Source: Oscillospiraceae bacterium
GTDB lineage: Bacteria; Bacillota; Clostridia; Oscillospirales; Oscillospiraceae
Assembly (NCBI GenBank): GCA_017440925.1
Contig: JAFSAP010000020.1
Location: 1 to 34,399, forward strand
DNA: 34,399 bases
Direction: 5' to 3'
The notes under the pieces are model-generated. The model had not been told where the DNA came from. It did not search any database and worked only from the letters and a program-made list of their open reading frames with translations. The translations under genes were made by a program, and so were the position numbers. Positions 1 to 34,399 of this stretch are shown here, piece after piece. Each line of letters begins with the position of its first letter. The first letter of the stretch is position 1.

Positions 1-306
1 GGCGGTATGCTGACAGACAAGCAGCGGGACTGTTTCGATATGCGTTATAATCAGGATCTTTCCCTGGGAGAGATCGGGGAAATGCTGGGCGTGAGCCGAC
101 AGGCGGTTTGCGATAATCTGTCCCGGACAGAGGCCCTCCTTCGTCGGATGGAAGAGAATATCGGATGTGTCAAACGGTATAAGCTGGCACGCAAGGCAGT
201 TTCGGAGATCCGCAACTGTGCGACCGTACTTGACGCCTCTTCCGATCCGACTGTCCAAACCATTGCCAAGCGCATCCTTGCGGCTGCCGATACACTTGAG
301 GAGTAA
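1..306 (+). CDS. ylxM: YlxM-family HTH protein of the SRP operon, 5' end outside the window
   Basis: The reading frame is open from base 1, and residues LTDKQRDCF are typical of an internal YlxM position about 15 residues from the start. The true start therefore most likely lies left of the window and the ATG at 7 is internal. A sigma-70 region 4-like helix-turn-helix is visible (LGEIGEMLGVSRQAVCDNL). YlxM proteins are small DNA-binding-like proteins encoded directly before ffh in Firmicutes and are thought to modulate the signal recognition particle pathway. The gene ends 3 bases before ffh, and its last codons (GAGGAG) serve as the ffh ribosome binding site, so the two are translationally linked. 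Family assignment is firm; its biochemical role is poorly known. Confidence 0.88.
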   Translation, partial: GGMLTDKQRDCFDMRYNQDLSLGEIGEMLGVSRQAVCDNLSRTEALLRRMEENIGCVKRYKLARKAVSEIRNCATVLDASSDPTVQTIAKRILAAADTLEE

Positions 307-309
307 ATC

Positions 310-1662
310 ATGGCATTTGAAGGCTTAACTGAAAAAATCAATAATACCTTCAAAAAGCTTCGCGGCAAAGGCCGCCTGAAGGAAAGCGATGTGAAGGAGG
401 CTATGCGGGAGATCCGCATGGCACTGCTGGAAGCAGACGTCAGCTATAAAGTCTGCAAGGACTTTACTAAGTCCGTTACCGAACGCTGTGTAGGCAGCGA
501 TGTTCTGGAATCGCTGACACCTGCCCAGATGATCGTTAAGATCGTCAATGAAGAGCTGACCAAGCTTATGGGCAGTGATACAAAGCATATCACCATCAAC
601 CCCAACGGCCCCACCGTTATCATGCTGGTGGGTCTGCAGGGCGCTGGTAAGACTACCAACGGCTCCAAGCTTGCTGGTCATTTCAAGCGCCAGGGCAAGC
701 GGCCGCTGCTGGTAGCGTGTGACATCTACCGTCCTGCTGCAATTCAGCAGTTAAAGGTCTGCGGTGAAAAGTTGGATATCCCGGTGTTCGAAAAGGGCAC
801 ACAGGATCCTGTCCAGACTGCTAAGGAAGCAGTGCTCTATGCCCGTCAGCGGGGACATGATTTCGTGTTCCTGGATACGGCTGGCCGCCTGCATGTGGAT
901 GAAGCTCTGATGAATGAGCTGAAAAACATCAAGGAGGCTGTCAAGCCTGACGAGATCATGCTTGTGGTCGATGCTATGACCGGCCAGGATGCAGTCAATG
1001 CTGCCCAGAGCTTTAACGAATGGCTGGATATCGATTCTGTCATGCTGTCCAAGCTGGACGGCGATGCCAGAGGCGGTGCGGCACTGTCTGTCCGGGCAGT
1101 TACCGGTAAGCCCATTAAATTTGCCGGTATCGGTGAAAAGCTGGAAGATATCGAACCCTTCCACCCCGACCGGATGGCAAGCCGGATCCTGGGTATGGGC
1201 GATATGCTGACACTCATCGAAAAGGCAGAAAAGAACTTTGATGCCAAGAAGGCTGCCGAGATGGAAGCCCGGCTGAAGAGCAATAAGTTTACCCTCCAGG
1301 ACTTCTACGATCAGATGGTGCAGCTGAAATCCATGGGCTCCATGGAAGAACTGCTGGCCCAGATGCCTGGCGGCGCCAACCTGAAGGGCATGAAATTTGA
1401 TGAAAAGGCCATGGCCCATACGGAAGCCATCATCCTGTCCATGACCCCCAGAGAGCGGGAAAAACCCGAGATCATTGCCGCCTCCCGGAAAAAGCGAATT
1501 GCTGCCGGTGCGGGCGTCAAGGTGGAGGATGTAAACCGTCTGCTGAAATCCTTTGAGCAAATGCGTAAAATGATGAAGCAGTTTACTGGTCCCGGTGCCG
1601 GAAAGAAACTGAAGCGCATGAGCCGCATGGGCGGCTTCCGCGGCGGTTTCCCCGGATTTTAA
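310..1662 (+). CDS. ffh: Signal recognition particle GTPase Ffh
   Basis: This is the SRP54 homologue: a GTPase that binds 4.5S RNA and signal sequences on ribosome-nascent chains and docks with FtsY at the membrane. The 450-residue length is normal. The N domain occupies about residues 1-90. The NG GTPase shows the P-loop GLQGAGKTT near residue 107, DTAGR, and the SKLDGDARGG segment. The C-terminal M domain (about 300-450) is methionine rich (MRKMMKQF) and ends in a Gly/Arg/Phe tail. The ATG at 310 has the GAGGAG of the ylxM end just upstream. It lies between ylxM and rpsP, the usual Firmicutes order. Confidence 0.98.
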   Translation: MAFEGLTEKINNTFKKLRGKGRLKESDVKEAMREIRMALLEADVSYKVCKDFTKSVTERCVGSDVLESLTPAQMIVKIVNEELTKLMGSDTKHITINPNGPTVIMLVGLQGAGKTTNGSKLAGHFKRQGKRPLLVACDIYRPAAIQQLKVCGEKLDIPVFEKGTQDPVQTAKEAVLYARQRGHDFVFLDTAGRLHVDEALMNELKNIKEAVKPDEIMLVVDAMTGQDAVNAAQSFNEWLDIDSVMLSKLDGDARGGAALSVRAVTGKPIKFAGIGEKLEDIEPFHPDRMASRILGMGDMLTLIEKAEKNFDAKKAAEMEARLKSNKFTLQDFYDQMVQLKSMGSMEELLAQMPGGANLKGMKFDEKAMAHTEAIILSMTPREREKPEIIAASRKKRIAAGAGVKVEDVNRLLKSFEQMRKMMKQFTGPGAGKKLKRMSRMGGFRGGFPGF

Positions 1663-1739
1663 AATAGTTCGCTGAAAGCAAATTGCTTTGCGATATAGAT
1701 TCAAATGTTATTCAGATTATTTATGGAGGTGAAACTCTC

Positions 1740-1979
1740 ATGGTTAAGATCAGACTGAGAAGAATGGGTGCCAAGAAGGCTCCTTACTACCGTATCGTTG
1801 TTGCTGATTCCCGCTCCCCCCGTGACGGCCGTTGCATCGAGGAGATCGGCACTTACAACCCCCTGACCGAGCCCGCTGCCATCACTGTTGATGTCGAGAA
1901 GGCTCAGGCATGGATCAAGAACGGCGCTCAGCCCACCGACACTGTTCGTGGTCTGCTGAAGAAGGCTGGCGTGATGTAA
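1740..1979 (+). CDS. rpsP: 30S ribosomal protein S16
   Basis: This is a small-subunit ribosomal protein that binds 16S rRNA during 30S assembly. The 79 residues begin [21 protein letters not shown], the canonical S16 start, so the ATG at 1740 is chosen over an in-frame upstream ATG at 1683. GGAGGTGAAA at 1725-1734 is a strong ribosome binding site in the right place. The gene is followed after 22 bases by khpA, with its own GAAGGAG site. The 77-base gap after ffh contains only a weak hairpin (about 1675-1689) and no clear terminator, so read-through from ffh is likely. Confidence 0.98.
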
Positions 1980-2001
1980 TTCCCCGAAGGAGAATCCCGC
2001 A

Positions 2002-2232
2002 ATGAAAGAACTTTTGCTGTATATGGCAAAGAATCTGGTGGATGATCCTGAGGCAGTAACCGTTACCGAAATCGAAGACGAGGACGGCAAGGTACTGGAA
2101 CTGCATGTTGCCGAAGGCGACATGGGTAAGGTGATCGGCCGCCAGGGACGGATCGCCAAGGAAATCCGTACCATTATTAAGACTGTTGCCCAGCGCACCG
2201 GCGAGAAGGTCACGGTCGAAATCGTGGACTAA
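2002..2232 (+). CDS. khpA: KH-domain RNA-binding protein KhpA (YlqC)
   Basis: At 76 residues this is a single KH domain with the RNA-contacting GxxG loop in GKVIGRQGRIAKEIRTI. KhpA proteins of Firmicutes bind many RNAs, form a heterodimer with KhpB/Jag and affect cell division and envelope growth. The position between rpsP and rimM/trmD is the standard one. GAAGGAG at 1986-1992 is the ribosome binding site. A perfect 8-bp hairpin followed by a T run begins 9 bases after the stop. Confidence 0.95.
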   Translation: MKELLLYMAKNLVDDPEAVTVTEIEDEDGKVLELHVAEGDMGKVIGRQGRIAKEIRTIIKTVAQRTGEKVTVEIVD

Positions 2233-2240
2233 ACGATTAT

Positions 2241-2268
2241 GCGTGACGTTGATCGTCACGCATTTTTC
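2241..2268 (+). terminator. Intrinsic terminator after khpA
   Basis: GCGTGACG and CGTCACGC form an 8-bp stem with a TTGAT loop, followed by ATTTTT. It would end the ylxM-khpA transcript and separate it from rimM-trmD. Confidence 0.8.
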
Positions 2269-2276
2269 GTTATATT
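2249..2276 (+). promoter_or_regulatory. Possible rimM-trmD promoter overlapping the khpA terminator
   Basis: TTGATC (2249-2254) and TATATT (2271-2276) are 16 bases apart. This is the best sigma-A-like match before rimM. A start here would transcribe the hairpin repeat at 2286-2357 as part of the rimM leader. The match is weak and it overlaps the terminator stem. Confidence 0.3.
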
Positions 2277-2285
2277 GTGCTGTAC

Positions 2286-2357
2286 TGTAGGGCGGGGGCA
2301 TGTCTCCACCGCTGTAAACAAATCATTTTTACGGCGGGAGCAAGCCCCCGCCCTACA
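2286..2357 (+). repeat. Palindromic MITE-like repeat with 14-bp inverted ends
   Basis: TGTAGGGCGGGGGC at the left and GCCCCCGCCCTACA at the right are perfect inverted repeats bounding 72 bp. Each half can also fold on itself. The ends resemble those of the element at 26167-26275 (both begin TGTAGGG), which points to one family of dispersed non-coding repeats. It lies between the khpA terminator and the rimM ribosome binding site. An ORF that reads through it and extends rimM upstream is not credible as protein. Confidence 0.8.
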
Positions 2358-2378
2358 ATAGGATCGGAGGAATACATT

Positions 2379-2870
2379 ATGAGACTCCAGTTTGTGGAAG
2401 CCGGTGAGATCGTCACCACCCATGGTGTCCGCGGGGAAGTGAAGGTTCTTTGCTGGCTGGATGATCCGGAAATGCTGTGTGATTTTGAACGCTGCACCAT
2501 TGATGGTAAGCATTATGTCATGGAACAGGTTCGGGTGCAGAAAACCTGCAATCTGGTAAAGCTGCAGGGTGTGGATACTATGGAAGCAGCCCAGACCATG
2601 CGGGGCAAAATCGTAAAGCTGTACCGGGAAGATATCGATGAAGAAGTAATTTTTGCTGCAGAACTCATTGGCATGCAGGTGTATGCGGATGGAATCTGCA
2701 TCGGCAAAATCAAAGAAGTGCTGGATTATCCCGGCAATTCCGTCTATGTTGTCCGGGGAGAGCACGAATATATGATCCCTGCTGTAAAACAGTTCATTCT
2801 GTCTACAGATATGGATAAAAATGAGATGCAGGTAAAGCTGATCGAGGGTATGCGCAGCGATGAGAATTGA
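2379..2870 (+). CDS. rimM: 16S rRNA processing / ribosome maturation factor RimM
   Basis: RimM assists maturation of the 30S head and binds S19. The 163 residues begin MRLQFVEAGEIVTTHGVRGEV, the conserved RimM N-terminal beta-barrel. The C-terminal PRC-barrel includes the segment around NSVYVVRGEHEYMIP. The ATG at 2379 has GGATCGGAGG at 2361-2370. An in-frame upstream ATG at 2277 would only add translated repeat sequence. The gene overlaps trmD by 11 bases, so the two are translationally coupled. Confidence 0.95.
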   Translation: MRLQFVEAGEIVTTHGVRGEVKVLCWLDDPEMLCDFERCTIDGKHYVMEQVRVQKTCNLVKLQGVDTMEAAQTMRGKIVKLYREDIDEEVIFAAELIGMQVYADGICIGKIKEVLDYPGNSVYVVRGEHEYMIPAVKQFILSTDMDKNEMQVKLIEGMRSDEN

Positions 2871-3606
2871 TATTCTGACCCTGTTTCCGGAAACTCTGGG
2901 AGATGTGCTTTCGGAAAGCATTCTGGGACGGGCACAGGAGCGGGGATTTATCCGCATCGAAGCCCACCAGATCCGGGACTATACTGCCAACAAGCAGAAC
3001 CAGGTGGATGACTATCCCTACGGCGGCGGCCGGGGTGCTGTCATGACGGCAGATCCGCTGTATCGTTGCTGGGAAGCGGTCTGTGATGAAGCCGGCGGCC
3101 CGGTGCACACCATTTATCTGTCACCCTGCGGCCATACCTTCAAGCAGGCGGATGCCATCCGGCTCAGTAAGCTGGATAATATTATCCTGGTCTGTGGTCA
3201 TTATGAAGGCATTGACCAGCGGTTCATCGACGAGTGTGTGGACGAAGAGATCTCTCTGGGTGACTTCGTACTCACCGGCGGTGAGATCGCTGCCATGGCA
3301 GTCACCGATGCAGTGTGCCGTATGGTACCTGGCGTTCTGGCAGATCCGGAGTGCTTTGAGGATGAAAGCCATTTTAATGGCCTGCTGGAATATCCCCAGT
3401 ACACCCGCCCAGCTGTCTGGCATGGCCGGGAGATCCCTGCCATTCTGACCTCCGGCAACCATGAAAAAGTGCGCCAGTGGCGCCGTAAACAGGCCCTGCG
3501 CCGCACAAGAGCGCGCCGCCCGGATATGTACGAAAAGCTGGATCTTTCTTCCAAGCAGGATAAGAAGCTGCTGAAAGAAATGGCAGAAGAGGATGCAGCA
3601 GAATAA
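2860..3606 (+). CDS. trmD: tRNA (guanine37-N1)-methyltransferase TrmD
   Basis: TrmD makes m1G37 in tRNAs reading CNN codons using S-adenosylmethionine and prevents +1 frameshifting. It has 248 residues, the normal length. The trefoil-knot SPOUT motifs are visible: YGGGRGAVM, LVCGHYEGIDQRFIDE, and SLGDFVLTGGE. The ATG lies inside the end of rimM. In many Firmicutes rplS follows trmD; here a terminator and a sirtuin gene follow instead. Confidence 0.97.
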   Translation: MRIDILTLFPETLGDVLSESILGRAQERGFIRIEAHQIRDYTANKQNQVDDYPYGGGRGAVMTADPLYRCWEAVCDEAGGPVHTIYLSPCGHTFKQADAIRLSKLDNIILVCGHYEGIDQRFIDECVDEEISLGDFVLTGGEIAAMAVTDAVCRMVPGVLADPECFEDESHFNGLLEYPQYTRPAVWHGREIPAILTSGNHEKVRQWRRKQALRRTRARRPDMYEKLDLSSKQDKKLLKEMAEEDAAE

Positions 3607-3611
3607 ATATT

Positions 3612-3645
3612 ACACCCACCGATCCCGGTGGGTGTTGCTTTTTCT
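3612..3645 (+). terminator. Intrinsic terminator after trmD
   Basis: ACACCCACCG and CGGTGGGTGT form a 10-bp stem followed by TTGCTTTTT. It closes the rimM-trmD unit. Confidence 0.85.
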
Positions 3646-3684
3646 TCGTCAGGACGATACAATAAAAGAAAAGGAGGGAAGGTT

Positions 3685-4398
3685 ATGGAAAAACTGGAAC
3701 AGTTAAAGCGGTGGGTCGCAGAAAGTAAACGGATTGTATTTTTCGGTGGTGCAGGTGTGAGCACAGAATCGGGCATTCCGGATTTTCGCAGTGTCGATGG
3801 ACTGTACAGCCAAAAATTTGACTATCCTCCGGAGACGATTATTAGCCATACATTTTATGAGCGAAAGCCGGAGTATTTCTTCCGGTTCTACCGGGAGAAA
3901 ATGCTGCCACTGGGCTATGAACCCAATATCACCCATAAGGTGCTTGCCCGGTGGGAGGAGGAGGGAAAACTGGCTGCTGTGGTGACGCAGAACATTGATG
4001 GACTGCACCAGAAGGCGGGCAGTAAAAAGGTCTATGAGCTCCATGGCAGTGTTCTTCGGAATTTCTGCACCCGCTGTGGAAAATTCCACAGCGCAGAATT
4101 TATCAAAGAATCGGATGGAATTCCCAGGTGCAGCTGTGGCGGCATTGTAAAGCCGGATGTGGTATTGTATGAAGAAGGGTTGGATCAGAATACCATCGAA
4201 AAAAGTGTGTTGGCCATCCATAATGCGGATCTTCTGATCGTGGCAGGCACCAGCCTGACGGTGTATCCAGCGGCAGGGCTGATCAACTACTACCGGGGCA
4301 GCCGGCTGGTGCTCATCAACCGGGATTCCACGCCTTATGACCACCAGGCAAACCTTATTTTCCATGAAAGCCTGGGCACGATATTTTCCCAGCTGTAA
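3685..4398 (+). CDS. cobB: NAD-dependent protein deacylase, sirtuin (SIR2) family
   Basis: Sirtuins remove acyl groups from lysines, consuming NAD and releasing nicotinamide and O-acyl-ADP-ribose. All hallmarks are present in 237 residues: GAGVSTESGIPDFRS (NAD binding), TQNIDGLHQKAGS, the catalytic His in ELHGS, four zinc cysteines in a CxxC plus CxC arrangement (CTRC and CSC), KPDVVLYEE, and GTSLTVYPAAG. The ATG at 3685 follows AAGGAGGG at 3671-3678; the in-frame ATG at 3628 lies in the trmD terminator region and is rejected. It is monocistronic, between two terminators, and convergent with the exporter gene. Confidence 0.96.
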   Translation: MEKLEQLKRWVAESKRIVFFGGAGVSTESGIPDFRSVDGLYSQKFDYPPETIISHTFYERKPEYFFRFYREKMLPLGYEPNITHKVLARWEEEGKLAAVVTQNIDGLHQKAGSKKVYELHGSVLRNFCTRCGKFHSAEFIKESDGIPRCSCGGIVKPDVVLYEEGLDQNTIEKSVLAIHNADLLIVAGTSLTVYPAAGLINYYRGSRLVLINRDSTPYDHQANLIFHESLGTIFSQL

Positions 4399-4401
4399 AA
4401 A

Positions 4402-4430
4402 ACGAGGACGCGGCTGCGTCCTCGTTTTTG
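4402..4430. terminator. Bidirectional terminator between sirtuin and exporter genes
   Basis: ACGAGGACGC and GCGTCCTCGT form a perfect 10-bp stem with T runs on one side and A runs on the other. It can serve both the + strand sirtuin gene and the - strand exporter gene. Confidence 0.85.
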
Positions 4431-4433
4431 CGA

Positions 4434-5657
4434 TTATTTCCGGCTTCTCCAGATGTTGTATACCCGAACCAGTGTGGAAACCAGAAGAATGCCCACAGCC
4501 ATAATGCCTGCAATGGCAGCTGTGTACATACCCTGAGAGGCAAACCGGTCCATATCGCCCCGGACAGCGTAGTTCATGGTATAATACACACCGGAGCCGG
4601 GAATCAGCGGCAGAATGGAAATGACCAGATAGGTAATGGCCGGGAATTTTCGGATCCGGGCCAGGGTTTCGGCATAGGCAGAGGCTGCCATGGCACCTGC
4701 CAGATATCCCATGATGCCGCTTCCACTGATCTGTTCCGTAATGCAAAAGACAGCCCAGGCAATGGTGGCGCCCAGTGCGCAGAGAACAACACCCAGATCA
4801 TGGATATTAAATAAAATGGAAAAACCCAGGCAGCTGATAAAACAAAGCAGGCCTTTGCCCCAAAATCCATAGTCAACAATCCCGGTATTCACCGGGCCGG
4901 ACCAGAGAACAGAAGCCACATGCCAGGCAGCTGCTGTGCCCAGAGACAGGGCAGCTGCGATGAGAAACACCTGAACGATCCGGTTGACACCGGAATTGGT
5001 ATCGCCGTAGATGATATCCCGCATGGCGTTGGTAAACAGCAAGCCCGGCACCAGCAGCATCAGTGCGCCGATGGTCACGGCATCCGGATTGGGACAGATG
5101 CCAAAAGCACTTAGGGTGTAAGCAAGCAGTGCCATGAGGAACGCGGCAATGATGGTGCGGAAAAACTGGTTGGCTTTCAGTTTGTCCAGATATTTGTCAA
5201 CGATACCCACCAGCAGGCCGCAAAGACCGGCACAGATACCGTCCATCCAGGTACCGCCGAAGAACATGCCCATACTGCCTGCACCCACGATATGTCCGAT
5301 GTACTGGCTTCGCAGGGAGTAGTGGCGGCATCGTCTTCTGGCTTCTGCCAGCATGAAATGCGCCTGGTCCAGCGGGGGCTTTTCCGCATCCAGAGCACGG
5401 CTCAGCGCACTGAATTTTTCCACGCTGTCCATATTGTTTCCGTGATAGCCGATCCGGCGCATCCGGGTAATGGGAGTACCCTGCTGATCCCGAATGGTTA
5501 TCATAATATAGTTGGGAATGGCAAATACATCAGAATCTACACCGTAGGCTGTCAGCAGCCGTGTAACGCTTTCCTCCACCCGGAAAGTCTCTGCGCCGCT
5601 CATGGCAAGCTCATAGCCCAGATCAATGGCAAGATCCATCAGCAGATTATAATTCAT
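4434..5657 (-). CDS. ThrE-type threonine/serine exporter, fused two-domain form
   Basis: This is an integral membrane protein of the threonine/serine exporter family. The N-terminal ThrE domain (about 1-260, starting MNYNLLMDLAIDLGYELAMSG with AETFRVEES) contains the cytoplasmic part and five or so membrane segments. The C-terminal region (about 265-405) matches the second ThrE domain (DUF3815-like), again with several membrane segments. In many bacteria these halves are separate genes (YjjP and YjjB); here they form one 407-residue protein. The family exports small amino acids, but the substrate cannot be read from the sequence. It has its own promoter at 5691-5718. Confidence 0.88.
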   Translation of the reverse strand: MNYNLLMDLAIDLGYELAMSGAETFRVEESVTRLLTAYGVDSDVFAIPNYIMITIRDQQGTPITRMRRIGYHGNNMDSVEKFSALSRALDAEKPPLDQAHFMLAEARRRCRHYSLRSQYIGHIVGAGSMGMFFGGTWMDGICAGLCGLLVGIVDKYLDKLKANQFFRTIIAAFLMALLAYTLSAFGICPNPDAVTIGALMLLVPGLLFTNAMRDIIYGDTNSGVNRIVQVFLIAAALSLGTAAAWHVASVLWSGPVNTGIVDYGFWGKGLLCFISCLGFSILFNIHDLGVVLCALGATIAWAVFCITEQISGSGIMGYLAGAMAASAYAETLARIRKFPAITYLVISILPLIPGSGVYYTMNYAVRGDMDRFASQGMYTAAIAGIMAVGILLVSTLVRVYNIWRSRK

Positions 5658-5690
5658 AAAATTCGCCTCGAATCGAATATTTGAATCCGT

Positions 5691-5718
5691 ATTATAGCAC
5701 AGTACCGGAAAAATACAA
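5691..5718 (-). promoter_or_regulatory. Sigma-A-type promoter for the ThrE-like exporter
   Basis: On the - strand, TTGTAT (plus 5713-5718) and TATAAT (plus 5691-5696) are 16 bases apart. The predicted start is about 25 bases before the exporter ATG. It lies just downstream of the degV terminator, which separates the two units. Confidence 0.65.
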
Positions 5719-5721
5719 GAA

Positions 5722-5750
5722 GAAAATCACCGGAAATTCCGGTGATTTCA
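5722..5750 (-). terminator. Intrinsic terminator after degV
   Basis: On the - strand AAATCACCGG and CCGGTGATTT form a stem with an AATTT-like loop, followed by TCTTCTTG. It is directly behind the degV stop codon. Confidence 0.7.
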
Positions 5751-5752
5751 TT

Positions 5753-6595
5753 TTATTTTCTAATAAACAGCACACCCAGTGTGCCAGGGCCGCAGTGGCA
5801 GGAAATGGTGCAGCCGGCAGTTGTTTCGTATACACTTTCAAAACCGCCGTAAGTATGTACAGCATCCATAACGCCTTGGTAGCTTTCCTCGGAAATCTCT
5901 GTTTTTGTAACAAACAGGTGTGTGCGGTCGATATCCTCCCGGTCGGCAAGCCGTTCCTTAACATAGCTTGCCAGACATTTTGCATAATTGCCGCGGTATT
6001 TTTTGCCAACGGCCATTTTTCCGTCCTTCACTTCAATGCAGGGCTTCAGACTCAGCAGATTGGCGCCCAGAGCAGCGGCAGAGGAGCACCGGCCTCCCTT
6101 GACCAGATAATCCAGCTTATCCACCAGGAAGCTGGCTTCCACCTTTTCGGTGAAGCTGCGAAGGGTATCCGCCAGAATATCCAGGTCGTCACAGGTTTCT
6201 GCCAGTTCACAGGCCTTCAGCACCACAAGTCCCTGGCCGGTGGAGAGATTTTTGGAATCAATGACACGGACATTGGGGAATTCCTCGGCAGCAAGACAGG
6301 CGCTCTGATAACAGGTGGAGAAGCCGGAACCGATATTGATATGAATAACTCCGTCGTAATCATTGGTGTATTGGGCAAATATATCCGCATATTCACCGAT
6401 GCTGACGGCAGAGGTGGAGCACAGGTCACCACCGGCGGCAACATGGGCAAAAATTTCCGCCGGAGAGATGGTCACGCCGTCTTTGTAGTCCTTGCCGTCC
6501 ATAATGACGCTCAAAGGAACAAGTGTAATATCGTAACGCTTCAGCAGCACCTCACCCAAATCGCAGGTGCTGTCAGATAAAATTTTGATTTTCAT
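5753..6595 (-). CDS. DegV family fatty-acid-binding protein (FakB-like)
   Basis: The 280 residues show the DegV fold: an N-terminal domain starting MKIKILSDSTCDLG with the conserved SDSTCD, a second conserved block ISTGLS-like in NIGSGFSTCYQSACLA, and a C-terminal domain with the SLKPCIEVKDGKM segment. In Firmicutes these proteins bind fatty acids, and some act as FakB to present exogenous fatty acids to FakA kinase. No fakA is present here, so the role is inferred only from family. It begins 10 bases after the HxlR-type regulator stop, so the two probably form one operon. Confidence 0.92.
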   Translation of the reverse strand: MKIKILSDSTCDLGEVLLKRYDITLVPLSVIMDGKDYKDGVTISPAEIFAHVAAGGDLCSTSAVSIGEYADIFAQYTNDYDGVIHINIGSGFSTCYQSACLAAEEFPNVRVIDSKNLSTGQGLVVLKACELAETCDDLDILADTLRSFTEKVEASFLVDKLDYLVKGGRCSSAAALGANLLSLKPCIEVKDGKMAVGKKYRGNYAKCLASYVKERLADREDIDRTHLFVTKTEISEESYQGVMDAVHTYGGFESVYETTAGCTISCHCGPGTLGVLFIRK

Positions 6596-6605
6596 AGATC
6601 TTCTC

Positions 6606-6974
6606 CTAAATTCTTTCCGAAATTGGGTCGCTGGCCATCATAAAGCAGCTGGGCTCCAGATCCTTTTTGCGAAGATACTCTGCGCCCCAGTCCCGCATGG
6701 CCACAAGGATCGGCAGCAAACTTCTGCCTGTCTCTGTCAAAGAATATTCCACCTTCGGCGGGATCACGGGAAAAACCTCACGGTGTATCAGTTGGCAGCT
6801 TTCCAGTTCCCGCAGTTGCTGGGTCAGCATTTTTGGTGTTGCGCTTTGTACAGCTTTCCGCAGCTCACTGAAGCGCAGCTTTTTGTCCGACAAATGCCAG
6901 AGGATCAAGGCTTTGTATTTTCCGCCGATCAGTTCCAGTGTGGCAGCCACAGGACAGTTTTCCTTATACTCCAT
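6606..6974 (-). CDS. HxlR-family winged-helix transcriptional regulator
   Basis: It has 122 residues with the HxlR hallmark order: CPVAATLELIGGKYKALILWHL, then FSELRKAV, then the recognition helix region TPKMLTQQLRELE, and the wing ending in VEYSLTETGRSLLPIL. HxlR proteins sense aldehydes, quinones or redox stress and often regulate a neighbouring gene and themselves. Upstream on the other strand is the copper ATPase gene (215-base shared region) and downstream is degV. An inverted repeat overlaps its -35 box, consistent with autoregulation. The inducer is unknown. Confidence 0.95.
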   Translation of the reverse strand: MEYKENCPVAATLELIGGKYKALILWHLSDKKLRFSELRKAVQSATPKMLTQQLRELESCQLIHREVFPVIPPKVEYSLTETGRSLLPILVAMRDWGAEYLRKKDLEPSCFMMASDPISERI

Positions 6975-6987
6975 TCAGACACCTCCT

Positions 6988-7016
6988 ATAGTATCCAAAA
7001 GGGTAGTATGGCACAA
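6988..7016 (-). promoter_or_regulatory. Promoter of the HxlR-degV unit
   Basis: On the - strand TTGTGC (plus 7011-7016) and TACTAT (plus 6988-6993) have 17-base spacing. AGGAGGTG follows before the ATG. Confidence 0.6.
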
Positions 7017-7028
7017 AATAGTGCATAC
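7006..7028. promoter_or_regulatory. Inverted repeat, possible HxlR operator
   Basis: GTATGGCAC (7006-7014) and GTGCATAC (7021-7028) are inverted repeats with one bulged base. They overlap the -35 of the HxlR gene promoter, a position fit for autorepression. The assignment to HxlR is inference from position. Confidence 0.4.
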
Positions 7029-7139
7029 TTGTGTTTTTGCTATCATATGGTAAGATAGTATCACAGGAAGCAGCAGGAAATGTGAACAAAATGTAAAAGA
7101 TAATATGTTGATAAAAACAACATAATGCAACTGTTATCC

Positions 7140-7168
7140 TTGATTTTTCTGTGTTTTTCTAAGATAAT
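7140..7168 (+). promoter_or_regulatory. Promoter of the copper ATPase gene
   Basis: TTGATT (7140-7145) and GATAAT (7163-7168) are 17 bases apart, about 15-20 bases before a GGGGGAA ribosome binding site. An ATGTTG/CAACAT inverted repeat lies upstream at 7105-7122 and could be a regulator site. No CsoR or CopY box that I recognise is present. Confidence 0.5.
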
Positions 7169-7189
7169 ATAACAAAAGGGGGAATCTAT

Positions 7190-9694
7190 GTGAAGATCAG
7201 ATTCAATGTGACCGGAATGACCTGTGCAGCCTGTTCTGCCCGGGTTGAAAAAGTTACAAAGGCTGTTCCTGGTGTGGAAACTGCAGAAGTGAACCTGTTG
7301 GCAGGCACTATGCAGGTGGAGGCTGCATCTGAAGAGACTGCCGCTGCCATCATCCAGGCGGTTCAGAAGGCGGGCTATGGTGCCAGTGTTCCCGGGGAGA
7401 AAAAAGCCGAAAAGAAAGCCGAAAAAAATCCGGCAGAGGATGTCATGAAGGAAATGAAGAAACGGATCATCGGTTCCTTTGCCTGCCTGATCGTGCTGAT
7501 GTATTTTACCATGGGTCACATGGTGGGACTGCCGGAACCGCATTGGTATCACGGTTTGGAAAATGCGCTGGTTGCAGCGCTGGTACAGTTCTTTCTGACG
7601 CTGCCCCCGGTCTACTTAAACCGGGTATACTACAGCCGCGGTCTGAAGGCTCTGTGGAATAAAGCACCCAATATGGATTCTCTCATTGCGGTGGGCTCCA
7701 TTGCTTCTCTTGCCTATGGCGTAGTGGCTCTGTTCCGCATGGCCTATGGCATGGGCCATGGAAACTGGGAGCTTGTGCAGATGTATCGGGAAAACCTGTA
7801 CTTCGAGTCTGCAGCTATGATCCTGACCCTGATTACATTGGGTAAATTCCTGGAGACCCGAGCCAAGGGGAGAACCGGAGATGCCATCCGTGCATTGATG
7901 GACTTGAGTCCCAAAACGGCATTTGTCCGCCGGAATAACGAGGTTTCTGAGATCCCTGTGGAGGAAGTGCAGGTAGGTGATACCGTTATTGTCCGTTCCG
8001 GCGGTGCTATCCCGGTGGATGGCACGGTAACGGAAGGCCGGGCCTCGGTTGACCAAAGTGCCCTTACCGGCGAAAGCGTACCGGTGGAAAAACTTCCCGG
8101 CGATACTGTGGCGGCTGCCACCATCAATACAGAAGGTTATCTGGAATTCCGTGCAGACAAGATCGGTGAAGACACCACCCTTGCCCAGGTCATCCGCATG
8201 GTGGAGGAGGCAGGCGGTTCCAAAGCCCCCATTGCCCGTCTGGCAGATAAAATTGCAGGCATATTTGTTCCTGTGGTTATGGTCATTTCTGCCGGTACTT
8301 TCCTTGTCTGGATGCTGGCGGGCTATGGTTTGGAGTTTGCACTGAACTGCGCTATCTCCGTGCTGGTTATTTCCTGCCCCTGTGCATTGGGCCTGGCAAC
8401 CCCGGTTGCCATTATGGTGGGCACAGGACGGGGGGCCCAGATGGGCGTTCTGTTCAAAAACGCCCAGGCGCTGGAGAATCTGCACCACATCGATACTGTG
8501 GTTCTGGACAAAACAGGAACCCTTACCACCGGCAAGCCGGAGGTTACGGACATTCTTCCCGGCAGTGTCAGCGAAGCGAAGTTAATGCAGATCGCCAGTG
8601 CTCTGGAAAGCCGGTCTGAGCATCCCTTTGCCAAGGCGATCCTGAAAAAAATGGGTAAAAACCGGTATCCTGTTGCTGCGGATTTTGAAACACTGCCTGG
8701 ACGGGGTGTTGCGGCAACTGTGGGCGGTATCCGCTACTATGGCGGCAATGACCGGTTGATGATGGAACTGGGCATTTCAATTCCGGACCTTTCCGGGTTG
8801 GGCAGCCAGGGCAAAACACCGCTGCACTTTGCATCGGAAAAAGGAGAATATCTGGGTACCATCGCAGCTGCCGATGTTCTGAAGGCAGATTCCGTGGCAG
8901 CCATCCGGGCAATGCAGGAATTGGGACTTGACGTTGTGATGCTGACAGGCGATAATAAGATCACAGCGAAGGCTATTGCAGCCAATGCCGGCATCACCCA
9001 TGTGATTTCCGATGTGCTGCCTGCAGACAAAGCCGGTGCCATTCAGAACCTCCAGTCCCAGGGCCACAAAGTCCTTATGGTGGGAGATGGTATCAACGAT
9101 GCCCCTGCCTTAGTAATGGCGGATGTGGGTATGGCCATTGGCGCGGGTACGGACATTGCCATGGAATCTGCGGATATTGTTTTGATGAACAGCTCCCTGG
9201 CTGCCGTCAGTGGCGCTGTGGAACTGAGCAAAGCAACCATTCGTAATATCCGGGAGAACCTGTTCTGGGCATTTTTCTATAATACCCTGGGTATTCCTGT
9301 GGCTGCGGGTGTTCTGTTTATTCCCTTTGGCCTGCAGCTGAGCCCCATGCTGGGCGCTGCCGCCATGAGCTTGAGCAGCGTGTTTGTTGTGACCAATGCC
9401 CTGCGGCTACGGTTCTTCAAGCCGAAAACCACCCCTGTCTTTGCACAGGTGGAAGACAATACTACAGAAGAAACAATTTATGAGGAGGAACCCGTAATGG
9501 AAACTGTGATCAGAGTAAATGGTATGATGTGCAAGCACTGCAAGGCAACGGTAGAGCGGGTCTGCAAGGCCGTTCCCGGTGTTCTCGATGCCGTTGTGGA
9601 TCTGGAGGCAAAGACTGTCACGGTTACAGGTGAGGCTGATCTGGCAGCACTGAAGCAGGCGATCATTGCAGAAGATTTTGAAGTTGTGGGGTAA
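7190..9694 (+). CDS. copA: Copper-translocating P-type (P1B) ATPase with metal-binding domains at both ends
   Basis: This is a heavy-metal ATPase that exports Cu(I) from the cytoplasm. In order: N-terminal HMA domain with MTCAAC (Cys12, Cys15); a Lys-rich linker; membrane helices; the actuator TGES near residue 293; CPC (about 395) in the ion-path helix; DKTGTLT (about 440); the SEHPFAKAI nucleotide-binding motif; GDGINDAPA (about 632); two last helices; then a second HMA domain with MMCKHC (Cys781, Cys784). The CPC motif and C-terminal helices indicate Cu(I) specificity. The start is GTG at 7190 with GGGGGAA just upstream. An ATG overlapping it by two bases is out of frame and immediately closed. 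A C-terminal HMA is less common than N-terminal ones; it has an internal ribosome-binding-site-like sequence (separate entry). The stop overlaps the next start (TAATG). Confidence 0.96.
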   Translation: MKIRFNVTGMTCAACSARVEKVTKAVPGVETAEVNLLAGTMQVEAASEETAAAIIQAVQKAGYGASVPGEKKAEKKAEKNPAEDVMKEMKKRIIGSFACLIVLMYFTMGHMVGLPEPHWYHGLENALVAALVQFFLTLPPVYLNRVYYSRGLKALWNKAPNMDSLIAVGSIASLAYGVVALFRMAYGMGHGNWELVQMYRENLYFESAAMILTLITLGKFLETRAKGRTGDAIRALMDLSPKTAFVRRNNEVSEIPVEEVQVGDTVIVRSGGAIPVDGTVTEGRASVDQSALTGESVPVEKLPGDTVAAATINTEGYLEFRADKIGEDTTLAQVIRMVEEAGGSKAPIARLADKIAGIFVPVVMVISAGTFLVWMLAGYGLEFALNCAISVLVISCPCALGLATPVAIMVGTGRGAQMGVLFKNAQALENLHHIDTVVLDKTGTLTTGKPEVTDILPGSVSEAKLMQIASALESRSEHPFAKAILKKMGKNRYPVAADFETLPGRGVAATVGGIRYYGGNDRLMMELGISIPDLSGLGSQGKTPLHFASEKGEYLGTIAAADVLKADSVAAIRAMQELGLDVVMLTGDNKITAKAIAANAGITHVISDVLPADKAGAIQNLQSQGHKVLMVGDGINDAPALVMADVGMAIGAGTDIAMESADIVLMNSSLAAVSGAVELSKATIRNIRENLFWAFFYNTLGIPVAAGVLFIPFGLQLSPMLGAAAMSLSSVFVVTNALRLRFFKPKTTPVFAQVEDNTTEETIYEEEPVMETVIRVNGMMCKHCKATVERVCKAVPGVLDAVVDLEAKTVTVTGEADLAALKQAIIAEDFEVVG
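9482..9499 (+). promoter_or_regulatory. In-frame internal ribosome binding site and ATG before the C-terminal HMA domain of copA
   Basis: GAGGAGG (9482-9488) lies 8 bases before an in-frame ATG at 9497. Initiation there would give a free-standing 65-residue HMA protein ending at 9694, the size and motif (MxCxxC) of the copper chaperone CopZ. The same bases also encode a Glu-Glu-Glu linker, so the match may be incidental. Confidence 0.4.
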
Positions 9695-10617
9695 TGACCA
9701 TGCGAAACGATTTCTGGTATGATTCCTGTGGTGCAGGAAGAATTCACTATTGCAAGTGGTCGCCCGAGGGCCAGCCCAAGGCAGTTGTACAGATCGTTCA
9801 TGGTATTGCGGAGTTTGCAGAGCGGTATGATACCTTTGCGGAATACCTGACCTCTCTGGGCTATGTGGTGGTGGCGGAGGACCATATGGGCCATGGCCAG
9901 TCCATCAACGGCGACGGTATTCAGGGCTATTTCCACGGCGGCTGGTTCAATGCCGTGGCGGATACCTACAAACTGCTGCAGGATACCATGGCAGAATATC
10001 CTGGCCTGCCCTATATCCTGTTCGGTCATTCCATGGGCTCCTTCATGGCCAGAACGATTCTGTGCAAGTATCCGGATTCCGGTATTTCCGGCGCTGTGAT
10101 CTGCGGCACCGGCTGGCAGCCCCATTTTGCATTGCCGGCCCTGCTGAAGGTTGTGGAAGGCATCTGCCGAAAGACAGGTGAGACCAAACCTAACGAGCAG
10201 CTTCAGGGTATGGTATTCGGCAGCTATAACAAGAAGGTAGAGCATCCCCGTACTCCCTACGACTGGCTGACCCGGGATGCTAAGATCGTGGATGAATATA
10301 TTGCCCATCCGCTTTGCGGCTTCACAGCCAGCTGTGGCCTGCTGCGGGATATGATGAGTGGTATTTACTATATCCAGCAGAGCAGCAACCTGCAGAAGAT
10401 GAAAAAGGATCTGCCTGTATTCTTCATTGCCGGCGGTGATGATCCTGTGGGGCCCTATGGCAAGGGTGTCCATAAAGCTGCAGATGCGTTCCGTAAGGTA
10501 GGTATGCAGGATGTCAGCGTGAAGATTTATCCCCTCTGCCGCCATGAGATCCTCAATGAGATCAATAAGGAAGATGTCTTTGCGGATGTGTCTGCCTGGA
10601 TCGAAAGTAAGATTTAG
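9694..10617 (+). CDS. Alpha/beta hydrolase of the S33 / monoacylglycerol lipase-like family
   Basis: The 307-residue cytoplasmic alpha/beta hydrolase has the oxyanion HG in IVHGIAEFAERY, the nucleophile elbow GHSMGS (Ser113), the acid region FIAGGDDPVG, and the catalytic His in LCRHEILNE. The family (Hydrolase_4) covers lysophospholipases and monoacylglycerol lipases; the actual substrate is unknown. There is no signal peptide. Its start ATG overlaps the copA stop; a second ATG at 9700 is an alternative start. A paralogue of the same length lies at 21583-22509, just beyond the repeat array. Confidence 0.92.
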   Translation: MTMRNDFWYDSCGAGRIHYCKWSPEGQPKAVVQIVHGIAEFAERYDTFAEYLTSLGYVVVAEDHMGHGQSINGDGIQGYFHGGWFNAVADTYKLLQDTMAEYPGLPYILFGHSMGSFMARTILCKYPDSGISGAVICGTGWQPHFALPALLKVVEGICRKTGETKPNEQLQGMVFGSYNKKVEHPRTPYDWLTRDAKIVDEYIAHPLCGFTASCGLLRDMMSGIYYIQQSSNLQKMKKDLPVFFIAGGDDPVGPYGKGVHKAADAFRKVGMQDVSVKIYPLCRHEILNEINKEDVFADVSAWIESKI

Positions 10618-10692
10618 AACTGAATAAGTCCGTTTTATTGGACTTTGCACATTGTACAATATGGTCACAAAGCAAAAGAAAGGCTGATGACC

Positions 10693-10821
10693 ATGTACGA
10701 TATGCGTTATGTCCGCGGACACATTCAGGTGTATGATTTTTATGGCAATTTTCTGTTTTCGGCAGATACCGAACAGGAAGCCAGAGAGGAACTGCGTGAC
10801 TATGAGGAATTTGCGGCTTGA
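10693..10821 (+). CDS. Conserved small protein, 42 residues, overlapping truA
   Basis: The ORF encodes MYDMRYVRGHIQVYDFYGNF continuing to LFSADTEQEAREEL. The pattern of a short beta-hairpin followed by FSADT and an acidic helix resembles small uncharacterised proteins I have seen in other Clostridia, but I cannot name a family. An AAAGG sequence sits about 10 bases upstream. It overlaps the truA start by 20 bases in another frame, suggesting coupled translation. A weak promoter (TTGGAC at 10638, TATGGT at 10660) lies ahead. The function is unknown. Confidence 0.65.
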   Translation: MYDMRYVRGHIQVYDFYGNFLFSADTEQEAREELRDYEEFAA

Positions 10822-11536
10822 TATCTGCTATGACGGTACCCGTTACCGGGGCTGGCAGCGGCTTCCCGGAAGAGATGATACCATCCAGGGTAAGCTGGAA
10901 ACGGCTTTGTCCCGGATCCTGGGGGAATCCATTGAAGTCAGCGGCAGCGGAAGAACCGATGCCGGTGTCCATGCAAAAGGGCAGGTGGCAAATTTCCATT
11001 GTGAAAGCACTATGCCGGCATTGGAGATCCTGGAAAATCTGCGTAAATATCTTCCGGAGGATATCGGTATCTATGGCTGCAAGGAGGTATCGCCCCGGTT
11101 TCATGCCCGGCTGAATGCCAAGGAAAAGACTTACTGCTATCGGATCTGGAACAGCGAAAGCCCCTGTGTTTTTGACCGCCGTTTTGTGGCGGTGATGCCG
11201 GAAGCGCTGGATATTTCCGCCATGGAGCGTTCGGCGCAGTTCCTGCTGGGAGAGCATGATTTTTCCGCTTTCTGCGGCAATGCCAAAATGAAAAAATCCA
11301 CAGTTCGCTTTATCCGCTGCCTGGAGATTTCTCGGCAGGGAGAGGAGATCCACATCACCGTTACGGGGAACGGATTTCTGTATAACATGGTGCGGATCCT
11401 GGTGGGCACACTGGTGGAAGTGGGCAGGGGAGAGCGCCGCGCTGACAGTATTCCGGATCTTTTTGGTGGAAAACGGGCTGAGGCAGGCTTTCTGGCACCC
11501 CCACAGGGACTGTGCCTACAGGAGGTATATTATTGA
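10802..11536 (+). CDS. truA: tRNA pseudouridine(38-40) synthase TruA
   Basis: TruA isomerises uridines 38-40 in the anticodon arm. The 244 residues begin MRNLRLDICYDGTRYRGWQRLP. The catalytic motif GRTDAGVHA contains the essential Asp. Later blocks include FHARLNAKEKTY and the C-terminal NGFLYNMVRILVGTLVEVG. The ATG at 10802 is chosen because it gives the canonical TruA N-terminus; an in-frame ATG at 10709 would add residues from the preceding small ORF in the wrong frame. It overlaps the next gene by 4 bases. Confidence 0.97.
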   Translation: MRNLRLDICYDGTRYRGWQRLPGRDDTIQGKLETALSRILGESIEVSGSGRTDAGVHAKGQVANFHCESTMPALEILENLRKYLPEDIGIYGCKEVSPRFHARLNAKEKTYCYRIWNSESPCVFDRRFVAVMPEALDISAMERSAQFLLGEHDFSAFCGNAKMKKSTVRFIRCLEISRQGEEIHITVTGNGFLYNMVRILVGTLVEVGRGERRADSIPDLFGGKRAEAGFLAPPQGLCLQEVYY

Positions 11537-11874
11537 ACATTCAGATTTTTGGGAAGAACAAGTGCTTTGATACCAAAAAAGCAGAGCGGTATTTTAAGGA
11601 ACGACGCATCAAATTCCAATCCATCGACCTGAAACGCTATGGCATGTCCGGCAAGGAATTTGACAGTGTCCTGCGGGCGGTGGGCGGTATCGACAACCTC
11701 ATCGACTGGGACAGCAAAGCACCGGAAATTACATTGATGAAGTATATGGACGATAAGCGCGCCAAAGAGGATAAGGTTTTTGACGATCCCACGCTTATGA
11801 AAACCCCCATTGTCCGCAATGGCAAGCAAGCCACGGCAGGCTATTGCCCGGAAGTATGGGAAACCTGGGAATAA
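11533..11874 (+). CDS. ArsC/Spx-like thioredoxin-fold protein with TTG start
   Basis: This 113-residue protein is of the arsenate reductase (ArsC)/Spx/YffB family. The N-terminal strand and active-site Cys are in IQIFGKNKCFDTKKAERYF, followed by DLKRYGMSGKEF, and the cis-proline block KTPIVRNGKQATAGYCPEVW. The single Cys followed by FDT lacks the CxxC of Spx, so it is more like the ArsC-family reductases of unknown substrate. The start is TTG at 11533, overlapping the truA stop (TTGA), with GGAGG at 11521-11525, 7 bases upstream. A perfect terminator follows. Confidence 0.88.
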   Translation: MNIQIFGKNKCFDTKKAERYFKERRIKFQSIDLKRYGMSGKEFDSVLRAVGGIDNLIDWDSKAPEITLMKYMDDKRAKEDKVFDDPTLMKTPIVRNGKQATAGYCPEVWETWE

Positions 11875-11892
11875 CTGCATAATTGACCCGGC

Positions 11893-11926
11893 AAAAGCAG
11901 TTCCTTAAAAAAGGAACTGCTTTTTT
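11893..11926 (+). terminator. Strong intrinsic terminator after the ArsC-like gene
   Basis: AAAAGCAGTTCCTT and AAGGAACTGCTTTT form a 14-bp stem ending in a T run. It closes the unit running from copA or the 10693 ORF. Confidence 0.9.
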
Positions 11927-11959
11927 ACCGAAAAACAGGTGGTAAATGAAAGATTTTAC

Positions 11960-11988
11960 TTGAAGTCCTGCAAAAAAGATGGTATGCT
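11960..11988 (+). promoter_or_regulatory. Promoter of the aminotransferase gene
   Basis: TTGAAG (11960-11965) and TATGCT (11983-11988) have 17-base spacing. The leader of about 60 bases holds a small hairpin, GGCAGC/GCTGCC at 12029-12043, ending just before the ribosome binding site. Confidence 0.6.
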
Positions 11989-12056
11989 AGGAGGAAATTA
12001 TACTACCACGTAAAAGAAATATCAGTCAGGCAGCAATGCTGCCGAGGGAGGTAATC

Positions 12057-13280
12057 ATGCAGATTTCCATCAATGCAAACCGCTGTGAGCCTTCTCCCAT
12101 GCGGAAATTCCACCCCTATGCTCTGGAAGCAGAAAAGGCAGGAAAGAAAATCTATCATCTGAACATCGGCCAGCCGGATCTTCCCACCCCTCCGGCGTAC
12201 TATGAGGCGGTGCGTCAGTTTGGCGAAAAGACCCTGGGCTACGATGCTTCTCCCGGTAACCCTTTGCTGATCGAGGCAGTGCGCAATTATTATAAGCAGC
12301 TGAATGTCAACCTGAAGCCGGAGGATATCCTGATCACCACCGGCGGCAGCGAGGCTCTGCTTCTGACCTTTTTGAGTATTCTGGATCCCTACACAGAGGT
12401 CATCATTCCCGAACCCTACTATCCTAACTATACCACCTTCGTCCACGCTGCCGGTGGTGTTATCCGTGCACTGCCCACCAATCCCTGGGAAGGTTACCGC
12501 TATGCCAGCCGTGACCGGATCGAAAGTCTCATCACCAAAAACACCCGGGCCATTATGATCACCAATCCCGGCAACCCCACTGGTGTTGTGCTGAGCAACG
12601 AGGAAATGCGGATGATTGCAGACGTTGCCAAGGAGCATGACCTGTTCCTGATCTGCGATGAAGTGTACCGGGAATTCTGCTATGACGATAAGTTTGGTGT
12701 TCCCACCATGGCTCACTTCCGGGATATCGATGAGAACCTGATTATCATTGACTCTGTTTCCAAGCGCTTCTCCGCCTGTGGCGCCCGTGTTGGCTGCGTC
12801 GTCACCCGGAATAAAGATCTCCAGGCAGCGCTGCTGAAGTTCTGTCAGTCCCGCCTGTCTGTTGCAACCATTGACCAGATAGGTGCAGCAGCGCTTTACA
12901 GCGTCGACCATGAATTCTTCCGGATCTCGAAGGAAGAATACCGCCGCCGCCGGGATACGGTGGTTTCGAAACTGCGCCAGATTCCTGGCGTGGTGGTGGA
13001 AGAGCCTATGGGTGCTTTCTACGTTATGGCAAGCCTGCCGGTGGATGACACGGATAAGTTCCAGTACTGGCTTCTGGAGCGCTTCTCTGACCGGGGCGAT
13101 ACGGTCATGTTTGCCCCTGGTGCCCCCTTCTATGAAACCCCTGGCAAGGGCATCAACGAAGTGCGTATTGCCTATGTTTTGAACCAACAGGATCTGGAGC
13201 GGGCCATGGATGTTTTGGCCAAGGGCATTTCCTTGTATCAGCGACAGGTTATGAAGGTCAAGGCACATACAGTGGAATAA
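12057..13280 (+). CDS. Class I/II pyridoxal-phosphate aminotransferase
   Basis: The 407-residue fold-type I aminotransferase has LNIGQPDLPTPP at the N-terminus, the GGSEAL loop, TNPGNPTGVVLSNEE, ICDEVYREF, and the Schiff-base lysine in SVSKRFSACGAR (Lys236), with a late Arg in NEVRIAYV for the substrate carboxylate. This pattern fits the aspartate/aromatic aminotransferase group; the exact amino acid pair cannot be told. The ATG at 12057 has GAGGGAGG at 12044-12051. It stands alone between a promoter and a terminator. Confidence 0.94.
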   Translation: MQISINANRCEPSPMRKFHPYALEAEKAGKKIYHLNIGQPDLPTPPAYYEAVRQFGEKTLGYDASPGNPLLIEAVRNYYKQLNVNLKPEDILITTGGSEALLLTFLSILDPYTEVIIPEPYYPNYTTFVHAAGGVIRALPTNPWEGYRYASRDRIESLITKNTRAIMITNPGNPTGVVLSNEEMRMIADVAKEHDLFLICDEVYREFCYDDKFGVPTMAHFRDIDENLIIIDSVSKRFSACGARVGCVVTRNKDLQAALLKFCQSRLSVATIDQIGAAALYSVDHEFFRISKEEYRRRRDTVVSKLRQIPGVVVEEPMGAFYVMASLPVDDTDKFQYWLLERFSDRGDTVMFAPGAPFYETPGKGINEVRIAYVLNQQDLERAMDVLAKGISLYQRQVMKVKAHTVE

Positions 13281-13289
13281 ATTTACGGG

Positions 13290-13326
13290 AAACGGGATGC
13301 TTTCTGGCATCTCGTTTTCATTTTTC
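13290..13326 (+). terminator. Intrinsic terminator after the aminotransferase gene
   Basis: AAACGGGATGC and GCATCTCGTTT pair with one G-T, followed by TTCATTTTT. Confidence 0.75.
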
Positions 13327-13404
13327 GCCAACCCCCTTTCGGCAGGATTCCGAAACCGCCTGTGTGTATACTGAACAGGTAATTTACCAAGGGGGAGTGG
13401 GGAA

Positions 13405-13968
13405 ATGTTTCGAAAAATCATCTGCATTTTGTCCGCAGCGGGGATGCTTTTTGTGTTTCCTTTTCCGGTGCATGCAGCTGACCTGAGGGGATCTATTCGG
13501 GTGGTTCCGGACTGGGCGGGAAACCGTATTATGGCTGGAGAGGTAGCATTGTACCGGATCGGTGATTCACTGGGGGAAAGCTACCGGATCACAGACGGAC
13601 TGGCAAATTGGATTGTAGGCAGGCAGGAGGTGCTTTCGGACGAGTTTTTACCATGGGCAGTGCAGCAACCCTGGGAGAACGGTAGGATCCTAACCATAAC
13701 GGATGAGCAGGGGGCGTTCTTTTCAGACCTTGAAGAAGGTCTATATTTAGTGGTGCAGACGCTGCCGGCATCCGGTTTTTCGGGGTTTGCACCGTTTCTG
13801 ATCACACTGCCTGCGGAAACCGGTATGGATATTACGGTAAATCCTCAAATCCTTCTGCTGTCTGAAGCTCCCAGAACCGGAGATTATCCGGCACCGATCT
13901 TTGCGGCTATGGTGCTGAGCCTTGGTGCAGTTATTCTCATGGTGCTTACGGAAAACCGAAGGAAGTGA
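13405..13968 (+). CDS. Secreted surface protein with LPXTG-like C-terminal sorting signal
   Basis: It has 187 residues. The N-terminal signal peptide (MFRKIICILSAAGMLFVF... to VHAAD, cleavage near residue 25) is followed by about 120 residues rich in predicted strands (GEVALYRIGD..., LEEGLYLVVQTLP), resembling the Cna-B/SpaA-type pilin fold. APRTGDYP near residue 155 is an LPXTG variant (A for L), followed by a hydrophobic segment and a basic ENRRK tail, the order of a sortase signal. I infer sortase anchoring to the cell wall; no sortase is in the window. The GGGGGAGTGGGG just ahead of the ATG is the ribosome binding site. Confidence 0.7.
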   Translation: MFRKIICILSAAGMLFVFPFPVHAADLRGSIRVVPDWAGNRIMAGEVALYRIGDSLGESYRITDGLANWIVGRQEVLSDEFLPWAVQQPWENGRILTITDEQGAFFSDLEEGLYLVVQTLPASGFSGFAPFLITLPAETGMDITVNPQILLLSEAPRTGDYPAPIFAAMVLSLGAVILMVLTENRRK

Positions 13969-13970
13969 AG

Positions 13971-14007
13971 AAAACCGGGCAGTTTTAGGAACTGTCCGGT
14001 TTCTTTT
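13971..14007 (+). terminator. Intrinsic terminator after the sortase-signal protein gene
   Basis: AACCGGGCAGTT and AACTGTCCGGTT form a 12-bp stem with a short loop, followed by TCTTTT. Confidence 0.85.
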
Positions 14008-14017
14008 GGAAAAAGTA

Positions 14018-14046
14018 TTGACAAATGCCTCCTGCAAGGTTATAAT
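14018..14046 (+). promoter_or_regulatory. Consensus promoter of tRNA-Leu
   Basis: TTGACA (14018-14023) and TATAAT (14041-14046) are both perfect consensus boxes at 17-base spacing. The tRNA begins 14 bases after the -10 box. Confidence 0.9.
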
Positions 14047-14060
14047 ATTCAAGCATGTTT

Positions 14061-14143
14061 GCGAGAGTGTTGGAATGGTAGACAAGCACGTTTGAGGTGC
14101 GTGTGGTTATGCCGTGTGGGTTCGAGTCCCATCTCTCGCACCA
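14061..14143 (+). tRNA. tRNA-Leu, anticodon GAG
   Basis: The acceptor strands GCGAGAG (14061-14067) and CTCTCGC (14133-14139) pair perfectly, with discriminator A and encoded CCA at 14141-14143. The D arm contains TGGTAGAC. The anticodon stem CACGT/GCGTG encloses the loop TTGAGGT, giving anticodon GAG (codons CUC/CUU). A long variable arm marks it as a class II tRNA. The T arm has GGTTCGAGTCCC. The 3' part of this gene (14123-14140) is repeated exactly at 14269 and 17886, marking it as an integration target. Confidence 0.95.
14123..14140 (+). repeat. 18-bp core in the tRNA-Leu 3' end (copy 1 of 3)
   Basis: CGAGTCCCATCTCTCGCA inside the tRNA gene is identical to 14269-14286 and 17886-17903. 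A tRNA 3' end duplicated downstream is the classic footprint of site-specific integration. I infer that this is the native attB-like copy. Confidence 0.8.
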
Positions 14144-14178
14144 AAAAAGAGGTCGTCCTGATGGACGGCCTCTTTTTT
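14144..14178 (+). terminator. Intrinsic terminator of tRNA-Leu
   Basis: It starts at the base after CCA: GAGGTCGTCC pairs with GGACGGCCTC (one G-T), flanked by A and T runs. The same arrangement, CTCGCACCA then terminator, recurs at 15860-15905 and 17729-17775. Confidence 0.9.
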
Positions 14179-14188
14179 GGTATGTGGG

Positions 14189-14286
14189 TGGGACTCGAAT
14201 AACTAAATGCAAGTGTCCGGTGGACACTTGCTCGATTCCGGCTCGACGGAATCGACACCATAGTGTAACGAGTCCCATCTCTCGCA
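14189..14286 (+). other. Cloverleaf-like structured element I ending in a tRNA 3' copy
   Basis: Outer stem TGGGACTCG (14189-14197) pairs with CGAGTCCCA (14269-14277). Inside are three hairpins: GCAAGTGTCC/GGACACTTGC with loop GGT (14209-14231), TCGATTCCG/CGGAATCGA (14232-14255), and a short ACAC/GTGT (14255-14266). It ends with the 18-bp tRNA copy 14269-14286. The same architecture occurs at 17785-17903 with different but still complementary stems, so the fold is conserved rather than the sequence. It may act as RNA or as folded single-stranded DNA (an attachment site). It matches no family I can name. Confidence 0.75.
14269..14286 (+). repeat. 18-bp tRNA-Leu 3' core (copy 2 of 3)
   Basis: Identical to 14123-14140, 146 bases downstream. 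It forms the 3' strand of the outer stem of structured element I. Confidence 0.8.
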
Positions 14287-14320
14287 TTCCGACATGTGAA
14301 TTAATTGTGAATTGTTGATA

Positions 14321-14346
14321 ATTGTTGCACGTTTATGTGCAACAAT
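14321..14346 (+). repeat. Perfect 10-bp inverted repeat upstream of the first DUF4417 gene
   Basis: ATTGTTGCAC, a 6-base loop, and GTGCAACAAT. It lies 42 bases before the annotated start of the first DUF4417 gene. An identical copy is 42 bases before the second (15920-15945). No T run follows, so it is more likely an operator, leader hairpin or recombination feature than a terminator. Confidence 0.75.
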
Positions 14347-14362
14347 ACCCTGATTTGAAGGT

Positions 14363-15757
14363 ATGGGTAGAAGGACGAAGTCCTTACTTCATCTCAGGAG
14401 GTTCAAAATAACCGAAGAAAACTACAATTATCGTACGAGTCAGACGTTGCTCAGAAACCAGTTCCCGGGTAAAGGAAAGCTGCAAATTCCTATTATCCCA
14501 AGATTCAAAGCAAAAGAAGATGACTTCAACGATTTGCTGTTGATCGGCTTCGACAAGACACATCTGGAAGATCAAAATCATCTTGATCGAATGGTACATT
14601 TCTTCCTCTACGATTACAGGTTCGAAAGGGTATGGAAGAATCCAGATAATGACATCGAAAAACTATCCAGATATCGGGCTGTGCTGTCACCAGATTTCAG
14701 TATGTATTTGGAAATGGCTCCTGTGATGCAATTGTACAATTTGTTCCGTAACCGTTGGTGTGGTGCCTATTGGGCGTCCAAAGGTATTAGGGTAGTTCCA
14801 AGTGTCAACTGGGGAGATGAATCTACCTTTGATTTCTGTTTTGATGGCATTGAAAAGGGGAGTGTAGTCGCGGTTTCAACCTATATGGCATCTGAACATG
14901 ATCACCGTAAAGATCAAAAGGAATGGTTTTTGGCAGGATACAATGAAATGCTGCGGCGTATCGAACCAGAGAAAATCATTTGCTACAATACACCTTTTCC
15001 TGAAATGCAGGGAGATATTGTATATGTAGACTATGAACGCAGTTCCTGGCGGTACATGGATTACGAGCGAAAGGCTGTTCCTAACAATGATTTGGATTGC
15101 TATAAAATCGGTGGTGCAAAACAGGATATCTGTGATACAATAGATGTGTACATGATTGGCAAGGGCGGCGGAAGCGCTTTTGGTGGTAAGTGGAGGCCAA
15201 GTCCTAAAAAACCAGAAGATCAAAGATTTTTAGGTAAACCGGGTGAAATCAAAACGACATACAAAAATGAGTATCGTGTTGAAACAAAGATCGGTGAAGA
15301 TGGACGTGCTACGGTAGAACGACATCATACAGACCACAAACAACCGTGGGCGCATAGTGATCCGCACGATCACCCTATACATTGGAATAATCCAGCAGGA
15401 TTTCCTGATCCTCAGCCTGCAATCAATTATCCTGATGGTGCACCGGAGTTTAAGCAATTCAGAGGTTACTATATGAAGAATACGATTGTACCTGCAAATA
15501 CTTATGAACAGAATCAATTTGTTACCATAAGTGATTTTAAGACTTGTATGAGATGGCACGGTGAGGTCGAATTTACATGGAATGGCATAACATATAATAT
15601 TACACACCGTAAAGATAAAATCTCAATTTCTGTGAGTTATCGGCAGGAAACAGAAAAACTGTGTGATACAGCTGATGAAGTCCTGGATTACATGGTTGGG
15701 GAAGATCGCTTGCGAGATATTATCACTAAAGTTACAGTTTTGGACAGAACAATATAA
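14363..15757 (+). CDS. DUF4417 protein A with His-rich middle and shared C-terminal domain
   Basis: The 464-residue protein of unknown function has three parts. The DUF4417 core is at about 30-245 (IPIIPRF, HFFLYDYRFERVWKNP, SPDFSMYLEMAPVMQLYN, NWGDESTFDFCFDG, VAVSTYM). A Gly-rich and His/Asp-rich middle runs about 260-370 (GKPGEIKTTY, IGEDGRA, ERHHTDH, PHDHPIHW). The C-terminal domain covers about 387-464. A close paralogue lies at 15962 and a free-standing copy of the C-terminal domain at 17381. DUF4417 occurs on phages and mobile elements; its activity is unknown. Start uncertain: the ATG at 14363 has no proper ribosome binding site, while AGGAGG at 14396-14401 lies inside the ORF without a standard start after it. 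The region is AT-richer than its flanks, suggesting acquisition. Confidence 0.8.
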   Translation: MGRRTKSLLHLRRFKITEENYNYRTSQTLLRNQFPGKGKLQIPIIPRFKAKEDDFNDLLLIGFDKTHLEDQNHLDRMVHFFLYDYRFERVWKNPDNDIEKLSRYRAVLSPDFSMYLEMAPVMQLYNLFRNRWCGAYWASKGIRVVPSVNWGDESTFDFCFDGIEKGSVVAVSTYMASEHDHRKDQKEWFLAGYNEMLRRIEPEKIICYNTPFPEMQGDIVYVDYERSSWRYMDYERKAVPNNDLDCYKIGGAKQDICDTIDVYMIGKGGGSAFGGKWRPSPKKPEDQRFLGKPGEIKTTYKNEYRVETKIGEDGRATVERHHTDHKQPWAHSDPHDHPIHWNNPAGFPDPQPAINYPDGAPEFKQFRGYYMKNTIVPANTYEQNQFVTISDFKTCMRWHGEVEFTWNGITYNITHRKDKISISVSYRQETEKLCDTADEVLDYMVGEDRLRDIITKVTVLDRTI

Positions 15758-15770
15758 ACGAAAGAGATGC

Positions 15771-15868
15771 AATGTGAGGTAAAAATAAGGAAATTTGATA
15801 CTCTGAAATCCTAAAAACCGTTGGTATCTCTTACTTTTTTAAAAAGTCCTATAAGAACACTCGCACCA
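15771..15868 (+). repeat. Dispersed ~95-bp repeat, copy a, ending in CTCGCACCA
   Basis: Shared blocks with the other copies: GTAAAAATAAGGAAATTTGA, CTGAAATCCTAAAAACCG, TTGGTAT, the palindrome ACTTTTTTAAAAAGT, and AGTCCTATAAGAACAC. It ends CTCGCACCA, matching the tRNA 3' end, and a terminator starts at the next base. It lies 13 bases after the DUF4417 A stop. Confidence 0.85.
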
Positions 15869-15905
15869 CGGGAAAGTCCTTATAGGACTTTCCCGTTAAT
15901 TTTTT
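15869..15905 (+). terminator. Terminator directly after repeat copy a
   Basis: CGGGAAAGTCCT and AGGACTTTCCCG form a perfect 12-bp stem with a TAT loop, followed by TTAATTTTTT. It ends transcription of DUF4417 gene A. Confidence 0.85.
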
Positions 15906-15919
15906 CTAAACTTTCTCTA

Positions 15920-15945
15920 ATTGTTGCACGTTTATGTGCAACAAT
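15920..15945 (+). repeat. Perfect 10-bp inverted repeat upstream of the second DUF4417 gene
   Basis: Identical to 14321-14346 in stem, loop and distance to the following ORF. Confidence 0.75.
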
Positions 15946-15961
15946 TCCCTGATTTGAAGAT

Positions 15962-17374
15962 ATGGGTAGAAGGACGAAGTCCTTACTTCATCTCAGGAGG
16001 TTCAAAATAACCGAAGAAAACTACAATTATCGTACGAGTCAGACGTTGCTCAGAAACCAGTTCCCGGGTAAGGGAAAGCTGCAAATTCCTATTATTCCAA
16101 GATTCCAGGTAAAAGAGGATGACTTCAACGATTTGCTGCTGATTGGTTTTGATAAGACACATCTGGAAGACCAAAATCACCTTGATCGAATGGTACATTT
16201 CTTTCTCTACGATTACAGATTTGAAAGAGTGTGGAAGAATCCGGATAATGACATTGAAAAACTGTCACGTTATCGGGCAGTACTGTCACCGGATTTCAGT
16301 ATGTATTTGGAAATGGCACCTGTGATGCAGCTGTACAATGTGTTCCGTAACCGATGGTGCGGTGCTTACTGGGCATCCAAAGGTATTCGGGTGATTCCTA
16401 CTGTCAACTGGGGAGATGAATCTACCTTTGATTTCTGTTTTGATGGCATTGAAAAGGGGAGCGTAGTTGCAGTTTCAACCTATATGGCATCAGAGCATGA
16501 CCACCGTAAAGACCAAAAGAAATGGTTTTTATCAGGTTACAACGAAATGTTGCGGCGTATCGAACCGGAGAAAATCATTTGTTACAATACACCTTTTCCT
16601 GAAATGAGTGGAGATATTGTGTATGTAGACTATGAACGCAGCTCCTGGCGGTACATGGATTACGAACGAAAGGCAGCTCCGAACAATGATTTGGACTGTT
16701 ATAAAATCGGTGGTGCAAAACAGGAAGTTTGTGATACAATAGATATGTACATGATCGGTAAGGGTGGTGGAAGTGCTTATGGAGGAGAATGGAAACCATC
16801 CAAACCAGAAGATGAACGCCTTATTGGTAAACCGGGAGAGATTAAGGTTACATATATGAAAGATGGATCAAAGTTTGTAACTAAGATTGGCGAGGATGGT
16901 CGTGCAGTTATGGAACGCCATTATACAGACCATTACAAGCCCCATGCCCATAGTTCACCACATGATCATCAAATCCGATGGGATGCTCCTCGATATGGAA
17001 TTCCCGATTTTGTTAAGCCACATATCAATTATTGGCCGAGTGATTATCCAGATGGTGCCCCTGAGTTTAAAGCATTGAGGAGGGATACGATGTATACAAA
17101 CTGCAATTTCGGCAGAATGGAAGATGAAGATCGGTTTAAAACCATTTCTGAGTTTAAGGAATGTATGGTTCGAGGCGGAGAAGTGGAGTTCTTATGGAAA
17201 GGGATTCATTATAGTGTAACACACTACAATGACAATATATCGATCTCCCACAGCTGCCGTCAGGACACAGAAATGCTGAGAAAAACTGCTGATGAGATTA
17301 TGGAATACATGGTTGGAGAGGACAGACTTCGTGATGTAATTACACAGGTTACAATTCTGCTACGGACTATTTGA
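15962..17374 (+). CDS. DUF4417 protein B, paralogue of the gene at 14363
   Basis: The 470-residue protein has the same three-part layout as its neighbour: DUF4417 core (about 30-245), His/Asp-rich middle (ERHYTDH, PHAHSSPHDHQIRW), and C-terminal domain (about 393-470, from FKTISEFKECMVRGGEVEF to VITQVTILLRTI). The first 112 bases of both ORFs are identical including silent positions; differences then appear steadily and the middle diverges most. This is a tandem duplication, with the flanking inverted repeat, dispersed repeat and terminator duplicated too. The start is uncertain for the same reason as in protein A. It is followed 6 bases later by a small ORF encoding only the C-terminal domain. 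Confidence 0.8.
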   Translation: MGRRTKSLLHLRRFKITEENYNYRTSQTLLRNQFPGKGKLQIPIIPRFQVKEDDFNDLLLIGFDKTHLEDQNHLDRMVHFFLYDYRFERVWKNPDNDIEKLSRYRAVLSPDFSMYLEMAPVMQLYNVFRNRWCGAYWASKGIRVIPTVNWGDESTFDFCFDGIEKGSVVAVSTYMASEHDHRKDQKKWFLSGYNEMLRRIEPEKIICYNTPFPEMSGDIVYVDYERSSWRYMDYERKAAPNNDLDCYKIGGAKQEVCDTIDMYMIGKGGGSAYGGEWKPSKPEDERLIGKPGEIKVTYMKDGSKFVTKIGEDGRAVMERHYTDHYKPHAHSSPHDHQIRWDAPRYGIPDFVKPHINYWPSDYPDGAPEFKALRRDTMYTNCNFGRMEDEDRFKTISEFKECMVRGGEVEFLWKGIHYSVTHYNDNISISHSCRQDTEMLRKTADEIMEYMVGEDRLRDVITQVTILLRTI

Positions 17375-17380
17375 TGTTAT

Positions 17381-17626
17381 ATGAACAATTTTGAATCATT
17401 TTGGGAATTTAAAGAGTGTATTATCCGTGGCGGTGAACCTGTGTTTGAGTGGAATAGTGTCAGATACGGAGTATGCTTTGCAGAGAAAGGCTATTGTATC
17501 GCACGCACGGATGGTTCCTGTGAGCGGATTTATAATACTCCGGATGAACTCTTGGCGTATATGGTTGATGGCGCAAGACTGAGAGATATTATTACCAAAG
17601 TCTACGTTGTATCGCGTTCAATCTAA
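17381..17626 (+). CDS. Free-standing copy of the DUF4417-protein C-terminal domain
   Basis: The 81 residues begin MNNFESFWEFKECIIRGGEP and end LRDIITKVYVVSRSI. They align along their whole length with the last 80 residues of the two DUF4417 proteins (FxxCxxxGGExxFxWxxxxY..., then YMVxxxRLRDIITKV). The ATG is 6 bases after the DUF4417 B stop without a clear ribosome binding site, so translation is probably coupled. Function unknown; as a duplicated domain it may bind the same partner as the larger proteins. Confidence 0.7.
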   Translation: MNNFESFWEFKECIIRGGEPVFEWNSVRYGVCFAEKGYCIARTDGSCERIYNTPDELLAYMVDGARLRDIITKVYVVSRSI

Positions 17627-17638
17627 GATTCAATCTAC

Positions 17639-17736
17639 AATGTGAAGTAAAAATAAGGAAATTTGATGCTCTGAAATCCTAAAAACCGTTGGTATAACTC
17701 ACTTTTTCAAAAAGTCCTATAAGAACACTCGCACCA
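17639..17736 (+). repeat. Dispersed ~95-bp repeat, copy b, ending in CTCGCACCA
   Basis: Nearly identical to copy a (15771-15868) and including the perfect palindrome ACTTTTTCAAAAAGT and AGTCCTATAAGAACAC. It ends in CTCGCACCA and is followed at once by a terminator. Confidence 0.85.
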
Positions 17737-17775
17737 AAATTCCGGTTACCCCTTACGGGGTGACCGGAATTTTTT
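17737..17775 (+). terminator. Terminator directly after repeat copy b
   Basis: AAATTCCGGTTACCCC and GGGGTGACCGGAATTT form a 16-bp stem (one G-T) with a TTAC loop, followed by T residues. The stem sequence is unrelated to the terminator behind copy a. Confidence 0.88.
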
Positions 17776-17784
17776 GTGTGTAGA

Positions 17785-17903
17785 TGGGACTCGAAGACCT
17801 AAATCGAAACAGTCCGGTGGACTGTTTCTGCCACCAGTTCAAAAACTGGTGGCTACCATACGATGTACCTTTGGCACATCGGCAACGAGTCCCATCTCTC
17901 GCA
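17785..17903 (+). other. Cloverleaf-like structured element II ending in a tRNA 3' copy
   Basis: Outer stem TGGGACTCG (17785-17793) with CGAGTCCCA (17886-17894). Inner hairpins: GAAACAGTCC/GGACTGTTTC with loop GGT (17806-17828), GCCACCAGTT/AACTGGTGGC with loop CAAA (17830-17853), and CGATGT/ACATCG (17861-17881). Compared with element I, three pairs of the first hairpin are changed and all three are compensated, while the loop and adjacent TCC/GGA are identical. The second hairpin is wholly different in sequence but still perfectly paired. The 3' end is the third exact copy of the 18-bp tRNA core. No ORF of note crosses it credibly. Confidence 0.75.
17886..17903 (+). repeat. 18-bp tRNA-Leu 3' core (copy 3 of 3)
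   Basis: Identical to 14123-14140 and 14269-14286. Together with copy 2 it bounds 3.6 kb that contains the three DUF4417-related genes. Confidence 0.8.
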
Positions 17904-17990
17904 TATTTTATCTACAAGCCGTGGGAGAGCCCCTCGGATTTCAGACGCATCCGATATGGATGTGGATCAAATTCAAATATGTCCGATTCC

Positions 17991-18044
17991 GAAAAAGCGT
18001 TGGTACAAGCGCACTTTTCTAATGGTCCTATAAGAACAATCGCA
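17991..18044 (+). repeat. Dispersed repeat, copy c, 3' half only
   Basis: Matches the 3' half of copies a and b: GCGTTGGTAC, GCACTTTTCTAA, GGTCCTATAAGAACAATCGCA. It follows structured element II. Between them (17904-17990) is a small CATCC/GGATG hairpin at 17948-17962 and nothing else I recognise. The following 18045-18140 shows no gene. Confidence 0.7.
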
Positions 18045-18140
18045 TGTAGTTTGCGAGTGATAGAATTATTCTGATTTGAGATGAAGTTATACAAAAGAGT
18101 GGGAGCCAAATGGTCAGCAATCGCTATAGTATGGGAATAT

Positions 18141-18174
18141 AAAAACAGCACCATTCCGGATTGGAATGGTGCTG
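18141..18174 (-). terminator. Terminator of the collagen-like gene
   Basis: CAGCACCATTCC (18146-18157) and GGAATGGTGCTG (18163-18174) form a perfect 12-bp stem; on the - strand a TTTTTATA tract follows. Confidence 0.88.
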
Positions 18175-18188
18175 CGGTCATTAGCGGA

Positions 18189-19367
18189 TTATTGGATTTG
18201 GGTGATTACCAAGTGTGCGGAAACAGGCCGTGTGCCACCAGCCAGCGGCGTGATGGTCAGTGCGGCGGCGGTTCCTTCAGGATTTCGAACTGTTAAAACA
18301 GAATTGATAACCGTTGTTTCAACGATCGCCATACCAACGATTTGGGATACTCCGGTTGCACGGCCTGCTACTGTATATGCCAAGTCTTCACCATTTAAGG
18401 TCAGAATCAGCTGTCCGGCTTCGGTCACACTTACCTGGAACAGTACCTGATAGGTGCCAATCTCAGCCAAAGTGAATGCGTCTGGACCGGAGCGGACAAT
18501 GCCGGACCCACTGTTGGGGCCGTCCTGCGGGAAGCTGACATCTGTTCCGGGTGCAACGGTTGCTGAGTTATCAGGAGGCATTAGCGCATAGAAATCTGCA
18601 TAGTTCAGAACACCACCGGCTGGGCCCTGTGGGCCGACTGGACCAGTCTCACCGGCAGGCCCCTGAGGGCCAATAGGTCCGATTTCACCAGCAGGTCCCT
18701 GAGGACCGATAGGCCCGGTTTCACCAGCAGGTCCCTGAGGACCGATAGGTCCGGTTTCGCCAGCAGGCCCTTGAGGGCCAGCGGGTCCAGTCTCACCAAC
18801 AGGACCTTGAGGACCAATGGGACCGGCTTCCCCGGCAGGCCCCTGAGGACCAGCGGGTCCAGTCTCACCAACAGGACCTTGAGGACCAATGGGACCGGCT
18901 TCCCCGGCAGGCCCCTGAGGACCAACAGGACCAGTTTCACCAATAGGACCCTGAGGGCCAACAGGTCCAGCTTCACCAGCAGGCCCTTGAGGGCCGATAG
19001 GCCCGGTTTCACCGACAGGCCCCTGAGGACCAGCGGGTCCAGTTTCACCGGCTGGACCTTGAGGACCAACGGGACCTGCCTCCCCGACAGGCCCTTGGGG
19101 GCCAATGGGTCCGGCGGCACCTGTGGGGCCCTGCGGACCAACTGGACCCCTGGCGCCCGGAATGCCTTGCGGTCCTTCCGGTCCCCGCGGACCGACTGGA
19201 CCCTGTGGGCCAGCAGGACCCTGAGGGCCTGGAGGACAGTTTATACAGCAGTTACAATGCTCTTTTTCTTTGCAGCTATTATCTCTCGGCGGATATCGTT
19301 TGCATGAATTATCATCAAATTGTGCACCGCAATTTCTGTCTTCAAAACAATGATAGTTGTTCATCAC
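18189..19367 (-). CDS. Collagen-like protein with BclA-type C-terminal domain, probable spore surface filament
   Basis: It has 392 residues. The N-terminal 46 residues are Cys rich (eight Cys, ending NCPPG) with no signal peptide. Residues 47-250 are about 68 Gly-X-Y triplets with Pro at X, mostly a 12-residue unit of the [12 protein letters not shown] type. The C-terminal 142 residues (from [15 protein letters not shown] to HLVITQIQ) look like the trimerising C1q/TNF-like domain of BclA exosporium proteins. Family knowledge suggests a trimeric filament on the spore coat or exosporium; spoIIID at 28099 shows that the organism has the sporulation programme. GGGAGGGA precedes the ATG. It could alternatively be a phage tail-type collagen protein, but the Cys-rich start argues against this. 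Confidence 0.88.
18618..19229 (-). repeat. 36-bp tandem repeats encoding the Gly-X-Y tract
   Basis: The collagen-like stretch is built largely of a 36-bp unit (12 residues) with silent and single-residue variation. Such tracts change length by recombination and are prone to assembly error. Confidence 0.85.
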
Positions 19368-19395
19368 AATCCCTCCCTTAAAAGATGTGTATTAC

Positions 19396-19421
19396 AGTAT
19401 ATGTTTTTTGACAAACTGTGA
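19396..19421 (-). promoter_or_regulatory. Possible sporulation (SigE-like) promoter of the collagen-like gene
   Basis: On the - strand CATATACT (plus 19396-19403) differs by one base from the SigE -10 pattern CATACAnT, with TCACAG 12 bases upstream as a poor -35. A sigma-A reading, TTGTCA then TACACA at 17 bases, is about as good. Function of the gene favours a sporulation promoter; the sequence alone does not decide. Confidence 0.3.
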
Positions 19422-19462
19422 CACATTTTCACAAATCTGCTGCGAATGGTGTAAAAATGTAT

Positions 19463-20161
19463 TCAATCAATATCTATATGGACATAATTTGTGTCAATGG
19501 CATAAGTATACCGTACTTCCGGCTGCTTCTGTGCCCAGGCAAGGGTCTGACGTGCAGATTTTCCTTCAATACGCAGGTCGATTGCTTTCCCAATCAGATG
19601 CCGGCTGTCTGATACACCGCCCACATTGGCGTTATGCTGGCGGCACCTGAGTCCACTGGAAACAAAGCCAACACCTTTCAGTTCTGTTCTGGCTCTGTCA
19701 GCAAGCTCCACCACTGTGCGCTGCATTTGCGCCGGGTAACCGTTGCAGTATCTGCCGCATTTGCAGGCAAATTCCTTTTGGGAGAAGTATTGGATACTGC
19801 TCCACCAATCTTCACTCTCCTGAGCAGGCAGATTCAGAATCTTCCCGCGTGTCATGGCACCGGCAATGCCGTCAGGAGTCAGTTCGTTTTCTCTTTGCCA
19901 CTGAGCCGTGGCATCCTTTGTTTCCTGACCTGCAAGACCATCGATTGCAATTTTGCCATCGGTGATCTCTTTTTGAATGGCCTTGATGATTTCTATGGAT
20001 TTTGCGATGGTCAAAGCTCCAAACACTCCGTCTGCATCCAGGACGTAATCCTTCTGAAAACGAACGGCAGCTGCTTTCGACTGTGGGCCCCAGATACCAT
20101 CGATCTTACCACCATAGTAGCCGAGGTAATATAGCTGCCATTGCTTTTGTTTCATGGTCAT
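19463..20161 (-). CDS. Peptidoglycan-binding M15-family peptidase (endolysin-like)
   Basis: The 232-residue protein has two peptidoglycan-binding-1 repeats (about 5-55, with YYGGKIDGIWGPQSKAAAVRFQ, and 72-110, with KIAIDGLAGQETKDA). A C-terminal Peptidase_M15_3 domain starts at FACKCG. The zinc ligands are visible: His188 and Asp195 in SRHLIGKAIDL, and His228 in YVHIDID. Such enzymes cleave cross-link peptides of peptidoglycan. There is no signal peptide, as in phage endolysins and some mother-cell spore enzymes. The start at 20161 is chosen for AAGGAG 8 bases upstream; a longer ORF up to 20251 has no such site. It is codirectional with the collagen-like gene and 95 bases from it. Confidence 0.88.
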   Translation of the reverse strand: MTMKQKQWQLYYLGYYGGKIDGIWGPQSKAAAVRFQKDYVLDADGVFGALTIAKSIEIIKAIQKEITDGKIAIDGLAGQETKDATAQWQRENELTPDGIAGAMTRGKILNLPAQESEDWWSSIQYFSQKEFACKCGRYCNGYPAQMQRTVVELADRARTELKGVGFVSSGLRCRQHNANVGGVSDSRHLIGKAIDLRIEGKSARQTLAWAQKQPEVRYTYAIDTNYVHIDID

Positions 20162-20256
20162 GCTGCCCGCTCCTTCCCTTAACGGCATACGATTATTATA
20201 TGGGATAGAGAAGACAAATGTGTGGGTCGGTTTTTGATTACAGCAAGCCAAAGAAA

Positions 20257-20351
20257 AATTGTGAAGTAAAAAAAGGAAATCCGTTGCTCTGAAATTTGAA
20301 AAACCGTTGGTACGAGATCATTTTCCGAAAAGTCCTATGAAAACGCTCGCC
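20257..20351 (+). repeat. Dispersed ~95-bp repeat, copy d
   Basis: Shares GTGAAGTAAAAA, GCTCTGAAAT, AAAAACCGTTGGTA, TTTTCCGAAAAGTCCTAT and a GCTCGC end with copies a and b. It lies between the divergent M15 peptidase and SDR genes. The antisense open frame across it is not credible as protein. Confidence 0.8.
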
Positions 20352-20402
20352 TCCATACCCATGGAAAAATGTGATTTTATCACAGAAAACCAAGAACTTT
20401 CC

Positions 20403-20411
20403 TGTTATACT
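20403..20411 (+). promoter_or_regulatory. Extended -10 promoter of the SDR gene
   Basis: TGTTATACT contains a TG extension and TATACT (20406-20411), 34 bases before the SDR ATG. No good -35 is present at the right distance. Confidence 0.45.
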
Positions 20412-20444
20412 ACAGCCATAAATCAAAGGAAAGGTGGAACCAAT

Positions 20445-21203
20445 ATGAAACTTTATCATAAATCTATCGTTGTTACCGGAGCTTCTTCCGGTATGGGTAA
20501 GGCAATCGTAGAACTGTTTGCCCGGGAGGGTGCCAATATTATTGCTGTGGCGCGGCGAAAAGACAGACTGGATGCATTGGTGGAGTCCTTGCAGAATGCT
20601 CCTGGAAAGGTTGTGCCTTTTGCCGGCGATATCTCTGTGCAGGAAACTATGGAAGCTGCCATTGATCTGGCGGTGAAGGAATTTGGCCGGCTGGATATTC
20701 TTGTGAACAATGCAGGTGTTATGGACGACATGAGCCCCATCGGTGATGTGGTAAATGAAAAAATCGACCAGGTTTTCCGTGTCAACGTTTATGGCCCCAT
20801 GTATTCCATGCGTAAGGCCGTTCAGGTATTTCTGAAGCAGGGTGAGGGTGGCAACATCATCAATGTGGCATCGCTGGGCGCTATGAGAACTGTCGCGGGT
20901 GCAGTGTATAATGCATCCAAAGCAGCGTTGGTATCTTTAAGCAAAAATACCGCGTTTATGTATCTGCCCAATGGCATTCGCTGCAATGTGATCGCACCCG
21001 GCGGAATTCAGACCGAGATCAGCAATTCTATGGGTATGCCCAATATGGCAGGCTATGGCCGTGTGAAAAATGTGTTGGCGGCAGCGCCTGCACCTGGAAC
21101 TGCTGAGCAGATTGCATCCGCAGCACTGTTTTTGGCCAGTGATGACTCCAGCTATGTCAATGGTGATGTTCTGGTAGTTGACGGCGGCTGGAATGCCGGT
21201 TAA
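20445..21203 (+). CDS. Short-chain dehydrogenase/reductase (SDR)
   Basis: The 252-residue classical SDR is an NAD(P)-dependent oxidoreductase. The cofactor motif is TGASSGMG, followed by ARRKDRL (an Arg-rich end of strand two, favouring NADP), and NNAGV. The active site is Ser143 in NVASLGA and Tyr155/Lys159 in YNASK. The C-terminus SSYVNGDVLVVDGGW is typical of FabG-like or sugar/hydroxysteroid-type enzymes; the substrate is not readable. The start at 20445 follows AAGGTGG; an upstream in-frame ATG at 20307 lies in the dispersed repeat. It is flanked by repeat copies d and e, as a single-gene cassette would be. Confidence 0.94.
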   Translation: MKLYHKSIVVTGASSGMGKAIVELFAREGANIIAVARRKDRLDALVESLQNAPGKVVPFAGDISVQETMEAAIDLAVKEFGRLDILVNNAGVMDDMSPIGDVVNEKIDQVFRVNVYGPMYSMRKAVQVFLKQGEGGNIINVASLGAMRTVAGAVYNASKAALVSLSKNTAFMYLPNGIRCNVIAPGGIQTEISNSMGMPNMAGYGRVKNVLAAAPAPGTAEQIASAALFLASDDSSYVNGDVLVVDGGWNAG

Positions 21204-21212
21204 AAAATGATG

Positions 21213-21249
21213 AAAGGGCGGCAGTATCATCAGCCGCCCTTTACTTTAT
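21213..21249 (+). terminator. Terminator after the SDR gene
   Basis: AAAGGGCGGC and GCCGCCCTTT form a 10-bp stem with a 10-base loop, followed by the weak tract ACTTTAT. Confidence 0.7.
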
Positions 21250-21304
21250 GCCGGTTGTATTGTCGAAGTCTTCTTGTATCTTGTCCTATCTAAGAGTTAA
21301 TTTA

Positions 21305-21396
21305 CAATGAGAACCGAAAATCAGGACATTTTCTGCTTTGAAATTTAAAAAAACCTTGATATGACCCACTTTTTTCAAAAGTCCTATAAGAATATT
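21305..21396 (+). repeat. Dispersed ~95-bp repeat, copy e (most diverged)
   Basis: Shares CTTTGAAATTTAAAAAAACC, GATATGACCCACTTTTTTCA and AAAAGTCCTATAAGAATA with the other copies but lacks the TCGCACCA end. It is the last copy in the array. The rest of the 379-base gene-free stretch 21204-21582 holds only the SDR terminator and an AT-rich leader of the next gene, with TAAAAT at 21547 as a possible -10 box. Confidence 0.7.
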
Positions 21397-21582
21397 TGGT
21401 GAGGGAGCAAAGGAGCCGAAAGTTGAAATGCAATACTGGAATACGGATAGGATCGATCCGAAAAAAGAAGAATAAGGGCCTGATGCCCAAATTCCGGATG
21501 CGCTTTTCGTTGATTATTCTGCCTTGTGCGGACAGATCTGCTGTGGTAAAATGAATAAAAATTTGATACAGGAGGTCTCTCT

Positions 21583-22509
21583 ATGTCTATTCGTGAAATC
21601 AGCTTTCCTTCCGCTAATGGCCGGGATACGGTCAAAGCCTGGGCCTATTCACCGCTGGGCAAGCCCCGGGCCATCATTCAGCTGATCCATGGCTACGGCG
21701 AGCATTCCCGCCGGTATCTGCATATGATCAATACCTTCAATGCAGCTGGTTTTGTGGTCTATGCGGACGATCACATCGGTCATGGAAAGACCGGCTATGA
21801 CGGCGGTACCCTGGGGGATCCCCATTCCGGTGGTTATATGACCTATGTGAAGGATGAGAAGTCCCTCCATGATATCGCAGTGGCAGACTACCCCGATATT
21901 CCTTACTTTGTCTTTGGCCATAGCTGGGGCTCCATGCTGGCCCGGGCTTATGCTGCCCACTATGGTGAGGATATTGTCGGCCTGATGCTCTGCGGCCTGT
22001 GCTCCCAGTGGAAAGGCTGTGAGGATGCCTATGTCAACCAGGAATTCATCGATGCTTACAATGCCGATCCGAACCAGAACGCAGGGGAATGGTTTGGCCG
22101 TGTTTTCTCCGGTATGACAGACCGAATTGAAAATCCTGTTTCTGCCGCTGACTGGATTGCCAACGATCCCAGAGTTGTGGCAGATCACGCAGGTGATATG
22201 TTCAATACCTTTGATACCACACTGGAACTTGTGTGGGACTTTGTTCAGCTGTATCACTTCATTGAAAGTGATGCGTGGGCCCCCATGGTTCCCAGCCGGA
22301 TTCCCACTTATCTGATCGCTGGCGACCAGGATCCCTGCGGCAATTACGGCGAGGGACTGTATCATGTGGCCAATCTGCTGGCACGCACCGGCAACAAGAC
22401 TGTCACACGGGCCTACACCGGTTACCGCCATGAGATCCACAATGAACTTTCCATCCGGGACGAGGTGGAGGCAGGTCTGGTGGAATTCGTCAATCAGGTT
22501 CTGGGCTAA
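21583..22509 (+). CDS. Alpha/beta hydrolase of the S33 / monoacylglycerol lipase-like family (second paralogue)
   Basis: At 308 residues, it is related along its whole length to the protein at 9694-10617. It has the oxyanion HG in LIHGYGEHSRRY, the nucleophile elbow GHSWGS (Ser114), the acid region LIAGDQDPCGNYG, and the catalytic His in YRHEIHNE. It is a serine hydrolase of the lysophospholipase/monoacylglycerol lipase group with unknown substrate; no signal peptide is seen. CAGGAGGT at 21569-21576 is a strong ribosome binding site. It stands alone, closed by a perfect terminator. Confidence 0.92.
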   Translation: MSIREISFPSANGRDTVKAWAYSPLGKPRAIIQLIHGYGEHSRRYLHMINTFNAAGFVVYADDHIGHGKTGYDGGTLGDPHSGGYMTYVKDEKSLHDIAVADYPDIPYFVFGHSWGSMLARAYAAHYGEDIVGLMLCGLCSQWKGCEDAYVNQEFIDAYNADPNQNAGEWFGRVFSGMTDRIENPVSAADWIANDPRVVADHAGDMFNTFDTTLELVWDFVQLYHFIESDAWAPMVPSRIPTYLIAGDQDPCGNYGEGLYHVANLLARTGNKTVTRAYTGYRHEIHNELSIRDEVEAGLVEFVNQVLG

Positions 22510-22518
22510 AACCAATTC

Positions 22519-22548
22519 AAAAAAGAGAGGCGTGAGCCTCTCTTTTTT
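22519..22548 (+). terminator. Terminator after the second hydrolase gene
   Basis: AAAAGAGAGGC and GCCTCTCTTTT form an 11-bp stem with a GTGA loop and a T run. Confidence 0.9.
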
Positions 22549-22606
22549 CTTGCGATAATCCTATTCATCTGCTAAACTATAGAAAAACCATTTGGAGGAA
22601 TATCCA

Positions 22607-23338
22607 ATGACCCGATTTTTTGTATCGCCGGAAGAACTGACACCGGAATTTCTGGTATTGACGGGGGAGAATGCCCAGCATGCCAAGGTCCTGCGTCTGA
22701 AAAATGGCGAAGAAGTTCTTGTCTGTGACGGGCAGGGAAAGGAATGCCTTTGCACCATCAGCGATGTCAGTCCCGGACAGGTTAGCCTGGTGGTGAAAAA
22801 GCGTCTGGAATCGGAAACGGAAGCCCGCGTCCGGGCCAGCATCTACATGGCCTTTTCCAAGGGCGACAAGCTGGAGCATGTGATCCAGAAAGCCACGGAA
22901 TTGGGTGCTTATGAAATTGTGGCCTTTCCCTCTGCCCGGTGTGTATCCCGTCCCGATGACAAAAGCCTGAAAAAGAAGCTGGAACGGTGGCAGAAGATTG
23001 CTGCCTCCGCAGCAGAACAGTCCGGCCGGGGCCGGATCCCGGAGGTGCTTGTGGTTGGCAGTTATCGGGAAGCCCTCAGCCGTGCTGCCCAGGCGGACAA
23101 AGGGATCCTTTTCTATGAAAATGAACGTGCCACTACCTTGCGGATGGCACTGGAAGCAGGGGAGTACCAGACCATCAGCCTGCTGACAGGCCCGGAGGGA
23201 GGTCTGGAGGAAAAGGAAGTTGCCCAGGCCATGGAAGCTGGGTTACAGGTCTGCACCCTGGGACGGCGGATTCTGCGGTGTGAGACGGCGCCTCTGTGCG
23301 CCCTGTCTGCGGTCATGTATGCATCCGGAGAATTTTAA
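22607..23338 (+). CDS. rsmE: 16S rRNA (uracil1498-N3)-methyltransferase RsmE
   Basis: RsmE methylates U1498 in the decoding region of 16S rRNA. The 243 residues begin MTRFFVSPEEL with an N-terminal PUA-like domain (residues 1-70, HAKVLRLKNGEEV). The SPOUT domain ends with LTGPEGGLEEKEV and LGRRILRCETAPL, the knot motifs. The ATG at 22607 has GGAGG 8 bases upstream; an ATG at 22592 overlaps that site and is rejected. Confidence 0.96.
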   Translation: MTRFFVSPEELTPEFLVLTGENAQHAKVLRLKNGEEVLVCDGQGKECLCTISDVSPGQVSLVVKKRLESETEARVRASIYMAFSKGDKLEHVIQKATELGAYEIVAFPSARCVSRPDDKSLKKKLERWQKIAASAAEQSGRGRIPEVLVVGSYREALSRAAQADKGILFYENERATTLRMALEAGEYQTISLLTGPEGGLEEKEVAQAMEAGLQVCTLGRRILRCETAPLCALSAVMYASGEF

Positions 23339-23341
23339 AGA

Positions 23342-23370
23342 AAAACACCAGCCTCCCGGCTGGTGTTTTG
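23342..23370. terminator. Terminator shared by rsmE and the convergent DUF4097 gene
   Basis: AAAACACCAGCC and GGCTGGTGTTTT form a perfect 12-bp stem, with T runs usable in both directions. Confidence 0.85.
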
Positions 23371-23374
23371 CATG

Positions 23375-24319
23375 TTATGGAGCGGATTCCTCGGTGGGAT
23401 CCATTACGGCTTCCGTTACATCTTCGGTGGGGAAGGCATCCCCTTTGCGGATGTTTACATCGCAGTTCATGCCGTCCACATCAATACGGCAGCGGCCATC
23501 CCCATAAACATGGGTGTTGTTTTTCATGACGGTTCCATGGAATTCGGAGCTGAATCGGCTGCTCATGCCATCCATACTGATAGAATAGCCGCAATTTTCA
23601 GGAAGGGAAATATCCAGCTTGCCGGACATGCTGTCTATATCGATACGGCTGGGTGTTTCATAGAACTCCCCGACGAAACTGGCGGAAGCGGCATCAAAAT
23701 CCAGGGTATCCAGTGTGCCGGAGAAAATCACGTCTCCGGAGGCTGTATCGATATCCAGATCCCGGATGCTGCAGTTTTCCAGATTGCAGGTGCCGCTGGC
23801 ACCATCAAGATCCATTTCACCGATGGTCATATTTCGCATTTCCACGGTGGCGGAGGCGGCATCGATCTCCAGACTGCGGCACTGCCAATCCTGGGGAACG
23901 TAGATATACAGATCCTTGCTCAGATCATCAGTCAGATGGATACCCAGGCCGGATTTCCAGCTTTCTTCACAGAACTTTATTTCCAGCTTCCGGTTCTGCG
24001 TTTTCCAGACCATGGAATACCGCTCATCGCTGACATCGGACTCTGTAACAGTGATCTCTGATACATCTCTGGGCAGGATCAGAATGTCACCGGCGACCCA
24101 CTCGATCTCGATTCCGTCGATGGATCGGCTATCCATCACCAGTTTTTCTTCATTGGGTAAGGATTTTACCGGGGTTTCCTCTGCAATATTCATAGGTACT
24201 GTTGCTACAGAATAATCATTTAGATACCGTTCCTCCGCTACAAAGGCCACAAGAACACCTACCAGAAATACCAGCACAATGCTCCAGATAACGATACGAA
24301 TAATGGCGTTAGTTTTCAT
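23375..24319 (-). CDS. DUF4097-family beta-strand repeat protein, membrane anchored
   Basis: The 314-residue protein starts with a short cytoplasmic segment and one membrane helix (about 8-28), leaving most of the protein outside. The outer part is a run of short strands with a recurring pattern (LEIDAASATVEMRN, MDLDGASGTCNLEN, LDIDTASGDVIFSG, LDFDAASASFVGEF, IDIDSMSGKLDISL), the DUF4097 adhesin-like right-handed beta-helix. An acidic tail ends it. In Firmicutes such proteins follow PadR and DUF1700 genes, as here. The role in envelope stress or surface sensing is inferred from context. It overlaps the DUF1700 gene by 11 bases. Confidence 0.88.
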   Translation of the reverse strand: MKTNAIIRIVIWSIVLVFLVGVLVAFVAEERYLNDYSVATVPMNIAEETPVKSLPNEEKLVMDSRSIDGIEIEWVAGDILILPRDVSEITVTESDVSDERYSMVWKTQNRKLEIKFCEESWKSGLGIHLTDDLSKDLYIYVPQDWQCRSLEIDAASATVEMRNMTIGEMDLDGASGTCNLENCSIRDLDIDTASGDVIFSGTLDTLDFDAASASFVGEFYETPSRIDIDSMSGKLDISLPENCGYSISMDGMSSRFSSEFHGTVMKNNTHVYGDGRCRIDVDGMNCDVNIRKGDAFPTEDVTEAVMDPTEESAP

Positions 24320-24950
24320 GTTTCGTCGCCTCCTTTAGATCCAGAATGGCTTTTGTCAGTTCCCAGATGGCTGCTTCAATGGGAAAAACCAACCAGGTGA
24401 TGTACCATGCATGGGTTGTAAAGCTCAGCAGCAGATAAATAACCAGACCAGCCACATTGATTGTGTTTTTTATGGTTTTTCTTAAGCTTTGCTGAGGTGT
24501 CATGGGAGAAGGCTCCTGCTTTTCTTCCTCATTTTCCTTTTTGCTGCTCATGATGATCAGGGCAGTGGCTATGGCCACCATGAGGAGCAGTCCGCAAAGG
24601 CCTATCGTTGCTGCTCCCAGTTCACTCAATAAAAATAGTGGAATGGGGCATAGAATATACAGGGCAATGGCTGTGGCTCTTAGTTTTTTCTGTTTCTGCT
24701 GTTCTTCTTTGGTTTCCGGTTCTTGAATATGGGCATTAACAGAATGGGAAATTCTCTGTGTACCCAGAATTTCGCTGATATCGCCAATCCCGCTGATGGC
24801 CAGCCGGTAGGCAGCCTCAGGAACCTTACCCTCTGCGATCAGATCATCATAACGGTCAAGGGTGTTCTGTAAAATTTCCTGTTTGATATCTTCACAGCCC
24901 TGAGCGCCTGCAAAGAGCAGATTCACATATTGAATGAGTTGCTCTCTCAT
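24309..24950 (-). CDS. DUF1700 (HAAS-type) membrane protein
   Basis: It has 213 residues. The N-terminal helical region (about 1-65: LIQYVNLLFAGAQG, EILQNTLDRYDDLIAEGK, AISGIGDISEILG) is the HAAS/DUF1700 signature, linked to PadR regulation. Then four or so membrane segments follow in two hairpins separated by a charged loop rich in Glu/Lys. The gene starts 3 bases after the PadR stop and overlaps the next gene, so all three are one operon. The family is thought to pass membrane signals to PadR partners; this is inference. Confidence 0.88.
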   Translation of the reverse strand: MREQLIQYVNLLFAGAQGCEDIKQEILQNTLDRYDDLIAEGKVPEAAYRLAISGIGDISEILGTQRISHSVNAHIQEPETKEEQQKQKKLRATAIALYILCPIPLFLLSELGAATIGLCGLLLMVAIATALIIMSSKKENEEEKQEPSPMTPQQSLRKTIKNTINVAGLVIYLLLSFTTHAWYITWLVFPIEAAIWELTKAILDLKEATKHEN

Positions 24951-24952
24951 GA

Positions 24953-25285
24953 TTATTCCTCCATCCGTAAAAGCTTATCCATGATTTCCTTTGTTTCCAG
25001 CCATTCTGTCATCAGACGGTGGTAAGCATCTTTTCCGGCAGCGGTGATGGTATAGTAACGCCGGCGGGCGCCTGCACCGCTGTCTCCCCAGTAGGAGGCA
25101 ATGCAGCCGGATTCTTCCAGTCTTTTAAACGCTGTATATAAGGTCGCTTCTTTCAGTTCAAAGCGGCCGGAAGAAATCGTGGATATTGTTTTGTTGATCT
25201 CATAGCCATAGCTGTCGCCCCGGAGTAGCCGGGCCAGAATAATGGCATCGGTATGGCCCCGGATCAGATCACCGGCAATGGACAT
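24953..25285 (-). CDS. PadR-family transcriptional regulator
   Basis: It has 110 residues. The winged helix appears as HTDAIILARLLRGDSYGYEI, then ISSGRFELKEATLYTAFKRLEESG, and the wing WGDSGAGARRRYYTITAAG, followed by a C-terminal helix. PadR proteins repress their own operon and respond to envelope or phenolic stress. It is first in a three-gene operon with DUF1700 and DUF4097 partners. The promoter has consensus boxes and a small palindrome in the spacer. Confidence 0.95.
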   Translation of the reverse strand: MSIAGDLIRGHTDAIILARLLRGDSYGYEINKTISTISSGRFELKEATLYTAFKRLEESGCIASYWGDSGAGARRRYYTITAAGKDAYHRLMTEWLETKEIMDKLLRMEE

Positions 25286-25309
25286 TGCACATCCCTCCTT
25301 TGTGATGCT

Positions 25310-25338
25310 ATAGTAACACGAGATACCTCGCCTGTCAA
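25310..25338 (-). promoter_or_regulatory. Promoter and possible operator of the PadR operon
   Basis: On the - strand TTGACA (plus 25333-25338) and TACTAT (plus 25310-25315) are exactly 17 bases apart. The spacer holds CGAG-GTAT-CTCG, a short palindrome in the right place for autorepression. AGGAGGG lies before the ATG. Confidence 0.75.
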
Positions 25339-25353
25339 GGTACTTCGGGTAAA

Positions 25354-25423
25354 AAGTTAGGAGTTAGCAATCAGGCGTTGTGCAGTATACAAAAAGGAAG
25401 TATACTTGCTTAACTCCTAACTT
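25354..25423. repeat. 70-bp inverted-repeat element upstream of the PadR operon
   Basis: AAGTTAGGAGTTAGCAA at the left pairs with TTGCTTAACTCCTAACTT at the right with one bulged base. Inside is AGTATAC/GTATACT. It looks like a small dispersed palindromic element. It lies between the rlmH stop and the PadR promoter and may act as a terminator-like hairpin for neither strand in particular. Confidence 0.65.
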
Positions 25424-25441
25424 CTAACTCCTTATTCCACG

Positions 25442-25924
25442 TTATTTGTGATATTTGCTTCCTGCCTGTATCGCTTCCGCCCGGTACAGCTGCTCCAGCA
25501 CCATGATCCGGGCCAGATGATGGGGGAAGGTCATTGGCCCCATGCTGAGCTTGAAATCCGCTTTCTGCTTCACTCTGGGTGCCATGCCAAAGGAGGAACC
25601 GATCAGAAAACAGGCGCTGGACTTGCCGCTGTTTTTTACTTCGGCAAGCTTTGCAGCAAAGCCTTCACTGGACAGTTCTTTCCCCTCTGGGGTGAACACG
25701 CAGAACCAGGCTCCCTTGGGGATCTTGGAGAAGATCTGTTCCGCTTCCTTTTCCAGTCCTGCGGAAATTTCAGCAGGGGAGGGATTCTCCGGCAGCCGTA
25801 CCTCCGGAAGCTCCAGCAGGGTGAAGCGGCAGTAGCCTCCCAGCCGTTTTTTGTATTCTTCGGCAGCAGAGATATAAAACTTTTCCTTCAGCTTGCCCAT
25901 GGTGATCAGGGTAATATCGAACAT
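25442..25924 (-). CDS. rlmH: 23S rRNA (pseudouridine1915-N3)-methyltransferase RlmH
   Basis: RlmH is a small SPOUT methyltransferase acting on pseudouridine 1915 of helix 69 in assembled 70S ribosomes. It has 160 residues, the normal length. Motifs: ITLITMGKLKEKFYI at the start, the SAM-binding FLIGSSFGM, and the invariant C-terminal FPHHLARIMVLEQLYRAEAI...YHK. Monocistronic, with the ATG near 25924. Confidence 0.96.
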   Translation of the reverse strand: MFDITLITMGKLKEKFYISAAEEYKKRLGGYCRFTLLELPEVRLPENPSPAEISAGLEKEAEQIFSKIPKGAWFCVFTPEGKELSSEGFAAKLAEVKNSGKSSACFLIGSSFGMAPRVKQKADFKLSMGPMTFPHHLARIMVLEQLYRAEAIQAGSKYHK

Positions 25925-26030
25925 AACAATTCCTCATTTTTATGATTTGCAAATAGTTTACCATTTCCGCCGGAAAAAGGCAATCATCATTTCTTTTGCC
26001 TGAGAAACACTAAAAATGGAGGTGAATGAA

Positions 26031-26138
26031 ATGAAAGAAGAAAAGAAAGAAAAAATTGTCGTTGATCCCAACGGTATGTACACCGGCCGTCCCATCGACT
26101 CTAATGAACGGCCCATTCAGGACGCGGATGACCTGTAA
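26031..26138 (+). CDS. Conserved small acidic protein, 35 residues
   Basis: It encodes MKEEKKEKIVVDPNGMYTGR then PIDSNERPIQDADDL. GGAGGT at 26019-26024 is 6 bases before the ATG. The DPxGxYTGxP...QDADDL pattern is one I have seen as a recurring tiny hypothetical protein in Clostridia; the function is unknown to me. The Lys/Glu-rich start and absence of a membrane segment suggest a soluble protein. A palindromic repeat follows 28 bases after the stop. Confidence 0.75.
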   Translation: MKEEKKEKIVVDPNGMYTGRPIDSNERPIQDADDL

Positions 26139-26166
26139 TTGACTTTTGCTAGTGTATCAGTCGAGA

Positions 26167-26275
26167 ATGTAGGGGCGATTATCAATCGCCCGGCGGTAAG
26201 ATGTTACCGTTTTCACCGGAATGATGGCGAATGCGTTACATTTTTGTGCCGGGCGGTCAATGACCGCCCCTACAT
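26167..26275 (+). repeat. MITE-like palindromic element with hairpin ends
   Basis: The ends ATGTAGGGGCG and CGCCCCTACAT are perfect inverted repeats spanning 109 bp. Each end also folds into its own hairpin: GGGCGATT/AATCGCCC at the left and GGCGGTCA/TGACCGCC at the right, with compensated differences between the arms. The centre is AT-richer. The design resembles the 2286-2357 element. It fills the gap between the small gene and the anti-sigma gene. Confidence 0.8.
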
Positions 26276-26299
26276 CCATATTATGCAGATGCATAGTGT

Positions 26300-27475
26300 T
26301 TACTGAATGGGAATGTAATAGAATGTCTGCACTGTAGGCTTGCCATTTTCATCGTTTTCCCAGCCTTTATGGAACATGAGGCTTTCTACCTGGCTGATGT
26401 CCAGAATGGCATCGTAAATATCGGATTCCGTAAAATAGATCATGTTTTCATGATCCTCAAAGCCAGAAGATCCAGCACCGCAGAAGTGTTCGCTGCCGTC
26501 TTTCATGCGGACACCGTATACCGCCTGAGGAAGTGTAATCAGTTCGTTCCAGCCTTCCCAATAGTCGTCCACTTTGTAACGGGCCCGGATGGTCTTCTGT
26601 CCAATTTCTGCATCCAACAAAACCACTTCGCTGTCACCGATTTTTTCATTGGGTGTGACGGTGATGCTGTCACTGGTGCCGGTCAGTATCCACTTCAATT
26701 CCCAGTTACCCTCCACCTGCGGCACAGGCATACCGGCCTTCTGATGGGACTGGAAATCAATGCTATTGAATGTAAAGACGATTTCCTTTCCGAAATATTG
26801 TCCATCTGTTTCTGCGAAGTAGATATAATGGGTATATTCAATGCTTCCGTCATCGGCTACAGGATCTAAAATCACAGATTGGAATTCATCATTTCTGGAT
26901 TTCACCGGTTCTCCTGTGGAGGCATAGACCCATTCTCCCTTTTCATTCCGTGTAGTGCCATCGAAGATCGCACCAGTCTGACCTCCGCCAAAACGCTGGT
27001 TGCCATCAATGGAAACAGTGGGCCAAACTGCTGGATATTCATCCTCAGGAACTTCGAAACCTTCGATCCGGAAAGTAATCTCCGCCTGATATTTATCCAC
27101 AATGCTCTGCACCGCTGTGATGGTAATACCCTGATCGGTAACACTCAGCACCTCATTAGGATTCTCTTCCCCCTTGGTTTCTTCCAGCATGACAGACAGG
27201 CCGCTCTTTTCCGCCTGCTCCTTGATATCCTGGGAGGGATTATAGCGGATCTGGGCAGTGGTGGACCAACGGGTGAAAACGGCTGCGCCCGTGAGGGTAG
27301 CCAGCACCATGGCCGCAGCCAATGCGACAAACAGCAGTCCGCGGCCGCTGTGTTTGCGGACTGCTCTTTCGTTCATCTGGGCAATCAGATCATAGACCAT
27401 GGCGTTTTTATCTTCCCTGGAAAACTGCAGGGCATCCATGGACTGCTGCATTTCCGCTTTCAGATTGTGTCTCAC
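26300..27475 (-). CDS. DUF4179-domain anti-sigma factor-like membrane protein
   Basis: It has 391 residues. The N-terminal cytoplasmic part (1-45) contains a short helical region and would bind the sigma factor. One membrane helix lies at about 46-68 (GLLFVALAAAMVLATLTGAAVF). The extracellular DUF4179-type region covers about 75-390. The gene overlaps the ECF sigma gene by 4 bases (ATGA), the standard sigma/anti-sigma arrangement. The extracellular signal is unknown. A MITE-like element lies downstream and no clear terminator is seen. Confidence 0.87.
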   Translation of the reverse strand: MRHNLKAEMQQSMDALQFSREDKNAMVYDLIAQMNERAVRKHSGRGLLFVALAAAMVLATLTGAAVFTRWSTTAQIRYNPSQDIKEQAEKSGLSVMLEETKGEENPNEVLSVTDQGITITAVQSIVDKYQAEITFRIEGFEVPEDEYPAVWPTVSIDGNQRFGGGQTGAIFDGTTRNEKGEWVYASTGEPVKSRNDEFQSVILDPVADDGSIEYTHYIYFAETDGQYFGKEIVFTFNSIDFQSHQKAGMPVPQVEGNWELKWILTGTSDSITVTPNEKIGDSEVVLLDAEIGQKTIRARYKVDDYWEGWNELITLPQAVYGVRMKDGSEHFCGAGSSGFEDHENMIYFTESDIYDAILDISQVESLMFHKGWENDENGKPTVQTFYYIPIQ

Positions 27476-27957
27476 AGGGCAAGTCTCCTTTCTTCGTCAG
27501 TGAGGATCGTTCTCAGCTTCCGCCGTCCCCGGGCAAGATACTGGTTAACAGCACTTTCGCTGACACCCATCACCTCTGCAATTTCCCGGGCGGAGTATTC
27601 TTCGTAGTAGTATAAGTATAAGCTGATCCGGTGCTTTTCCGGCAAATGCTTCATAGCGTCCATAAGCCAGGTATCCGGCACCTCCGGCGCGGCGATTTGG
27701 GCAGCATCCTCCAGAGATACGGTGCGCCGGAAAAAGGCGCTTTTCAAATGATCCTTGCAGGCATTGATGGCTGTGCGGATGATCCATGCCTTTTCATGCT
27801 CGGGGCTGTCAAATGTCATATTGCTGGTCAGATACTTTAAAAAGACAGTTTGACAGATATCCTCTGCATCGCAGGTCTGCCTCAGATACTGATAGCTGAT
27901 CCGCAGGATCATGTCTGCATACAGGTTTACCAGGCGTCTTGCCTGAAATTCATCCAT
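27472..27957 (-). CDS. ECF-type RNA polymerase sigma factor
   Basis: The 161-residue sigma-70-family protein has region 2 at about 8-75 (YADMILRISYQYLRQTCDAEDICQTVFLKYL) and region 4 at about 105-155 (MKHLPEKHRISLYLYYYEEYSAREIAEVMGVSESAVNQYLARGRRKL). It lacks regions 1 and 3, as ECF factors do. The start is ATG at 27957; a TTG one codon earlier is possible, since AAGGTG lies 7 bases before it. It is cotranscribed with its DUF4179 anti-sigma partner and is probably autoregulated; I see no clear ECF promoter. Confidence 0.92.
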   Translation of the reverse strand: MDEFQARRLVNLYADMILRISYQYLRQTCDAEDICQTVFLKYLTSNMTFDSPEHEKAWIIRTAINACKDHLKSAFFRRTVSLEDAAQIAAPEVPDTWLMDAMKHLPEKHRISLYLYYYEEYSAREIAEVMGVSESAVNQYLARGRRKLRTILTDEERRLAL

Positions 27958-28040
27958 CAAAATTCTTCACCTTCTTTATGTTTGATTGAGGTCCTCTATT
28001 CCTAATACGAATCAGCCCCCCAAAACATGACACCAGTATA

Positions 28041-28088
28041 ACAGAAAAAGTGCAGAACACAAAGAAATAACTTTGCATTCTGCACTTT
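28041..28088 (-). terminator. Terminator after spoIIID
   Basis: AAAGTGCAGAA (28047-28057) and TTCTGCACTTT (28078-28088) pair perfectly, with an inner GCAAAG/CTTTGT stem. On the - strand a TTTTTCTG tract follows. Confidence 0.75.
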
Positions 28089-28098
28089 GTGCCTTGCA

Positions 28099-28347
28099 CT
28101 ATACGCCTTTGTATTTTCGCCTCGTTGCCATTCCGCCCCGGATGTGCCGTTCCTGCTTGTTTGTATCCAGAACCTGCCGAACCTGCACATACAGGGCATA
28201 GTTGTATTGTTTCAGCCGGTGGGAAAGATCCTTATGTACCGTGGATTTGGAAATGCCGAAATGTCGGGCGGCAGCCCGGACGGTGGCACCGGTCTCGATC
28301 ATGTACACAGCCACTTCGCAGGCCCTTTTCTCCAGTGGTTCTGTCAT
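28099..28347 (-). CDS. spoIIID: Sporulation transcriptional regulator SpoIIID
   Basis: SpoIIID is a small mother-cell DNA-binding protein that acts after SigE and before SigK. The 82 residues match well: CEVAVYMIETGATVRAAARHFGISKSTVHKDLSHRL (helix-turn-helix), then a basic tail (HIRGGMATRRKYKG). The ATG at 28347 has GGAGGGG just upstream; a longer in-frame ORF to 28476 has no such site. This is direct evidence for endospore formation and supports the spore-surface reading of the collagen-like gene. Confidence 0.96.
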   Translation of the reverse strand: MTEPLEKRACEVAVYMIETGATVRAAARHFGISKSTVHKDLSHRLKQYNYALYVQVRQVLDTNKQERHIRGGMATRRKYKGV

Positions 28348-28413
28348 AGGCACCCCTCCGATGTAAGTGTGCTGACAGAAAATCTTATGCAAAGCCAGGT
28401 AAAGATATGCACC

Positions 28414-28442
28414 TTGACACTGGACGGATAACAGGATAAAAT
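28414..28442 (+). promoter_or_regulatory. Promoter of the threonine aldolase gene
   Basis: TTGACA (28414-28419) and TAAAAT (28437-28442) are 17 bases apart, about 33 bases before the ATG. Confidence 0.8.
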
Positions 28443-28474
28443 AGCGGTAATATTTGTTTTTAGGAGTGGAAACC

Positions 28475-29518
28475 ATGATTTATTTCAACAACGACTATGC
28501 TGAGGGCTGTCATGAGGCAGTACTGAATGCCCTTGTCCGTACCAATGCAGAGCAGACCCCCGGTTACGGTGAGGACTGCCACTGCGCTGCCGCTGCTGCA
28601 AAGATCCGCAAGCTCTGCGGCCGGGAGGATGTTGCTGTGCATTTTCTGGTGGGCGGCACCCAGACCAATCTGACGGTGATCGATGCAGCCCTCCGGCCGC
28701 ATCAGGGCGCACTGTGCGCAGTCAGCGGCCATATCAATGTCCATGAGACTGGCGCTGTGGAGGCAACCGGACACAAGGTGCTGCCGCTGCCTTCCGCTGA
28801 CGGAAAGATCACTGCCAAGCAGGTAGAGGACTATGTGCTGGCCCACCGGGCAGACGGTGCCTTTGAACACATTGTCCAGCCCAAGCTGGTCTATATCTCC
28901 AATCCCACCGAAATGGGCACTCTCTATAACCTGGCAGAGCTGGAAAGCCTGTCAGAAACCTGCCATAAGCTGGGTCTGTATCTGTTTATGGATGGTGCCC
29001 GCCTGGGCTATGGTCTGGCAGCCAGCGGAAACGATGTGACCATGCAGGATATTGCCCGGCTGTGCGATGTGTTCTACATTGGCGGTACCAAGGTCGGCCT
29101 GCTCTTTGGTGAGGCAGTGGTCATCGGCAACCCTGCCCTGGCGGAAGATTTCCGGTATCTCATCAAGCAGCATGGCGGCATGCTGGCCAAGGGCCGTCTG
29201 TTGGGTGTCCAGTTCGATGCCATTTTGGAGGATGACCTGTATTTCAAGATCGCTGCCCATGCGGACAAGCTGGCAGACACCATGCGGGAGACCTTTGATG
29301 AACTGCAGGTGCCTTATCTGGTGCCCGGTATCACCAATCAGATTTTCCCCATTCTGCCGGATACCGTTCTGGAGGAACTGGCAAAGCAGTTCTGCTTCAC
29401 AGAGATGGAGCGTGTGGATGAAACCCACCGGGCAGTCCGCTTCTGCACCAGCTGGGCAACCAGGGAAGAGAATGTTGCGCTGCTGTGCGACGTGCTTCGC
29501 AGTCTGATGAACAGATAA
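28475..29518 (+). CDS. ltaE: Threonine aldolase / beta-eliminating lyase family enzyme
   Basis: The 347-residue PLP enzyme is of fold type I and the threonine aldolase family (L-threonine to glycine and acetaldehyde). Visible are the N-terminal FNNDYAEGCHEAVLNAL with TPGYGED, VGGTQTNLTVIDAAL, HINVHETGAVEATGHKV, LVYISNPTEMGTLY, FMDGARLGYGL, and the PLP lysine in YIGGTKVG (Lys206). The stereochemical preference is not readable; the low-specificity form is most common. The ATG at 28475 is preferred over 28454 because AGGAGTGG lies in between. Confidence 0.93.
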   Translation: MIYFNNDYAEGCHEAVLNALVRTNAEQTPGYGEDCHCAAAAAKIRKLCGREDVAVHFLVGGTQTNLTVIDAALRPHQGALCAVSGHINVHETGAVEATGHKVLPLPSADGKITAKQVEDYVLAHRADGAFEHIVQPKLVYISNPTEMGTLYNLAELESLSETCHKLGLYLFMDGARLGYGLAASGNDVTMQDIARLCDVFYIGGTKVGLLFGEAVVIGNPALAEDFRYLIKQHGGMLAKGRLLGVQFDAILEDDLYFKIAAHADKLADTMRETFDELQVPYLVPGITNQIFPILPDTVLEELAKQFCFTEMERVDETHRAVRFCTSWATREENVALLCDVLRSLMNR

Positions 29519-29585
29519 TTTACAGCTTGTTCACTGGCTTTCTGCAGATTTTACGTTATAATAGCGTAAAAGGAGGATTGCAGTC

Positions 29586-30857
29586 ATGCACATCGATAAA
29601 AAAATGATGCACCGGATTTTCCTTCTGGTGGCCGGCAGCATCGTGTTTGGCTGGTTGGTACTGGATACCGCCCGGGCAACGGAACTATTTACAAGAATAT
29701 GGGAGCTGATTGCACCCTTTGTCACTGGTGCAGCCATTGCATTCATTTTCAACGTGCCCATGCGGGCAATCGAAAACCAACTGGAGGGTATCCGGAAACA
29801 GGGAATCCGCCGGGGCTTTTCGCTGATCCTCACCATTGCGGCATTGGTGCTGGTGATCACTTTTGTGGTGGAGCTTCTGGTGCCTCAGATCCGGCTGACC
29901 ATTGATTCCCTCAGCCAGCAGATCCCGGCCTTTGTGGAGAAAACGGCGGCCAAAATTGTGATCTTCATGGATGAGAATCCGGAAATGAAGGCCTGGGTAC
30001 TGGAATCCATGAATTTGCAGAGCATTGAATGGTCTGACTTTCTGAAGCAGACGCTGACGCTTATCGGAGAAAGCGTTTCTTCCGTCATGGGCAGCGCTTT
30101 CAATGTGATCGGCAATGTGACCGGAGCGGTTGTCAATACCGTCATCAGCGTTGTATTTGCCATTTACTGCCTGTGCCGAAAGGAGATCCTGGCCCGTCAG
30201 GGACGGCGGATCCTGTATGCCATTCTGCCGGAAAAGCGGACCGATGAGATCATTCGGGTACTTCGGCTGACCAATGTGACCTTTTCCAACTTTATTTCCG
30301 GACAGTGCCTGGAAGCGCTGATCCTGGGGTGCCTGTTTGCAGTGGTCATGGCGCTGCTGAAAATGCCCTATATCCCTCTGGTCAGTGTTATCATTGCAGT
30401 AACGGCGCTGATCCCTGTGGTGGGTGCTTTTGTGGGCTGTTTGGTCGGCGCATTCTTCATTCTTGTGAATGATCCGATCCAGGCGGTGACATTTATTGCT
30501 ATGTTCCTGGTGCTGCAGCAGTTGGAAAATAATCTGATCTATCCCAGAGTGGTGGGAACTTCCATTGGTCTGCCTGGCATGTGGGTTCTGGTGGCGGTTA
30601 CCGTTGGCGGTGAGCTGATGGGTGTGGGCGGAATGCTTCTGATGATCCCCCTGGCTTCTGTTGGGTATACCCTTGCCCGGGAATTTACAGACAGACGGCT
30701 GGCTGAGCGGAATATCCCTCCGGAAAAGCTGGAGGATCAGCCCATGGAGATCAAGTCCCGGTTCCAGCAAAACCGGGAACGTAAGGAAAACAAAGCAGCG
30801 GTTGCCCTGCAGCGTGCGCTGAAAAAAATGCAGAACCAGCAAAAGAAAGAAAAGTAA
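29586..30857 (+). CDS. AI-2E family transporter (UPF0118)
   Basis: The 423-residue membrane protein has about eight helices: an N-terminal pair (about 12-60), one near 85-105, a large extracellular or cytoplasmic middle (105-160), then helices at about 160-180 and a hydrophobic C-terminal block (235-360) containing the conserved LENNLIYPRVVGTSIGLPGMWVLVAV motif. A basic tail rich in Lys/Arg/Gln follows. Members include the AI-2 exporter TqsA, Na+/H+ antiporters and others, so the substrate is open. AAGGAGG precedes the ATG; a TATAAT at 29557 is a likely -10 box without a good -35. Confidence 0.92.
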   Translation: MHIDKKMMHRIFLLVAGSIVFGWLVLDTARATELFTRIWELIAPFVTGAAIAFIFNVPMRAIENQLEGIRKQGIRRGFSLILTIAALVLVITFVVELLVPQIRLTIDSLSQQIPAFVEKTAAKIVIFMDENPEMKAWVLESMNLQSIEWSDFLKQTLTLIGESVSSVMGSAFNVIGNVTGAVVNTVISVVFAIYCLCRKEILARQGRRILYAILPEKRTDEIIRVLRLTNVTFSNFISGQCLEALILGCLFAVVMALLKMPYIPLVSVIIAVTALIPVVGAFVGCLVGAFFILVNDPIQAVTFIAMFLVLQQLENNLIYPRVVGTSIGLPGMWVLVAVTVGGELMGVGGMLLMIPLASVGYTLAREFTDRRLAERNIPPEKLEDQPMEIKSRFQQNRERKENKAAVALQRALKKMQNQQKKEK

Positions 30858-30864
30858 TGATCTC

Positions 30865-30898
30865 AAACCACCACGGAAGGGTTCCGTGGTGGTTTTTT
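30865..30898 (+). terminator. Terminator after the AI-2E transporter gene
   Basis: AAACCACCACGGAA and TTCCGTGGTGGTTT form a 14-bp stem followed by TTTT. Confidence 0.92.
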
Positions 30899-30931
30899 AC
30901 AAAATGTTCACCGGTTGATTTTATAATGTGA

Positions 30932-30960
30932 TTGCAATATTTTTACAGATATGGTATGAT
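30932..30960 (+). promoter_or_regulatory. Promoter of the 6S-like RNA
   Basis: TTGCAA (30932-30937) and TATGAT (30955-30960) are 17 bases apart, with a TGG extension before the -10 box. The predicted start falls at the first bases of the closing stem of the RNA. Confidence 0.7.
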
Positions 30961-30965
30961 TATTT

Positions 30966-31170
30966 CGCCAAACAAAGCTGAATCAGGAGAAGGGATTTTT
31001 TACCCAGGGGGTAGTATACCCTTTTTGCAGATACTATCTGAGTTGTGTTCGGTAAAAACGCAACTCCACTCAGATAGTAATAAGGGGTTCCTTTTCTGTT
31101 TGGGCTTTGTTTGGCGACAATCGGAGTTCGCGTTTTTCAGTGCGTCAGCTTCGGTTGGCGCACTTTTTTA
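30966..31170 (+). ncRNA. ssrS: Candidate 6S RNA: ~200-nt rod-shaped transcript
   Basis: A 13-bp closing stem, CGCCAAACAAAGC (30966-30978) with GCTTTGTTTGGCG (31104-31116), is followed inward by a second stem (CAGGAGAAGGGA with TTCCTTTTCTG), then a large asymmetric internal loop, then a 12-bp apical stem (TACTATCTGAGT with ACTCAGATAGTA) and a TGTGT/ACGCA top. The long left strand of the loop can form a GGGTA/TACCC hairpin. A promoter lies just before and a terminator just after; no ORF occupies it. Size, rod shape and central bubble fit 6S RNA, the RNA polymerase-binding regulator. A leader element for the downstream gene is the main alternative. Confidence 0.6.
31139..31170 (+). terminator. 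Terminator of the 6S-like RNA
   Basis: AGTGCGTCAGC and GTTGGCGCACT pair through 11 positions (two G-T) around a TTCG tetraloop, followed by TTTTTT. Confidence 0.88.
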
Positions 31171-31206
31171 TAGCCAGACCCAATAATGGAGAAGAGAGGG
31201 AAGTTT

Positions 31207-32565
31207 ATGAAAAAGCGTTTTGTATGTATTCTGTTGGTATTTCTTCTGATACTTCCGCTTTTTGTGTTTACAGCAGCTGCAGAAGATGGACAATCCACGG
31301 ATAATACCACTGCGACCACGGCTACACAGGCGACACAGGCAACACAGCCGCCTCCATCCAGCACACCCACAACACCGCCAGCCACACAGCCGACTACTCC
31401 GGCATCTACGGAAAGTACACAGCCATCCACACAGCCTTCTACAGAAAGCACGCAGCCTTCCACGGAGAGTACCCAGCCCAGCACGACACCAACGACTTCT
31501 CCGTCTGACTGTTCTCATACCTATGGAGAATGGAGCGCTTCCGTAACCAACCATACCAGAAGCTGTACAAAGTGCACCTATACAGAATCCACAGCCCATA
31601 CCTGGTTCTCGGAAACGGTTACAGTTGCACCTACCTGTAAGGATGCCGGCGGCACCGCCAAAATCTGTATGGTCTGCGAATACCTTGTTCTGACCGATAT
31701 TCAGCCTCCGCTGACTACCCATACTTATAAAAACGATTGCGATACTGAATGCGATGTATGCGGTCTGAAACGGGAAATCACTCATAAGTACAGTGCAGCA
31801 TGGAGCAAGAACGGCAAGGGTCACTGGCATGCCTGCACCATTTGTGGCGCTGCCGGTGAACTGAAGGCACATTATCCCGGCCCTGCTGCGACGGAAGAAA
31901 AAGAGCAGATCTGCCTGACCTGCGGATATGTTCTGATGAGAAAAAAGAGCCATACCCACGAGTACAGCAAGGAATGGACCAGCGACAGTGCCGGTCATTG
32001 GCATGTCTGTGACGGCTGCAGCGAACTGAAGGACTATGCGGCCCATTCTTACGAGAATGGGTGCGATACGGACTGCGGCATCTGCGGCTATACCCGCAAT
32101 GCAGTGCATACCTTTGGTGCCGACTGGGTGAAGGATGATAAGACCCACAGCGGTGTCTGTATGCTCTGTGGAGAGAAGGTAGAAACAGAAGATCATATTC
32201 CCGATGCCTCCGGTGCCAGCTGCAGCGTCTGTGGTTATGCTCTGGAAGCTGCAGAAGAAACAGAAGCAGTGCATGAGCATATCTATGATGGTGCCTGGGA
32301 ATATGATGATGATGGTCATTGGCAGACCTGTTCCTGCGGCGAAAAGAAGGAGTCCCAGACACATTCCTGGGATGAGGGCAGGGAAGCAGGAAAGAAAACC
32401 ATCCTCTATACCTGCAAAACCTGCGGTGCCCAGATGCAGGAGCAGCAGGAGGGTGGAAGCTTCCCCTGGCTTGCCGTGCTGATTGGAATTGTTATGATTG
32501 GCGCACTTGCAGGAATCATCGTCTGTGTTGTATTGCTCAGAAGAGAAAGTAAATATGGCCGATAA
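31207..32565 (+). CDS. Surface protein with Thr/Pro-rich stalk, Cys/His repeats and C-terminal membrane anchor
   Basis: It has 452 residues. The signal peptide (1-25, MKKRFVCILLVFLLILPLFV...AAAED) precedes a Thr/Ser/Pro/Gln-rich low-complexity stretch (about 30-100), likely an extended wall-spanning or glycosylated stalk. About 110-410 contains repeated units of H-x-Y/F...W...GHW-x-x-C-x-x-C and CxxCG pairs (GHWHACTIC, GHWHVCDGC, GICGY, CMLCG, CSVCGY, GHWQTCSCG, CKTCG). The final hydrophobic segment (about 423-445) with an RRESKYGR tail is a stop-transfer anchor. The paired Cys/His suggest metal binding or disulfides outside the cell; the function is unknown. The ATG at 31207 follows AGAGGG; an upstream ATG at 31186 is less likely. 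Confidence 0.78.
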   Translation: MKKRFVCILLVFLLILPLFVFTAAAEDGQSTDNTTATTATQATQATQPPPSSTPTTPPATQPTTPASTESTQPSTQPSTESTQPSTESTQPSTTPTTSPSDCSHTYGEWSASVTNHTRSCTKCTYTESTAHTWFSETVTVAPTCKDAGGTAKICMVCEYLVLTDIQPPLTTHTYKNDCDTECDVCGLKREITHKYSAAWSKNGKGHWHACTICGAAGELKAHYPGPAATEEKEQICLTCGYVLMRKKSHTHEYSKEWTSDSAGHWHVCDGCSELKDYAAHSYENGCDTDCGICGYTRNAVHTFGADWVKDDKTHSGVCMLCGEKVETEDHIPDASGASCSVCGYALEAAEETEAVHEHIYDGAWEYDDDGHWQTCSCGEKKESQTHSWDEGREAGKKTILYTCKTCGAQMQEQQEGGSFPWLAVLIGIVMIGALAGIIVCVVLLRRESKYGR

Positions 32566-32573
32566 ATAGAAGG

Positions 32574-32606
32574 ATCCCGGAAAGCGACTGCTTTCCGGGA
32601 TTTTTT
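32574..32606 (+). terminator. Terminator after the Cys/His-repeat surface protein gene
   Basis: ATCCCGGAAAGC and GCTTTCCGGGAT form a perfect 12-bp stem followed by TTTTT. It ends within the last bases of the convergent small gene. Confidence 0.9.
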
Positions 32607-32760
32607 ACAGGGCCGTGAATTCGTAATTTTCAAATTTCAGCTGATCGCCCACATCCACACCAAAGGGCAGCAGGGCAATGGCAACCTCAGATACCACGCC
32701 GCTGTCCGCATAGCGGACATAGGCATAGTCACCACGGATATCAATGATGGTACAGATCAT
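32605..32760 (-). CDS. Small conserved-looking protein, 51 residues, downstream of the flavodoxin-like reductase
   Basis: The ORF encodes MICTIIDIRGDYAYVRYADS and ends GDQLKFENYEFTAL. The alternation of short strands with DxRGDYAxVRY and VGDxLxFE resembles a small beta-barrel of the DUF3006 kind, but I cannot assign a family firmly. AAGGAG lies 6 bases before the ATG, inside the end of the upstream gene. It begins 10 bases after the reductase stop on the same strand, so the two are probably one transcript. The stop codon overlaps the convergent terminator. Confidence 0.75.
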   Translation of the reverse strand: MICTIIDIRGDYAYVRYADSGVVSEVAIALLPFGVDVGDQLKFENYEFTAL

Positions 32761-32770
32761 GGCAGGCTCC

Positions 32771-33391
32771 TTAGCGGATAAAGTTGGTGAAAACCTTGGG
32801 ATCCGGTGCGGGAAGTTCTACAGTATCCTTGGCAGCTTCAAAGGCTTTCATCATAAATGCCATGTTCTTTGCCAGATTCCGCATGGTGCGGATACCTTCC
32901 GGATCCTGTGTAGCTTCACCGGGCTTGCCGCCGTGGATGATATTCCAGTAGGAGCTGGAAGCCACCGGCATCTGGGAGATGGTGAAATACTTGTTCAGCA
33001 CATCCATGGCAGCGGTGGTACCTCCCCGGCGTGCACAGACAATGGAGGCACCGACTTTCATCCGTAGATCAGCGCTGTTGCTGTAGAACAGGCGATCCAG
33101 GAAAGAAATCAATGTGCCATTGGGGGAGGCATAGTATACGGGGCTTCCGACGACCATGCCGTCAGCATGTGCCAGCTTTTCAGCAGTTTCATTAACGATA
33201 TCATCATGAAATACGCACTTTCCCAGCTTATAGCAGCCGCCGCAACCCTGGCAGCCCCGGATCAGCTGGTTTCCCACCTGGATAGTTTCCGTCTCAATAC
33301 CAAGTTCCGCAAAGACCTGGGCCATCTGTTCCAGGGCGAATGCGGTATTTCCATGAACTCTGGGACTGCCGTTGATCAAAAGAACTTTCAT
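32771..33391 (-). CDS. Flavodoxin-family NAD(P)H-dependent FMN oxidoreductase
   Basis: The 206-residue protein starts MKVLLINGSPRVHGNTAFAL, the FMN-phosphate loop (GSPR..GNT), followed by CQGCGGCYKLGKCVFHDD (a Cys-rich loop typical of the iron-sulfur flavoprotein-like branch), VVGSPVYYASPNGTLISFLDR (flavin ring contact), and ARRGGTTAAMDVLNKYF. The family reduces FMN, quinones, nitro compounds or iron. A strong AAAAGGAG precedes the ATG at 33391. It is cotranscribed with the small ORF behind it. Confidence 0.92.
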   Translation of the reverse strand: MKVLLINGSPRVHGNTAFALEQMAQVFAELGIETETIQVGNQLIRGCQGCGGCYKLGKCVFHDDIVNETAEKLAHADGMVVGSPVYYASPNGTLISFLDRLFYSNSADLRMKVGASIVCARRGGTTAAMDVLNKYFTISQMPVASSSYWNIIHGGKPGEATQDPEGIRTMRNLAKNMAFMMKAFEAAKDTVELPAPDPKVFTNFIR

Positions 33392-33409
33392 AGAGTATCT
33401 CCTTTTAAG

Positions 33410-33436
33410 AAAACCGCCCCTGTTTCCAGGGGCGGT
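33410..33436 (-). terminator. Terminator after pyruvate:ferredoxin oxidoreductase gene
   Basis: ACCGCCCCTG and CAGGGGCGGT form a perfect 10-bp stem; on the - strand TTTTCTT follows. Confidence 0.85.
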
Positions 33437-33469
33437 GCGTTTTGATTCAGGGAACGATGGTACAGGAGA

Positions 33470-34399
33470 TTAGTCCTTGTACATCTCCACCAGCTTGACC
33501 AGATGCTCGTAACGCTCCTTGGCAGCAGCTTCGTTCTGAGCGAACAGAACTTCGGCGCGGTCGGGGAACTCACGGGTCAGACGGGCATAACGGGCTTCGT
33601 TCATCAGGAATTCCTGATAGCCATCCTTGGGAGCCTTGCTGTCCAGCTGGAACTTGCCGGTCTCCTTGGAGGGATCGAAGCGGAACAGATTCCAGTAGCC
33701 GCACTCAACAGCCTTCTTCATCTCAGCCTGGCAGTTGGTCATGCCGCCCTTGATGGAGTGCATCTCACAGGGAGCGTAGCCGATGATCAGGGAAGGACCG
33801 TTGTAAGCTTCTGCCTCGCAGATAGCCTTGATGGTCTGAGCCTGGTTTGCACCCATAGCGATCTGAGCAACGTAAACGTAGCCGTAGCTCATAGCGATAT
33901 CGGCAAGGCTCTTCTTCTTAACTTCCTTACCGGCAGCTGCAAACTGTGCAACCTGACCGATGTTGGAAGCCTTGGAGGCCTGACCGCCGGTGTTGGAGTA
34001 AACCTCGGTATTGAATACGAAGATGTTGACATCTTCGCCGGAAGCGAGAACATGGTCAACACCGCCGAAGCCGATGTCGAATGCCCAGCCGTCGCCGCCG
34101 AAGATCCAGGTGGACTTCTTGTTCAGGTAGTCCTTCTTTGCAAGAACGTTCTTGCAGGCGTCGCAGTGTGCGCCCTTGGCCTCGATGAGAGCAACGAGAC
34201 GCTTGGAAGGCTCCTGGTTGGCGTTGCCGTCGTCGTAGGTGGCCAGGTAATCCTGAGCTGCCTGCTTGATCTCGGCATCTTCAGCATTTGCTGCAATGTA
34301 CTCAACAGAGGGCTTCAGATCGTCGCGGATCTTCTTCTGGCCCAGGTGCAAGCCAAGGCCGTTCTCTGCGTTGTCTTCAAAGAGGGAGTTGGCCCAGCC
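33470..34399 (-). CDS. nifJ: Pyruvate:ferredoxin (flavodoxin) oxidoreductase, C-terminal part
   Basis: The frame is open to the right edge, so this is the 3' 310 codons of a gene of about 1,170 codons; the TTG at 34351 is internal. Visible are SLFEDNAENGLGL (after the ferredoxin-like clusters), a cluster Cys in CDACKN, the TPP/Mg site GDGWAFDIGFGGVDHVLASG with NTEVYSNTGGQASKAS, IAMGANQAQTIKA, and IGYAPCEMHSIKGGM. The enzyme converts pyruvate and CoA to acetyl-CoA, CO2 and reduced ferredoxin, a central step in anaerobic fermentation. A terminator follows the stop. Confidence 0.96.
   Translation of the reverse strand, partial: GWANSLFEDNAENGLGLHLGQKKIRDDLKPSVEYIAANAEDAEIKQAAQDYLATYDDGNANQEPSKRLVALIEAKGAHCDACKNVLAKKDYLNKKSTWIFGGDGWAFDIGFGGVDHVLASGEDVNIFVFNTEVYSNTGGQASKASNIGQVAQFAAAGKEVKKKSLADIAMSYGYVYVAQIAMGANQAQTIKAICEAEAYNGPSLIIGYAPCEMHSIKGGMTNCQAEMKKAVECGYWNLFRFDPSKETGKFQLDSKAPKDGYQEFLMNEARYARLTREFPDRAEVLFAQNEAAAKERYEHLVKLVEMYKD

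Follow-up and report, generated by a model that had tools for sequence, protein, structure and literature searches.

Two folded elements, E1 and E2, lie behind a tRNA-Leu(gag) gene of an Oscillospiraceae bacterium (GCA_017440925.1, contig JAFSAP010000020.1), flanking a segment with protein-coding genes. What are these elements, and how do they come to match the tRNA that they adjoin? A sequence-only reading of the window (the whole stretch of 34,399 nt) had offered a small RNA, a tRNA mimic and a folded single-strand attachment site as possibilities. The last of these was found to fit best.

Organization of the tRNA-Leu locus

Both elements end in the same 18-nt sequence, CGAGTCCCATCTCTCGCA, which is identical to tRNA-Leu(gag) from C56 (14123) onward; a tRNA 3' copy at the end of each element had been noticed in the sequence-only reading. 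The outer stem of 9 bp made of T-arm sequence, which that reading gave to both elements, was recovered in E1; the E2 stem is longer and starts at 17782 instead of 17785. Three inner hairpins were likewise found in E2. In E1, however, hairpin 3 is weak (ACAC/GTGT) and absent from the minimum-energy fold. The other hairpins behave as described from the two copies: three pairs of hairpin 1 differ between E1 and E2 and 3/3 are compensated, and hairpin 2 keeps its pairing with wholly different sequence. DNA folding gave z-scores of -9.2 (E1) and -8.0 (E2) for the plus strand and of -8.1 and -9.7 for the minus strand, with 0/200 shuffles as good in either element on each strand. The stem of the terminator-like hairpin at 14140-14181 extends into the tRNA-Leu CCA. 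The DNA of the 81-aa ORF is in part a third copy of a C-terminal stretch of cargo genes A and B (70%, 67 nt).

Table 1. Features of the source locus. The R1 scores of E1 and E2 are not independent, as both elements are among the 23 rows that built R1.
Feature	Position	Strand	Basis and remarks
tRNA-Leu(gag), putative dock	14061..14143	+	ARAGORN, sequence; T-loop C56 = 14123, CCA = 14141-14143
Inverted repeat / terminator-like hairpin, tRNA-E1 gap	14140..14181	+	19-nt arms, 95% complementary
Element E1	14189..14286	+	sequence, repeat search, DNA folding; model R1 97.6 bits
E1 5' arm, reverse complement of tRNA T-arm	14189-14197	+	sequence
E1 outer stem, 9 bp	14189-14197/14269-14277		sequence, DNA folding
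E1 hairpin 1, 10 bp, loop GGT	14209-14218/14222-14231		sequence, DNA folding
E1 hairpin 2, 9 bp	14232-14240/14247-14255		sequence, DNA folding
E1 3' direct copy of tRNA end	14269-14286	+	sequence, repeat search
Cargo, E1 to E2 terminator	14287..17735	+	bounded by E1 and E2, 18-nt tRNA copy ending each
Cargo gene A, DUF4417 protein, 464 aa	14363..15757	+	Pfam PF14386 E 1.2e-54
Cargo gene B, DUF4417 paralogue, 470 aa	15962..17374	+	Pfam PF14386 E 5.8e-56
81-aa ORF in cargo	17381..17626	+	repeat search
Terminator-like hairpin preceding E2	17736..17773	+	17 pairs
Element E2	17782..17903	+	sequence, DNA folding; model R1 63.7 bits
E2 5' arm	17782-17793	+	sequence
E2 outer stem, 12 bp by direct reading	17782-17793/17886-17897		sequence, DNA folding
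E2 hairpin 1	17806-17815/17819-17828		sequence, DNA folding
E2 hairpin 2, 10 bp	17830-17839/17844-17853		sequence, DNA folding
E2 hairpin 3	17861-17866/17876-17881		sequence, DNA folding
E2 3' direct copy of tRNA end	17886-17903	+	sequence, repeat search

Family size and conservation of the fold

E1 and E2 are members of a large family of folded elements. The covariance search, set beforehand as the test of the fold, returned many more copies with compensated stems, mostly at tRNA genes and in a few cases at cassette junctions. Of the 101 genomes sampled from the genus, at least 88 contain matches, with a maximum of at least 25 per genome; these counts are lower bounds because 39 candidates were scored per genome. 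The usual unit is about 150 bp long, and most units carry no gene.

The fold is conserved across the family, in line with the z-scores of E1 and E2 (-8.0 to -9.7). In alignment A4, which comprises 67 matches to the model in selected genome regions, two-sided compensated changes were detected at 25/26 pairs, and 95.1% of cells were paired, compared to 28-43% after sliding; in alignment A2 such changes were observed at 22/26 pairs, with 94.9% paired and 24-44% when slid. Selection on the fold, proposed from two copies, was overstated at that point, but the larger set makes some constraint clear. In the hairpin-1 tip only the two apical C-G pairs are nearly constant in A4 (61/62 and 60/62), a constancy helped by how the model rows were chosen. 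The tip as a whole, TCC-GGT-GGA in both E1 and E2 and taken from them to be invariant, reads TCC[AG]GTGGA in 40/67 rows of A4; since it is less invariant than two copies implied, it is weakened as a sign of selection. Quasi-palindrome correction, that is, intrastrand template switching, could account for much of the perfect pairing.

No Rfam 15 family scored above its gathering score at E1 or E2 in two scans, and the earlier failure to match a known RNA was borne out. Sub-threshold overlaps were mir-154 at 14136-14185 and Acido-Lenti-1 at 17831-17878. The first scan alone is a weak negative because it missed the tRNA-Leu, which scored 48 bits in the other scan (gathering 29). Phage and plasmid records searched for E1 gave no match. 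A broad pattern search used a minimum gap that shut out the main subfamily (0 matches in the source genome), so its result of 1/391 bears on other subfamilies only. Loci from Actinomycetes and Salipiger were rejected as members; the covariance model missed them, and their likeness to hairpin 1 is put down to chance. The literature searched, a body outside bioRxiv and most subscription papers that included passages of PMC12704722, PMC8618304, and PMC9024848, described no counterpart.

Position and arms follow the local tRNA

We pooled 184 distinct elements from the model matches, 160 of them with at least 250 nt upstream. Among these, 108 start no more than 70 nt past the end of a same-strand tRNA or tmRNA gene, 24 at 71-400 nt, and 10 at 400-4000 nt; 18 have no tRNA in the locus. 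Elements were found behind 33 tRNA/tmRNA kinds. The orientation is strongly biased: of the 151 elements with 300 nt available on both sides, 123 lie no more than 300 nt downstream of the end of a same-strand tRNA, one has only an opposite-strand tRNA nearby, and 27 have none. Among 39 elements with no tRNA within 400 nt, the motif used revealed no copy of a tRNA end immediately before 28. Downstream copies of the 3' end were detected for 96/185 tRNAs in 165 loci, many of which were chosen for holding elements. Long arrays are rare, since 78 of these 96 tRNAs have a single downstream copy.

The direct copy begins at T-loop base C56, and the common arms, GGANTCGAA ... CGANTCC, are tRNA T-arm sequence. 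The longest run shared by the 3' arm with its own tRNA was 16.4 nt, compared to a mean of 5.5 for other kinds, and its own tRNA matched at least as well as every other kind in 118/133 cases. For the 5' arm the runs were 11.3 and 6.3 nt, and the own tRNA equalled or exceeded all other kinds in 102/133. Two identical 51-nt cores, one at tRNA-Cys and one at tRNA-Arg, differ in 4/8 stem pairs, all compensated, and among elements at different tRNAs the arm difference does not rise with core difference. In 16/109 elements the tRNA is matched better by the 5' arm than by the 3' copy of the same element (about 6 of these look like misplaced 3' ends), and the reverse was seen in 2. The fit of the inverted 5' arm to every new tRNA is left unexplained by simple recombination.

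Mixing among cores is restricted, since nearest core neighbours share the tRNA above chance (18/95, expected 5.0; highest of 1000 shuffles 16). They share the genome in 9/95 cases (expected 4.0; highest shuffle 12), a test with imperfect labels, as some named records duplicate a G-labelled genome. For 68, neither is shared. Loci L152 and L218, identical across 3.6 kb, are an example of such duplicate records.

Cargo and an element-free site

Seven cargo segments flanked by two elements were identified, one each in the window and at loci L087, L086, L231, and L213, and two at L097. Their main ORFs run in the direction of the tRNA. The interval at L213 also contains a second tRNA-Pro. Cargo at some elements includes DUF4417, barnase/barstar, HTH, and SDR genes; that of L086 encodes a ribonuclease-family protein and a barstar. 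Cores of consecutive elements were at least 95% identical in 8/41 pairs, which could be obtained by plain tandem duplication. Near-identical tandem units occur, for example, at L241, L147, and L130. DUF4417 was considered and rejected as the mover because the source genome has only two such genes, both in the window, compared to at least 25 model matches. No close relatives turned up when viral contigs were scanned.

One element-free site was found: a tRNA-Pro(ggg) gene before the same downstream gene carries an element in genomes G109 and G018 and none in G074. The T-arm of the G074 tRNA differs from that of G109. Neither an excised circle nor a gain or loss between strains was observed. The search for empty sites queried 18 genomes and matched the flank in 17, with tRNA-Pro(ggg) present in only 2/17 loci, G074 and G011; the latter holds another kind of insert, and the covariance model matches neither locus.

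Search for a recombinase

An integrase HMM was built from 25 integrases of element-rich genomes, hit-free genomes, and one viral record. Besides the loci chosen as integrase loci, it matched 12 ORFs in 10 loci, 6 of which have a tabulated element, and the HMM search of the collected loci revealed no integrase consistently adjoining elements. Clustering of 81 integrase-like ORFs at 40% identity, which omitted a few matches found in the six element-rich genomes, gave only two groups common to those genomes. Both are Xer-like by eye, and both are also present in three genomes without model hits. The integron integrase model TIGR02249 was above its 265-bit cut-off in 0/16 genus genomes; sub-threshold matches in 16/16 of them and in 14/14 controls are as expected from general tyrosine recombinases. 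At locus L210 an element sits between an integrase and tRNA-Gln.

A proposed role and its alternatives

The family and its covarying fold, the position behind tRNAs, the match of arms to tRNA, the tRNA-end repeats, the cargo between elements, and the one element-free site were observed directly. They point, on balance, to docking and boundary sites of small integron-like cassettes that insert into the 3' halves of tRNA and tmRNA genes, probably worked by a recombinase as folded single-stranded DNA. Movement by site-specific recombination, the single-stranded substrate, and the kind of enzyme are what we infer. A cassette would run from a duplicate of the tRNA's 3' end (C56 to CCA) through a terminator and optional cargo to the inverted T-arm and a set of two or three hairpins. 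In single-stranded DNA the inverted and direct arms would pair and close the branched fold. A recombinase might then carry out a single-strand exchange that joins the folded site to the T-loop of the tRNA gene, at the T55/C56 bond or immediately 3' of it, in a manner similar to that of an integron integrase acting on a folded attC and attI. The incoming copy would restore the tRNA and the old 3' end would stay behind the element. It is possible, although we put it forward tentatively, that the site rewrites itself: a landing element would take both arms of its outer stem, the inverted one included, from the tRNA, so that one core could dock nearly anywhere and carry cassettes with the tRNA unbroken.

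Three other explanations were weighed. The elements might be non-autonomous, MITE-like hitchhikers moved in trans by integrases of tRNA-targeting prophages or integrative elements, with the T-arm an ordinary double-stranded core site and the fold secondary. One group of integrases (408-434 aa) does closely adjoin different tRNAs (Gln at L210 and L324, Ser at L110, Leu at L270, and Trp at L343), two viral contigs resemble prophages inserted in a tRNA that precedes a resident element, and the prevalence of single downstream copies agrees with such an origin. We nevertheless consider it unlikely: it leaves the covarying inner hairpins and the inverted arm unexplained, and the integrase group was not found in every element-rich genome. 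Quite improbable, in our judgement, is a replication artefact in which tandem duplication spreads elements and template switching keeps the palindromes, with no dedicated recombinase. Stems that are perfect yet variable in sequence, the near-identical tandem units, the excess of better-matching 5' arms, and a hairpin-1 tip more variable than first thought would all be accounted for. Alone, however, this process cannot put like cores behind 33 tRNA kinds in many genomes, and the near-constant apical pairs of hairpin 1, favoured as they are by row choice, also speak against it.

We consider very unlikely an RNA function, in which a transcribed element would act on the neighbouring tRNA through its antisense T-arm (the 5' arm) or its cloverleaf. 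Strong covariation, mostly same-strand placement behind tRNAs, and the complementarity of the arms with the 3' half of the tRNA speak for it, but a hairpin and T run precede the element in 94/108 distinct tRNA-element spacers, inter-element cargo and precise 3' copies would be unexpected, and the Rfam overlaps are all sub-threshold. The tRNA mimic and small RNA are less likely readings for the same reasons of spacer, tRNA-end copies, and cargo.

Comparison with known systems

Integron cassettes, including those of CALIN arrays, which lack an integrase, resemble the cassettes proposed here in that short units of cargo share an orientation and close at their 3' end with a structured site whose fold is kept more than its sequence. 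The likeness extends in part to arrays beside one docking site, although 78 of the 96 tRNAs with downstream copies have just one. The attC site is one long imperfect stem with core boxes of consensus RYYYAAC / GTTRRRY, whereas the elements have several hairpins round a junction and arms of T-arm sequence without these boxes. They dock at tRNA/tmRNA genes rather than at attI, most units carry no gene, and integron integrases over the cut-off are absent from the genus genomes searched. Prophages and integrative elements that target tRNAs through a tyrosine recombinase (attL/attR) likewise repeat the 3' end of the tRNA in direct orientation and have an insert that rebuilds the tRNA. The usual unit described here is, in contrast, near 150 bp and has no integrase; the units have an inverted T-arm and hairpins, and form one family behind 33 tRNA/tmRNA kinds. 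IMEX of the CTX-phage type use a folded attP recognized by XerCD, in which a recombination site forms when half sites in inverted orientation, two in number, pair within single-stranded DNA, as we propose here; their target is dif rather than a tRNA, and our units are far below phage size. REP/REPIN repeats, associated with RAYT transposases, are also abundant intergenic hairpin repeats, but the elements lie behind tRNAs, have tRNA-matched arms, and include cargo.

If sites do rewrite themselves, Clostridia would possess an integron-like system with the set of tRNA genes as attI. Genes would then be captured in a second way, by a structurally coded cassette site that takes on the sequence of whichever tRNA it encounters, and tRNA gene 3' ends would become hubs for the exchange of accessory genes. 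How the arms of a palindromic site are matched after a change of target becomes open to test. In Firmicutes, integrons are rare according to passages of PMC9024848. The genus with elements occurs in ruminant gut samples.

Two tRNA-docked elements in the window

The findings support a family of DNA elements that are docked at tRNAs, conserved in structure, and cassette-like in behavior. Two of them, E1 and E2, lie 3′ of tRNA-Leu(gag). In both, the 5′ arm of the outer stem carries the T-arm of the tRNA in reverse complement and is followed by the inner hairpins; the 3′ arm starts at T-loop base C56 and is identical to the tRNA 3′ end over 18 nt. Strong folding as single-stranded DNA was predicted for both strands of each element. 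The 81-aa ORF between them repeats part of the C-terminal stretch of the two DUF4417 genes. When the window was scanned with Rfam, the tRNA was overlooked at the gathering threshold, and an E-value scan scored it at 48 bits, above the cut-off of 29.

Features of the tRNA-Leu(gag) region
Feature	Position	Remark
tRNA-Leu(gag) gene	14061-14143	
Terminator-like hairpin		Between tRNA-Leu(gag) and E1
Element E1	14189-14286	
Two DUF4417 genes and 81-aa ORF		Between E1 and second terminator-like hairpin
Second terminator-like hairpin		Before E2
Element E2	17782-17903	
Second repeat	15770-15868, 17638-17736, 17988-18044, 20260-20350, 21292-21392	~100 bp, poor folding

Distribution and covariation

Eight matches were found by DNA search in the same genome (GCA_017440925.1); judging from their surroundings, copies also lie behind other tRNAs, and the outer stem of each resembles the T-arm of its own tRNA. 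A covariance model (R1), built from a 23-copy alignment with 26 pairs entered by hand, matched 88 of the 101 genomes sampled from the genus, including this one, with up to 25 matches per genome. At the level of the order, 2 of 197 genomes were matched at 1e-4, namely this genome and one weak match. A 23-nt hairpin-1 pattern occurred in at least 120 stretches of named genomes; among the matches listed, Oscillospiraceae was named in 55 of 80 titles, and many came from ruminant gut samples. Other subfamilies, which have hairpin 1 and the T-arm arms in common and differ in the rest, were present in further records and in 1 of 391 genomes of the class.

Two-sided changes were observed in 20 of the 24 predicted pairs of the 23-copy alignment, where hairpin 2 is the only independent pairing test because rows were selected on the pairing of hairpin 1 and the outer stem. 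Two further alignments were made by aligning rows to R1 and are biased toward its structure. The first, A4, comprises 67 model matches (66 of them distinct) in regions of five genomes; the regions were picked mainly for their model hits, and some rows also occur in another alignment, A1. It had 95.1% of cells paired, two-sided changes at 25 of 26 pairs, and a covariation score of 0.638 (0.187 after shuffling, no more than 0.095 after sliding). For A2 (72 matches, 71 distinct), the corresponding values were 94.9%, 22 of 26 pairs, and 0.381 (0.107 after shuffling, no more than 0.065 after sliding); helix 2 is to be discounted here because the loci were mostly fetched by the hairpin-1 pattern. 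Both showed two-sided variation at all seven outer-stem pairs and all nine hairpin-2 pairs. The hairpin-1 tip TCC[AG]GTGGA was present in 40 of 67 A4 rows.

Position behind tRNA genes

Removal of sequence duplicates left a pool of 184 elements, including a few weak matches (e.g., L202, L120) and two reverse-strand shadows (L011, L212). Position was counted for the 160 with at least 250 nt upstream; the other 24 were set aside. A same-strand tRNA or tmRNA ended within 70 nt upstream of the element start in 108, at 71–400 nt in 24, and at 400–4000 nt in 10; the loci of 18 elements contained no same-strand tRNA or tmRNA. The median distance was 49 nt (n = 111 elements within 70 nt), and 33 kinds of tRNA/tmRNA are used. 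Element arms match the neighboring tRNA much more closely than they match other tRNAs. The base preceding C56 in the 3′ copy was mixed (A 61, T 55, G 16, C 13; n = 145), and therefore tRNA homology generally starts at C56.

Element-free and variant sites were also found. In genome G074, tRNA-Pro(ggg), upstream of one conserved gene, is followed by its own terminator and then flank, with no R1 match. In G109, an element and degenerate tRNA-end copies separate the tRNA from the flank, with about 3.5 kb more in G018; the tRNA T-arm of G074 differs from that of G109. At tRNA-Lys in other Clostridia, locus L137 carries a single element between two copies of a stretch running from C56 to the terminator end, and L123 has one unit more (R1 scores are weak, 28 and 24 bits). 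A different insert at tRNA-Pro in G011 (L298), with no R1 match, has arms extending into the 5′ strand of the T-stem. On two viral contigs (L201/L253 and L203), a partial tRNA 3′ end lies directly upstream of the element, an arrangement resembling prophage insertion into the tRNA in front of an element already in place.

Arms versus cores

The nearest neighbor of the core, the inner part of the element, was in a different genome and at a different tRNA in 68 of 95 cases, and nearest neighbors shared the tRNA more often than chance. An identical 51-nt core was found at tRNA-Cys (L134; arms CAGATTTG/CAAATCTG) and tRNA-Arg (L026; GGGACTCG/CGAGTCCC). Among 6433 different-tRNA pairs (116 elements), the arms differed at 2.1–2.4 (5′) and 2.3–2.9 (3′) of 8 positions, barely more at 35% core difference than at 4%; this near independence argues that the arms are determined by the docking site more than by core descent. 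The 3′ arm is accounted for by insertion. For the inverted 5′ arm insertion is insufficient, and templated correction or strong selection is needed. The tRNA was matched better by the 5′ arm than by the 3′ copy of the same element in 16 of 109 cases (about six look like misplaced 3′ ends), the reverse held in 2, and neither was clearly closer in 91.

Cassette-like units and recombinases

In the best reading, the elements would act like integron cassettes. Many consecutive elements start 113–175 nt apart. Among 41 consecutive pairs, a few of which span two tRNA genes, cores were at least 95% identical in 8 and less than 80% in 26. Cargo is bounded by two elements in the window, L087, L097 (twice), L086 (second element weak, 33 bits), L231, and L213, where a second copy of tRNA-Pro(ggg) lies between the elements along with the cargo. 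Pfam-named cargo between elements comprised DUF4417 (window), ribonuclease and barstar (L086), and HTH_3 (L213); an SDR was identified by eye in L231. HTH_3 (L106), 23S_rRNA_IVP (L091), and LCM (L242) lie between the tRNA and the first detected element. Of 15 cargo proteins, a set leaving out an integrase fragment (L160) and two Xer-like proteins, six had a Pfam family at E ≤ 0.01 and nine did not. The main cargo ORFs run in the tRNA direction (short opposite-strand ORFs were disregarded). Short tandem tRNA-end copies behind elements in L203 and L225 (about 30 and 28 bp) resemble scars of lost units.

No match to the integron integrase profile was found above cut-off in 16 genomes of the genus, and by the tests applied here the elements fall outside the integron family. 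Integrase searches of the loci and element-rich genomes identified no linked recombinase; the only recombinases common to the element-rich genomes examined were two, both Xer-like. One integrase group adjoins tRNA-Gln (L210, L324), Ser (L110), Leu (L270), and Trp (L343) in different genomes, and is a candidate helper. Filamentous-phage-like prophages (Zot-like ATPase and replication protein, by eye) were seen between the two Xer-like genes in L274, L275, and L277.

Second repeat

The second repeat punctuates the DUF4417, E2, and SDR segments of the window. Its first two copies terminate in CTCGCACCA, which resembles the acceptor end of tRNA-Leu, and a terminator follows them. It was detected in 16 of 61 genomes of the genus, including this one, with tRNA-Leu(gag) present in 4 of 11 loci read. 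The SDR segment (20300-21392) is 89% identical to L231 over 1096 bp. Two elements flank the gene in L231, whereas its copy in the window sits downstream of E2. A collagen-repeat protein is encoded at 18189-19367; its C-terminus resembles BclA_C but scores below the cut-off of Pfam.
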